From: an uncultured Flavobacteriales bacterium
GTDB taxonomy: Bacteria; Bacteroidota; Bacteroidia; Flavobacteriales_D; Parvicellaceae
NCBI GenBank assembly: GCA_905480225.1
Contig: CAJQPO010000038.1
Span: 1 to 47,767, forward strand
Reading direction: 5' to 3'
Length of the DNA stretch: 47,767 nucleotides
Shown piece after piece: positions 1-47,767 of this stretch (its first letter is position 1; every line of letters starts with the position of its first letter). The translations under genes and the position numbers were made by a program. The notes under the pieces were generated by a model, which searched no databases, was not told where the DNA came from, and was given only the letters and a program-made list of their open reading frames with translations.

Positions 1-3000
1 AGCCCCAGTAGCGTCTGTGATCGTAGCGGTGGTTGTCTCTGTACAACCGTTGTCATCAGTAACCGTTACGGTGTAGGTTCCAGAGGCCAATCCGGTTATA
101 CTAGAACTCGTGCCTACAACCGCAGATGTGGCGTCCTCCCAAGAATAGGTATAACTACCAGTGCCTCCAATTGCACCAACCAGAACTTCTCCATCTAACT
201 GTCCGCAATTACTTTGCGTTGACGAAGGAGATAGTACCAATGCTGTCGGCTCAACCGGTGTATAGGTCTCTGTAACAAAGCAGCCATTATCATCTGTAAT
301 TGTCACCGTGTAAGCAACTGAAGTCAATCCTGTAGCAGCATCCGTGCCTTGACCACCACCCGGTGTCGGTGACCAGCTGTAGGTCAAGATTCCAGTGCCA
401 CCTGAAGCTGTTACTGTAGCAGTACCGTCTGCTGCTCCATTGCAGCTGATGTCGGTTCCTGTTATTGAAGAAGTGATCGGAGTTGGGTCCGTAATTGTAA
501 CACTACCCGAAACCGTACAGCCGTTTGCATCGGTTACATCAAGCGTATAGGTCCCTGACCCAAGCACTCCGTTCAGGTCCTCACTAGTTGGGCCATGCGT
601 CCAGGTCGTCGTAAATGGTCCTGTACCCCCTGTTATGATCGCATCTGCTGATCCATCCATACCCCCATTACATGAAGGATCTGTCCCCGTAATTGCCAAC
701 GTTAGTGCTGACGGTTCAGTGATAGCAATGTTGCCAACAACAAGACATCCGTTGCCATCAGTTATATCCACGGTATGAGGCCCTACACACAAGCCAGTTG
801 CACTTTGAGTAGTTTCTCCATTATCCCACAAATAAATAAATGGTATTGTTCCTCCTGTAATCGCAGCTGTTGCCCCACCATCACAAACCCCTGAGCAAGA
901 AGCGTTACTATCCAGCGTAACTGTAACCGTTCCGGCAGGCTGATTGTTGATGGTTACATCAACCGTCTCCGTACATCCATTGTCGTCTGTCACCACTACA
1001 GTGTATGTTCCCACTGATAATCCGGTAACTGATGACGTGGTTCCTACTAAAGCACCAGATCCATCGGTCCATAGATAGCTATAATCTGCTGTAATTGTTC
1101 CTCCAGAAGCCCCAATGCCTGCATCTCCATTGCTCTGGCTACATATCTCATCATTGCCAGACGGTATTAATACTATCGCTGACGGCTCAGTTACGGTAGC
1201 ATTTGCATTTGCTGTACATCCGTTTGCATCCGTTACAGTAACGTTATATGCTCCTGCGCATAATCCAGAAATATCTTCACTTGTTGCGGAATTATCCCAC
1301 AAATACGTCAGCACAGGGGTGCCTCCCGCAGTGGTCAAGTTTAACACTCCATCACAACCCCCACTGCAATCTGCCGGCGTCATTGAAATAGCGGCGGTCA
1401 AAACCGGTGGATCGGTTAGTGTGACATCCACCGATGCAACACATCCGTTTGCATCAGTCACCGTAATCGTATGCGTCCCCGAGCACATGCCGGTCTCTAT
1501 CAAGGCAGTTCCACCCGTCGTCCAGGCGTAAGTAGTCGGTGCTGTTCCACCTATTTCAGTAGCCGTCGCTGTCCCGTCGCAGGAAGCAGCACAAAGTGGA
1601 TCCGACTGTGAAATAATGGCTACGTTTAAAGGTGATGGCTCGGTAATAATAATGGCAGCAGACGAGACACACCCATTGAAATCAGTAACATCTACGGAAT
1701 AAGTCCCTGGGCATAACCCTGTGGCTATTGCCGTAGGCTGACCATCAGACCACAAATATGTAAATGGCGCTGTTCCGCCTACTATCGAAGCAGTGGCCTG
1801 CCCATCACAATCACCAGAACAAGATACTTGATTATCTACTATTGCAGAAGCTGTTCCTCCCGTTGTGGTATTAATGATGGCTACAGCAGTTCCTGTGCAC
1901 CCCGCACCATCAGTGACCGTAACTGTATAGCTACCTGCCGGTAAACCGGCAAGTGTGCTACCAGAACCTATTACAACTGAAGCAGCATCTTGCCACGAAT
2001 ACGCAAATCCGCCTGATCCGCCTGAAGCACTTGCACTTACTTCTCCATCAGATGCACCACAATTGGCATCGACCACACCTGTTGTAACGATAATAGCATC
2101 AGGCTCATCAATAACTACTGAACCAGCAGCGGTACATCCGTTTCCATCTGTAACAGTTACGTTATACGTGTTTGCACACAGACCTGTTAAGCTGGCTGAT
2201 GTAGATAACCCCGGATCATCCCATTGATATGAATAGCTTCCTGAGCCACCAACGACGGTCGTTGTTGCCGAGCCGTCACATGGAATTCCATTACAAGTAT
2301 TGTCTACCCCAACCACCGAGATGCTCAAGACCGGAGGTTCCGTAACTTCATATGAGTCCGTTGCCTGACAACCGTTTGCATCTGTTACCGTTACCACATA
2401 AGTATTTGCGCAAAGTCCGGATGCTGTTGCTGCTGAACCTGCACCATTGTCCCATACATACGATATTACTCCCGTGCCACCATTTACAGTTGATGAAACT
2501 GTTCCATCACAGACACCATTACAATTTAAATTTGTCCCGCCTGCTGTTACAGTTAATAACGGCGGTTCAGAAATCGTTTCGGTAGTAGTCGCCTGACAAT
2601 TATTCGCATCCGTTACAGTGAGTATATACGTTCCTGCGCAAACTCCTGTTTGGTCTTCAGAACCGGCAGAGGGTCCGCCATCCCAGGAATATGCATAACC
2701 AAGCGTTCCACCAGCCACCGTCGCATCCAATGCTCCATCACAAACGCTGTTACACGTCATATCCGTTGAAGTAGAGCTTACAGTTAATTGAGCGGGCTCT
2801 GTAACAGAATAGGATGCTGTTTCAACACAGCCGTTAGCATCCGTCACTGTCAAAATATACGTTCCGTCGCAAACTGACGTCTGGTCTTCCGTTCCAGCTG
2901 AAGGTCCACCGTTCCAAGAATACGTGTATCCTGCAGTACCGCCCGATGCCGAGCCGTCCAACGTACCATCACATACTCCAAAACAGTTTACAGCTGTTCC

Positions 3001-3990
3001 GGTAGCAGAAGCGTTAAGTGCCACAGAAGGGCCTATTACTATAGCTGTATTGTTTGCTGTACAACCATTCACATCGGTAACAACCACCTGATACATTCCA
3101 GGGCATAAACCAGAAATAGTATTTCCAGTTCCAATCGAAGCTCCCGCAAAAATGAACCATTCTGAGGTATAACCAGAGGTACCTGCTGGTACTGCGGTTA
3201 CACTACCATCACAATCACCAAAACAGAGTTCCTCTGTGGATGATGCCGAAACCGTAGGCATATCAAATACAGTAACATTCTGGGTAACCTGAGCAGAACA
3301 AGTCCCATCACCTACTGTCAGTGTAACTGTGTATGTGCCGCTAGTACTATAAGCGTATGACGGAGATGAACCCGTGGCCGTCGCACCATCTCCAAAATCC
3401 CAGGAATATGTGGTAATAGCACCCGCACTGATGGTCGAGTTGCTTCCATTAAAACTAAAAGAATTCCCTGTTAAACACTGATTTGTAATCGGATCTATTA
3501 CAGCTGTTACCACCAAGCCAGCTGATATGGTTATTTGATCTGTACCTGCACAACCACTTGCATCGGTTACAGTTACTTCGTATGTACCAGAACATACCCC
3601 CGTTTGATTTTGTGCAGAAGGGTTGGGTCCGCCATTCCAACTGTAAGTGAGTGCTCCAGTGCCTCCTGTCGACGTTGTTGACAACGTCCCGTCGCAAGAA
3701 CCAGTACAATTTTCATCTGTTCCACCGGCGGTCACTGTTATTCCGCCTGATGTGGTAATTGTTGCTGTTGAAGTAATCGAGCAACCTCCTGATCCTATAA
3801 CAGTAATTGTATATGTTCCGCCAGGCAAGCCTGTGAAACTACCTGTTGAATTGCTTTGGCTAGCGGGGCCAGAAATGGCATATGTATAAGGAGCTAGACC
3901 TCCTTGAGCAGGATCTATGGTAATGGAACCTGTAGATCCACATCCACCACTTGTTGCATTAACGACTAAAGGATCTAGCGTATCAACAAA
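1..3990 (-). repeat. SprB-type repeat array (about 16 units) inside the adhesin gene
   Basis: Units of about 75-85 residues recur with a core of [N/S]CxGxCDG, a GG[T/S] turn, Y[S/T]W, G[L/M]CxGTYxVTVTDxNGC and a closing [T/S]EPxxL. Most units are the CDG kind. Three (near 1860-2100, 935-1190 and 1-260) instead have a [N/I]CxxxxG[E/D] opening and a GLxxG[S/T]YTV end. A PKD domain (about 3270-3510) interrupts the array between the second and third unit. Confidence 0.85.
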
Positions 3991-5700
3991 AATAGTAATC
4001 GATTGATAGCAAGAATCTGAAATCCCATCAGTATACCACACGCCGTAAGTTGCTGTCCCTGAGGTAGTAATTACTTGAGTTGAATCATCTGGAGTACCTG
4101 CTACATGGTCCCAATCGTAGTAATAAGAGCTACAAGCGTAGGTCGTAACTACTACATTATCTACCCCCCAATGATCATAGATATTCGCACTTGTAACATC
4201 TTGAAACCAATGAAACAATGTGGAAGACGTTTGCGCAGCAGCGGGTATCATAAAACAATATTGATTCCATCCCGTTAAAGTGGGATCATAACCGCCACTC
4301 GGATTAAAGTAATTTATAGTTGTCCAGGTTACGCCTCCATCGGTAGAATACTCCAGGTAAACGCCTTCATTTGGCTGATCGGGTCCTTCACAAGGGGAAC
4401 CTCCTCCTTGAGTCGCGAATTTAAGGTAAAAACAAATTTCACCTCCGCAAGAAACATCAACAGGATTGGTTTCAAGAGTTCTTGGCGCAGGAGCAGTAGC
4501 ACCCATCCACATATAAGAACCACCATCAATAGAGGCACCACAGGGATTATCAAATTGGCCCGCTGATGAAACCGACCATCCCGGACCAGCTGAACCACCA
4601 TCAAAACTACTATTGACAAGTGCGGTGGATGATCCAGAGCCCACCGCAACCAATGTAACACTTCCCCCACCACATGGAACAGTATCAGAAGGACTCGGTG
4701 TTATCGTTATACCACATGGACAAGGAATCCCGCAAACAGCTCCACAATCTATTCCTGTTTCCGTTCCATTTTGTATACCATCATAACAATTAGGACAAGG
4801 ACCACATATTGTTCCTCCACAATCTATTCCTGTTTCATCTTGATTTAAAATACCATCAGTACATGACGGAACCGTAATTGTAATATCAAAGTCTGTACAT
4901 TGTGGCCCTCCGGCAGGATTGGTTGAAACCGTTATGAAATAAGTAGTTCCTGCGGTTAAACTAACATTCAATATTTCCGGATCTCCTCCGATACTTGTAT
5001 TGGATGCTACACAATTCGTACCAGCAACATCGGGACAACCATCGAAAATAAATACTCCTGTATAAGACGAAGTATTATTTAAAACCACATCAATCACTTC
5101 ATTTACTGCGGGAGTGTATTCGTATGTATAATCGTCTCCATTCATGTAGGCACTACCGCACGCATCTGCACTAGAATAATCATCACAATTCTCACAAGTA
5201 GTTTGTGCTGTAATTAGTGGCAAGGAAGTTATAAGAGCCGCAGAATCACAATTAACACAAATAAGCGGAGCAAAACCACAAGAAATTGTCCCTTCCCATC
5301 CTGCAAATGGATTTGCAGCATCAGAATCCCAAACAAAAGTTAAGCACCCGCTAGTTCCAGAAACAATACCTGGAGGTAAGGCTGAAAACGGGCTGCCAAT
5401 TATAGCTGGCGATGCAGAAGAAGGACCATCATATATATACAGGTAATCAGCGCCGGCCTCAACATCCCAAGATGTAAAAGTTACAATCAGTTGCAAAGGA
5501 GGGGGCAAGGGTGTGCAAATCGTTATTTCGTTCAAATCATTATTCCCATAATTACCAGCACTTCCACCGGGATCGACAAATGTACCCGCGCAAGTGTTAA
5601 ACGTTCCTCCAGACGCAATATTGATTTCTTGAGCAAATGAACTTTGACAGAGCATCCCTACCACTAAAACCAAACCGAATATTTTGCTAAGTAATTTCAT
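1..5700 (-). CDS. Giant secreted SprB-repeat adhesin, C-terminus outside window
   Basis: The frame stays open for 1900 codons from an ATG and runs off the left edge, so the C-terminus and any T9SS sorting domain are not seen. A signal peptide (about residues 1-24, ending SSFAQ) is followed by a CUB-like domain (about 25-135), two copies of a cysteine hinge DGxxNxxExGxDCG (about 280-333), a reelin-like segment with a 'YSTDGGVTW' Asp-box-like motif (about 337-522), a first SprB-type repeat, and about 15 more with one PKD domain inserted (about 730-810). Repeats carry CxGxCDG, GGT, YxWxxG and YxVTVTDxNGC signatures. SprB of Flavobacterium is a T9SS-exported surface adhesin that carries gliding motility. 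That this protein is a T9SS-borne surface adhesin is inference. Base composition looks richer in G+C than the neighbours. Confidence 0.9.
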   Translation of the reverse strand, partial: MKLLSKIFGLVLVVGMLCQSSFAQEINIASGGTFNTCAGTFVDPGGSAGNYGNNDLNEITICTPLPPPLQLIVTFTSWDVEAGADYLYIYDGPSSASPAIIGSPFSALPPGIVSGTSGCLTFVWDSDAANPFAGWEGTISCGFAPLICVNCDSAALITSLPLITAQTTCENCDDYSSADACGSAYMNGDDYTYEYTPAVNEVIDVVLNNTSSYTGVFIFDGCPDVAGTNCVASNTSIGGDPEILNVSLTAGTTYFITVSTNPAGGPQCTDFDITITVPSCTDGILNQDETGIDCGGTICGPCPNCYDGIQNGTETGIDCGAVCGIPCPCGITITPSPSDTVPCGGGSVTLVAVGSGSSTALVNSSFDGGSAGPGWSVSSAGQFDNPCGASIDGGSYMWMGATAPAPRTLETNPVDVSCGGEICFYLKFATQGGGSPCEGPDQPNEGVYLEYSTDGGVTWTTINYFNPSGGYDPTLTGWNQYCFMIPAAAQTSSTLFHWFQDVTSANIYDHWGVDNVVVTTYACSSYYYDWDHVAGTPDDSTQVITTSGTATYGVWYTDGISDSCYQSITIFVDTLDPLVVNATSGGCGSTGSITIDPAQGGLAPYTYAISGPASQSNSTGSFTGLPGGTYTITVIGSGGCSITSTATITTSGGITVTAGGTDENCTGSCDGTLSTTSTGGTGALTYSWNGGPNPSAQNQTGVCSGTYEVTVTDASGCAGTDQITISAGLVVTAVIDPITNQCLTGNSFSFNGSNSTISAGAITTYSWDFGDGATATGSSPSYAYSTSGTYTVTLTVGDGTCSAQVTQNVTVFDMPTVSASSTEELCFGDCDGSVTAVPAGTSGYTSEWFIFAGASIGTGNTISGLCPGMYQVVVTDVNGCTANNTAIVIGPSVALNASATGTAVNCFGVCDGTLDGSASGGTAGYTYSWNGGPSAGTEDQTSVCDGTYILTVTDANGCVETASYSVTEPAQLTVSSTSTDMTCNSVCDGALDATVAGGTLGYAYSWDGGPSAGSEDQTGVCAGTYILTVTDANNCQATTTETISEPPLLTVTAGGTNLNCNGVCDGTVSSTVNGGTGVISYVWDNGAGSAATASGLCANTYVVTVTDANGCQATDSYEVTEPPVLSISVVGVDNTCNGIPCDGSATTTVVGGSGSYSYQWDDPGLSTSASLTGLCANTYNVTVTDGNGCTAAGSVVIDEPDAIIVTTGVVDANCGASDGEVSASASGGSGGFAYSWQDAASVVIGSGSTLAGLPAGSYTVTVTDGAGCTGTAVAIINTTTGGTASAIVDNQVSCSGDCDGQATASIVGGTAPFTYLWSDGQPTAIATGLCPGTYSVDVTDFNGCVSSAAIIITEPSPLNVAIISQSDPLCAASCDGTATATEIGGTAPTTYAWTTGGTALIETGMCSGTHTITVTDANGCVASVDVTLTDPPVLTAAISMTPADCSGGCDGVLNLTTAGGTPVLTYLWDNSATSEDISGLCAGAYNVTVTDANGCTANANATVTEPSAIVLIPSGNDEICSQSNGDAGIGASGGTITADYSYLWTDGSGALVGTTSSVTGLSVGTYTVVVTDDNGCTETVDVTINNQPAGTVTVTLDSNASCSGVCDGGATAAITGGTIPFIYLWDNGETTQSATGLCVGPHTVDITDGNGCLVVGNIAITEPSALTLAITGTDPSCNGGMDGSADAIITGGTGPFTTTWTHGPTSEDLNGVLGSGTYTLDVTDANGCTVSGSVTITDPTPITSSITGTDISCNGAADGTATVTASGGTGILTYSWSPTPGGGQGTDAATGLTSVAYTVTITDDNGCFVTETYTPVEPTALVLSPSSTQSNCGQLDGEVLVGAIGGTGSYTYSWEDATSAVVGTSSSITGLASGTYTVTVTDDNGCTETTTATITDATGA
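41..1894 (-). repeat. Higher-order repeat: four SprB units duplicated, period 924-930 bases
   Basis: The same coding phrase (YTVTVTDxNGCTE in the protein) begins on the plus strand at 41, 971 and 1895. The spacings are 930 and 924 bases, or 310 and 308 codons. Units next to these anchors also match each other across blocks: the unit with 'SCSGDCDGQATASIVGGT' pairs with 'SCSGVCDGGATAAITGGT' one period away. This implies duplication of a block of four repeats rather than of single repeats. Confidence 0.7.
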
Positions 5701-5711
5701 TAAATCAAGGG

Positions 5712-6545
5712 TTATTTGGTTGTTCGTTTTATTAAAAATCGCTCTGGATGCTGTTCTATGTGAGTTACAGATGACGGTGTTAGATTATTTAACTCAGATA
5801 CTGGAATTACAAAAAGATCCGATGATGCTTCCTGTGATAATGCAGAAGCATCTTTTTTTATCAAGGTTTCTAAAGCAAGTATCAGTTTGTCTTGTGTAAC
5901 CCGGTACCACCCGTTGCTTGAAGACCCGGATGTTTTTTCAAAAGCAGTAATTTCCTTTCTTAACGATTGTATGGTCAAAATCAGTTGAGCTCTCTCCATA
6001 TTTTTGAAAGGATTTCTTGAATTAAGCACTTCTTGTGTGTCTGGATGCACCTGCAACTGTGACAAATCAAATCCAGAAAATCCAACCCTTTCAACTTTTG
6101 GTTCAAGCCAATCCGCAAACAATGATAGTCCTGGAATCTTCATATCACAGTCCCCTACTAAAACTTGGTTTGGTCCTACAGAAAAATGGAATGTATTTTC
6201 ATTTTCACCATCTCCACAGGTTGAACATTTACCTGCCAAAAACAAATCGACATGATACTCAACCAAAATGGGCAAATCAGTGGTATTTTCTATCTTAATT
6301 AAAACATTACTTCTATCGTAGCCCGCATTTCTTGGACAATCAGACAGTTTTGCATGAAAATTAATTCCCGTATTTTTTTGAAATAAAGACCAATCAGGAG
6401 TTGGGGTATGCTGAGCTGAACCGCTTAAGACAAATCCAAAGACCAAAAATCCAACTAAAAATTGTTTTAGAAATACTGCTTTACGTTGACTAAAATAATA
6501 GAGCACACGGACAAATTGCCCAGCGGGGAGTAAGGTAGTTTTCAT
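5712..6545 (-). CDS. Secreted protein of unknown function, upstream partner of the adhesin
   Basis: I do not recognise a family. The chosen ATG gives 277 residues; a GTG six codons upstream is possible but weaker. The N-terminus has a basic stretch and a hydrophobic run (about residues 30-46) ending SGSAQ, which fits a signal peptide of unusual length. The body has a beta-rich segment (VLIKIENTTDLPILVEYHV) resembling an Ig-like or DUF-type secreted domain, a CxxC pair, and a charged helical C-terminal half. It ends 11 bases before the adhesin start, so the two genes are almost surely co-transcribed. A role in export, anchoring or assembly of the adhesin is a guess from position only. Confidence 0.75.
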   Translation of the reverse strand: MKTTLLPAGQFVRVLYYFSQRKAVFLKQFLVGFLVFGFVLSGSAQHTPTPDWSLFQKNTGINFHAKLSDCPRNAGYDRSNVLIKIENTTDLPILVEYHVDLFLAGKCSTCGDGENENTFHFSVGPNQVLVGDCDMKIPGLSLFADWLEPKVERVGFSGFDLSQLQVHPDTQEVLNSRNPFKNMERAQLILTIQSLRKEITAFEKTSGSSSNGWYRVTQDKLILALETLIKKDASALSQEASSDLFVIPVSELNNLTPSSVTHIEQHPERFLIKRTTK

Positions 6546-6590
6546 GTTAGGCGGTTTAATCACAACACACTTTTAACGACAAAACATTAA

Positions 6591-6626
6591 TATTTATCGA
6601 TAAATACCGTTATGAATTCGATAAAT
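6591..6626. promoter_or_regulatory. Candidate operator: 16-bp palindrome plus repeated half-site
   Basis: TATTTATCGATAAATA at 6591-6606 is a perfect palindrome. Its right half CGATAAAT recurs at 6619-6626, 21 bases further on, which is two helical turns. The site sits in the divergent gap between the adhesin operon and the methyltransferase gene, so it could control either. No regulator is identified, and AT-rich DNA makes short palindromes fairly common. Confidence 0.4.
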
Positions 6627-6785
6627 CTAAGCATACAGAATGGCAAACAAAAATTAGTAGTGTCTTTGTTGTTTATTTTACAGATTTTATAGTTAATGTT
6701 AAATTCCTAACAAAACAACTAGAGAACCTTACTTTAACAAATTCCTATTACATTTAAAGCCAAATCCGCATACGATTGTAAAATC

Positions 6786-7565
6786 ATGATTCAAAGACTT
6801 AAAGATTTTGCGCTATATAAATTCAAAAGCAAAAATAAATTTGGGATTCACTCCCCGTTTATTTTTGAATTTGTTACAAAAGTTCTTTACGAGGATGGTG
6901 AATACTATTGTTATCAGTTAATTGAAAAAATCAGGAAGCATTGGCTTTCCAGTTCTTCCAAATTAAAAGTAATTGACCTCGGAGCAGGCTCAAAAAAATT
7001 CAAAACCGATTATAGAAAAATAAAGGAAATTTGTCGGGTCTCTGTTAAACCGAAAAAATACGGTCAATTACTATTTAGAATTGTCAATTATTGTGAGCCT
7101 CAAAATGTCATTGAATTGGGAACAAGCCTTGGAATAACAACGGCTTATCTGGCCTCTGCCGCAAAAGGTTCTACCATTTTTTCTATTGAAGGAGACCCCC
7201 AAACTTTTGCAATTGCTCAGAAAACAATCCGTCTTTCGAAATTAGAAAACGTGAAATTAATCAATGAAAGCTTTAACAAATCCTTACCAGAAGTGCTTGA
7301 TTCGATAGATAAAGTTGATCTGGTTTTTATAGACGGGCATCATGAAAAAAATGCAACGCTCAATTACTTTGAAAATTGTCTTCAAAAAAGCCATGACGGA
7401 ACCGTATTTATTTTTGACGACATCAATTGGACTGATGGAATGAAACAAGCCTGGAATTTAATAAAAGACAATCCTGCCGTAACGGCAACTATAGATTTAC
7501 ACTTTTTAGGAATTGCTTTTTTAAAAAAAGGATTGAAGAAAGAGCATTTCTTAGTTAATTATTAA
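6786..7565 (+). CDS. Class I SAM-dependent methyltransferase, Bacteroidota-type
   Basis: The 259-residue protein has a Rossmann motif I (VIELGTSLGITTAYLA, about residues 108-123), an acidic end of strand 2 (SIEGDP), and a motif of the O-methyltransferase/Methyltransf_24 type (DLVFIDGHHEKNATLNYF). The N-terminal segment (KNKFGIHSPFIFEFV, about 17-31) is a signature seen in many Bacteroidota methyltransferases. There is no signal peptide, so it is cytoplasmic. The substrate cannot be told from the sequence. A second motif-I-like stretch (VIDLGAGS, about 62-69) precedes the main one. It is divergent from the adhesin operon and has no close downstream partner. Confidence 0.85.
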   Translation: MIQRLKDFALYKFKSKNKFGIHSPFIFEFVTKVLYEDGEYYCYQLIEKIRKHWLSSSSKLKVIDLGAGSKKFKTDYRKIKEICRVSVKPKKYGQLLFRIVNYCEPQNVIELGTSLGITTAYLASAAKGSTIFSIEGDPQTFAIAQKTIRLSKLENVKLINESFNKSLPEVLDSIDKVDLVFIDGHHEKNATLNYFENCLQKSHDGTVFIFDDINWTDGMKQAWNLIKDNPAVTATIDLHFLGIAFLKKGLKKEHFLVNY

Positions 7566-7648
7566 GAATAATTAATCAAATTTAACATGAGAGATTCTTT
7601 ACAGGTCATCTCTACCTATAAAGTTTCTTTAAAAAACAATTAAGGATA

Positions 7649-7667
7649 TTGGTTGACAATAAACCAA
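7649..7667. promoter_or_regulatory. Short inverted repeat upstream of the cobalamin adenosyltransferase
   Basis: TTGGTT and AACCAA flank a 7-base spacer, 55 bases before the gene start. It could be an operator or a weak RNA hairpin. No cobalamin riboswitch features were recognised in this gap. Confidence 0.25.
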
Positions 7668-7722
7668 GTAAGGCGAACAACTTCTATCTTGATTGTGTTA
7701 GAAATTTGGTAAAAAGTTAATT

Positions 7723-8283
7723 ATGAAAATTTATACGAAGACTGGCGATCATGGTGAAACATCACTTTATGGTGGAAAGCGTGTTCGGAAAAACCATGCT
7801 AGGATCAATGCTTATGGCACAACTGATGAACTTTTAGCACATATCGGCTTAATCAGAGATCAAAAAATAAATCCAATTTTTCAAGCCGACTTATTGGAAA
7901 TACAAGACCGGTTATTTACCATTGGTGCTGAATTAGCTGCAGATCCTGATAAAACAAAATTGAAACGTCCCAATCTTTATCAATCAGACATCAACTTTTT
8001 AGAAGATCAAATTGATAATATGGAAAAAGACCTTGCTCCTATGAAAAATTTTGTTTTACCTGGGGGACATCAAACGGTTTCCTTTTGTCATATCGCAAGG
8101 TGTGTTTGCAGGAGGGCTGAAAGAACTGTAATTGATCTTTCCGAAGAGACAGAAGTGTCAGAATTAATCGTTGTTTATTTAAACCGCCTTAGTGACTATC
8201 TATTTGTTCTGAGCAGAAAGATTGCTGCCGAATTGAAGGCGATTGAAACTCCATGGAAGCCAAAAGAAGACAACAATTCATAA
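7723..8283 (+). CDS. pduO: ATP:cob(I)alamin adenosyltransferase, PduO type
   Basis: This cytoplasmic enzyme transfers the adenosyl group of ATP to cob(I)alamin, giving adenosylcobalamin, the cofactor of enzymes such as methylmalonyl-CoA mutase. The 186-residue protein has the usual family length and motifs: N-terminal TKTGDHGETSLYGG (ATP-binding), YGTTDELLAHIG, LPGG, the helix with CRRAERT, and YLNRLSDYLFVLSRK near the C-terminus. The start is the ATG directly before KIYTKTGD, as usual in the family. No other B12 gene lies nearby, so a salvage role is inferred. A DUF2795 gene follows but has its own promoter. Confidence 0.95.
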   Translation: MKIYTKTGDHGETSLYGGKRVRKNHARINAYGTTDELLAHIGLIRDQKINPIFQADLLEIQDRLFTIGAELAADPDKTKLKRPNLYQSDINFLEDQIDNMEKDLAPMKNFVLPGGHQTVSFCHIARCVCRRAERTVIDLSEETEVSELIVVYLNRLSDYLFVLSRKIAAELKAIETPWKPKEDNNS

Positions 8284-8322
8284 AAGAAAAGCAAAGAGAT
8301 TTATTCCTTTTTAACATTTTTG

Positions 8323-8352
8323 TTGCATATATAATCAAAAAAATTACTTTTG
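8323..8352 (+). promoter_or_regulatory. Bacteroidota-type promoter for the DUF2795 gene
   Basis: A -33 TTG (8323-8325) and a -7 TACTTTTG (8345-8352) are 19 bases apart. This matches the flavobacterial consensus TTG-N17-23-TAnnTTTG. Transcription would start near 8358 and leave a leader of about 50 bases. Confidence 0.65.
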
Positions 8353-8408
8353 CGTAAAATTATAAACTCAAGCATTTCTTTGAGTTTTGATTAAAGTGAG
8401 GACAGATT

Positions 8409-8630
8409 ATGTATTGGACATTAGAATTGGCATCGTATCTTGAAGATGCACCTTGGCCCGCAACCAAGGACGAGTTAATAGATTTCGCTATGAGAACTGG
8501 TGCCCCTCTGGAAGTTGTTGAAAATCTTCAAGCCATTGAGGATGAGGGAGATTCGTACGATAGTATTGAGGAAATATGGCCTGACTATCCCACGAAAGAT
8601 GATTTCTTCTTTAATGAAGACGAATATTAG
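8409..8630 (+). CDS. DUF2795 family small acidic protein
   Basis: This 73-residue acidic protein is a near-exact example of a miniprotein conserved through Bacteroidota. Recognisable stretches are MYWTLELASYLEDAPWPA, a helical middle part (DELIDFAMRTGAPLEVVENL) and the ending DYPTKDDFFFNEDEY. Its biochemical function is unknown. It has no signal peptide, membrane segment or cysteine. An AGGA about six bases before the ATG is one of the few Shine-Dalgarno-like sites in the window. It is flanked by its own promoter and a hairpin terminator, so it is a monocistronic and probably well-expressed gene. Confidence 0.9.
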   Translation: MYWTLELASYLEDAPWPATKDELIDFAMRTGAPLEVVENLQAIEDEGDSYDSIEEIWPDYPTKDDFFFNEDEY

Positions 8631-8654
8631 CGTTATTCATCTAATAAGTCTTTG

Positions 8655-8681
8655 AGCCTTAGTTTGCACTAGGGCTTTTTT
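8655..8681 (+). terminator. Rho-independent terminator after the DUF2795 gene
   Basis: AGCCTTAG and CTAGGGCT form an 8-bp stem (one G-U pair) around the loop TTTGCA, followed directly by a run of six T. It lies 25 bases after the stop codon. Confidence 0.8.
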
Positions 8682-8801
8682 ATGGCATTTTGTCAGCATT
8701 TTTCTTTTGGTACAATTTCTGAATATCAAATTGTAGAGGTCAGTATTCCTTGGATAGCAGTGAAATTGAATCCTTAAGGCCTTCACTGTCATTATTTAAA
8801 T

Positions 8802-8809
8802 TAAATTTG
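8802..8809 (+). promoter_or_regulatory. Possible -7 box for secA
   Basis: TAAATTTG matches TAnnTTTG and would put the transcription start about 15 bases before the secA ATG. No TTG lies at the right distance upstream, so support is partial. Confidence 0.3.
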
Positions 8810-8831
8810 TAAACCTTAAATTAAAAGTAGA

Positions 8832-11800
8832 ATGATAGGCGGAATTATTAAGAAATTACTAGGTGGGAACGAGAGTGGTGCAGATTTAAAAGAGATTAAT
8901 CCATTAGTTGAAAAGTCCATAGAAGAATTTGCTAAATTATCTGAAATTACCAATGATGAACTGCGCGAAAAATCTGCTTCATTTAGAAAAAGAATAGCTG
9001 CTTACATTTCGGAGGAAGAAAAACAGTTATCCGATCTTGAAAAAAGAGCTAATGCTACCAATACTGCGATTACCGAAAAAGAACAACTTTACGCCAGCAT
9101 TGACAAAATCAAAAAAGAAATCGACAATAAATTAGAAGTAATTCTAGAAGAAATTTTGCCAGAAGGATTTGCGGTAATGAAAGAAACGGCAAGAAGGTTT
9201 TCGGAAAATGAACAAATCGAAGTTACCGCAAGCTCACTTGACATGAAGCTTTCAGAAACCAAAGAACACATTTCGTTGGTCGGCGACAAAGCTGTTTGGA
9301 AAAATTCTTGGGATGCTGCAGGAACGGAAGTACAATGGAACATGATTCATTACGATGTTCAATTGATTGGAGGAATTGCCTTGCACAAAGGAAAAGTAGC
9401 AGAGATGCAAACGGGTGAAGGCAAAACCTTGGTTGCAACGCTACCCGTATACCTTAACGGTTTGACAGGAAAAGGGGTACACGTAGTTACAGTAAACAAT
9501 TATTTGGCAAAAAGAGACAGTGAATGGATGGGGCCAATGTATGAATTTCATGGTCTTACTGTGGATTGCATTGACAAGTACACACCAAATTCTCCAGAAA
9601 GAATAGAAGCTTATAAAGCTGACGTCACTTTCGGAACCAACAATGAGTTTGGTTTTGATTATTTACGAGATAACATGGTGAATGATCCCGCCAATTTGGT
9701 TCAAAGAAAGCACCATTACGCGATAATAGATGAAGTTGATTCCGTATTGATTGATGACGCCAGAACACCTTTAATAATATCTGGCCCAACCCCTAGAGGT
9801 GATCAACATGAATACCAAGAATTGAAGCCCAAAGTTGAAAGATTGGTTGAAGCTCAGCGAAAACTTGCGCATAGCTACTTAACGGAAGCGAAAAAAAAGT
9901 TAGTTGGACTTAATGATGAAACGGGCGATAAAAAAGTACTTAAAAAGCAAGTTGAAGAAGGTGGAGTCGCACTGTTAAAAGCTTTCAGAGCTTTACCAAA
10001 GAATAAAGCATTGATAAAATACTTGAGCGAACCTGGTATTAGGGCGCACTTACAAAAAACAGAAAACTATTACCTACAAGATCAGGGTAAGGAAATGAAG
10101 AAAATCGATGTTGACCTTCATTTCACTATTGATGAAAAAAATAATTCCATTGAAATTCTTGATAAGGGAATTGACCTCATTTCAGGACAAGAAGACCCCA
10201 CTTTCTACATCATGCCAGACATTGGTTCTATGATTGCTGACATTGAAAACTCGGGGAAATCAGATGAAGAGCAGCTCAAAATGAAAGACAACATGTTCAG
10301 GGATTATCAGGTCAAAGGTGAACGTATCCACACCATGAATCAACTGATGAAAGCCTATACGCTTTTTGAAAAAGAAGTCGAATATGTACTGATGGACAAT
10401 AAAGTTAAAATTGTTGACGAGCAGACCGGTCGAATTATGGATGGCAGAAGATATTCTGACGGATTGCATCAAGCAATTGAAGCGAAAGAAAACGTGAAGG
10501 TAGAAGCTGCTACTCAAACCTATGCGACTGTTACCCTTCAAAATTACTTTAGAATGTACCACAAGCTAGCAGGTATGACAGGTACTGCAGAAACTGAAGC
10601 TAAGGAGCTGTGGGATATTTACGAGTTGGACGTTTTGAGTGTCCCAACGAATAAGCCTATTCAAAGAGACGACAGAGAGGATTTAGTTTTCAAAACTGCA
10701 AGAGAAAAATACAATGCAATAATAGAAGAAATCGAAAAATTAGTCGCCTTAAAACGACCAATATTGGTAGGTACGACTACTGTTGAAATCTCTGAGCTAC
10801 TGAGCAAATTGCTCTCGATGAAAAAAATAAAGCACAACGTGCTTAATGCCAAATTACACCAAAAAGAAGCTCAAATTGTCGCAGAAGCGGGATTACCTGG
10901 AAACGTAACAATCGCTACCAATATGGCAGGTAGGGGAACCGATATTAAGTTAGGTCCAGGAGTGAAAGAAGCAGGTGGCTTGGCAATTATTGGTACTGAG
11001 CGACATGATTCGAGGAGAGTAGATAGACAGCTTAGAGGGCGAGCTGGACGACAAGGAGATCCAGGATCGACCCAGTTCTTTGTTTCGTTAGAAGATAATT
11101 TAATGCGATTGTTTGGGTCAGAACGAATTGCAAAAATGATGGATAGACTTGGCTTAAAAGAAGGCGAAGTGATTCAGCATAAAATGATTACAAAATCCAT
11201 AGAACGTGCCCAAAAGAAAGTAGAAGAAAACAACTTTGGTATTCGTAAAAACTTATTGGAATACGATGATGTAATGAACTCTCAACGTAATGCGATTTAT
11301 AGAAAACGAAAAAATGCCTTATTTGGAGACCGATTAGATCTCGATATTGATACCTCTTTTAATGAAATGGCTGCAAGCATTGTGGATTATAATGTTGAAA
11401 ATGGAGACTATGATAATTTCAAAATGGAATGCATCATGTATATGGCCGTTGAAACTCCCGTAACTGAGGACGTCTTTTTCAGAACTGATGAAGCTGTGTT
11501 GACACAGGAATTGTATGAATTGGCTCAAAAAGCATATTCGAGAAAAAATGAATCCATTGTTGCTCAGGCGATGCCGGTTATTTCTAATGTTTATGCCAAC
11601 GAGAAAGACAATTACAAAAATATGGCTATTCCATTTTTTGATGGAAGACGAAAAATAAACTTGGTAGTTGATTTAGTCGAATCATATGAAAAGCAAGGAG
11701 CGAATATTACCAAAGAGCTAGAAAAAACAGTAACTCTAGCCATCATTGACCAAGAGTGGAAAGAACACTTACGTGAAATGGATGATCTGAGAGTCTCTGT

Positions 11801-12233
11801 TAGAAATGCCCAATACGAACAAAAAGATCCCCTACTTATTTACAAATTGGAATCATTTGAACTATTTCGAGGGATGATGGATCAACTGAATAAGGATACA
11901 TTATCCTTTTTGATGCGGGCACACTTGCCATCTCCAGAAGAAGAACAACAGGCTTCTAAAAGACAAATGCCTAATCAGACAGATGTTTCTAAACTTCAAA
12001 CAGGTAGAACTAACTTAACGGATGCATCGCAGCAAAACCAGCAAGTTGCAAATAGGCAACAAAATGGTGCGCCAAAGAAAAGAATGCCCGAAGTTCGAGA
12101 AGTTCGAAAGATTGGAAGAAATGATAGAGTAAAATTACTCAATGTCCGTTCTGGCGAAACGAAGGAAATGAAATTCAAACAAGCTGAACAATTAATTTCT
12201 AATGGACTTTGGCAATTGGTAGACGAAGATTAA
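8832..12233 (+). CDS. secA: Preprotein translocase ATPase SecA
   Basis: SecA drives preproteins through SecYEG at the inner membrane by ATP hydrolysis. The 1133-residue length is typical for Bacteroidota and longer than the roughly 900 residues of E. coli SecA. The extra length sits partly in a helical insertion in the preprotein-binding region (about residues 335-440). Visible motifs are the Walker A MQTGEGKTLVATLP (from residue 192), the DEAD-like IIDEVDSVLIDDARTPL, the MAGMTGTAETEA region, NMAGRGTDIKLG, and the arginine-rich QLRGRAGRQGDPG. The C-terminal CxC...CH zinc finger of proteobacterial SecA is absent; a glutamine-rich linker leads to a short conserved tail ending WQLVDED. It is convergent with yifB, 11 bases away. 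Confidence 0.98.
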   Translation: MIGGIIKKLLGGNESGADLKEINPLVEKSIEEFAKLSEITNDELREKSASFRKRIAAYISEEEKQLSDLEKRANATNTAITEKEQLYASIDKIKKEIDNKLEVILEEILPEGFAVMKETARRFSENEQIEVTASSLDMKLSETKEHISLVGDKAVWKNSWDAAGTEVQWNMIHYDVQLIGGIALHKGKVAEMQTGEGKTLVATLPVYLNGLTGKGVHVVTVNNYLAKRDSEWMGPMYEFHGLTVDCIDKYTPNSPERIEAYKADVTFGTNNEFGFDYLRDNMVNDPANLVQRKHHYAIIDEVDSVLIDDARTPLIISGPTPRGDQHEYQELKPKVERLVEAQRKLAHSYLTEAKKKLVGLNDETGDKKVLKKQVEEGGVALLKAFRALPKNKALIKYLSEPGIRAHLQKTENYYLQDQGKEMKKIDVDLHFTIDEKNNSIEILDKGIDLISGQEDPTFYIMPDIGSMIADIENSGKSDEEQLKMKDNMFRDYQVKGERIHTMNQLMKAYTLFEKEVEYVLMDNKVKIVDEQTGRIMDGRRYSDGLHQAIEAKENVKVEAATQTYATVTLQNYFRMYHKLAGMTGTAETEAKELWDIYELDVLSVPTNKPIQRDDREDLVFKTAREKYNAIIEEIEKLVALKRPILVGTTTVEISELLSKLLSMKKIKHNVLNAKLHQKEAQIVAEAGLPGNVTIATNMAGRGTDIKLGPGVKEAGGLAIIGTERHDSRRVDRQLRGRAGRQGDPGSTQFFVSLEDNLMRLFGSERIAKMMDRLGLKEGEVIQHKMITKSIERAQKKVEENNFGIRKNLLEYDDVMNSQRNAIYRKRKNALFGDRLDLDIDTSFNEMAASIVDYNVENGDYDNFKMECIMYMAVETPVTEDVFFRTDEAVLTQELYELAQKAYSRKNESIVAQAMPVISNVYANEKDNYKNMAIPFFDGRRKINLVVDLVESYEKQGANITKELEKTVTLAIIDQEWKEHLREMDDLRVSVRNAQYEQKDPLLIYKLESFELFRGMMDQLNKDTLSFLMRAHLPSPEEEQQASKRQMPNQTDVSKLQTGRTNLTDASQQNQQVANRQQNGAPKKRMPEVREVRKIGRNDRVKLLNVRSGETKEMKFKQAEQLISNGLWQLVDED

Positions 12234-12242
12234 ACAATCTTC
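12225..12242. terminator. Compact hairpin shared by secA and yifB ends
   Basis: GAAGATT-AAAC-AATCTTC is a perfect 7-bp stem with a 4-base loop that overlaps the secA stop codon and lies just before the yifB stop. AT-rich sequence follows but no strong T run, so it is a weak bidirectional terminator candidate. Confidence 0.4.
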
Positions 12243-12244
12243 AT

Positions 12245-13783
12245 TTAATTCTGCCAGCCCATGCGATCAAGTGACCGGTATTGAATTGCTTCAGCAATGT
12301 GTGCTCCCTTTATGCCAGCTGATTCTTCTAAATCCGCAATTGTTCTAGCAACTTTGAATATTCGACTATACGTTCTTGCACTTAATCCAAATTTCTGCAT
12401 GGCATTTCGCAGTAATGTCTCACCAACCTGATCAATTCTACAATGTTCTTCCTGCAAAGATGGTGTAAGCTGAGCATTAGCGTGAATTCCTTCATTTAGA
12501 GAATACCGTTTATTTTGAATCAATCTTGCTTTTAACACGCGTTGTCTTATCTCAGCACTGCACTCGCGCTCGCCTTTTTCAGCTAATGTTTCGTAAGGAA
12601 CTGGGTTGACTTCTATGTGCAGATCTATTCGATCTAATAATGGACCAGAGATCTTATTTAAGTACCGCTGAATTGCATATTCCGAATCCGGATGTGCTTG
12701 ATTTGGATTATAAAAATCACCACTTGGAGAGGGGTTCATCGCAGCAACTAACATAAAATTAGCCGGGAAATCTACAGAGGTTGCGGCCCGAGCAATTGTA
12801 ACTGTTCTGTCTTCTATTGGCTGCCGCATCACTTCCAGAACTTGCCTGTTAAATTCTGGAAGTTCATCCAAAAATAGAATGCCGTTGTGCGCCAATGATA
12901 TTTCACCAGGCTTTGGATTGGAACCACCACCAACAAGTGCAGCTCCAGAAGAAGTGTGGTGCGGAGCTCGGAATGGCCTTTTTGTAATCAATCCTCCATT
13001 TTTACCCAAAGTACCAGCGACAGAATGTATTTTTGTCGTTTCCATCGCCTCATCTAATGAAAGCGGTGGTAAAATAGTAGGCATTCTTTTAGCCAACATT
13101 GATTTTCCTGAACCTGGAGGCCCAACTAACACCACATTATGTCCCCCAGCCGCAGCTATTTCGAGACCACGCTTAACGTTTTCTTGACCTTTCACATCGG
13201 CAAAATCCAAATCAAAAATTGGATCGTTCGTTAATTCTAAATCTGATTTATACTGTGCACAATTGTTTAACCCTGCCTGACCGTTAAAAAACGCTATTAC
13301 TTGATTTAAATTTTTGGCTACCAGTATTTCAACACCTTCCACCATGGCTATTTCATTCGCATTTTCTTCCGGCAGAATCACTCCTTTAAACCCTGCACTT
13401 AATGCTTTCAATGCAATCGATAACCCCCCTTTAATTGATCGAAGTTCCCCATCCAAAGCTAACTCCCCCATAATTATATAATCTCCTACGTTTTCTGAAT
13501 TTATTTGACCCGATGCCGCTAGCATTCCTATAGCAATCGGCAAATCATAAGCACTACCCTCTTTTCTAATATCTGCAGGTGCAAGATTGACAGTAGTTCG
13601 TTTTACCGGAATTCGAAAGCCAATATTAGTCGTTGCAGCTGCAATTCTATACCAACTTTCCTTTACCGCATTATCTGGAAGCCCAACCATAAAGAACTTT
13701 TTTCCTCGGGCAATATTAACTTCAATTGTAATTTTTAGCGCATCAATCCCACAAACTGCGCATCCATAAGTTTTTACTAACAT
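12245..13783 (-). CDS. comM: YifB/ComM family Mg-chelatase-like AAA ATPase
   Basis: The 512-residue protein matches the YifB/ComM family. ComM of naturally competent Proteobacteria is a hexameric branch-migration helicase that helps integrate transforming DNA, and the gene is also widespread in non-competent bacteria. An N-terminal ChlI-like domain (about 20-170, with AVKESWYRIAAA and LAPADIRKEGSAYDLPIA) is followed by the AAA core with Walker A GPPGSGKS (221-228), the LFLDELPEF Walker B, the RAPHHTSSGAALVGGG loop, and a C-terminal helical lid. It is cytoplasmic. A match to the -7 box lies 18 bases upstream. Confidence 0.95.
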   Translation of the reverse strand: MLVKTYGCAVCGIDALKITIEVNIARGKKFFMVGLPDNAVKESWYRIAAATTNIGFRIPVKRTTVNLAPADIRKEGSAYDLPIAIGMLAASGQINSENVGDYIIMGELALDGELRSIKGGLSIALKALSAGFKGVILPEENANEIAMVEGVEILVAKNLNQVIAFFNGQAGLNNCAQYKSDLELTNDPIFDLDFADVKGQENVKRGLEIAAAGGHNVVLVGPPGSGKSMLAKRMPTILPPLSLDEAMETTKIHSVAGTLGKNGGLITKRPFRAPHHTSSGAALVGGGSNPKPGEISLAHNGILFLDELPEFNRQVLEVMRQPIEDRTVTIARAATSVDFPANFMLVAAMNPSPSGDFYNPNQAHPDSEYAIQRYLNKISGPLLDRIDLHIEVNPVPYETLAEKGERECSAEIRQRVLKARLIQNKRYSLNEGIHANAQLTPSLQEEHCRIDQVGETLLRNAMQKFGLSARTYSRIFKVARTIADLEESAGIKGAHIAEAIQYRSLDRMGWQN

Positions 13784-13800
13784 AATTTGATTTTGGTTGG

Positions 13801-13808
13801 CAAAAGTA
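13801..13808 (-). promoter_or_regulatory. -7 promoter box for yifB
   Basis: Read on the minus strand this is TACTTTTG, a full match to TAnnTTTG, ending 18 bases before the yifB ATG. No clear TTG is seen at -33. Confidence 0.4.
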
Positions 13809-13866
13809 ATGGAATAGCACCTTTAGTTTTGCCATAAAAAACAAATCAAATTGCCTAATCTACACG

Positions 13867-13881
13867 ATGTACTACGTACAT
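13867..13881. repeat. Short palindrome in the yifB/DsbD-alpha gap
   Basis: ATGTAC-TAC-GTACAT is a dyad with 6-bp arms and a 3-base centre. It sits in the 215-base gap between the yifB start and the end of the minus-strand lipoprotein gene. I see no coding sequence in this gap; the dyad may be an operator but could be chance. Confidence 0.25.
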
Positions 13882-13983
13882 GATTTTAAATTAAAATGTT
13901 GAAATAATTAACAAGTCCAACGTCTATTTTGATGTCAAAAAGACCTAGCAATCGATAAGTAAAGCTTTTGAAAAAATTTATAA

Positions 13984-14000
13984 AAAGGAGTTAATCCTTT
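13984..14000 (-). terminator. Hairpin terminator of the DsbD-alpha-like lipoprotein gene
   Basis: On the minus strand AAAGGA-TTAAC-TCCTTT overlaps the stop codon. It is followed by T-rich sequence with a TTTTTA run and further T tracts. The stem is only 6 bp. Confidence 0.45.
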
Positions 14001-14535
14001 ATTTTGATCCCACTTCAATCCGTAAATCGAGATCAATTGGAGGTAAGCATTTCTCATCATCACATACCATATAGTTAACTTGTCCCGAAATGGTAAATGG
14101 TTCATCCGTTGTTCTAACTACGCGTTGTGTAAATGTTGTTCTGTTTTGAAAAAACCGCACATTCATTCCAAAGTTTTGATCGTATTCCTCTTTTGCCGTT
14201 CCTTCAAAAACTTTACCCAAAAAAATACAGCTATCTGACTTATTGAAACTGAATACAGTAGGAAGTGGCCCTTCATCAGATTCTAAGTTTTGAGAATATA
14301 AATGCCAACCGTCTTCGATTTTAGCATTTATCCTTAATTCAATGGTATCGTTATTCGCCTGCCATTCCGCCTCACTTTTCCAAAGTACGTTGTTTTCTAA
14401 ACCGTGAAAGCTAAAAGTGATTTTGCGTTCCAATACTGAATTGGAAGTCGATTTATTCACTGTACAACTTTGAGTTATCAAGAACAGGAATAAAGAACAT
14501 CCGAAAACAATAATAATTTTTGAGAATTTCTGCAT
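13999..14535 (-). CDS. Stand-alone DsbD-alpha-like lipoprotein
   Basis: The 178-residue protein starts with a lipoprotein-like signal (FLITQSC, Cys near residue 24). It then has a single immunoglobulin-like domain matching the periplasmic N-terminal domain of DsbD: WHLYSQN and EGPLPT are followed by a redox motif CDDEKCLPP near the C-terminus. In DsbD this domain passes electrons from the membrane part to periplasmic partners through a cysteine pair. The next gene, divergent and 113 bases away, is full-length DsbD with the same domain, so this is probably a paralogous partner that carries reducing equivalents to an envelope substrate. The lipobox is non-canonical (TQSC), so the anchor is likely but not certain. 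Confidence 0.85.
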   Translation of the reverse strand: MQKFSKIIIVFGCSLFLFLITQSCTVNKSTSNSVLERKITFSFHGLENNVLWKSEAEWQANNDTIELRINAKIEDGWHLYSQNLESDEGPLPTVFSFNKSDSCIFLGKVFEGTAKEEYDQNFGMNVRFFQNRTTFTQRVVRTTDEPFTISGQVNYMVCDDEKCLPPIDLDLRIEVGSK

Positions 14536-14648
14536 CGGTTTAAAGTTAAAACATCTTTTAAAATGGCTAAATAAATTAATTCGATTAACAATCCAACATA
14601 CTACTTAAAATTAAACGCATTCTAGCCACTTATTTTATTTATTTTTGA

Positions 14649-17057
14649 ATGCATAAATATTTCAACTCAATGAAGGTTTTTCAATTTATAACAATAACCC
14701 TTTTTCTTTGCCTTGTTTCTCACTTAGGAATTTGTCAAGATGAAAAAGTCAATTGGTCTATTGCCGTTGAAGATTACGGAGACAAACAAACCATTGTTAT
14801 TTCTGGCAATACTATTCCAGGATGGCATATTTACACCACGAATCCACCAGACCCTCTTGCTGGCCCACTGCCGACATACATTGAATTAGAAGATTCGGAT
14901 AAATTTGAAAAAATTGGTGAAATTGAAGAAAAAACCGTTGAAACGCATGTTAATTCAATTGGTGAAAAAGAAGGTGTATTTGTTAGTAACCCCGGTGTCT
15001 TTCTAATAGAAATTAATCGTAAAACATCCGATGCGTTCGACATCCCTGTTTTCATTGAATACCAAACCTGTGATGATTCAAAATGCATTAATGCACAAGC
15101 CAATTTAGTGGCTAAAATACTGCCCCAAAACGGACTTCAGAACAATAATCCTGTAGCAGATTCTAACGCAATTGATGATAAGAACCAGAATCTTGTAGAA
15201 TCTAATCATTCGTTTTCTTGGAAAATACAGGCGTATAAAATTGACAGTACCAATTACCAAGTGAATCTAACTCCCATTGAAGCAAATACCTATGAGGTGT
15301 TGTATTCAAGCAGCACTGATGTGAGTATTAATCTCCTTTCTGACAATTTTGAACTGCAAGATTCAACTCATGCCATCACCTATGAATCCACTAATTCTGT
15401 GTCTGGAGAGCCCTTTGAAGCATTGACTCCAGGAGCACCCTACAGTTTCTTTTTGAAAGCAAAGACAGAGGAGAAAAACATCAAGTTTACGGTAAATTAT
15501 TCTGCTACATCAAAAATTGATTCATTCGAGGGTTTTGGAGACGTTATGGAAACGGATTTGAATAATGCTACAATGCTTACCACTAGTTCTCAAAAAGAAC
15601 AATCCTATTGGGCCATTTTCTTTATCGCATTCCTAAGTGGTTTTGCAGCACTTCTCACGCCTTGCGTTTTTCCAATGATTCCAATGACCGTTAGTTTTTT
15701 CACCAAAACGTCAAAAACAAAAGCCTCTGGAATCAAAAATGCAATCCTCTATGCAATTTCTATCGTTGTCATTTATGTCGTGCTTGGATTAGCGGTAACG
15801 GGAGCTTTTGGCTCAGATGCGCTCAATGCATTATCAACCAATGTTTGGTTTAACATCGCTTTCTTTTTGCTCCTGATTATTTTTGGTATTTCTTTTCTAG
15901 GCGCTTTTGAAATTACTTTACCCTCTAAATGGGTCAATAAAGTAGACCGTCAAGCGGATAAAGGAGGTCTAATTGGCATTTTCTTTATGGCTTTTGCTTT
16001 GGCATTGGTTTCCTTCTCTTGCACTGGCCCAATAATCGGAACGTTGCTTGTTGAAGCCGCTGATCAAGGAGGCCTCAGTCCATTCTTTGGAATGTTGGGA
16101 TTCTCTTTAGCATTGGCTTTACCATTCGGCTTGTTTGCAGCGTTTCCCGGATGGCTCAATTCATTACCGAAGTCTGGTGGCTGGCTAAACTCTGTTAAAG
16201 TTGTTCTAGGTCTTTTAGAAATTGCCTTTGCCCTGAAGTTTTTGTCAAAAGCAGACTTAGTGACACAATCTCATTTACTGGAACGGGAAATGTTCTTAGC
16301 CATTTGGATTGTGCTATTTACGATTATCGGATTGTATTTGTTGGGCAAGATAAAATTTCCACATGACTCACCACTTAACCATATTTCAATTCCAAGATTT
16401 GGATTTGCAGTAATTGCTCTGGTATTCGCCGTTTATATGATTCCTGGACTTTGGGGAGCTCCTTTAAACATTTTAGCTGGATTCCCACCTCCTCCTAGCT
16501 ATTCGGAATCACCATATGGTATAGGAGGTGAACCTCCGGAGCATGGGGATATACCAGAAGGTGGCCATCGAGACGCTAAGGGCATTTTAATGTTTGAAGA
16601 TTTAGCGTTTGCGAGAGCATATGCTGATGAAGTTGATAAGCCACTCATGTTAGATTTTACTGGATTTGGATGCGAAAATTGTCGAAAAATGGAGCAAAAC
16701 GTTTGGTACCACAAAGATATTCTCAGCTATATGCAAGATTCTGTTGTAGTTGCGTCCCTGCATGCTGATGACAAGACTTTATTACCGAAAGAACAACAAG
16801 TAACCAAGCCTGATGGTTATCGGGTTAGAAGCATCGGAAATAAGTGGAGCTATTTAGAAAGAACGGTTTACGGCGAACAAAGTCAACCACTTTATGTAAT
16901 GTTGGATAAAGCAGACCAAATGTGTGGAATCAAAGCAAGCTATGAAACCCATGGTGAAGTTGAATTGTTTCAAGAATGGCTAAACTCAAACCTAACCGAA
17001 TACAGAGCCCGAAAGAACGCGAAGATTGTTATCGATGACGGTATACCTAATAATTAA
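14649..17057 (+). CDS. dsbD: Thiol:disulfide interchange protein DsbD
   Basis: This inner-membrane protein moves electrons from cytoplasmic thioredoxin to periplasmic thiol proteins, including those for cytochrome c maturation. The layout is full length (802 residues). A signal peptide precedes a DsbD-alpha domain (DPLAGPLPT, CDDSKC with Cys141 and Cys146). A multi-pass membrane domain follows (about 320-600) with LLTPCVFPM (Cys339) and SFSCTGP (Cys458), and a C-terminal thioredoxin-like domain has GFGCENCRKM (Cys675, Cys678). A second ATG at 14670 starts directly at the signal peptide. A -7-like TATTTTTG at 14640-14647 would place transcription start after the first ATG, so 14670 may be the true start. 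Confidence 0.95.
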   Translation: MHKYFNSMKVFQFITITLFLCLVSHLGICQDEKVNWSIAVEDYGDKQTIVISGNTIPGWHIYTTNPPDPLAGPLPTYIELEDSDKFEKIGEIEEKTVETHVNSIGEKEGVFVSNPGVFLIEINRKTSDAFDIPVFIEYQTCDDSKCINAQANLVAKILPQNGLQNNNPVADSNAIDDKNQNLVESNHSFSWKIQAYKIDSTNYQVNLTPIEANTYEVLYSSSTDVSINLLSDNFELQDSTHAITYESTNSVSGEPFEALTPGAPYSFFLKAKTEEKNIKFTVNYSATSKIDSFEGFGDVMETDLNNATMLTTSSQKEQSYWAIFFIAFLSGFAALLTPCVFPMIPMTVSFFTKTSKTKASGIKNAILYAISIVVIYVVLGLAVTGAFGSDALNALSTNVWFNIAFFLLLIIFGISFLGAFEITLPSKWVNKVDRQADKGGLIGIFFMAFALALVSFSCTGPIIGTLLVEAADQGGLSPFFGMLGFSLALALPFGLFAAFPGWLNSLPKSGGWLNSVKVVLGLLEIAFALKFLSKADLVTQSHLLEREMFLAIWIVLFTIIGLYLLGKIKFPHDSPLNHISIPRFGFAVIALVFAVYMIPGLWGAPLNILAGFPPPPSYSESPYGIGGEPPEHGDIPEGGHRDAKGILMFEDLAFARAYADEVDKPLMLDFTGFGCENCRKMEQNVWYHKDILSYMQDSVVVASLHADDKTLLPKEQQVTKPDGYRVRSIGNKWSYLERTVYGEQSQPLYVMLDKADQMCGIKASYETHGEVELFQEWLNSNLTEYRARKNAKIVIDDGIPNN

Positions 17058-17087
17058 CATTTTGCAGTAACTACTTGACAAAAGCTA

Positions 17088-17372
17088 CTACAATCGTATG
17101 TCTACAACTCTTCTAATGGGGATAATCACACCGCCTTTTAATACAATGTGTTTTTCTCCTGCAGCCCAAACGGTAGTTCTAACCTCTCTGGTATCTGTTT
17201 CGTCTTGAAAAATTATCCGAATCTTATTGTGATGGATATTTCCCAATATCTGAGCATTTCTTAGCTTTCTTTTAAGCTCTCTTTTTTCTTCAGGCGTTTT
17301 ATTAAGTGAGTAGGAAGGAAAGTTCAGAGAAGAAATGTCTTCCTTCTCGATAATCTGAGATTCCGTTTTCAT
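17088..17372 (-). CDS. Small conserved Bacteroidota protein of unknown function
   Basis: The 94-residue protein has a charged helical N-terminal half with a run of Lys, Arg and Glu (about 27-40). The second half looks beta-rich (KIRIIFQDETDTREVRTTVW, then HIVLKGGVIIPIRRVVDI), a pattern I associate with small conserved Flavobacteriia proteins of barrel-like fold. No catalytic residues, signal peptide or membrane segments are visible. It follows tilS on the same strand after 59 bases and is convergent with dsbD. The function is unknown. Confidence 0.75.
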   Translation of the reverse strand: MKTESQIIEKEDISSLNFPSYSLNKTPEEKRELKRKLRNAQILGNIHHNKIRIIFQDETDTREVRTTVWAAGEKHIVLKGGVIIPIRRVVDIRL

Positions 17373-17431
17373 AACTCGTGAATGTTAAATTGTGACTTCC
17401 TAATGCTAAAATAAGTATACGTCGAGTATTT

Positions 17432-18727
17432 TTATTTTGTTTCAAAGATTACCGATAATTTTGTCTCATGAGTAACTTTAAACTCATTACTGAGTCTTCT
17501 TCCAAGAACCCAAATAATTCTGCCATCCCCGTTTACCAAAAGCCATTGAGCCCTTTTCTCTGTTTGATCGAGTTTCTCATCAATAAAAAAATCACTTAGC
17601 TTTTTAGATCCTTTCATTCCAAGAGGGACAAAAGAATCTCCAGCAGCCCATTTGCGCAAGACTAATGGAAAAACCATTTCTGATTTGGATACACTGATTT
17701 TATTCTTCGACGAATTTTCAATGATACTACCAACCCGCTCTTCTACCAGTAAGTTAATCTCATTCGTTTCCAAATTTTGAATACTTGTGAGATTGTACTG
17801 AACTTCTTCTTTTTTCTCTATCGTATGCATTTCGAGATTATCTCTATTCACAAACAACTGATGACTGTCAGACGCAAAAACAGTACCTACTCCAGCCGTT
17901 TTAAGATTATGAAGCTGTGTCGAATTGAAACCGAATTTCTCTAAAAAGGCATATTGATAATACCCAGGCAATTGAAAAAACCAATTTTTATCTATTGATT
18001 TCTCATTTATCGATGAAAATTGATTGTTAAAACTCCAATCCAACGCCTGCTGAGCAAGCGCTATTTTCTTATTATTTTTAAGAAAAACATCGTGTATCTC
18101 TGGCCTTAATTCTTTAAGTAAGGGAATTAAATGGTGCCTGATTTTATTCCTAACATATTTATAGTCTGAATTAGATGAATCTTCCCGGTATTCCATCTCC
18201 AAATAATTGGCATACTGCTCAATGTCGTTTTTCGTCAATTCAAGCATTGGACGAAGTCGATTACCATGCAATTTTCTAATGCCAACCAGTCCCTTGATAC
18301 CGGTTCCTCTAAAAAAATTAATAAAGAAACTTTCTATTTGATCATCCAGGTGATGTGCAAGCAATAAAAAATCGTAGCCATTTTGTTCAATGAGCTGATT
18401 AAACCAATCAAAACGGAGCCTCCGTGCAGTCATCTGAACAGATTCACCTTTTTGCTTTTCCAGCTCAACATTAAATTCTTTTACCCGAATCGGTATTGCC
18501 AAATCCTCGCAATATTTTTCGAGAAACCGTTGGTCATCATCGGACTCATATCCTCTTAAATGATAATTGCAATGAGCAACTTCAAAATTTAACCGTAAGG
18601 TAACACAGGCATTTAATAGAGCCATGGAATCAATACCCGCACTTACTGCAAGCACGAAGGATTTCGAATCATAGTCTGAAGCAATATCAGACAAACTCTC
18701 TTGCACTGTTTCAACTACTTTATGCAT
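17432..18727 (-). CDS. tilS: tRNA(Ile)-lysidine synthase TilS
   Basis: TilS joins lysine to cytidine 34 of the CAU anticodon of tRNA-Ile using ATP, which lets the tRNA read AUA; it is normally essential. The 431-residue protein has an N-type PP-loop (VSAGIDSMALL, motif at 29-34; alanine replaces the usual first glycine of SGGxDS), the AHCNYHLRG stretch, LLAHHLDDQIESFF, RGTGIKGL, and the VRNKIRHHLIPLL element. A C-terminal TilS domain includes KWAAGDSFVPLGMKGSKKLSDF. Its start overlaps the end of the upstream pabB-like gene by 13 bases, so translation is probably coupled. Confidence 0.95.
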   Translation of the reverse strand: MHKVVETVQESLSDIASDYDSKSFVLAVSAGIDSMALLNACVTLRLNFEVAHCNYHLRGYESDDDQRFLEKYCEDLAIPIRVKEFNVELEKQKGESVQMTARRLRFDWFNQLIEQNGYDFLLLAHHLDDQIESFFINFFRGTGIKGLVGIRKLHGNRLRPMLELTKNDIEQYANYLEMEYREDSSNSDYKYVRNKIRHHLIPLLKELRPEIHDVFLKNNKKIALAQQALDWSFNNQFSSINEKSIDKNWFFQLPGYYQYAFLEKFGFNSTQLHNLKTAGVGTVFASDSHQLFVNRDNLEMHTIEKKEEVQYNLTSIQNLETNEINLLVEERVGSIIENSSKNKISVSKSEMVFPLVLRKWAAGDSFVPLGMKGSKKLSDFFIDEKLDQTEKRAQWLLVNGDGRIIWVLGRRLSNEFKVTHETKLSVIFETK

Positions 18728-19947
18728 TTCTCTATCGCTTCAATTAACGCTTGTGCTTTTAATTTTGTTTCGTCGTATTCGTTGTTTGGATTGGACTTAC
18801 TGGTTATTGCCCCACCAACTATACCAGATAAATAAGCTTTATTCGCATTATATATCAACGCTCTAATAACTACATTAAAATCAAAATCTCCATCTGGACT
18901 AAAATAACCAATTGAACCTGAATAAACGCCTCTCTTCGTTTTTTCATACTTTTCTATCAGCTTCATTGCCCGAACTTTTGGGGCACCTGTCATCGATCCC
19001 ATTGGGAAACAAGCCAACAAAATATCAGTGTTGGAATAGCTTGGATTCGCTTCTGCAGAAACGGTAGAAATCATCTGATGTACCGTTCTAAACGAATATA
19101 CCTCACACAATTCATCTACGTTAACGGTATTGTTCATGGCTATCTTAGAAAGGTCGTTCCTTACCAAATCCACAATCATAATATTCTCACTTCTCTCCTT
19201 TGGATCATTCTTTAACTTTTTTACTAGAAACGCGTCCTCTTTCGAATTTGCACCTCTTTTTATGGTTCCTTTAATTGGTTGAGAAATGACACGATTGCCT
19301 TTTTTACGAATGAACCTTTCTGGACTTGCGCAGGATACGAATTGATCACCCATTTTCAGAAAAGTACTAAATGGTGCGCGCGTCAATTGATTTAACTCCA
19401 TATAAAGCTGGCTTGGATTTATCTTTGCGTCCTTCAGATAGAATTCATGGCAATAATTCAATTCATAAATATCTCCATGCTGTATATGATCCTTAATTTT
19501 TAAAATTTGTTTGACATATGCTTGCTTTGACTCTTTCCATTGGAACTTACTGCTACTCTTAATTGGCTCTTCAAATTCAGCATTTTTAAACCCCGTAAAA
19601 TCACCTATCAAAACTTCAACTTTATTTGTCAACCTGAGCAATACCTCGGGAACAAAAAAATACGAATCTGGCATATTTAAAACATCATCATTACAACTGC
19701 TAAGCTTTTCTAACTCATTTTTCAAATCGTAACCGAAGTAACCCAGTGTCCAGGTATCCTTATGCTCATTCAGCCAATTCTGTAATTGATTTAAATCACT
19801 GGTCTTGCATGATTTGGATGTAGAATTGGCAAGCGCTAAATAATCCGTCCCTTGACCGTTACTATTTAACAGCAACACCGTTTCCCACTCTTGACATAAC
19901 CAATTCAACTTTAGTTCGTTGATTATATGCTGTTTTTTTGATTCCAA
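18715..19947 (-). CDS. pabB: Aminodeoxychorismate synthase component I (PabB-like)
   Basis: This chorismate-binding enzyme converts chorismate to aminodeoxychorismate for folate (p-aminobenzoate) synthesis, together with a glutaminase not seen here. The 410-residue protein shows family motifs: YELNYCHEFYLKD, SPERFIRKKGNRV, QPIKGTIKRG, LVRNDLSKIA, FPMGSMTGAPKVRAMKLI, SGSIGYFSPDGDFDFNVVIR and the closing GGAITSKSNPNNEYDE. The start is TTG: the frame is closed by a stop nine codons upstream with no ATG or GTG in between, and the first internal Met is too far in. Anthranilate synthase TrpE or isochorismate synthase is less likely because of the PabB-like PIKGT region and short N-terminus. Confidence 0.9.
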   Translation of the reverse strand: MESKKQHIINELKLNWLCQEWETVLLLNSNGQGTDYLALANSTSKSCKTSDLNQLQNWLNEHKDTWTLGYFGYDLKNELEKLSSCNDDVLNMPDSYFFVPEVLLRLTNKVEVLIGDFTGFKNAEFEEPIKSSSKFQWKESKQAYVKQILKIKDHIQHGDIYELNYCHEFYLKDAKINPSQLYMELNQLTRAPFSTFLKMGDQFVSCASPERFIRKKGNRVISQPIKGTIKRGANSKEDAFLVKKLKNDPKERSENIMIVDLVRNDLSKIAMNNTVNVDELCEVYSFRTVHQMISTVSAEANPSYSNTDILLACFPMGSMTGAPKVRAMKLIEKYEKTKRGVYSGSIGYFSPDGDFDFNVVIRALIYNANKAYLSGIVGGAITSKSNPNNEYDETKLKAQALIEAIEKCIK

Positions 19948-20052
19948 ATCTTGTTTGGTATTATTGCGTACCTATCAGTAATGCTTAAATTAGCTGCAGA
20001 AAGATACTGTATCCGTTCATTATCATCACATTTGAAAATTAAAATATACAAT

Positions 20053-20580
20053 ATGACAATCAAATCGTCTTATATCCTTCCGATTATTGGAATAATCCTT
20101 TTAGGAATATTTGCTTTTGCTAAAGGGGCTACTAAATCAAAAATTGGTCATTTGCATACCAATGCACTTTGGGAATTAATACCCGAAAAAAAATCTGCGG
20201 ATACCGTAATCGTCATGAAAAAATTTGAATTAGAGTCGTTCTTTAAAGGGAAACAGGATGACTTTAATACCAAACTGCAAACATATATTAAAGATAGTTC
20301 CGCTTTAACAGGAGCGATTAAAGAACAGAGAATGCAGGAAATCATTTCATTGAATAAAAGTTTAGAAGAAATGCCCGGATCCTTTGAAAAAGACCTTTTA
20401 AAAGTCAAAGAAGACCTTTATGCACCAATTCGAATTAAAATGCAAGCAGCCGTAGATAAGGTTTCGGAAAATTACCAGTACGATTATATTTTTGACAGCT
20501 CTTATGGAACAATTATCTATTCTAAGAATAAAACAGACAATATTATGGACTATGTCAAATCTGAGTTAGGGATTAAGTAA
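20053..20580 (+). CDS. skp: OmpH/Skp family periplasmic chaperone
   Basis: Skp binds unfolded outer-membrane proteins in the periplasm. The chosen ATG gives 175 residues beginning directly with a hydrophobic signal or anchor (about 7-23). Earlier in-frame starts add 34 residues with no family match. The body begins KIGHLHTNALWELIPEKKSAD, the usual Bacteroidota OmpH opening. A long coiled-coil arm follows (about 50-125), then the C-terminal return (NYQYDYIFDSS...IIY). It is divergent from pabB with about 105 bases between them. Outer-membrane proteins elsewhere in the window (PorV-like, DUF5686, propeller/barrel) are the kind of clients expected. Confidence 0.88.
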   Translation: MTIKSSYILPIIGIILLGIFAFAKGATKSKIGHLHTNALWELIPEKKSADTVIVMKKFELESFFKGKQDDFNTKLQTYIKDSSALTGAIKEQRMQEIISLNKSLEEMPGSFEKDLLKVKEDLYAPIRIKMQAAVDKVSENYQYDYIFDSSYGTIIYSKNKTDNIMDYVKSELGIK

Positions 20581-20699
20581 TCCCATAAAAATGCTACTTT
20601 AAAGGAACCAATTGCCATTTTATTCCGTTAAATATTTTATTACTTTCTGTTGACTTGTTAATTTTCCTCATTTGATGATGTAATCTAGCGGCTATTTAA

Positions 20700-20707
20700 T
20701 AGCTTTG
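20700..20707 (+). promoter_or_regulatory. Candidate -7 box for the secreted cassette
   Basis: TAGCTTTG is a full match to TAnnTTTG. A TTTG lies 25 bases upstream, slightly further than the usual 17-23. It would leave a leader of about 80 bases before the cargo gene. The rest of the 212-base gap after skp shows no gene. Confidence 0.35.
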
Positions 20708-20792
20708 TTTCTTGATATTCAAGAATAAATTTTTCGAGAATTCAATAACGCCAAATCTTACATCAAGTAATAATTCTGAATACTCAAACTCC

Positions 20793-22100
20793 ATGCGGAA
20801 ATTGGCTTGTGTGTTGGTCTTTACTGTTGGTGCATTAAGTTGCAATTCTCAGTATGCTTTAGTCATAAATAACGACGCGTTCGTGGTTATAGATGGAGGT
20901 GTTTCTGCCACGCCAGTTTATTTGGTTATCGATGAGTCTGATGGACTTGGAATCACAACTTCTGGCACAGGGGGTAACATTATTTCTGAAGGGGAATTCA
21001 ATAAAGTGCAATGGAATATTGGCACAAATGTAGATTCCTATACCATTCCATTCACATCCAACAACGGTTCAAGCGATCAAAAAATACCGCTTTCCATTGA
21101 AACGACTGGCTCTGCAATAGGTGGAAATGGAAGACTTCGATTGTCCACATGGGAAACAGCAGATGGCAATTTATCAGGAACGTGGCCCACAGACGTAACT
21201 CATTTAAACACAGCTGCCTCAGGATCATCTAATGGTTTAAATGTAGTAGACCGGTTTTGGATTGTAGATGCCGATAATTACACCACTAAACCAAGTGCAT
21301 TGCTGGGTTTTACGTATAATGACAACAACGAAATAGCTGGGTCTAATCTGATCAACGCAGGTAATGAATCAACACTTGTTGGTCAAAGTTTTGATGCGGC
21401 TACTAATACATGGCGTGGAAACACTTCCGGAACAGCGGTATATTATGGTTCTTGGACAGGTGCACGAACAGTAAGTGGCGCAAGCGTTTCGGATGGGGAT
21501 TTTTTTGCTTCTTGGACCTTGTCCTTGAATTCTTTACTGCTTCCTATAGATTTAATCGATTTTACTGTCGATTGCATCAATAAGCAGAAAGTGATTAAAT
21601 GGAGCACCAAATCAGAAATAAATAACGACCAATTTATTATTCAAATGAGTCCTGATGGAATAGAGTTCGAAAATATTGCGGTGATTATGGGAGCTGGAAA
21701 CTCGAGTTTTCAGAATGATTATGAATATGTTGATTTATCTGAGTATGAGAACATAACCTATTACCGACTCCTTCAAGTTGATTTTGATGGTTCTGAATCA
21801 TACTCAAATATCGCTGCGGCTGATCCTTGCGACGGCAACTTAAGCTCCCTTACTATAAACACTTCAAACAACAATGTAATTGACATTTCGTATGACGCGC
21901 TAAACGCATCAAAATACCAAGTCCAAATCATTGATGCACGAGGAAGATTGCTTGTCGAACCCACCGTGTTTCAGTCGCAGAAAGGAATCAATAAACATAC
22001 TATTCCAATTCATCATATTGATTTTGGAATTTATTATATCATAATTCAAAATGAAACAGAAAGAAATTTCAAAAAAATTGTACTCTATGAAAATCATTGA
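20793..22100 (+). CDS. T9SS type A cargo protein, function unknown
   Basis: The 435-residue protein starts at the ATG of a signal peptide (MRKLACVLVFTVGAL); an upstream TTG start would place 27 polar residues before it. The N-terminal 240 residues are Gly/Ser/Thr/Asn-rich and beta-like with no domain I can name. A fibronectin-like module follows (KVIKWSTKSEINNDQFIIQ ... YRLLQVDFDGSESYS). The last 75 residues are a typical T9SS type A sorting domain (VQIIDARGRLL ... GIYYIIIQ ... KIVLYENH), which PorU-like sortases remove or modify after export. The protein is thus expected at the cell surface or outside. The gene leads a three-gene run with the next two genes. Confidence 0.85.
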   Translation: MRKLACVLVFTVGALSCNSQYALVINNDAFVVIDGGVSATPVYLVIDESDGLGITTSGTGGNIISEGEFNKVQWNIGTNVDSYTIPFTSNNGSSDQKIPLSIETTGSAIGGNGRLRLSTWETADGNLSGTWPTDVTHLNTAASGSSNGLNVVDRFWIVDADNYTTKPSALLGFTYNDNNEIAGSNLINAGNESTLVGQSFDAATNTWRGNTSGTAVYYGSWTGARTVSGASVSDGDFFASWTLSLNSLLLPIDLIDFTVDCINKQKVIKWSTKSEINNDQFIIQMSPDGIEFENIAVIMGAGNSSFQNDYEYVDLSEYENITYYRLLQVDFDGSESYSNIAAADPCDGNLSSLTINTSNNNVIDISYDALNASKYQVQIIDARGRLLVEPTVFQSQKGINKHTIPIHHIDFGIYYIIIQNETERNFKKIVLYENH

Positions 22101-22140
22101 AATTTCTCTTTTTAGTTTGTTATTAAAAAAACCCCGCTTT

Positions 22141-23370
22141 ATGAAAGCAATATTAATCGTATGCTGTAGTTTTTGTGCGCTATTGACAATGGCCCAAAAT
22201 GTTGGTATTAATACAGATGGTTCAACCCCAAACATGATGCTTCATGTAAAAATAGCATCGGGTGATGATGGAATACGCGTACAAAATGCTTCTGGGGCAG
22301 CAGATGCTTTTTTCAACTTTCAAGACGGTACTACCGATGTTTGGTCTATTGGTTTTGACGACAGCGATGCGAATAAATTCAAGTTCTCCAATGCCGGTAA
22401 CATAGGCACCAATGATATGGTTACTATCCAAACAGATGGTTGGACGGGCATACGAACATCTAATCCACAATCTTATTTTGAAGTCAAAGGGGATGCTACG
22501 GCTAGTGCCATTAGCTGGGTTGGTATTTTAAGAAATCCCGATAACTCTGGCGGAGTTGGACACGGAGTTGGTCTGCAATTTAAAGGAAGTAATTATACTG
22601 CTCTGGAATTAGATAAATGGGCAGGTATTGCCGGAATATCAGATAATCAAGGTTCTGGTTCTGCAAGTTGGTGGGATAACGTAGGGCTTGCTTTTTACAC
22701 CGTAGAAAATGCCGATGCTGCTGGAGTTCCAACAGAAGCGGTAAGAATCAACAGTGCAGGTAATGTAGGAATTGGAACTTCATCTCCAGCGGAAAAGCTG
22801 CATATTGACGGAAATGCACGAGTAAATGATTTAGCAGGAACAGGAACACGAATTGTTGCTACGGACGCTAATGGGACTCTAGCAAATATTTCTCCAGGCT
22901 CTGAAGGCCAAGTACTTATGCAAACTTCCACGGGGCCTAGCTATCAATCTCCTCGTAATTTTAATTCCGTTTCACTTGGGTCGGATATTCAAATTTCAAG
23001 TGCCACATGGTCAAATGTAGCAGGTATGAGCCTTACCTTTACCGCGACACAAACCGATGCTCTTCTAATGTTTACAGGCTCAGGCTTTGCCTATACAAAT
23101 TCCATGGCATTTGTCCAGTTTCGTGTATATGACGGCTCTGCTTCTTTAGGAGGAACTAACACAAAAATGCAAAGCTACGATGACGTTTCAGGAACAATAA
23201 CCTCCTGGAGTTGTGCATTTACAAAAAAAGTGACTGGTCTAACTATTGGCAATACATACACCTATACCATTCAAGGACAGGTAGGTGGTATCACTGGAAC
23301 TTACAATGCTGCTATTTTTGTTACAAGCAATCCAGACGCTCACCATTTAAATTTAACGGTACTTCAATAA
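22141..23370 (+). CDS. Secreted tail-fibre-like beta protein with GIGT..P..LH motif
   Basis: The 409-residue protein starts with a clear signal peptide (MKAILIVCCSFCALLTMAQ); starts further upstream lie inside the cargo gene. Right after it comes NVGINTDGSTPNMMLHV, and in the middle VGIGTSSPAEKLHIDGNARV. This motif is frequent in large Bacteroidota secreted proteins and phage tail fibres, where it begins beta-helical segments. The C-terminal third (about 290-409) looks like a beta-sandwich domain. No S74 endosialidase chaperone and no T9SS sorting domain are visible. It lies 40 bases after the cargo gene and directly before a small secreted protein. Function unknown. Confidence 0.8.
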   Translation: MKAILIVCCSFCALLTMAQNVGINTDGSTPNMMLHVKIASGDDGIRVQNASGAADAFFNFQDGTTDVWSIGFDDSDANKFKFSNAGNIGTNDMVTIQTDGWTGIRTSNPQSYFEVKGDATASAISWVGILRNPDNSGGVGHGVGLQFKGSNYTALELDKWAGIAGISDNQGSGSASWWDNVGLAFYTVENADAAGVPTEAVRINSAGNVGIGTSSPAEKLHIDGNARVNDLAGTGTRIVATDANGTLANISPGSEGQVLMQTSTGPSYQSPRNFNSVSLGSDIQISSATWSNVAGMSLTFTATQTDALLMFTGSGFAYTNSMAFVQFRVYDGSASLGGTNTKMQSYDDVSGTITSWSCAFTKKVTGLTIGNTYTYTIQGQVGGITGTYNAAIFVTSNPDAHHLNLTVLQ

Positions 23371-23661
23371 ATGAAAAATTTAACACTTACAATAGGGTTA
23401 TTGTTAATGATAATTGGAAATATTAATGGTCAAGCGCAACCTAAATCAGAAACATCCAAACCAGCATTTTCAAGCGCTAAAAGCAAGAGTAAGCATTCTT
23501 CTGTTGGTCAACCTCAGCTTAAAATACAAGCACCTGTTCAGGGACTGAAATCAACTAGTAATAATTCTAAGTTGAGACAATCAAATACCCCTGAATTGAA
23601 ATCACATAGCGTTCATTCCGGAACAAATAAAAAAGTAAAAGACAAGGACAATCGAAAATAA
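23371..23661 (+). CDS. Short basic, disordered secreted protein
   Basis: The ATG directly follows the stop codon of the previous gene, with no base between, so translation is likely coupled. The 96-residue product has a signal peptide (MKNLTLTIGLLLMIIGNING) and then a low-complexity tail rich in Ser, Lys, Asn, Gln and Pro with no acidic clusters and no cysteine. It is strongly basic towards the end (NKKVKDKDNRK). I recognise no family. It could be an envelope-associated linker or a partner of the beta-rich protein before it. Such sequences evolve fast, so real coding is supported mainly by the signal peptide and tight spacing. Confidence 0.65.
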   Translation: MKNLTLTIGLLLMIIGNINGQAQPKSETSKPAFSSAKSKSKHSSVGQPQLKIQAPVQGLKSTSNNSKLRQSNTPELKSHSVHSGTNKKVKDKDNRK

Positions 23662-23671
23662 TTATTTGGAC

Positions 23672-24694
23672 CTAATACGATTTAATTTTTTCAGCCAAAT
23701 AATTGACCCAATCTGCATTGATATTTAAGCTAGGCACCAAATCTAACTCTTCGCCTCCATGCTCCAAAAAAATATTTTTATACTCTTCCCCTATTTCAAT
23801 GGTTGTTTCCAAACAATCAGAAACAAACGCAGGAGAAAGCACCAATATTTTTTTAGCACCTGATTTTGCCAAGTCTTCGATAACCACATCAGCAAAAGGT
23901 TGTATCCAAGGATCGCGACCCAGTCTTGATTGAAAAGCGGTAGAATAAGCACCTTCCTTTAATCCCAACTTTTCTACAATATGTATGGTAGTTTGGTAAC
24001 ACGTAGCCTTATAGCAAAGTGTATTATCACCTTGCACGCCCTCCTCGCAATTGTGATCTGCACACTCACGCCCTTTTAAATACACCTTATCTAACTGCCT
24101 TATGGGAAGGCCATGATAAGAAAACAGCACATGATCATAGCTATGTACATCAAACTTGCTGACATTATTAGCCACACAATCTAGAAAACCACTTTCATGA
24201 TAAAATTGGCCTCCAAAGACAATTTCAGGTATTGCCCACCATTTTCCTACGATTCTAAAAACTTCCTCAATCGTTGATCCTGAAGATGCACTTGCATAAT
24301 GCGGATACAAAGGGATTACAATAATGCGATCATAGTTCTCCATCCTCATTTCACCCAAAACTTTGGACATGGATGGATTTTGATAACGCATAGCAAAATG
24401 CACTTTCTGGTTGTCAGACAATAAATTTTGAACTTCTTTTTGCAAGCCTAAGCCATTGGATAATAATGGAGAATTTCCATTGCCGTGTTTAAAAAGCTTT
24501 GCGTACTCTTTAGCTGACTTTGGCGCTCTGAGTGGAACAATTATCAGGTTAACTAATATTTTTCTTTTTAACCATGGAAGATCGATTACTCTCGGATCGT
24601 TTAGAAACTCTTTCAAGTACTTTCTAACGTCCTTAACAGCTGGCGAATCCGGGGTACCCAGATTGAGTAATAATATGCCTGTTCTTTTTGTCAT
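23672..24694 (-). CDS. hemH: Ferrochelatase
   Basis: HemH inserts Fe2+ into protoporphyrin IX, the last step of classical heme synthesis. The 340-residue protein has LLLNLGTPDSP, HGNGNSPL, the IPLYPHYASASSGST segment, the catalytic His194 in FSYHGLP, and the C-terminal SPAFVSDCLETTIEIGEEY with its metal-site glutamates. Between the catalytic His and the next helix are four cysteines (211, 216, 227, 232) that could bind an iron-sulfur cluster, as some bacterial ferrochelatases do. It is the last gene of the minus-strand run that starts with the PorV-like gene, 41 bases after lpdA. Confidence 0.95.
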   Translation of the reverse strand: MTKRTGILLLNLGTPDSPAVKDVRKYLKEFLNDPRVIDLPWLKRKILVNLIIVPLRAPKSAKEYAKLFKHGNGNSPLLSNGLGLQKEVQNLLSDNQKVHFAMRYQNPSMSKVLGEMRMENYDRIIVIPLYPHYASASSGSTIEEVFRIVGKWWAIPEIVFGGQFYHESGFLDCVANNVSKFDVHSYDHVLFSYHGLPIRQLDKVYLKGRECADHNCEEGVQGDNTLCYKATCYQTTIHIVEKLGLKEGAYSTAFQSRLGRDPWIQPFADVVIEDLAKSGAKKILVLSPAFVSDCLETTIEIGEEYKNIFLEHGGEELDLVPSLNINADWVNYLAEKIKSY

Positions 24695-24735
24695 AGCTTA
24701 AGTACGAAACAACTGTCTATTAAAAAAGTTTTGCA

Positions 24736-26130
24736 TCAAGAGTGCAAAGGTCTGTTTTCTGTTGCATCTAATGCCGCTTCTTTAAACGCCTCACTATACG
24801 TTGGGTGTGGGTGACAAATTCTTGCTATGTCTTCAGCTGATGCCCGATACTCCATGGCGGTTACCGCCTCCATAATTAAATCCGCAGCTCGAGCACAAAC
24901 CATATGTACGCCCAATACTTCGTCCGTATTCTTGTCGGCTAAGACTTTCACAAAACCTGATGTATCCATACTTGCCCTGGACCTTCCAAGAGCTCTCATT
25001 GAGAACTGTCCAGCTTTGTATTCTATCCCTTTATCTTTCAATTCCTCTTCTGTAAATCCAACAGCTGCTACTTCCGGCCAGGTGTACACAACACCTGGGA
25101 TTAAATGATGATTGATGTGTGGTTTCTGGCCTGCTAATAGCTCTGCAACAAATACGCCTTCTTCTTCTGCCTTGTGTGCAAGCATCGCACCCTTAACCAC
25201 ATCTCCAATTGCATAAACACCAGCAACGTTAGTCTGCAAATTTTCATTGACTTCAATTCTCCCGCGATCATCCATCTTGATTCCAGCTTTTTCTAAACCT
25301 AACCCATCTGTATACGGCTTTCGGCCAACTGCCACTAAGCAGTAATCTCCTTCAAATGAAACCGATTCTTGTTTTTTGTTCTTTGCGAAAACCTTCACTG
25401 TTTTGCCGTCCGTTGTTACTTTTTCAACGGCATGCTTCAGCTGAAATTTAAACCCTTCTTTTTTAAGGATTTTTGTCAACTCTTTACCACACGACCTATC
25501 CATAGAAGCAATAATAGAATCCGCAAATTCAACAACGGTAACTTCAGCACCCAATCTGGCATATACTGAGCCTAGTTCCAATCCAATTACTCCACCACCA
25601 ATCACAATAAGATGCTTGGGTATCTCCTTTAAGCTCAGGGCTTCTGTAGAAGTAATGATTCGCTTTTTATCCGGCTTCATCCCTGGAAAGTAATTAGGCT
25701 TGGAACCTGTCGCTATTATCGTGTTCTTCGTAGTTATTTTCTGTTTCTTAGCTCCCTTGATTTCGATTGTATTTTTATCTAGAAAAGAACCAACTCCAGT
25801 AAACACGTCAATCTTATTCTTATCCATTAAGAATTTAACACCATCACAAGTTTGACTAACAACCTTGTTTTTTCTTGAAATCATTTGTTCAAAATTAACG
25901 GCAACTCCAGAAGTATCAATTCCGTGTTCTTCGAAATTATGGATCGCATTATGGTAATGCTCAGAAGAATCTAATAAGGCCTTAGACGGTATACACCCCA
26001 CGTTCAAGCAGGTTCCACCTAAAGTATTGTACTTTTCTATTATAGCAGTCTTAAGACCTAGTTGTGCGCACCTTATAGCGGCAACATATCCTCCAGGCCC
26101 CGACCCTATTATGGCAACATCGTATGACAT
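24736..26130 (-). CDS. lpdA: Dihydrolipoamide dehydrogenase (E3)
   Basis: This FAD enzyme reoxidises the dihydrolipoyl groups of the pyruvate and 2-oxoglutarate dehydrogenase complexes with NAD+. The 464-residue length is standard. Motifs seen are the N-terminal FAD site IIGSGPGGYVAAIR, the redox disulfide GGTCLNVGCIPSKAL (Cys41, Cys46), the NAD site VIGGGVIGLELGSVY, the second FAD motif YAIGDVVKGAMLAHKAEEEG, and the C-terminal HPHPTYSEAFKEAAL with the catalytic His. No E1 or E2 gene is near. It lies 41 bases from both neighbours on the same strand. Confidence 0.97.
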   Translation of the reverse strand: MSYDVAIIGSGPGGYVAAIRCAQLGLKTAIIEKYNTLGGTCLNVGCIPSKALLDSSEHYHNAIHNFEEHGIDTSGVAVNFEQMISRKNKVVSQTCDGVKFLMDKNKIDVFTGVGSFLDKNTIEIKGAKKQKITTKNTIIATGSKPNYFPGMKPDKKRIITSTEALSLKEIPKHLIVIGGGVIGLELGSVYARLGAEVTVVEFADSIIASMDRSCGKELTKILKKEGFKFQLKHAVEKVTTDGKTVKVFAKNKKQESVSFEGDYCLVAVGRKPYTDGLGLEKAGIKMDDRGRIEVNENLQTNVAGVYAIGDVVKGAMLAHKAEEEGVFVAELLAGQKPHINHHLIPGVVYTWPEVAAVGFTEEELKDKGIEYKAGQFSMRALGRSRASMDTSGFVKVLADKNTDEVLGVHMVCARAADLIMEAVTAMEYRASAEDIARICHPHPTYSEAFKEAALDATENRPLHS

Positions 26131-26171
26131 ATCAAATCAATTAGATTACGAATGTAAGAAAACACCAATAA

Positions 26172-27350
26172 TTACGTGCTGACAGCATGCGACTTTGTTC
26201 GTCTAAACCAATAATAGTACCTCAACCCTATTGTTAAAATTATAGGTCTGGCTGCCGAATTTAATTCTTGAGGTAAAAAATACCAGAACAATACAAATAG
26301 AAAATAAAATATAGATAAGGCAAGAAATAGTTTCCCAAAACGATTTCTCCATTTTTTGAAAGCCAAGAACACGGGTATAATAAAATGGATGGGGTTGGCC
26401 CAAAGAACATTGTAATTTTCATCGGTTGTTGTATGTTCAGTTCCAAACCAAAGAAATAAAATCACAATTCCACCTAAACCTAAGATTGTAAAAAATATCC
26501 CATCAAAAAGTTTTGCGACCAAATCCCATTTTAAAAAGAGAATCCCCGCACCAATAAACAATATTATCCAAAACAAAAATGAAACCGTTTGTGTTAAACT
26601 CGGATTTTCTCTTTTAAAAGGAAAGTCTAATATCACCCTATCGGATGTTACTAAAGATCGATTGCCAATTACGGATTTAGACATGATTTCTTCCATTTTC
26701 AATGGTAAAAACATCAACTCAGAATTAGAGACCAAATGATCTGTTTTTGCACCTAAGCTAAAATCAATTCCAAAATCTGACCAAGGTTGGACATAAAGAT
26801 TTTCATCAATTAATGATCTAAAACTTACGCTCCCAGCCTGAGAATGCTGATACCACTTAACACTGTCAGCAATAACGTTTGCTATTCTATCTCTGATTAT
26901 AGTCGCACAATTGTTAAAAAAAAAGTCATACCTGTACGCCCGGTTTTTTGGCAAATTATTCTCTTGTATCGATTCCCAAAGTAATTTTTTCTGAGGAATG
27001 GATAAGGCCAGTTCTAATTCTCGAACAGCCCTTTCTTCAACTTGATACAAATAAATAAAATCAGAAAACGATTGGATTTCTAATAGGTAATCCATTTTAC
27101 CTTTTGCAAAAGAAATGGCAAACTCCAATTGACTATCTCCGGGATCAAATACACCCCAATTGCAGACCATGTCCAAGTTGGTTCTCTGGTCCTGCACGCG
27201 CAAAGCACTGTGGCCATGAAGTGCGTACACTTCTGCACCTGGGTCACATGTTAAAATGCTAAATTTCGCTTGTGGACTTAGTGGTTGCGAAATAGATAAA
27301 ATTGGTAGGATAATCCAACATCCCAATAAGAAGAATCTGAGCTTTAACAT
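26172..27350 (-). CDS. DUF4105 membrane protein, candidate lipoprotein N-acyltransferase (Lnb-like)
   Basis: The 392-residue protein has a signal peptide or anchor (about 1-22), a DUF4105 domain facing the periplasm (about 25-230) and four or so membrane segments at the C-terminus (about 255-385). Conserved-looking catalytic elements are LHGHSALRV (His45, His47) and FFNNCATIIRDR (Cys148). This His-before-Cys order resembles permuted papain-like (NlpC/LRAT-type) hydrolases and acyltransferases. From memory, a DUF4105 protein of Bacteroides has been reported as the lipoprotein N-acyltransferase Lnb; whether this protein does the same is inference. It follows the sortase gene by 7 bases. Confidence 0.8.
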   Translation of the reverse strand: MLKLRFFLLGCWIILPILSISQPLSPQAKFSILTCDPGAEVYALHGHSALRVQDQRTNLDMVCNWGVFDPGDSQLEFAISFAKGKMDYLLEIQSFSDFIYLYQVEERAVRELELALSIPQKKLLWESIQENNLPKNRAYRYDFFFNNCATIIRDRIANVIADSVKWYQHSQAGSVSFRSLIDENLYVQPWSDFGIDFSLGAKTDHLVSNSELMFLPLKMEEIMSKSVIGNRSLVTSDRVILDFPFKRENPSLTQTVSFLFWIILFIGAGILFLKWDLVAKLFDGIFFTILGLGGIVILFLWFGTEHTTTDENYNVLWANPIHFIIPVFLAFKKWRNRFGKLFLALSIFYFLFVLFWYFLPQELNSAARPIILTIGLRYYYWFRRTKSHAVST

Positions 27351-27357
27351 GTTTCAA

Positions 27358-30300
27358 TTAGTAGCTTAACAAGTACATTTTACCAAACTCTTTATTGATG
27401 TATTCATCTGCCCCTGATTCTCTGCGATCTATATTTTCCCCATTGATTTTAGTCGTAACGGTATAAAAATATACTCCAGCGGCTAATCGATCACCAAACT
27501 GGTCTCTTCCGTCCCAATAGTAATCCGTAATGTTTCTACCTATTCGCAAGTCACCTAACTCTGCCCGGGTAATTTCCCTTACAATTCTACCGGATGCAGT
27601 AAGGATTTGAATTTTAAAATAATCTGGGATGACACTACCTGTAAGCGTAAAGACAAATTGTGTCCTTGTAGTAAATGGATTTGGATAATTCATTACGTTC
27701 GTTATTGTCGAAGCATTGACTACCTCAAATTCTATTTCATATTCTATATCTCCAGAAGAATTTTGAGATTTATCCTTCGCTTGAACCAATAATTTATAGA
27801 TTCCATCAACTGGGAATTCTGGCTCATATTCAATTGTGCACTTGTTCTCATCTCCCGTTGCTGGAATAAAACGAAGTAATTCTTCACCATTCCCATCTCT
27901 AAAACGGATTGATTTAAACGTTGTACCGCCTGGCTCCCTGAGAAAAAGTTGCAGGTTCGAAGTATCCTCTTGACTGTCAAAGAGAAAGAACATGTTCTCA
28001 TCATCCACAGTTATCGTAACAAATGGTTTAGCACTTACAATGTCTCTATTTAAAATATGTAATCCATCAAATGTCACGTCTAAAATGGGATTGATCTTAT
28101 CCGTTTCTGCATGAAAATCAATGAAAGCAACATTATTAAAATAAAACTGCTCGCGCTGATCCTGATTGAGGTCATCAATATAGGGGTTTGCCTCTACCCA
28201 CAACCGATTGTCATTGGGTAAATTCTGAGTGGAAATCGTTATCGTATCCAAAATAACCCCTCCTGCTCTCAAGGAGTCCTGACGTGCATACGGAATGTAT
28301 TGTCTTTGATTGTTGTAGTCCTGAACCGAATAGTGTACTAATAAACTATCAAAATCAAACTCACTAACGTTTTCAATTGCGATTGCAAATTCAGCAGAAT
28401 CTCCATGTGCAATGCTATCATTAATTGAAAAATAAAACCCTTTCTTCTGATTAATTGCAAGTTCTGGCGCAGGATCATACAACACTTGCCACCTATTCGT
28501 TTGAGCTGGCGTTTGACTAACACCATCAAAATAAAACCCTTCAATTTTCGCAAATGGATATTCCGAAGCATCTAGAATTGCATCTAAATTAACAACAGAA
28601 TCAACCTGTGAAAAAATGGTGTCGAGAATCAAATCAGTCACTCCCGAATGCTTAACCCCATATAATTTGATTCTCGTACTATCTGTATTCGGAAGTTCAT
28701 AAGGCATTTGTGCCCAATAAAGCGTATTCCACTTTAACGCAGGACCTACTAATGTAGATCGCATAAGGCCTGATTGAGCAAAGTCAAGTGAATCTTGAAG
28801 CTGAATCGGTTCATGGATACCTAAAGAGTCTGGCTGTGAAAACACTTCAGAAGCAGAAGTTGGATCTCCTTTTCTACAAAACAATATGAAAGATTCGTTT
28901 ACCCGTGATGTCGAAAAGCTATTAAACCCTAGGCTTACTAGTTTACCATATAAACCAGGAGCATGGGCATCCCAATTGGAGTATTCTGCTTTCCATATGG
29001 TGTAAATTAATATGTAATGTCCGTTTGGCACAGTGTCAATCATACTTTCAATGGAGGACATTTGTGAAACGTCTGATTGTCTAAACTCAAAGAAATAATC
29101 CGGTCGGTCTCTAGACGTGAAATTCACATTTCTTTGTCCATAATCTCTTTCCCAATTTAAAGTATCTCCCGTTGACAGAACTTTAGGCGTTCCCCAAGCT
29201 TCCAAAGTAATTGGATCCATAACACACACATGAATATTAGGATAAGAACTGTTGCTATATGTGTGGTAATCTATTCTATCGGTTCCAATAAAATAATTAC
29301 AATATTTACGCTCAGAATTAGTCATATTACTAATTGTATTACACGTAAGTATTAACGAAGATTGTCCCAGTTCAAACGCTCTTGCAGGTTTATTGTACTG
29401 AATATTTAAAAATTCTCCATTTTTAAATTGATGAAAATGTGCTTGTCCCCAGCCAATTTTTCCGTTTATGTACTGAAACGATCTTTCCTTCCAGATTGGC
29501 ACTGTAGAGTCTGCACTTGCGCGCCAAAAGTAAACCGTACTATCCGTAAAACTTAAGGTGTCTGAAACACCTGTAGCGCTATTTCTCCATAAATCTGGAT
29601 CAAGTTCTACAATACCACCTTCCGAAGAAATTAATTGATTTTTTAAAAATGGTGAAGTGAAAGCATCATTGGTATCAAGTTCAAACCTGTATGCCCTGTT
29701 TGGGGCAAACGGATCCACTGTTGAGGCTTTTAAAGTCATTTTTTTATTCGGTACAATTGCATAGTCGTACGGATATACAGGCTCAATCCCATCCAGTTGA
29801 ATATATGTAGAATAAACTATTTTATTATTGAAAAAGTCATCGTGTTGCTCCGCATATTCTGATGGTAGGTCAACCTCAATGTTAAACAGGTTAATTCCTT
29901 CAGCAATCGTAGGTTGCAAAGGTATTGACAGCACTACGGTATCTCTATATGCTCCCTGAGGTAAATCATAAAAGTAAATTGAATCTACCCCATTTGGAAA
30001 AGTTCTTACTACCTCTATTCCGATAGTATCTCTTATCGCTTGGCCCAAATTGGTTACGACAATATTTAAATCGAATGAATCGGTTGCAACCGTAATTTCG
30101 GACGGACTAATGAATATCCTGGACTGGTCGAGAACCAATTCCGGCGCTTTATGAGCATTTATTGAAATAGCTGGGTCTCCTTGAATTGAGAAATTACCAA
30201 CACTTCCAGACTCTGAGACGTGAGAAGTACTGCTCAAAGATGATTTTGCATACTGAGCTACTTTACCAATTGACTCTCCGTATAGCGTATCGCAAAACCC

Positions 30301-32568
30301 ATTGTAAAATTCACTTGTAAAACTGTTTAATCCATTGGTGAAACCAATTTTCACCGTAGACAAAAATGCAATTGCTCCTTGATCTGGGAGAATAACAAAT
30401 TTTTCACTCGCACTAGTGGTCGAGGGTTGATGGACGTCTCCGGCGAAACAACCCAACCCTATGACTATTGGGAATTTGCCATAGTTACCCCAATTGTCCG
30501 GATTATCAATATTTTGATCAAACCCTTCTGTACTAGCGTGGCCAAAAAACGTAATCAAAGAAACCCCGTCTTGAAGATTCTGATTTACTTCATCAAAAAT
30601 AACTGGAGTAATTGGGTCCGAGGACACCTTTAAGTAGGTATCAACATCACCTCCAAATTTGCCAACATTTTCAAAAACGTATTCGTAATTCCCTAAGTAA
30701 TTTTTAAGTAATAATTGCTCAGACTCTGTAGAACCTCCACCAAAATGCATCGCTTTTTTCTGCCATTCTTTTTCCTCAATACCATAAAAAGAGGATGAAT
30801 CTTGCATTTGTTCGAATGCTTGAACCTTATTTAAATAATCCGCAACATCTTGTGGCAATTTGGCCGAAAGTCTTCCTGTCGGTATTGCAGGTTCCAATGT
30901 CGCATCTGTATTCGATTTTGAAAAATAATCATCTGAACTAGGGTAACCAATAGATGGAACTAGACATTTGGAATACTCACTGCCCGTTCCCTGTACAATC
31001 CCATAAGTAACGCTTGCAGCAACAGACGCATTTCCTTCAGAGGCTTCCATGACGGACTTTCCAAGAAGAAATAAATTTGCGGGTTTCGTCGGCCAATTGT
31101 CAATGGCATAATAACAAAACCGCCTAATTCCAAGGCCACTTTTCACTACACCTCCACCAAATTGTCTATACAATTCGTCTACGTCAATAACCAAGGTATC
31201 GTGACCGCCACCATCATTGGTTGAACGATAACTACCATAAGCAATTGCCTCGGGGTATAGACTCCGATGCGTTATGATGAGGTAGGCATCTCCCAAGTTT
31301 GCAGAAGCAATGTCACGAAATCTCCCGTTGCGCATGACCGGAGTAATTTTAACCGTTGAAGACGAATTACTGTAATCTGTTACTTCTTTAATTTGAGAAT
31401 CATCAAACATGATTGCATGTTGCAATGATGCCGTTGCATTATTAGGAGCTAAAACGTTGGTAGTTCCTCCCCCAATCACCAATGCCAGTTGCTTGATCGT
31501 ATCTCCACTGAAAAGCCATAGATTTGGATTACTCCCATTAAAATTTGTTATTGACATCAGTGATTTTGAAGCTGTAAAAGAAGGTTCAATATCCATTTCA
31601 AACCAGCTGGCATTTTCGAAATTAAATGTATGAGGATAGGTTAAACGAACCTCACCAACCGTTTGATAATCCGATATTTGACCTAAATCTTCTGACTTGT
31701 GTTTAATCGATGTAGTGGATGCAGGTAAAGAACCATTTGGAATACTAAAAAGCGAACGGATAACTTTATAGCCACTATAAACCGTGTCTTTCGCGGTAAT
31801 CGCTGTGCCCGAACCATCAGTGTACGTAACAACCAACTTGTGATTAAACCCAACCAAACTGCTTGAATTGCTTGCACCACCAGAAACTGCTTCTACATAA
31901 GCTGCAGGTGCGGATGAACTATAAAAAGCATTTGCGGTGCTCAATGAAGCACTATGAGATCCTCCCATTCCAAATCGGAATGAAGACCAACCTTCAGCCG
32001 ATTCGTACCTTGACCTGGACAAACCCTCATATTGTTCTCCTACAAAGTATTCTTGACTGTAGGAAACTTCGTTCGTTCGCCAGCAAAAATCAGCGGCTGT
32101 ATAGCTTGAAAAATCAACATCTGTTTCTCCTTTGATTCTTCGATTTGTTGTTGAATTATTCCAGGATAAAAAATATCTAATCGTGTCACTTGTAAACGAC
32201 TTGTTCCGATTCATAATCAGAGAAGGGTCATCAAATAAAGAACTGTCTAACCAGGTATCATTCTTTTGTGCGTAGAACAAGATGTAATCTGTAGTGTTAA
32301 ACGAGCCATCCGACTCCCCTTCAACATGAATATATAATTCCTGATCTCTTCCAAAAAGCTGCAGATTTCTAGGGTCGATAGTAGATAAATTATCACCCGT
32401 TTCGGCAAGCACATTTGAAAGTGTCGTGTAATCAATGCGGTAAATACCCGACTCTATTATGGGTATTTCATAATACTTCTGACTGTAATCAATCCATTCA
32501 TTACCGTATTGCGCACAATATAAAAGTGGCGAAAAAAATAACAGCACGGCAATTAAAGGTTTCATCAT
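27358..32568 (-). CDS. Type IX secretion sortase, PorU family (probably PorU2)
   Basis: PorU is the cysteine protease of the T9SS that removes C-terminal sorting domains of cargo at the cell surface and can link them to lipopolysaccharide. This 1736-residue protein has a signal peptide (to about residue 19), a PorU-like N-terminal beta region (EIPIIESGIYRIDYTTLS, DYILFYA), and a gingipain-like C25 domain. The catalytic His677 is in FFGHASTEG and Cys707 in IGLGCFAGD. Long CARDB/Ig-like modules follow, and the C-terminus is FlgD-like (MNYPNPF, about 1622-1628; DYYWDGRDQFGDRLAAGVYFY). It is longer than canonical PorU (about 1150-1300). I read it as the less studied PorU2 type, supported by the adjacent PorV/PorQ-family gene 2 bases upstream. 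Confidence 0.85.
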   Translation of the reverse strand: MMKPLIAVLLFFSPLLYCAQYGNEWIDYSQKYYEIPIIESGIYRIDYTTLSNVLAETGDNLSTIDPRNLQLFGRDQELYIHVEGESDGSFNTTDYILFYAQKNDTWLDSSLFDDPSLIMNRNKSFTSDTIRYFLSWNNSTTNRRIKGETDVDFSSYTAADFCWRTNEVSYSQEYFVGEQYEGLSRSRYESAEGWSSFRFGMGGSHSASLSTANAFYSSSAPAAYVEAVSGGASNSSSLVGFNHKLVVTYTDGSGTAITAKDTVYSGYKVIRSLFSIPNGSLPASTTSIKHKSEDLGQISDYQTVGEVRLTYPHTFNFENASWFEMDIEPSFTASKSLMSITNFNGSNPNLWLFSGDTIKQLALVIGGGTTNVLAPNNATASLQHAIMFDDSQIKEVTDYSNSSSTVKITPVMRNGRFRDIASANLGDAYLIITHRSLYPEAIAYGSYRSTNDGGGHDTLVIDVDELYRQFGGGVVKSGLGIRRFCYYAIDNWPTKPANLFLLGKSVMEASEGNASVAASVTYGIVQGTGSEYSKCLVPSIGYPSSDDYFSKSNTDATLEPAIPTGRLSAKLPQDVADYLNKVQAFEQMQDSSSFYGIEEKEWQKKAMHFGGGSTESEQLLLKNYLGNYEYVFENVGKFGGDVDTYLKVSSDPITPVIFDEVNQNLQDGVSLITFFGHASTEGFDQNIDNPDNWGNYGKFPIVIGLGCFAGDVHQPSTTSASEKFVILPDQGAIAFLSTVKIGFTNGLNSFTSEFYNGFCDTLYGESIGKVAQYAKSSLSSTSHVSESGSVGNFSIQGDPAISINAHKAPELVLDQSRIFISPSEITVATDSFDLNIVVTNLGQAIRDTIGIEVVRTFPNGVDSIYFYDLPQGAYRDTVVLSIPLQPTIAEGINLFNIEVDLPSEYAEQHDDFFNNKIVYSTYIQLDGIEPVYPYDYAIVPNKKMTLKASTVDPFAPNRAYRFELDTNDAFTSPFLKNQLISSEGGIVELDPDLWRNSATGVSDTLSFTDSTVYFWRASADSTVPIWKERSFQYINGKIGWGQAHFHQFKNGEFLNIQYNKPARAFELGQSSLILTCNTISNMTNSERKYCNYFIGTDRIDYHTYSNSSYPNIHVCVMDPITLEAWGTPKVLSTGDTLNWERDYGQRNVNFTSRDRPDYFFEFRQSDVSQMSSIESMIDTVPNGHYILIYTIWKAEYSNWDAHAPGLYGKLVSLGFNSFSTSRVNESFILFCRKGDPTSASEVFSQPDSLGIHEPIQLQDSLDFAQSGLMRSTLVGPALKWNTLYWAQMPYELPNTDSTRIKLYGVKHSGVTDLILDTIFSQVDSVVNLDAILDASEYPFAKIEGFYFDGVSQTPAQTNRWQVLYDPAPELAINQKKGFYFSINDSIAHGDSAEFAIAIENVSEFDFDSLLVHYSVQDYNNQRQYIPYARQDSLRAGGVILDTITISTQNLPNDNRLWVEANPYIDDLNQDQREQFYFNNVAFIDFHAETDKINPILDVTFDGLHILNRDIVSAKPFVTITVDDENMFFLFDSQEDTSNLQLFLREPGGTTFKSIRFRDGNGEELLRFIPATGDENKCTIEYEPEFPVDGIYKLLVQAKDKSQNSSGDIEYEIEFEVVNASTITNVMNYPNPFTTRTQFVFTLTGSVIPDYFKIQILTASGRIVREITRAELGDLRIGRNITDYYWDGRDQFGDRLAAGVYFYTVTTKINGENIDRRESGADEYINKEFGKMYLLSY

Positions 32569-32570
32569 GG

Positions 32571-33665
32571 TTAGCTCGGATCAGGTTTTACCAGGGCAAA
32601 TTTTAGTGAGAAAATGTTTGAATAAAGAGCTACCGAAGCATCTCCTAAATCTGTCAAGGCATAATCCAACGCTATTCTTTTAATTTTCACACCGATCCCT
32701 ATATTGGGCTGAACAGTAAGCACTTCTTGTCCTCCTACATCCATTTCGTATTGAAGATAACCTATCCCTCCCCTTAAGAATACCAAATTATTGTACCCCA
32801 ACTCTATTCCTGCATGAGGATCAATACTTGCAAAGCCTGTTCTTATTAGAGTATTTCGTTTACCGTCGAACGTAATGTCAAAGTCTAATTCTGGTAAAAT
32901 AGAAAATTTCTCTTTTACAATTATTTTACGTGCAACACCTAGAAGTAACCTAGGTAATGTTAGCTCTATCGAGTTTTGAGGGATTGCGTTACCCGTTAAG
33001 GTGAACGTTTCAATCATTTGATCACTTAATGAATATGACCAGGCATTAAAAGTCGTGGTTACATCTCGAAACGTTGCTCCCAGTATCCACTCATTTTTCA
33101 CATACCTGGCGCCCAAATCAATTCCAAAACCCCATGATCGTCCGAAAGTGCCTACTTTTCTATGCACGATCTTAACATTTGCTCCAAAATCAATGTTTTT
33201 AATTCTGCGAGCATAAGAAACAATGAATCCATAATCTGCTGCTGAAAATGTACTTATCTTATCATAATCTATATTGCCCTGAGCATCAATTAGCTCAGTT
33301 GTATTGGGAATATCATCTACTCCAAACCTGATCATAGAGATTCCAAAAGCACTGGTTGAGTCTATTTTTTTGGCAAAAGCACCGTAATCATATTTAGCCA
33401 ATCCAGCAAAATACTCTGCATGCATCAAACCAACGTGTATATCGTCGTTTAATGACAATAATCCTGCTGGATTCCAATATCCTGCGGTAATATCTGTAGT
33501 AGTAGCAACAACACTGTTAGACATCCCCAAACTTCGCGCACCAACACCAATTTGTAGAAATTCATTGGAATACTTTGGCGCCAAATCCGCACCGTTCTCA
33601 TTTTGAGCAAAAAAACTGTAGGAAGTAAGTAGTAATGCTAAAGTTAATGTGGTTAAATTTTTCAT
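32571..33665 (-). CDS. PorV/PorQ family outer-membrane barrel
   Basis: The 364-residue protein has a signal peptide ending SYSFFAQ, followed by FLQIGVGARSLGMSNSVVAT and the TAGYWNPAGL motif typical of the PorV/PorQ (FadL-like) 14-strand barrels of the T9SS. PorV shuttles cargo from the translocon to the PorU attachment complex; PorQ works with PorZ. The long strands alternate hydrophobic and polar residues to the end. Because it is coupled to a PorU2-like gene with only 2 bases between, I think it is that sortase's dedicated barrel rather than the main PorV. It is the first gene of a five-gene minus-strand run and is divergent from pssA. Confidence 0.85.
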   Translation of the reverse strand: MKNLTTLTLALLLTSYSFFAQNENGADLAPKYSNEFLQIGVGARSLGMSNSVVATTTDITAGYWNPAGLLSLNDDIHVGLMHAEYFAGLAKYDYGAFAKKIDSTSAFGISMIRFGVDDIPNTTELIDAQGNIDYDKISTFSAADYGFIVSYARRIKNIDFGANVKIVHRKVGTFGRSWGFGIDLGARYVKNEWILGATFRDVTTTFNAWSYSLSDQMIETFTLTGNAIPQNSIELTLPRLLLGVARKIIVKEKFSILPELDFDITFDGKRNTLIRTGFASIDPHAGIELGYNNLVFLRGGIGYLQYEMDVGGQEVLTVQPNIGIGVKIKRIALDYALTDLGDASVALYSNIFSLKFALVKPDPS

Positions 33666-33770
33666 TCCGTAATTAAAAATACAATAGTTTTACGATTGTC
33701 TGTCAATAGTGCTACTTAAAACAAGGAATTTTGCAATAAATTGCCTGTTTTATCCCTAATTTGTGGTCGA

Positions 33771-34607
33771 ATGTCAATAATCAAACAAATACCGAACTTC
33801 ATCACCTGTCTTAATCTGGTTGCCGGATGCTTTAGCTTAATCTATGCGGCTAACGCTGATTTTGTTTGGTCTTCTTATTGTATTTTCATTGCCGTACTAT
33901 TTGATTTTCTGGACGGCTTTACAGCTCGGCTACTAAATGTTCAATCAGACATTGGAAAGCAGCTTGACTCTCTTGCAGACATGGTTACATTTGGAGTAGC
34001 TCCAGGTCTATTACTCTACCACTTTTTAACCGCGATAACATCGATTAAAAGTATGGTCCTTGATAATTCAAGTACCTTAACCCCATTATTGGACAGGCAA
34101 TCATCTGTAGTGGAGGATGTTTTTCCATTCATTGCTTTTTTAATACCTGTTTTCGCTGCGATTAGACTCGCTAAATTTAACATAGACGAGGAACAGCAAT
34201 TTGAATTTAAAGGACTTGCATCCCCTGGTTGTGCGCTTTTCATCGCGGGTTCAATACTTTTTATTGCACCAATGTTAGACGCTATAAAAATAAGTATTGG
34301 CGAAGTCGGAGTTGACCAAAAATCGATTGCACCCTATTTATTTGAACTGATTTCTTATTGCATAGGCTTTGGCTGTCTGACAATGGCCAGTTTAATGCTT
34401 GTTCCCGTACGCATGTTTTCTTTTAAGTTTAAAAGCTCGGGCTGGAAAAACAATGAAATTCGTTTCACATTTCTTGCATTGTCTACTCTTGTGATAATTT
34501 GGTCATTTTTAATGGGAAACATCTTTGTAAGTGTACCAATAATCATACTTTTGTACATATTATTATCAGTAGCTAAAAACTTATTTACAAAGAAAAATGA
34601 AATTTAA
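33771..34607 (+). CDS. pssA: CDP-diacylglycerol-serine O-phosphatidyltransferase
   Basis: PssA makes phosphatidylserine, precursor of phosphatidylethanolamine, at the inner membrane. The start is the ATG before SIIKQIPNFITCLNL, giving 278 residues; an earlier TTG ten codons upstream lacks family support. The CDP-alcohol phosphotransferase motif is complete: D48-G49, A52-R53, G62, D66 and D70. About eight hydrophobic segments are visible. An insertion of about 35 polar residues (near 90-125) separates membrane parts, as in other Bacteroidota PssA. The last codons overlap the start of purS by 11 bases, so the two are translated from one message. Confidence 0.93.
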   Translation: MSIIKQIPNFITCLNLVAGCFSLIYAANADFVWSSYCIFIAVLFDFLDGFTARLLNVQSDIGKQLDSLADMVTFGVAPGLLLYHFLTAITSIKSMVLDNSSTLTPLLDRQSSVVEDVFPFIAFLIPVFAAIRLAKFNIDEEQQFEFKGLASPGCALFIAGSILFIAPMLDAIKISIGEVGVDQKSIAPYLFELISYCIGFGCLTMASLMLVPVRMFSFKFKSSGWKNNEIRFTFLALSTLVIIWSFLMGNIFVSVPIIILLYILLSVAKNLFTKKNEI

Positions 34608-34848
34608 AGCTGAAATAGATGTGATGCCATTAGAGGCCATACTAGATCCTCAAGGAAAAGCGGTAACTCAAAGTATGGGCAATATCGGATTAGGTGAAAT
34701 TTCTAACGTTAGAATTGGCAAGCACGTAACGCTGTATGTGGAAACAGATTCTGAAGAACAAGCCAGTGAAAAAGTAGAAATCGCTTGTAAAAAAATGCTT
34801 TGTAATGAAATTATGGAGCGCTATTCTTTTGAGCTCTCACCAGCATAA
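34597..34848 (+). CDS. purS: Phosphoribosylformylglycinamidine synthase subunit PurS
   Basis: PurS bridges PurQ and small-type PurL in the fourth step of purine synthesis. The 83-residue length and pattern fit: [20 protein letters not shown], then [19 protein letters not shown], and a ferredoxin-like end with ...[28 protein letters not shown]. The gene is not beside purQ or purL here. It overlaps pssA by 11 bases at its start and is overlapped tail to tail by lptB for 28 bases. Confidence 0.93.
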
Positions 34849-35582
34849 TCTGCTCTTTTTCTTAGCTCAAAGTTCTGCCCTAAATAGACTTTTCTTACAA
34901 TCGGATCGTCAGCAAGTTCTTCCGCATTACCGGCCCTAAGAATACTGCCTTCAAAAAGTAAATACGTTCGATCTGTTATTGAAAGTGTTTCCTGAACATT
35001 GTGGTCGGTTATGAGTATACCAATATTTTTCTCTTTTAATTGATAAACAATCTTTTGAATGTCTTCTACGGCAATTGGATCAACACCAGCAAAAGGTTCA
35101 TCTAAAAGAATAAAACTCGGGTCAACTGCCAGCGCACGTGCAATTTCCGTCCGTCTTTTCTCTCCACCTGATAAATTCTGTCCTTTGTTTTTACGTACAT
35201 GGTTCAAGCTAAATTCTTCCAGTAGTTCTTCCAACCTATTTCGCTGTTCTGTTTTGGACTTTTTTGTGCCCTGAAGAATTGCCATGATATTATCTTCGAC
35301 AGATAATTTCCTAAAAACAGAAACTTCCTGAGGCAAATAGCCAATTCCCATTTTTGCTCTTTTATACATAGGGACTCCTGTAATGTTTTTATCATTCAGA
35401 TAAACATTGCCGGAATCAGGTTTCACTAAGCCCACGACCATGTAAAAGGAAGTGCTTTTACCCGCACCATTTGGCCCTAAAAGCCCCACAATTTCGCCTT
35501 GATTTACTTCAACAGAAACATCGTTAACAACCTTACGTCCCTTGTAGGATTTATTAATCTTATCTATTTTCAGCTTGCCCAT
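34821..35582 (-). CDS. lptB: LPS export ABC transporter ATPase LptB
   Basis: LptB is the cytoplasmic ATPase of LptB2FG, which pulls lipopolysaccharide from the inner membrane into the Lpt bridge. The 253-residue protein has Walker [10 protein letters not shown] (36-44), the Q-loop [10 protein letters not shown], the signature LSGGE (137-141), Walker [14 protein letters not shown] (157-169) and the switch histidine in [11 protein letters not shown]. The LptB-type ending [15 protein letters not shown] is followed by a short extra tail, whose codons run antisense to the end of purS. No lptF/G gene is seen next to it. Confidence 0.95.
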
Positions 35583-35709
35583 TGATGTAAATTTAACATT
35601 TCTTATTGTGACCTAAAAGGTTATAACGCTCACTTTTAAATTCTCGTGTAATTTCTCAGCATTACCTTGACAGTACCTACACAAAACTCCTGTGGAAGTC
35701 TTGGTATTT

Positions 35710-38178
35710 TTAAAAATCTACTTGAAACTTACATCGAAGCCCAAATTTATAAACTTGAATTCCATCAAAAGAGTTGTCTCTATAGGACAATCTCCATATA
35801 GCGTCTATACGGAATACCTGAAAAATATTCTCTATTCCTAAAGAAACTTCCGAGTAGGGTTTTTTACTTAATGAAGAAGTGAAATAAGGAAGAATCATTT
35901 CCCTTCTATGCTTAGCACTCAATCTCCCGTAAATCGCTTTACAAGTAGCAACCTCTCGCCATTTCAATTTTCTAATGATCGGGATTTTATTAAATAATAG
36001 TCCGTCAAAATGATGTTCAAAAGAAGCGCTGATGTATTCATCGCTAACAAATTCTGAAATATTCATCATATTATAAGCTAATTTGTTATAAGTCCAGGTT
36101 TCATTACCCAAATGGATTTCTAACAAAGGGTAAGGCACTGCGCCCCAAATTTTACCTACTTCAAATCGATATTTAAAATTTCCTAAAATTCCCAATGGCA
36201 CTTTATGCTTCCAACCAATAATTGCCTTTTGGTATTCATAATCACTACCGAGTACCCCTTTGAATCCATAGGTAAACTGCGCAGTAATGATTGGTTTTTT
36301 TGTTCCTAAACTAACCCGATCAAAGTTATTCGACAGAAATTGTTCTTTGTGCGCCCACCTGGTTCTAAACACAACTTCTGAAGTTGTAATCGAATTGCCA
36401 TCATCCAGAAATGGGTTTCCAATGAATTGAAAAGTAGGAATAATACCCAGTGGTCCAAATTGCGATCTTCTAAACATAATTGTACTTGAAAAACCATCAA
36501 ACCACTCTCGCAAATAGCTGCAACGGAACTCATCTATATTAGACAGTTTGTTCATCGGATTCCTTCTTAAAAAAGAGGACAAAACATTGTCTGTTCGAAA
36601 TGCATTCTGACTTAAACCCAGCTGCTCTATATCACTCTTGTAAACTAATTGAATCAACCGTCTTGGTTCTTTGGTGATAAAAAGACGCGTACCCGCTCCA
36701 TATTTCCATTTTTTATCTAGCAAGCCAAAAGCTCCGTAACCTGATAATTCCAACTTTTCATTGAACTGACTATTTGTTTTTAGTCCAAGGCTAAACCTAT
36801 TGCCTTCCACTGCATTGTAGCTGTATACAGAGGAATATGGACCTATTGAAATTGGACCAACTGTTTTCCACCCGCTGATCAACATCGATATTACATCAAT
36901 ATAAGTTCTTACTATCGGGACATTTCCCAATGTATCCATCATCTCGAAAATTCCTTGCTGATTCGCACTCAAGGTATCATGTCGATTGTCTAACCAAAAT
37001 TTATCCGATTTATCCATGGCGTCATTAAGAACAACAATATTATCTGCGCCACTATAAAACTCCTCTGACTTCTTCTCATTGATTACGAAATTATCATAAG
37101 ACGTAAATTTTCTTCCGTAAAAACCCATTTCGCCATCAATTATATTAAAATCAATCCAAAGCTCGTCCATAGTTAACATCCACACCTCTTTCTCTACTTG
37201 GCTAAATTCTTGAGAAACCTTAAATTCTTTAATGAAATTAATGTTGGCATCTGCCGCTATGGTCCCTTCAACTCGGCGAATCGCATAAGTCGTGTCGTGA
37301 ACAAACAAGTCTCCAAAAAATGTCAGTTCTCCCTTCCTTTTAGGCATAAATTTTAAATGATAGCACCAATACCCATCCACTTCAACAGAATCCAACAAAT
37401 AATATTTGTAATAAGAAAATCCATTATTAGCTACTGGACTAACAAAGTTTTTTCCAAAAACAGGTACATGATTGTCATATATGTTCACTTGTTGATACAT
37501 GTCTCCTGTGAATTGAGAAACGCTTTCATTATTAACGCCTGAAACTCTGTTCGCTTTGATGATTTCTTTGTTTTTCTTTGGATCACGTTGAAAATAATAA
37601 TCAGATAAAGATTCCGTCATGAAAACAGGCAGATACGGTTTTCTTTCAGTCGTATCAATATTGTCAAAAATGAAATCAAACTTTTTAAACCATCTTTTTT
37701 GTGTAAAGTTGGAATCGATATTGTTCAAGTCTAATTCAATCTTATTATAAACTTCATATTGATAAGCATCTAACTTTTCACGATTATTAATTTTTTTATT
37801 TGAAATTACTTGCCGCATAATAGAATGGGCTGGATTTTCACGTTCAACAGGAACAACCGTTATGGTAGGTAGCCCCTCCACAGATTCTTTCAAAATCACA
37901 TCAATCCTTTGCGATTCATCTTTTTTAACTTTAAAATACTGTGTAACAAAAGTTGGATACGACACTTCAAGTGTATCACTAGCGTAATACGTTTCCATGG
38001 AGTAATTCCCTTCCATGTCTGCTGTCGCACCGATCTTCGTCCCTTTGAACTTTATGATAACCCCCGGCAATGGCTCACCAAATGTATCATCTGTCACAAC
38101 TCCAAACACTTTGGTTTTTTGAGCAGTCGAGACCGCTGAATAAGATAATAATAACAGTATGATTAGCCTTAAACGCAT
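35710..38178 (-). CDS. DUF5686 outer-membrane protein with CarboxypepD_reg-like domain
   Basis: The 822-residue protein has a signal peptide ending SAVSTAQ, then an N-terminal carboxypeptidase-regulatory-like beta domain (about 22-105; GEPLPGVIIKFKGTKIGATAD ends this fold's core). A DUF5686 region (from about 110; AHSIMRQVISNKKINNREKL) then runs into a long outer-membrane-barrel C-terminus that ends in Phe (KFQVDF). It resembles SusC-like proteins in layout but lacks a plug or TonB box. Its function is unknown; DUF5686 proteins are common in Bacteroidota. It follows tatC by 21 bases. Confidence 0.88.
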   Translation of the reverse strand: MRLRLIILLLLSYSAVSTAQKTKVFGVVTDDTFGEPLPGVIIKFKGTKIGATADMEGNYSMETYYASDTLEVSYPTFVTQYFKVKKDESQRIDVILKESVEGLPTITVVPVERENPAHSIMRQVISNKKINNREKLDAYQYEVYNKIELDLNNIDSNFTQKRWFKKFDFIFDNIDTTERKPYLPVFMTESLSDYYFQRDPKKNKEIIKANRVSGVNNESVSQFTGDMYQQVNIYDNHVPVFGKNFVSPVANNGFSYYKYYLLDSVEVDGYWCYHLKFMPKRKGELTFFGDLFVHDTTYAIRRVEGTIAADANINFIKEFKVSQEFSQVEKEVWMLTMDELWIDFNIIDGEMGFYGRKFTSYDNFVINEKKSEEFYSGADNIVVLNDAMDKSDKFWLDNRHDTLSANQQGIFEMMDTLGNVPIVRTYIDVISMLISGWKTVGPISIGPYSSVYSYNAVEGNRFSLGLKTNSQFNEKLELSGYGAFGLLDKKWKYGAGTRLFITKEPRRLIQLVYKSDIEQLGLSQNAFRTDNVLSSFLRRNPMNKLSNIDEFRCSYLREWFDGFSSTIMFRRSQFGPLGIIPTFQFIGNPFLDDGNSITTSEVVFRTRWAHKEQFLSNNFDRVSLGTKKPIITAQFTYGFKGVLGSDYEYQKAIIGWKHKVPLGILGNFKYRFEVGKIWGAVPYPLLEIHLGNETWTYNKLAYNMMNISEFVSDEYISASFEHHFDGLLFNKIPIIRKLKWREVATCKAIYGRLSAKHRREMILPYFTSSLSKKPYSEVSLGIENIFQVFRIDAIWRLSYRDNSFDGIQVYKFGLRCKFQVDF

Positions 38179-38199
38179 CCGGTAAATGTAATAAACAAA

Positions 38200-39039
38200 C
38201 TAACGTGCGGAATCCTGTTTTCGACTAACTACCAGCTTAGAAACATAAATACCAGCTTCATATAAAAGCATAATGGGTATTGCAACCATTACTTGCGAAA
38301 TTACATCTGGGGGCGTAATTAAAGCCGCAAGGATCAAAACAACTACTATGGCATGCCTTCTGTATTTACGGAGTAATTCGGGGCTAACCAAGCCTAGCTT
38401 GGTGGAAATAAAGATAACAACGGGTAGCTCAAAAAATAATCCAGACAGAAAAGTTGTGGTAGTTATCATACTCAAATAAGAGTTAATTCTAAAATTATTA
38501 TCTACACTGTCTAATATTTTATAATTACCGAAAAATTGTACGCAGAGAGGAGATATTAAAAAATAACCGAATGCTATTCCAAAAAAGAACAGTAATGAAG
38601 CCCAAAATATAACTCCCTTAGAAACAGATAGCTCTTTATCCTTTAGAGCAGGCTTTACAAAACTCCAAAATTGCCAAAATATAAAAGGAAAAGCGGCAAT
38701 TAATCCACCGATTAAAGCCATGTATATGTTCGTATTAAACTGTCCAGTCATATCCAATGATTGAATAGAATTAATCTGAATTGTTTCGATGCACATACCA
38801 TCTCCTACTCCAATCATTTCCCCCAAATTACACAGGAAAATATAGGTAGGGAAAGTTGATTCTTTCATATTCATGAAAACAGAACCTACTATTGGTTCCG
38901 TAAAAATGAAAATGACAACGGCGAAAAGAATAATGGCAATGACAGATTTAACAAGTTTCCAACGAAGCTCTTCTAAATGACCTAAAAATGACAATTGTTC
39001 ATTTTCTTCGCCACCTTTATTTAGACTTTTTTGACTCAT
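38200..39039 (-). CDS. tatC: Twin-arginine translocase subunit TatC
   Basis: TatC is the six-helix inner-membrane receptor for folded twin-arginine substrates. The start is taken at the ATG before SQKSLNK (279 residues). An in-frame ATG seven codons earlier is less likely because a promoter-like TACTTTTA lies across that stretch. The N-terminal signature SFLGHLEELRWKLVKS is followed by six membrane segments, the motif FGIAFGYFLISPLCVQFF and LTPPDVISQVMVAIPIMLLYE. A periplasmic loop (about 55-110) is longer than in E. coli and contains three Cys, which is usual in Bacteroidota. It heads the message that continues into the DUF5686 gene. Confidence 0.93.
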   Translation of the reverse strand: MSQKSLNKGGEENEQLSFLGHLEELRWKLVKSVIAIILFAVVIFIFTEPIVGSVFMNMKESTFPTYIFLCNLGEMIGVGDGMCIETIQINSIQSLDMTGQFNTNIYMALIGGLIAAFPFIFWQFWSFVKPALKDKELSVSKGVIFWASLLFFFGIAFGYFLISPLCVQFFGNYKILDSVDNNFRINSYLSMITTTTFLSGLFFELPVVIFISTKLGLVSPELLRKYRRHAIVVVLILAALITPPDVISQVMVAIPIMLLYEAGIYVSKLVVSRKQDSAR

Positions 39040-39148
39040 TTGGGCGTAAAAGTAGCACATTTCAGCGAAGTCCTAGTATGAAGCTTAACGCCAAAAAAAA
39101 ACCAATTACTGAACATTCATGTTAAAACAACAAAAAGTATAGTTTTTT

Positions 39149-39181
39149 AATGCTTTATAAGTTATATTAGTATAAAGCATT
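39149..39181 (+). promoter_or_regulatory. 11-bp perfect inverted repeat in the recQ leader
   Basis: AATGCTTTATA and TATAAAGCATT flank an 11-base spacer, so the two half-sites are 22 bases apart (about two helical turns). Five T follow the right arm, and the recQ ATG is 17 bases later. Both neighbouring genes point away from this gap, so it is not a terminator of an upstream gene. It may be an operator or an RNA hairpin that attenuates recQ. Confidence 0.5.
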
Positions 39182-39198
39182 TTTAAGCTGAAAAGCTC

Positions 39199-41394
39199 AT
39201 GTCAAGTACAGTAATTTCAATTAAAGCATCTCTTCAAAAGTATTTCGGATTTAACACCTTTAAAGGGGCACAAGAGGCCGTTATAGAAAACGTCCTCGCT
39301 GGCAAGCATACATTTGTAATCATGCCGACTGGTGGTGGCAAATCCATGTGTTATCAGCTGCCTGCATTAATGTCTGAGGGAACCGCGATTGTTGTCTCTC
39401 CGTTAATCGCATTGATGAAGAATCAGGTGGACGCTATTCGTCATGTAAGTGAAAGAGATTCCATCGCACACTTTATGAACTCTTCTTTAACAAAAACGGA
39501 GATTAACAAAGTTCGGGCTGATGTAAGAGAAGGCTTAACCAAATTACTTTACGTTGCACCTGAATCTCTTACAAAAGCTGAAAACATTGATTTCCTTACC
39601 TCAATAAAAATTTCCTTTTTTGCAGTTGACGAAGCGCATTGTATTTCAGAATGGGGGCATGACTTTAGACCCGAGTACCGGCGACTAAGACCAATAATGG
39701 AGCAAATTACTTCTGTACCTATTATTGCATTGACTGCAACAGCGACTCCAAAAGTTCAGGTGGATATTCAGAAAAACCTGGGGATGGTTGATGCTAAAGT
39801 TTTCAAAGCTTCTTTCAACCGAGACAATCTATTTTATGAAGTAAGACCTAAAAGAGATGTTCAAAAAGAAATCATTAAGTACGTAAAGAGGCATACTGGA
39901 AAATCAGGAATCATCTACTGCTTGAGTCGTAAAAAGGTGGAAGAGTTAGCAGAGGTACTTCAAGTAAATGGAATAAAAGCGCTTGCCTATCATGCAGGTA
40001 TGGATCCCCCAACTCGTGCAAGACACCAGGACATGTTTCTAATGGAAGATGCTGATGTAATTGTTGCTACCATTGCTTTTGGTATGGGGATAGATAAGCC
40101 TGATGTAAGGTTTGTAATTCATCATGATATTCCGAAGAGTTTAGAGTCGTATTATCAAGAAACGGGAAGAGCTGGAAGAGATGGAGGTGAAGGGAATTGC
40201 GTTGCATTCTACAGCTATAAAGACATTGAAAAACTAGGTAAGTTTCTCCAAGGAAAGCCCTTAGCAGAGCAAGAAGTTGGAAGACAATTATTGTTAGAAA
40301 TGGTGTCTTATGCGGAAACGAGTATCTGCAGGAGGAAATTTGTACTGCACTATTTTGGCGAGATTTATGACGACTCTGCCTGTTCCGAAATGTGCGATAA
40401 CTGCAGAAACCCACGTGAAAAATTTGAAGGCAAAGACATTGTATCCCTCCTATTAAATGCCATCTCAGAAGTTAAGGAAAAGCACAGGTCAAAGTATATT
40501 TGTGATTTGCTAATTGGTATCGACACCAATGACAATAAAACGTACAAACACCAAAGCAATCAGTTCTTTGGGGCTGGAAAAGAGCACGAAGAAGCAACAT
40601 GGAATGCAGCAATCAGACAATCTATTGTTGCTGGTTTGCTTTCAAAAGATGTTGAGAATTACGGCTTACTGAAAATTACTGAAGCAGGTAAAGCATTTAT
40701 GGCTAAACCCCGTTCGTTCGAATTAATTAAAGAACACGATTACACGGGTATGGAAGATGACAGCGACATCATATTAAATCAAAAAGGTGGCGCTGGCGCA
40801 GCTGATGAGCAATTATTTAAAATGCTCAAAGAACTACGGAAAGAAATCAGCACCAAAAAGAATGTGCCGCCATTTGTTATTTTTCAAGATCCCTCATTAG
40901 AAGATATGGCCACCCAGTATCCCATTAATGATGAGGAACTTCAAAACATTGCAGGAGTTGGACAGGGAAAATCAAAAAGATACGGATCACCATTTCTGCA
41001 ATTAATTGCCAAATATGTGACCGAAAACAACATAGATAGGCCCCAAGACTTGGTTGTCAAATCAATTGTAAATAAGAGTGGTGCCAAAGTCAATATTATT
41101 ATGAATATTGATCGTAAGCTCCCATTAGAAGACATCGCTCAATCACAAGGAAAAAAACTAAGTGCCCTCATTACTGAAATTGAACATATTGTGTCTGCTG
41201 GAACAAAAGTAAATTTAGACTATTACTTGAATGACATCATGGATGACGATTCGCAAGAAGCTGTATTCGACTATTTCATGGAAGATGCAGAAACAGATTC
41301 CATTGACGATGCAATGGCAGAATTTGATGGTGATTATACGGAAGAAGAATTACGCTTGATGCGAATAAAATTTATGAGTGAGGTAGCTAATTAA
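39199..41394 (+). CDS. recQ: ATP-dependent DNA helicase RecQ
   Basis: RecQ unwinds DNA 3'-5' during recombination and repair. The 731-residue protein has helicase motif 0, Walker A MPTGGGKSMCYQLPAL (43-58), the DEAH box (Asp144), SLESYYQETGRAGRDG (motif VI), and the zinc site Cys377, Cys395, Cys399 and Cys402. The RQC winged-helix and HRDC domains follow (VPPFVIFQDPSLEDMATQYP, about 555-575). An acidic C-terminal extension of about 100 residues, longer than in E. coli RecQ, has a helix-turn-helix-like segment and ends in many Asp and Glu. Its stop codon overlaps that of the convergent M20 amidohydrolase gene. Confidence 0.95.
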   Translation: MSSTVISIKASLQKYFGFNTFKGAQEAVIENVLAGKHTFVIMPTGGGKSMCYQLPALMSEGTAIVVSPLIALMKNQVDAIRHVSERDSIAHFMNSSLTKTEINKVRADVREGLTKLLYVAPESLTKAENIDFLTSIKISFFAVDEAHCISEWGHDFRPEYRRLRPIMEQITSVPIIALTATATPKVQVDIQKNLGMVDAKVFKASFNRDNLFYEVRPKRDVQKEIIKYVKRHTGKSGIIYCLSRKKVEELAEVLQVNGIKALAYHAGMDPPTRARHQDMFLMEDADVIVATIAFGMGIDKPDVRFVIHHDIPKSLESYYQETGRAGRDGGEGNCVAFYSYKDIEKLGKFLQGKPLAEQEVGRQLLLEMVSYAETSICRRKFVLHYFGEIYDDSACSEMCDNCRNPREKFEGKDIVSLLLNAISEVKEKHRSKYICDLLIGIDTNDNKTYKHQSNQFFGAGKEHEEATWNAAIRQSIVAGLLSKDVENYGLLKITEAGKAFMAKPRSFELIKEHDYTGMEDDSDIILNQKGGAGAADEQLFKMLKELRKEISTKKNVPPFVIFQDPSLEDMATQYPINDEELQNIAGVGQGKSKRYGSPFLQLIAKYVTENNIDRPQDLVVKSIVNKSGAKVNIIMNIDRKLPLEDIAQSQGKKLSALITEIEHIVSAGTKVNLDYYLNDIMDDDSQEAVFDYFMEDAETDSIDDAMAEFDGDYTEEELRLMRIKFMSEVAN

Positions 41395-42575
41395 TCTATA
41401 TTTAATTGCTCGATTGCCAACCAGCTCATTAACCCCATTCCCTGCTCAATCGCCCGCTCATCAGGGTTAAATGTTGATGTATGCAAACCGGATGTTTGAG
41501 TTCCAGGAGTTGCCGTTCCTAAACGATAAAAACAACCCGGCATTATTTGAGAATAATAGGCAAAGTCTTCTGCGGTCATTCTTAAATCTAGGTCAACAAC
41601 ATTTTCCTTGCCCAAATACGCAATGGCCGATTTTTTGGTTTGAGCCGTAACTGCTTCATCATTTACCAGATAAGGATAACCTTTGCGCACTTCAAACTCA
41701 CAAGAACCACCCATCGATTCTGCGATTGAACTAGCCATTTTGATCATCTTCTCATGGGCTTTCGACCGCCAAGATTCATCAAAAGTTCGAAAAGTTCCAG
41801 CCAAATTAACCTCCTCAGGAATGATGTTTGTTGCGCCTTCAGCAATCACTTTACCAAAAGATAATACACTTGGCATATCTGGCTTGGAAGATCTACTCAC
41901 TATTTGTTGCAACGCTACTATAATATGTGATGTTATTAAAACAGGGTCAATAACTGTATGGGGAAGCGCAGCATGCCCTCCTTTTCCTATTATTTTCACA
42001 TGTAGTTCATCAGTTGAAGCCATGTACAATCCAGACTTCATACCAACTTTACCAACGGGTAATTCTGGGTAAACATGCTGGCCAAGAATCGAATCAGGCC
42101 TTGGGTTTTCTAATGCACCTTGCTCAATCATTAAAGAGGCACCACCAGGAAGGATTTCTTCTGCAGGTTGAAAAAGACATTTTACCGTCCCGTTAAATTC
42201 GCTTCTAATTGATTGCAGGATTTTAATTGCACCAAGTAATGACGAAGTATGCACATCGTGTCCACAAGCATGCATGACCCCTGAATTAATGGATGCAAAA
42301 TCAAACTCATTTTCTTCCTGAATAGGCAACGCATCAATGTCAGCGCGAAGTGCAATTACTTTTGATGAAGGATTATTACCCTTTACAAAGGCAATAATAC
42401 CCGTATTCACATAGCCCGTATCAAATTCTACGCCCCAAGACGTTAGTTGTTTTTGTATGAATTTAGAAGTTTCAAACTCTTTAAAAGATAACTCAGGATG
42501 TTGATGAATGTGTCTTCTGATTTGAATTATCTCGTCATTATATTCTTTGGCTAGGGCCTTTATCTTTGCTATCAT
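41391..42575 (-). CDS. M20 family metallo-amidohydrolase
   Basis: The 394-residue protein belongs to the M20 amidohydrolases that remove acyl groups from amino acids (hippurate hydrolase or aminoacylase type). It has IRRHIHQHPELSFKEFET at the N-terminus, the metal site LRADIDALPIQEE and MHACGHDVHTSSLLGA, the FQPAEEILPGGASLMIEQGA segment, the dimerisation lid with GKGGHAALPHTVIDPV, and a C-terminal MTAEDFAYYSQIMPG. No signal peptide is seen, so it is cytoplasmic. The true substrate is unknown. Its ATG overlaps the stop of the TauE/SafE gene by 4 bases (ATGA), so the two are coupled. Confidence 0.92.
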   Translation of the reverse strand: MIAKIKALAKEYNDEIIQIRRHIHQHPELSFKEFETSKFIQKQLTSWGVEFDTGYVNTGIIAFVKGNNPSSKVIALRADIDALPIQEENEFDFASINSGVMHACGHDVHTSSLLGAIKILQSIRSEFNGTVKCLFQPAEEILPGGASLMIEQGALENPRPDSILGQHVYPELPVGKVGMKSGLYMASTDELHVKIIGKGGHAALPHTVIDPVLITSHIIVALQQIVSRSSKPDMPSVLSFGKVIAEGATNIIPEEVNLAGTFRTFDESWRSKAHEKMIKMASSIAESMGGSCEFEVRKGYPYLVNDEAVTAQTKKSAIAYLGKENVVDLDLRMTAEDFAYYSQIMPGCFYRLGTATPGTQTSGLHTSTFNPDERAIEQGMGLMSWLAIEQLNID

Positions 42576-42964
42576 CCTTTATCTTGAAAATATTCAACAC
42601 CTGAAACAATCATTTTTAAAGCAACAAGCAACATGATGATGCCGAAGATTAATTTTACTAATAATTCATCCAACTTCAAACTGAGTTTAGAACCAAAATA
42701 TCCTCCAGCAATAAATGCAATGGCTATAACCAATGCATATCGCCAATTAACCGAACCTGCTTGATAATAATTCATTGCAGCCAAAATACCAATCGGTGGA
42801 AGCATTAATAAGAGACTGGTTCCTTGCGCTTCAAACTGAGTTAAACCAAGCACATAAACGAGTGCAGGCACAATAATAATTCCTCCACCAATGCCCACAA
42901 AACCACTCAAAACACCAGCGGCCAATCCAATAGTAATTAAAATAATTAAGGTACTTAACTCCAT
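42572..42964 (-). CDS. Half-size TauE/SafE family membrane protein
   Basis: The 130-residue protein has four hydrophobic segments and the family hallmark GFVGIGGGIIIVPALVYVLG (about residues 21-40) followed by the AQGTSLL segment. TauE/SafE proteins export or import small anions such as sulfite or sulfoacetate. Typical members have about 250 residues and two such repeats; this gene has only one, so a functional unit would need two chains. The frame looks intact and many Bacteroidota carry such short forms. It lies 8 bases after the propeller/barrel gene and overlaps the amidohydrolase start. Confidence 0.85.
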   Translation of the reverse strand: MELSTLIILITIGLAAGVLSGFVGIGGGIIIVPALVYVLGLTQFEAQGTSLLLMLPPIGILAAMNYYQAGSVNWRYALVIAIAFIAGGYFGSKLSLKLDELLVKLIFGIIMLLVALKMIVSGVEYFQDKG

Positions 42965-42972
42965 AAAAATGG

Positions 42973-45900
42973 TTAAAAATCCATGCTTAAAGATAAGTAT
43001 TTTACAGATGGCAACAGAACACCGTCATCCACACCCCACGACCAATCAAACCTAACGTAATAACCAAACAACCTGCTGCGCAATCCAAAACCGTATCCAT
43101 ATATAATTGGTTCTTTCTGATTTTCAATGGTTATTAATAAATTGCCGTCTCTAACGACCGTAGTATTAAAAGAGTTTTCAGCAGAGTAAGGATCAACGCC
43201 TGTCCAGGCTGCACCAGCATCTGCAAATCCTACAATCATGAAATTTTCAGCAAAATCGCTCTTCATCGGTTTCCATGTTAACATTTTAATAATGGGTATT
43301 CGTAATTCAGAATTAATTACTGCAAAAGAATTGCCATTACGCGCATTTTGGAAAAATCCACGCACCGGTGTTGCGATAGTTTGAAAAAAGTAATTGTTAT
43401 TCGGATCGATTTGAATACTGTTATCAAACTTTGGTAATAGCCAATTATCAACCCCACCTAAATAATACACCAATTTTCGATTGCCAAAGGAAGTGCTCCC
43501 TGCGACTCTATTCGCCCAAACCATATTTCTCCAAATCCTTGTATAGTGCCTGATGTCTCCCCCAACCGTAAATAAGTCTGTTTTAGGTTCATTCAGTTCT
43601 CGATAGACTTCTCCCCAAAATTTCATTCTCAAACCGCGATAAAGATTTAAACCTAACGGAATAGCATGATCATAGACATAATCTAATTTAAAACCACCCC
43701 AATAATCCGTTGAATTAGGAATATTTAATGTTGTCTGATCGGTAGATTGAGTTACATTACGATCGGCTCTTAAATTAGCCGTTGCCCGGATACTAGACAC
43801 CTCTGAAAACGGATACTTCAAATTATATTTGGCATCGTAAGTTTGCACTTTATCGACCCGATTATCGTAAAATCGAGTGAAGGTTTGTCTGGATGCCATG
43901 TATTTCTTATCCAGCCGATGACGCAGATCCTCATAACATATCAGGTACTCATTACTATTGAAATTTGCTGGGAATCTAACTCCTCCAATAATACGGTGAT
44001 CCTCCATTAAATCAATTATTCCAAACTTGATCATTCCATTAAAACCCGGGTTACTATAATAAATCCCAGGAGCAAATCTTTGGTAAGACTGATTCAAAAA
44101 ACTATTATCCAGCTGAGAAACGATGTAGTCAGATGTGAAATTAATCGTGTACAAATCTTGCCGAGGTAATACGAAAACTTCTTCTTCTACTTTTTCATCA
44201 AATTGCACGACTATTGAACTGTCTGGATGATTAGGCTGCGGAGGCTCTTCAAAAGTGACCACTTCTTTCTCATAAGCAGGTTCGTCGTCTTCAAATTGAT
44301 AATTGTTAATGTCGATCGTTGCGCTTGAATCTACAATTATATCACTTGTGTCGATATTGAATATGTTGAGCTTCACTATACCTAACCGATGCTTCATAAA
44401 GTGCGTCGGCATAATGTTTTCTTTACGCAATTGAACATTATTATCGGCTTGACCAATGTAAAATTGGAACTGCCCCTCTTTAAAAATAAGTTCAGAAAAC
44501 ACACCACCTGACCCACTAACATCTTGCTCCAAAATAGAACGCGAATAATTAGTAACCGGGTGGATTACAGAAAAATACTTGTAATGAACTACCGTATCAA
44601 TATGACTGATTAGGCTATCGTAAGAAGCAACAAATCGATTCGTTATACCGCTCTCATTACTTAAAAACATGTAACTATTCTTACTAATTTGAAAGGGTTG
44701 CGTTTCATTGATTTTAGGTGTCCGGGTAAGCCGAGTTAAAAAAGCAGACCTGGAACGATTAAAAATGAAAATATCCATATTCTCATTGTATGCTTTTATT
44801 TCCACCTTTCGATTCTTCCTAATGGTATCACTTTCTCTATTAGAAGAAAAAATAATTCTATCAGAATTGTCAACAAAACTTGGGTACAAATCATCGTAAA
44901 TGTCATTGGTCAGCTGCTCTTGACTATTGCCGATCACTTTGTATAAAAACAAGTCTGTTTGTCCCTTTTTCGCCGCACTCATAATAATGAACTTTCCGTC
45001 AGCAGAATATTGTGCAGACAAAACTTTAGTCAGACCCAACAATGGTCGTCGGGTAGTTTTTTTATCTTCCACTGAGTAAATATTGATCAGTACTTCACCT
45101 TTTTTCTCTACGAAATAAGTGAGCGCTTTGCTTGTTGGGTGCCAAGACAATACCGGAAAAGTGCGATCTACAATTCTGTTTAAATCCAATCCTCCCTTGT
45201 GAATTTTACGGAGTTTATCATCTTCCAAATCGTATAGCCAAACTTTATATTGTCCATCTTCATTCGTAACAAATGAAGCATATCGACCATCTGGGCTTAG
45301 TTTAAATTGATTGTAATTGTATTTCTTTTTGGTTTTAAAGGTTAGCTGATTACCCATATTTTGACCCCGAAAATTTTCGTCATCTCTGTATTTACGCTTG
45401 TAATAATTTTGATAATCAAGCATGATGGTCTTGAGGGATGTCCCTAATACAAACAAAAAGCCGCTTTCCACACTTCGACTTACTCTTGTCATGTATAATA
45501 CATTGGGAATGACGTTTTCTCCGTATACTTCTGCAATGTAATTCCAGATTGCCTGACCCGCCAGTTCTGCATCTTTATCTTGCAAAGCATTAAAATTAAC
45601 AAACCGATCTGCCAGGATACCGTCTTTCACCAAATTATCTATTTCAGTAGACCATCCTTTACCAGCATATGCAATGAAACCTTTTAAATACCAATCGGGT
45701 AGGCTTAGTAGCGTATTATTTTTAAGAACGTCTTTCCAATTACCACCATACATGAGCTGCTGAAGGAGAATCTCGGTAAGGCCCGATTTAATTTGCTGAT
45801 CTAAAGATCGATGATCACCTTCGTAAAAAACAAATATTTTGGAGCCAACAATTTTTGTGACACCACCAATATTTGAATTGTTATCATTGGTTAAGCCAAT

Positions 45901-46221
45901 ATTACTTTGCTGAAATTGTGACTGACTATTAAAAACAAGAATTTCTACTTTTTGTTTTAAATTAAAATCCAAAAGCTCTTCCAGATTAATTAGGCTTTTG
46001 TGTGCTGATTTAGCGGCATAAACAGCATGATTCTTCCCGTCACCATGAAAAAACACCTTAAACCTCTCAAAATTATAGGATTGCCAAAAAAACTCATTGT
46101 ACTGCACGCGATTTTGCCCAAAATCAAGATGAGATCCCGTGTAGTATTGTGCGCTCATTTCCTTTCCCAAGGAGATGACCACAAGAAACAAGACAGAAAT
46201 ATATTTGAACGTGTTAATCAA
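42973..46221 (-). CDS. Outer-membrane protein: dead peptidase domain, beta-propeller and BamA-like barrel
   Basis: The 1082-residue protein begins with TTG: a stop codon lies two codons upstream and the next ATG would remove the signal peptide (FLVVISLGKEMSAQ). Residues about 30-260 match a gluzincin-like fold (peptidase MA type) but the HExxH is replaced by TEILL (149-153) and the third ligand region reads WYLKG, so it is probably inactive. A TolB-like propeller (about 300-560; FKLSPDGRYASF, SWHPTSKALTYF, PSFVDNSDRIIFSSNRESD) and an Omp85/BamA-like barrel (about 730-1082) follow, ending in Phe. It is likely anchored in the outer membrane with a periplasmic or surface head. Function unknown. 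Confidence 0.85.
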   Translation of the reverse strand: MINTFKYISVLFLVVISLGKEMSAQYYTGSHLDFGQNRVQYNEFFWQSYNFERFKVFFHGDGKNHAVYAAKSAHKSLINLEELLDFNLKQKVEILVFNSQSQFQQSNIGLTNDNNSNIGGVTKIVGSKIFVFYEGDHRSLDQQIKSGLTEILLQQLMYGGNWKDVLKNNTLLSLPDWYLKGFIAYAGKGWSTEIDNLVKDGILADRFVNFNALQDKDAELAGQAIWNYIAEVYGENVIPNVLYMTRVSRSVESGFLFVLGTSLKTIMLDYQNYYKRKYRDDENFRGQNMGNQLTFKTKKKYNYNQFKLSPDGRYASFVTNEDGQYKVWLYDLEDDKLRKIHKGGLDLNRIVDRTFPVLSWHPTSKALTYFVEKKGEVLINIYSVEDKKTTRRPLLGLTKVLSAQYSADGKFIIMSAAKKGQTDLFLYKVIGNSQEQLTNDIYDDLYPSFVDNSDRIIFSSNRESDTIRKNRKVEIKAYNENMDIFIFNRSRSAFLTRLTRTPKINETQPFQISKNSYMFLSNESGITNRFVASYDSLISHIDTVVHYKYFSVIHPVTNYSRSILEQDVSGSGGVFSELIFKEGQFQFYIGQADNNVQLRKENIMPTHFMKHRLGIVKLNIFNIDTSDIIVDSSATIDINNYQFEDDEPAYEKEVVTFEEPPQPNHPDSSIVVQFDEKVEEEVFVLPRQDLYTINFTSDYIVSQLDNSFLNQSYQRFAPGIYYSNPGFNGMIKFGIIDLMEDHRIIGGVRFPANFNSNEYLICYEDLRHRLDKKYMASRQTFTRFYDNRVDKVQTYDAKYNLKYPFSEVSSIRATANLRADRNVTQSTDQTTLNIPNSTDYWGGFKLDYVYDHAIPLGLNLYRGLRMKFWGEVYRELNEPKTDLFTVGGDIRHYTRIWRNMVWANRVAGSTSFGNRKLVYYLGGVDNWLLPKFDNSIQIDPNNNYFFQTIATPVRGFFQNARNGNSFAVINSELRIPIIKMLTWKPMKSDFAENFMIVGFADAGAAWTGVDPYSAENSFNTTVVRDGNLLITIENQKEPIIYGYGFGLRSRLFGYYVRFDWSWGVDDGVLLPSVKYLSLSMDF

Positions 46222-46237
46222 AATAAATTACTAAACG

Positions 46238-46245
46238 CAAAGATA
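46238..46245 (-). promoter_or_regulatory. -7 promoter box for the propeller/barrel gene
   Basis: On the minus strand TATCTTTG is a full match to TAnnTTTG and ends 16 bases before the TTG start. It supports that start, since transcription would begin close to it. The next CAA that could serve as -33 TTG is too far away. Confidence 0.45.
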
Positions 46246-46284
46246 ATAGAAATCGTATGTATTTTTACCTTATAATTACAACCC

Positions 46285-46941
46285 ATGATAAAGATTGAGC
46301 AATTCACTTTCAACCCGTTTCAAGAAAATACTTATGTCTTATATGATGAAAGCAAAGAGTGTATAATTATAGATCCCGGATGCTATGAACCACACGAACA
46401 AGAGGAACTGACACAATTCATTACCAGTAAAAATCTTAATCCAGTTATTTTAGCATTAACACATAGCCATATTGATCATGTGCTAGGGAACCAATTCATC
46501 TGTAACCGTTTCAAATTGAAGCCTCAAATTCATCAATTAGATTTGGAGACACTTCGGAATGTGAAAAATTATGCCCATATCTACGGTTTTGCGGGGTATC
46601 AGCCATCTCCTGAACCTGAAATATTTCTTGAAGAAGGTAATCCAATGACTTTTGGTAATTCAACTTTAGAAATTCGCTTCGTTCCAGGTCATGCTCCCGG
46701 TCACATTGTGTTCATTAGTCATGAAGACAAATTTGTAATTAATGGCGATTGTCTCTTCTATGGTAGCATAGGCCGCACCGATCTGCCTGGTGGTGATCAT
46801 CAAACACTGCTCAATAGCATTAAGAATGCTCTTTTTTCTTTACCGGATGATTATAAAGTATACACTGGACATGGTATTTCAACTACCATAGGTTATGAGA
46901 AAGAAAACAATCCTTTTCTTAAAGAGGAAATAAAAAGTTGA
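46285..46941 (+). CDS. MBL-fold hydrolase, glyoxalase II-like
   Basis: The 218-residue cytoplasmic protein is a zinc metallo-beta-lactamase-fold hydrolase with LTHSHIDHVLGN (His60, His62, Asp64, His65), the later ligands in VPGHAPGH, NGDCLF and VYTGHG. This small type (about 210 residues, without the C-terminal glutathione domain of GloB) is common and probably cleaves thioesters such as a hydroxyacyl thiol conjugate; the exact substrate is unknown. It is divergent from the propeller/barrel gene with 63 bases between them and is followed by a hairpin terminator. Confidence 0.92.
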   Translation: MIKIEQFTFNPFQENTYVLYDESKECIIIDPGCYEPHEQEELTQFITSKNLNPVILALTHSHIDHVLGNQFICNRFKLKPQIHQLDLETLRNVKNYAHIYGFAGYQPSPEPEIFLEEGNPMTFGNSTLEIRFVPGHAPGHIVFISHEDKFVINGDCLFYGSIGRTDLPGGDHQTLLNSIKNALFSLPDDYKVYTGHGISTTIGYEKENNPFLKEEIKS

Positions 46942-46961
46942 ACGATAAATTTTAGGCATAA

Positions 46962-46990
46962 AAAAGTCCAGACTAAATGCCCGGACTTTT
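46962..46990. terminator. Bidirectional terminator between MBL hydrolase and phasin genes
   Basis: AAAAGTCC and GGACTTTT form an 8-bp stem around a 13-base loop. The right arm ends in T and the left arm begins with A, so the hairpin works in both directions. It lies between convergent genes, 20 bases after one stop and 20 before the other. Confidence 0.75.
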
Positions 46991-47010
46991 AAACCTATTG
47001 GTAAAATTCT

Positions 47011-47316
47011 TCAAATCTCCACTGCTTCTTCAACACTATCCTGTTTTGTCGGGATTTCGGCATCAGACTCTGCAGTCATTTCTTTAACAAAAGGAAAAGT
47101 ATCTTTTGCCTTAGTCTTCATTTTTTCAATCTGCGTTTCAAAATCTGCTTTAGAAGATTCTACTGTCTTGAAAAAATCTCCTATGACATTTTTTCCTGAA
47201 GCGTCTTTTTCTTTACCTGCCTCAACCAACTCGTCAAATCTCTCTTTTATCTTGTCATTTGCTTCAGAAGCCAGTCCAAGACCTGCATACGCCAGTGTTT
47301 TAATCATGTTTTCCAT
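47011..47316 (-). CDS. Phasin-like protein with acidic tail
   Basis: The 101-residue protein is a helical amphipathic protein of the phasin/PHA-granule type: MIKTLAYAGLGLASEANDKI at the start, then LVEAGKEKD..GKNVIGDFFKTVESSKADFE. The last 30 residues are acidic (SDAEIPTKQDSVEEAVEI). A second ATG three codons in could be the start. It is a paralogue of the gene 25 bases upstream but its tail is opposite in charge. Phasins cover polyhydroxyalkanoate granules; no PHA synthase gene is visible here, so a granule role is inferred. Confidence 0.8.
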   Translation of the reverse strand: MENMIKTLAYAGLGLASEANDKIKERFDELVEAGKEKDASGKNVIGDFFKTVESSKADFETQIEKMKTKAKDTFPFVKEMTAESDAEIPTKQDSVEEAVEI

Positions 47317-47341
47317 TTCTATTATTATTAATTTAAATCTT

Positions 47342-47707
47342 TTATTTTTTCGCAGCCTTTGTTACCGTTTTCTTAACTGCCGCCGCCGCTTTAGCTGCCT
47401 TTTTTTCAGCAGCTATTACTTTAGCTTCCAAATCCTCAATTCTTTTATTTAACGCTTCAATTCCATTCTTGTCTTTTTTCATGAAATCAAATCTTTCTGT
47501 TAAATCATCTTGCACCTTCTTCAATTTCGACTCAAATTCTTCTTTTTTCTCGCCTGTTGATTTGAAGAAGTCATCACAAATTTTCCTTCCCTCTGTATCT
47601 GATATTTTACCTTTTTCAACCAAATCATCTATGGTCTCTTTTAGTTTATCAGAAGTAGAAGAAGCCAATCCAACTCCAGCATATATAAAGTTCTTTAACA
47701 AATCCAT
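47342..47707 (-). CDS. Phasin-like protein with histone H1-like tail
   Basis: The 121-residue protein shares its first 65 residues with the downstream gene (FIYAGVGLASSTSDKLKETI, then LVEKGKISDTEGRKICDDFF). A coiled-coil (about 83-98) follows, and the C-terminus is rich in Ala and Lys (AAKAAAAVKKTVTKAAKK), like the histone-H1-like end of PhaF in Pseudomonas, which binds DNA and helps position PHA granules. It lies 25 bases upstream of the acidic paralogue in the same operon. A granule- or nucleoid-linked role is inferred from this pattern, not proven. Confidence 0.82.
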   Translation of the reverse strand: MDLLKNFIYAGVGLASSTSDKLKETIDDLVEKGKISDTEGRKICDDFFKSTGEKKEEFESKLKKVQDDLTERFDFMKKDKNGIEALNKRIEDLEAKVIAAEKKAAKAAAAVKKTVTKAAKK

Positions 47708-47719
47708 TTTTATTTTTTT

Positions 47720-47746
47720 AAAAGTTATTTGTTCTTACGATATCAA
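47720..47746 (-). promoter_or_regulatory. Possible promoter of the phasin operon
   Basis: On the minus strand TTG (47744-47746) and TAACTTTT (47720-47727, one mismatch to TAnnTTTG) are 16 bases apart, slightly short of the usual spacing. The phasin ATG follows after 12 bases. Confidence 0.3.
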
Positions 47747-47767
47747 AAAGTGAACCAAAAATTAAGA

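Follow-up and report, generated by a model that had tools for sequence, protein, structure and literature searches.

PorV2-PorU2, a paired barrel and sortase-type protease that may act without the SprA translocon

The stretch of DNA analyzed here (the window; 47,767 nt from an uncultured Flavobacteriales bacterium) carries two adjacent genes for a sortase-type cysteine protease, PorU2, and an outer-membrane barrel, PorV2, resembling the PorU and PorV proteins of the type IX secretion system (T9SS). A preliminary description read the pair as a parallel attachment complex serving clients of its own. The question raised by the locus is whether this is so, or whether the two proteins have some other task.

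The PorU2 and PorV2 proteins

The PorU2 gene (27358..32568, minus strand) encodes a C25 cysteine protease of 1736 aa. The NCBIfam model NF052324, named “putative type IX secretion system sortase PorU2,” gives it 670.8 bits for a cut-off of 450; with the PorU model NF033707 it reaches 213 bits, about half the cut-off of 420, which places it outside canonical PorU. The beginning of the protein, judged by eye, is signal-peptide-like. Pfam PF01364 (C25) matches residues 429-802 (30163..31284, minus strand; 1.5e-55), and alignment puts the histidine of a FFGHAS motif at residue 677 and the cysteine of a GLGCFAG motif at residue 707, bearing out the catalytic dyad proposed earlier; both residues are kept in all 23 aligned PorU2 rows. 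The middle region (residues 803-1600; 27769..30162, minus strand) is predicted by AlphaFold2 and Foldseek to consist largely of Ig-like beta-sandwich domains. The model of residues 803-1736 has a moderate mean pLDDT of 75, and retrieves generic multi-Ig proteins along with PorU (6za2), with low TM-scores throughout.

Residues 1626-1736 (27361..27693, minus strand) form a type-A-like T9SS CTD, assigned from conservation, profile comparison, and TIGR04183. A profile including this region (A2) matches the CTD of PorU 6za2 at 4e-6, as expected of a T9SS-type CTD; against TIGR04183 the window CTD by itself reaches 21.6 bits, narrowly under the cut-off of 23. We propose that this domain binds PorV2 and is not cleaved off.

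The PorV2 gene (32571..33665, minus strand; 364 aa) ends 2 bases (32569-32570) before the PorU2 ATG, as originally described, and both ORFs are confirmed. The protein is a PorV/PorQ-family, FadL-like barrel of 14 strands, and the proposed dock for PorU2. The model NF052325, “putative type IX sorting system protein PorV2,” gives it 495.8 bits for a cut-off of 325, and NF033709 gives 112.6 (cut-off 90); with the PorV model NF033710 it reaches 53.1 bits, below the cut-off of 250. In a fold search with its AlphaFold2 model (pLDDT 81.4), the PorV chains 8gl6_F and 6h3i_F rank first and second, above FadL and BamG, with TM-scores of 0.63-0.65 for PorV and 0.40-0.47 for BamG chains. PorV is also the sole match at E ≤ 1 in a PDB search with the PorV2 profile. 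Taken together, the extracellular loops of PorV2 are at least as conserved as its strands and far more so than its periplasmic turns, in SprA-positive and Niabella groups alike, although this does not hold for every loop: L1, L2, L4, and L7 are the conserved ones, L5 is less conserved than the strands, and L6 stands at 0.43 in the SprA-positive relatives.

The structural comparisons bear on one alternative, in which the pair would be a variant of BamG-BamH, the accessory proteins of the Bacteroidota BAM complex. According to portions of two papers (PMC12578637, PMC12611786), a FadL-family barrel there holds an extracellular partner outside the T9SS; the architecture is similar, and a BAM role would be T9SS-independent. 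However, PorV2 has no sequence match to BamG and a lower similarity to its fold than to that of PorV, and the same portions describe BamH as a lipoprotein scaffold, while PorU2 has a C25 protease domain and a CTD. They also report BamG as essential, yet two Niabella genomes (see below) show no PorV2. On the PDB profile and fold searches this identification was rejected, and we regard it as highly improbable.

A second barrel complex offers a parallel to the proposed docking: PorZ is a CTD protein carried on the PorQ barrel, as outlined in part of a review (PMC10202324), much as PorU2 would sit on PorV2. Membership is another matter, since the end of the PorZ profile matches the PorU2 CTD at just 28 bits (PorZ cut-off 260), and PorV2 has 67.9 bits against PorQ (cut-off 220).

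Both proteins are thus already named in NCBIfam, as “putative” PorU2 and PorV2. The name “PorU2” is absent from the literature searched, which fits the earlier remark that its role is largely unexplored. The name “PorV2” occurs in four papers, one of which, PMC10994853, does not contain “PorU.”

Relation to canonical PorU and PorV

Canonical porU and porV genes are present elsewhere in the same genome, adjacent to each other on another contig (G000:C44). In a PorU/PorU2 tree of 39 rows, selected from the fetched sequences rather than comprising all of them, PorU2 branches apart from PorU with an SH-aLRT of 100. The opposite outcome, a genome with no other porU and a sortase clustering with PorU, was looked for and not found; the tree and the separate canonical genes support the view that this is a distinct second type of PorU, paired with a PorV-family barrel of its own.

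The two pairs (PorU-PorV being represented by NF033707 and NF033710) have in common the C25 Cys/His dyad, a type-A-like CTD, a FadL-like partner of the PorV family, and gene adjacency. In PorU the CTD remains unprocessed and is held on PorV (PMC10202324, in part). The activity that defines a PorU-type sortase is the removal of CTDs and the fixing of cargo to LPS at the cell surface. PorU2 differs in its low score with the PorU model, its separate branch, its retention after loss of SprA (see below), and its size: as anticipated in the preliminary description, it is longer than canonical PorU, by 440 aa relative to the PorU frame of its own genome (1296 aa).

That genome has SprA, PorV, PorU, and GldM, and 104 CTD hits. 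PorU2 or PorU2-like proteins were found in 18 genomes, 17 of which have SprA over cut-off and 8-148 CTD hits each. This co-occurrence, the homology to PorV-PorU, and the shared gene pairing are what would be expected of a parallel T9SS attachment complex, in which PorV2 would shuttle, and PorU2 cleave or anchor, CTD cargo that is specific to the pair and leaves via SprA. There is also a precedent: distinct PorP/SprF barrels serve distinct type-B cargo in Flavobacterium johnsoniae, according to part of PMC12618676. Against it, CTD numbers show no trend with PorU2, being 12-86 in five PorU-only genomes and 18-148 in ten having both proteins; no client gene adjoins the pair in annotated loci; and Niabella, where SprA is not over cut-off and further CTD proteins are few, keeps the pair. 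As a complex with its own T9SS clients, the earlier proposal is not upheld by the Niabella data, and we consider it unlikely.

As another possibility, PorU2 might be an additional sortase acting on the type-A cargo that PorU handles, redundant beside PorU and substituting for it where PorU has been lost. The conserved dyad agrees with this, as do seven genomes without PorU over cut-off; these have 8-96 CTD hits along with SprA and a PorV-scoring barrel, and encode PorU2 (over cut-off in G007, G091, and G126) or PorU2-like proteins (362-425 bits in G195, G309, G344, and G388). Limnovirga soli is an example of a PorU-less species with porU2. The same seven genomes show that PorU2 does not depend on PorU. 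However, G198 combines SprA and a PorV-scoring barrel with 6 CTD hits, and neither PorU nor PorU2 was matched in it, so losing PorU is not in itself enough to call for a replacement. Retention in Niabella would also go unexplained, and a second-sortase role appears quite doubtful.

Persistence of the pair in Niabella

SprA was over cut-off in none of 17 Niabella genomes, as compared with 140 of 147 genomes drawn from the whole family. PorV2 was nonetheless found in 15 of the 17 (13 over cut-off), in each of which a PorU2 CTD adjoins it; neither gene was seen in the remaining two, G540, where CTD hits are absent, and G543, whose sole hit is a stray of 19 bits. Niabella aurantiaca DSM 17617 is one SprA-less strain that carries the pair. 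The TIGR04183 cut-off is reached by 14 of these 15 PorU2 CTDs, six of them only with neighboring pieces in frame. Three other CTD hits in Niabella are over cut-off, of which those in G536 and G539 hold at the protein level and that in G544 does not. In this genus, then, PorV2-PorU2 is not confined to genomes with the SprA translocon.

In G269, the one Niabella genome tested directly for PorU and canonical PorV, no canonical PorU was found: the best E value with NF033707 (4.4e-39) is at the level of a PorU2 cross-hit. The genome has one PorV-family match, with an E value of 2.9e-28; that model gives the PorV2 of G269 an E value of 7.9e-29. The motor protein GldM persists in 10 of the 14 Niabella tested, and in G269 it is accompanied by GldK, GldL, and GldN, all over cut-off. 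G503 keeps the pair without a GldM match, a weak negative since the same search missed GldM in the SprA-positive G195. GldM was rejected as a proxy for the T9SS: it is not fully sensitive, by the G195 result, and not specific, being present in the SprA-less G002.

The Niabella copies might be thought decaying remnants left after T9SS loss and uninformative about function. The pair is unseen in two of the 17 genomes, and PorU2 is split in four of the other 15 (G534, G536, G538, and G541), with PorV2 broken in three of these (G534, G536, and G538). Both genes are intact in the other 11, though, and the split copies come from assemblies that are 72-91% complete; the splits are likely sequencing errors, with decay as the alternative. 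For PorU2, dN/dS is about 0.05 over the whole protein and at most 0.02 in the CTD, values usable for three of 55 Niabella pairs, all from three close genomes (G531, G539, and G542), the others lying beyond the set saturation limit. The CTD is also the most conserved domain of PorU2, both in Niabella (mean identity 0.91, vs. 0.56-0.65 elsewhere in the protein) and in SprA-positive relatives (0.725 vs. 0.42-0.46), as calculated from 11 intact Niabella and 11 SprA-positive Chitinophagaceae copies, excluding G534, G536, G538, and the split L169. Such conservation is not in itself special to PorU2, since the CTD is likewise the most conserved part of PorU (0.74, vs. 0.55 overall, in 30 proteins). 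The substitution pattern disfavors the remnant reading, to which we give hardly any credence.

Possible functions

Because the SprA-less relatives mostly keep the pair, it probably performs a separate function and is probably not a second station for attaching cargo. We suggest, with a probability of roughly 55%, that PorV2-PorU2 is a two-protein outer-membrane unit, a self-standing protease for which SprA is not required and whose substrates need not be T9SS cargo. PorU2, a sortase-type cysteine protease, would retain its own CTD, by which it may dock on the outer face of PorV2 as PorU does on PorV. It would then be located at the cell surface, acting on envelope or surface substrates, possibly including some outside the T9SS. 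In the organism of the window PorU2 probably reaches the surface via SprA, and probably works there beside PorU-PorV and the ordinary T9SS. For Niabella, with GldM kept in most genomes tested, an alternative export route powered by the GldM motor is possible.

Sequence comparison shows that the genes are paired, that the dyad is intact and the CTD and loops conserved, and that in Niabella the two genes are present or absent together and persist without SprA. Given GldM, GldK, GldL, and GldN, a modified T9SS with an unrecognized translocon could serve PorU2 in Niabella. The genus may also be a derived exception, the window organism having SprA, PorV, and PorU. A bolder extension can be put forward tentatively: the T9SS CTD might serve in this lineage as a barrel-docking module without a translocon, with PorV2-PorU2 an independent envelope-maintenance protease in SprA-bearing and SprA-less Bacteroidota, exported by an undescribed route.

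The family names NF052324 and NF052325 presume a role in the T9SS, while the findings in Niabella speak against any need of the pair for the translocon. If it does work without SprA, these T9SS-placing names mislead, CTD counts call for more caution as a sign of a T9SS, and there is a further client pathway to be found for a PorU-like protease. Niabella, lacking SprA and mostly keeping both the pair and GldM, would be a natural system in which to study docking apart from secretion, and the action of the motor in the absence of its translocon.

Neighboring genes

PorV2 is not beside PorU2 in five of the 19 first-fetched loci, including that of the window sequence's nearest relative in the tree. 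Genes of similar size next to PorU2 in G064, G158, and G190 were considered as diverged PorV2 and rejected, as they match NCBIfam models for a glycosyltransferase, an aminotransferase, and a thiolase.

A CTD protein in the window (20712-22100) had been suggested as a possible PorU2 client. Its CTD is an ordinary type-A one (25 bits), the genome has 104 CTD hits, and its sole link to the pair is a proximity of about 5 kb; the suggestion is not retained. Among the annotated neighbors, those of the window and of a few related loci, there is no common client.

Seven bases downstream of PorU2 is a gene for an Lnb-like lipoprotein N-acyltransferase (26172..27350, minus strand), with the Pfam domains Lnb_N and 5TMH_Lnb over cut-off, and 246.6 bits against NF051878 (cut-off 550). 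It is possibly an operon member with the pair; in a blastp comparison with ORFs of the 19 PorU2 loci, no Lnb-like protein was among the matches listed. The other window neighbors are a CDP-alcohol phosphatidyltransferase, a pyridine nucleotide-disulphide oxidoreductase, a ferrochelatase, and an ABC ATPase. The pair is flanked in Niabella G269 by TyrRS, TauE, a nucleotidyltransferase, and an ABC protein, and the PorU2 locus of G045 has TrpRS and an acyltransferase.

A second sortase-like protease with its own barrel

The PorV2 gene (32571-33665, minus strand) encodes 364 aa and scores 495.8 bits against NF052325 (cut-off 325); 2 bases from it lies PorU2 (27358-32568, minus strand), with 1736 aa and 670.8 bits against NF052324 (cut-off 450). 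Both NCBIfam names include "putative." The N-terminus of PorU2 resembles, by eye, a signal peptide; residues 429-802 are a C25 domain, which does have the catalytic dyad His677/Cys707 noted in the preliminary description. The part after C25 is modeled mostly as Ig-like beta-sandwiches (AlphaFold2, pLDDT 75), followed by a T9SS-type C-terminal domain (CTD), and this post-C25 half, used as a profile, matches the CTD of the solved PorU 6za2 (4e-6). The predicted PorV2 structure is a FadL-like barrel, nearest to PorV by fold comparison. A putative Lnb-like lipoprotein N-acyltransferase (26172-27350, minus strand; far below the NCBIfam Lnb cut-off) is encoded 7 bases past PorU2, and a DUF5686 protein, its N-terminal domain carboxypeptidase-regulatory-like, at 35710-38178 (minus strand).

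Canonical counterparts are found elsewhere in the same genome, both on contig C44: a PorU of 1296 aa (NF033707, 1241 bits) and a PorV (NF033710, 450 bits). The SprA translocon gene is on contig C46 (2513.7 bits) and that of the motor protein GldM, above cut-off, on contig C83. In a C25-domain tree of 39 proteins (a quick method, no bootstrap), one branch separates all 11 PorU from all 28 PorU2-type proteins (SH-aLRT 100). Because the genome has a canonical PorU, with which PorU2 does not cluster, the window protein is of a second type; the proposed two-gene unit, PorU2 with its own PorV-family barrel, is real and distinct.

The preliminary description also proposed clients of its own for the pair, as a parallel attachment complex. 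Precedent comes from type-B cargo, where separate PorP/SprF barrels serve separate cargo (accessible text of PMC12618676). Clients in the T9SS sense are unneeded, and in Niabella hard to place; the CTD protein suggested as one (20712-22100) has an ordinary type-A CTD. No client gene was seen beside the pair among the neighbors annotated in the window, in Niabella G269 and in G045, or in the single genes annotated in G064, G158, and G190.

The name PorU2 was not found in the literature searched, though subscription papers or preprints may hold more; PorV2 does occur, in four papers, PMC10994853 among them. In Sphingobacteriia, PorU, PorQ, and PorZ are reported missing (available text of PMC7323717). 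Searches for a second PorU, for PorU/PorV homologs, and for Niabella with T9SS yielded nothing on the pair in the accessible portions of the literature searched.

Conservation and proposed docking

Among 11 intact Niabella PorU2 proteins, mean pairwise identity is 0.61 in the N-terminal part, 0.65 in C25, and 0.56 in the middle, and reaches 0.91 in the CTD; for 11 PorU2 from SprA-positive Chitinophagaceae the values are 0.42, 0.45, 0.42-0.46, and 0.725. The dN/dS ratio is about 0.05 overall and at most 0.02 in the CTD, from the 3 of 55 Niabella pairs that were not saturated (pairs within the trio G531, G539, and G542). The CTD is likewise the most conserved part of 30 control PorU proteins (0.74 vs. 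0.55 overall). The PorU CTD is described as staying on PorV as an anchor (PMC10202324, in the text available).

By predicted topology, pooled extracellular loops of Niabella PorV2 are 0.87 identical, strands 0.81, and periplasmic turns 0.56; in SprA-positive relatives these are 0.65, 0.61, and 0.27. Single loops can depart from this: L5 is under the strands (28 rows), and L6 falls to 0.43 in the SprA-positive set. Such barrels usually vary most in their outer loops; since here the loops match or exceed the strands in conservation, the simplest reading is that PorV2 has a fixed outside partner. The obvious candidate is the CTD of PorU2, which we infer to dock outside the barrel without need for SprA. 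BamG-BamH, a FadL-family barrel with a surface partner outside T9SS, provides a precedent for this architecture (PMC12578637, PMC12611786, in their accessible text). A profile search of the PDB and a fold search argue against a relationship of BamG-BamH to PorV2-PorU2.

The pair without SprA in Niabella

No SprA above cut-off was found by profile search in 17 Niabella genomes; fragments of 17-19 bits matching SprA positions 604-687 occur in seven of them, and likewise in SprA-positive genomes. PorV2 is present in 15 (13 above cut-off), 11 of which have it intact and adjacent to an intact PorU2. The twelfth pair locus fetched (L169, genome G541) has a split PorU2. In G534, G536, and G538, where no locus around PorV2 was fetched, the frames with the PorU2 CTD are short (976, 1232, and 660 aa) and PorV2 is broken too. 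Since all four split PorU2 copies are in assemblies 72-91% complete, sequencing error is the likely cause; decay could also account for them.

A CTD search of Niabella (E up to 0.01) gave 22 rows, 15 of them PorU2's own CTD, beside PorV2 and one per PorV2-positive genome; three of the other seven are above cut-off. At this threshold G540 has no rows and G543 a 19-bit stray only. Twelve SprA-positive Chitinophagaceae tested have 8-121 matches each (E up to 0.001). Of the three non-PorU2 Niabella matches above cut-off, rechecked on protein, those in G536 (44 bits) and G539 (25 bits, a 176-aa frame at L171:3002-3532) hold; that in G544 fails. The G536 protein (L170:589-5940, 1783 aa), whose type-A CTD is clear (44.4 bits), comes from a genus that lacks SprA and may reflect contamination or a recent acquisition.

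In G269, the one Niabella genome of the 17 searched directly for canonical PorU and PorV, PorU was not found: the best NF033707 match (E 4.4e-39) is at the level of a PorU2 cross-hit, and the single PorV-family match (E 2.9e-28) is what its PorV2 scores.

Fourteen Niabella genomes were searched for GldM: ten have it above cut-off, and in G503, G540, G541, and G543 it was not found. In G269 (L157:6896-12061) a GldK-GldL-GldM-GldN run is followed by a PorG-like gene under its cut-off; with SprA above cut-off nowhere in the genus, this is a secretion motor without its translocon. Niabella therefore lacks SprA but not the whole T9SS gene set, and may have an undescribed export route driven by the motor. 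Genome G503 keeps PorV2-PorU2 with GldM unmatched, a silence that carries little weight because GldM also escaped this search in G195, which is SprA-positive. Outside this comparison, genome G002, in which neither SprA nor a PorV-family protein was matched, holds GldL, GldM, and an opposite-strand GldN (L160:7700-11269).

Distribution and other combinations

As a second possibility, PorU2 might be a further sortase for the same type-A cargo, replacing PorU where that has been lost. Seven genomes have SprA, a PorV-scoring barrel (NF033709, 325-432 bits), and 8-96 CTD matches with no PorU above cut-off; G007, G091, and G126 have PorU2 above cut-off, and G195, G309, G344, and G388 have PorU2-like proteins of 362-425 bits. 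The latter, from another family of the phylum (f37, loci L088-L091), are 1683-1822 aa long and score under the cut-off of 450. In these seven genomes PorU2 may act as sortase. Five genomes have PorU without PorU2 (G025, G037, G041, G150, G383), and G198 has SprA, a PorV-scoring barrel, and six CTD matches with neither. CTD counts do not separate the groups, at 12-86 in the five PorU-only genomes vs. 18-148 in ten with both (including G115, whose PorU2 match contains two stops). In these combinations PorU2 has no fixed link to PorU, nor to SprA in the case of Niabella.

In a sample of 395 genomes from the phylum, PorU is above cut-off in 257 and PorU2 in 33; the matches listed also include dozens of frames under the PorU2 cut-off, most of them 1600-2000 aa long. 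In Chitinophagaceae, the family of G269, PorU2 is above cut-off in 101 of 147. PorV2 adjoins PorU2 at 14 of the 19 loci fetched first; at five it is non-adjacent, including in G045, the window's nearest relative. Genome G166 (L079:7532-18133) has two tandem PorU2 genes with nearly identical CTDs behind a single PorV2. Two PorU2 paralogs, in Limnovirga soli (G126, L067:6942-11846) and G091 (L066:7957-12750), lack the proposed docking domain; one carries an ordinary cargo-type CTD (53.7 bits) at its end and the other shows none, as if a sortase had turned into secreted cargo.
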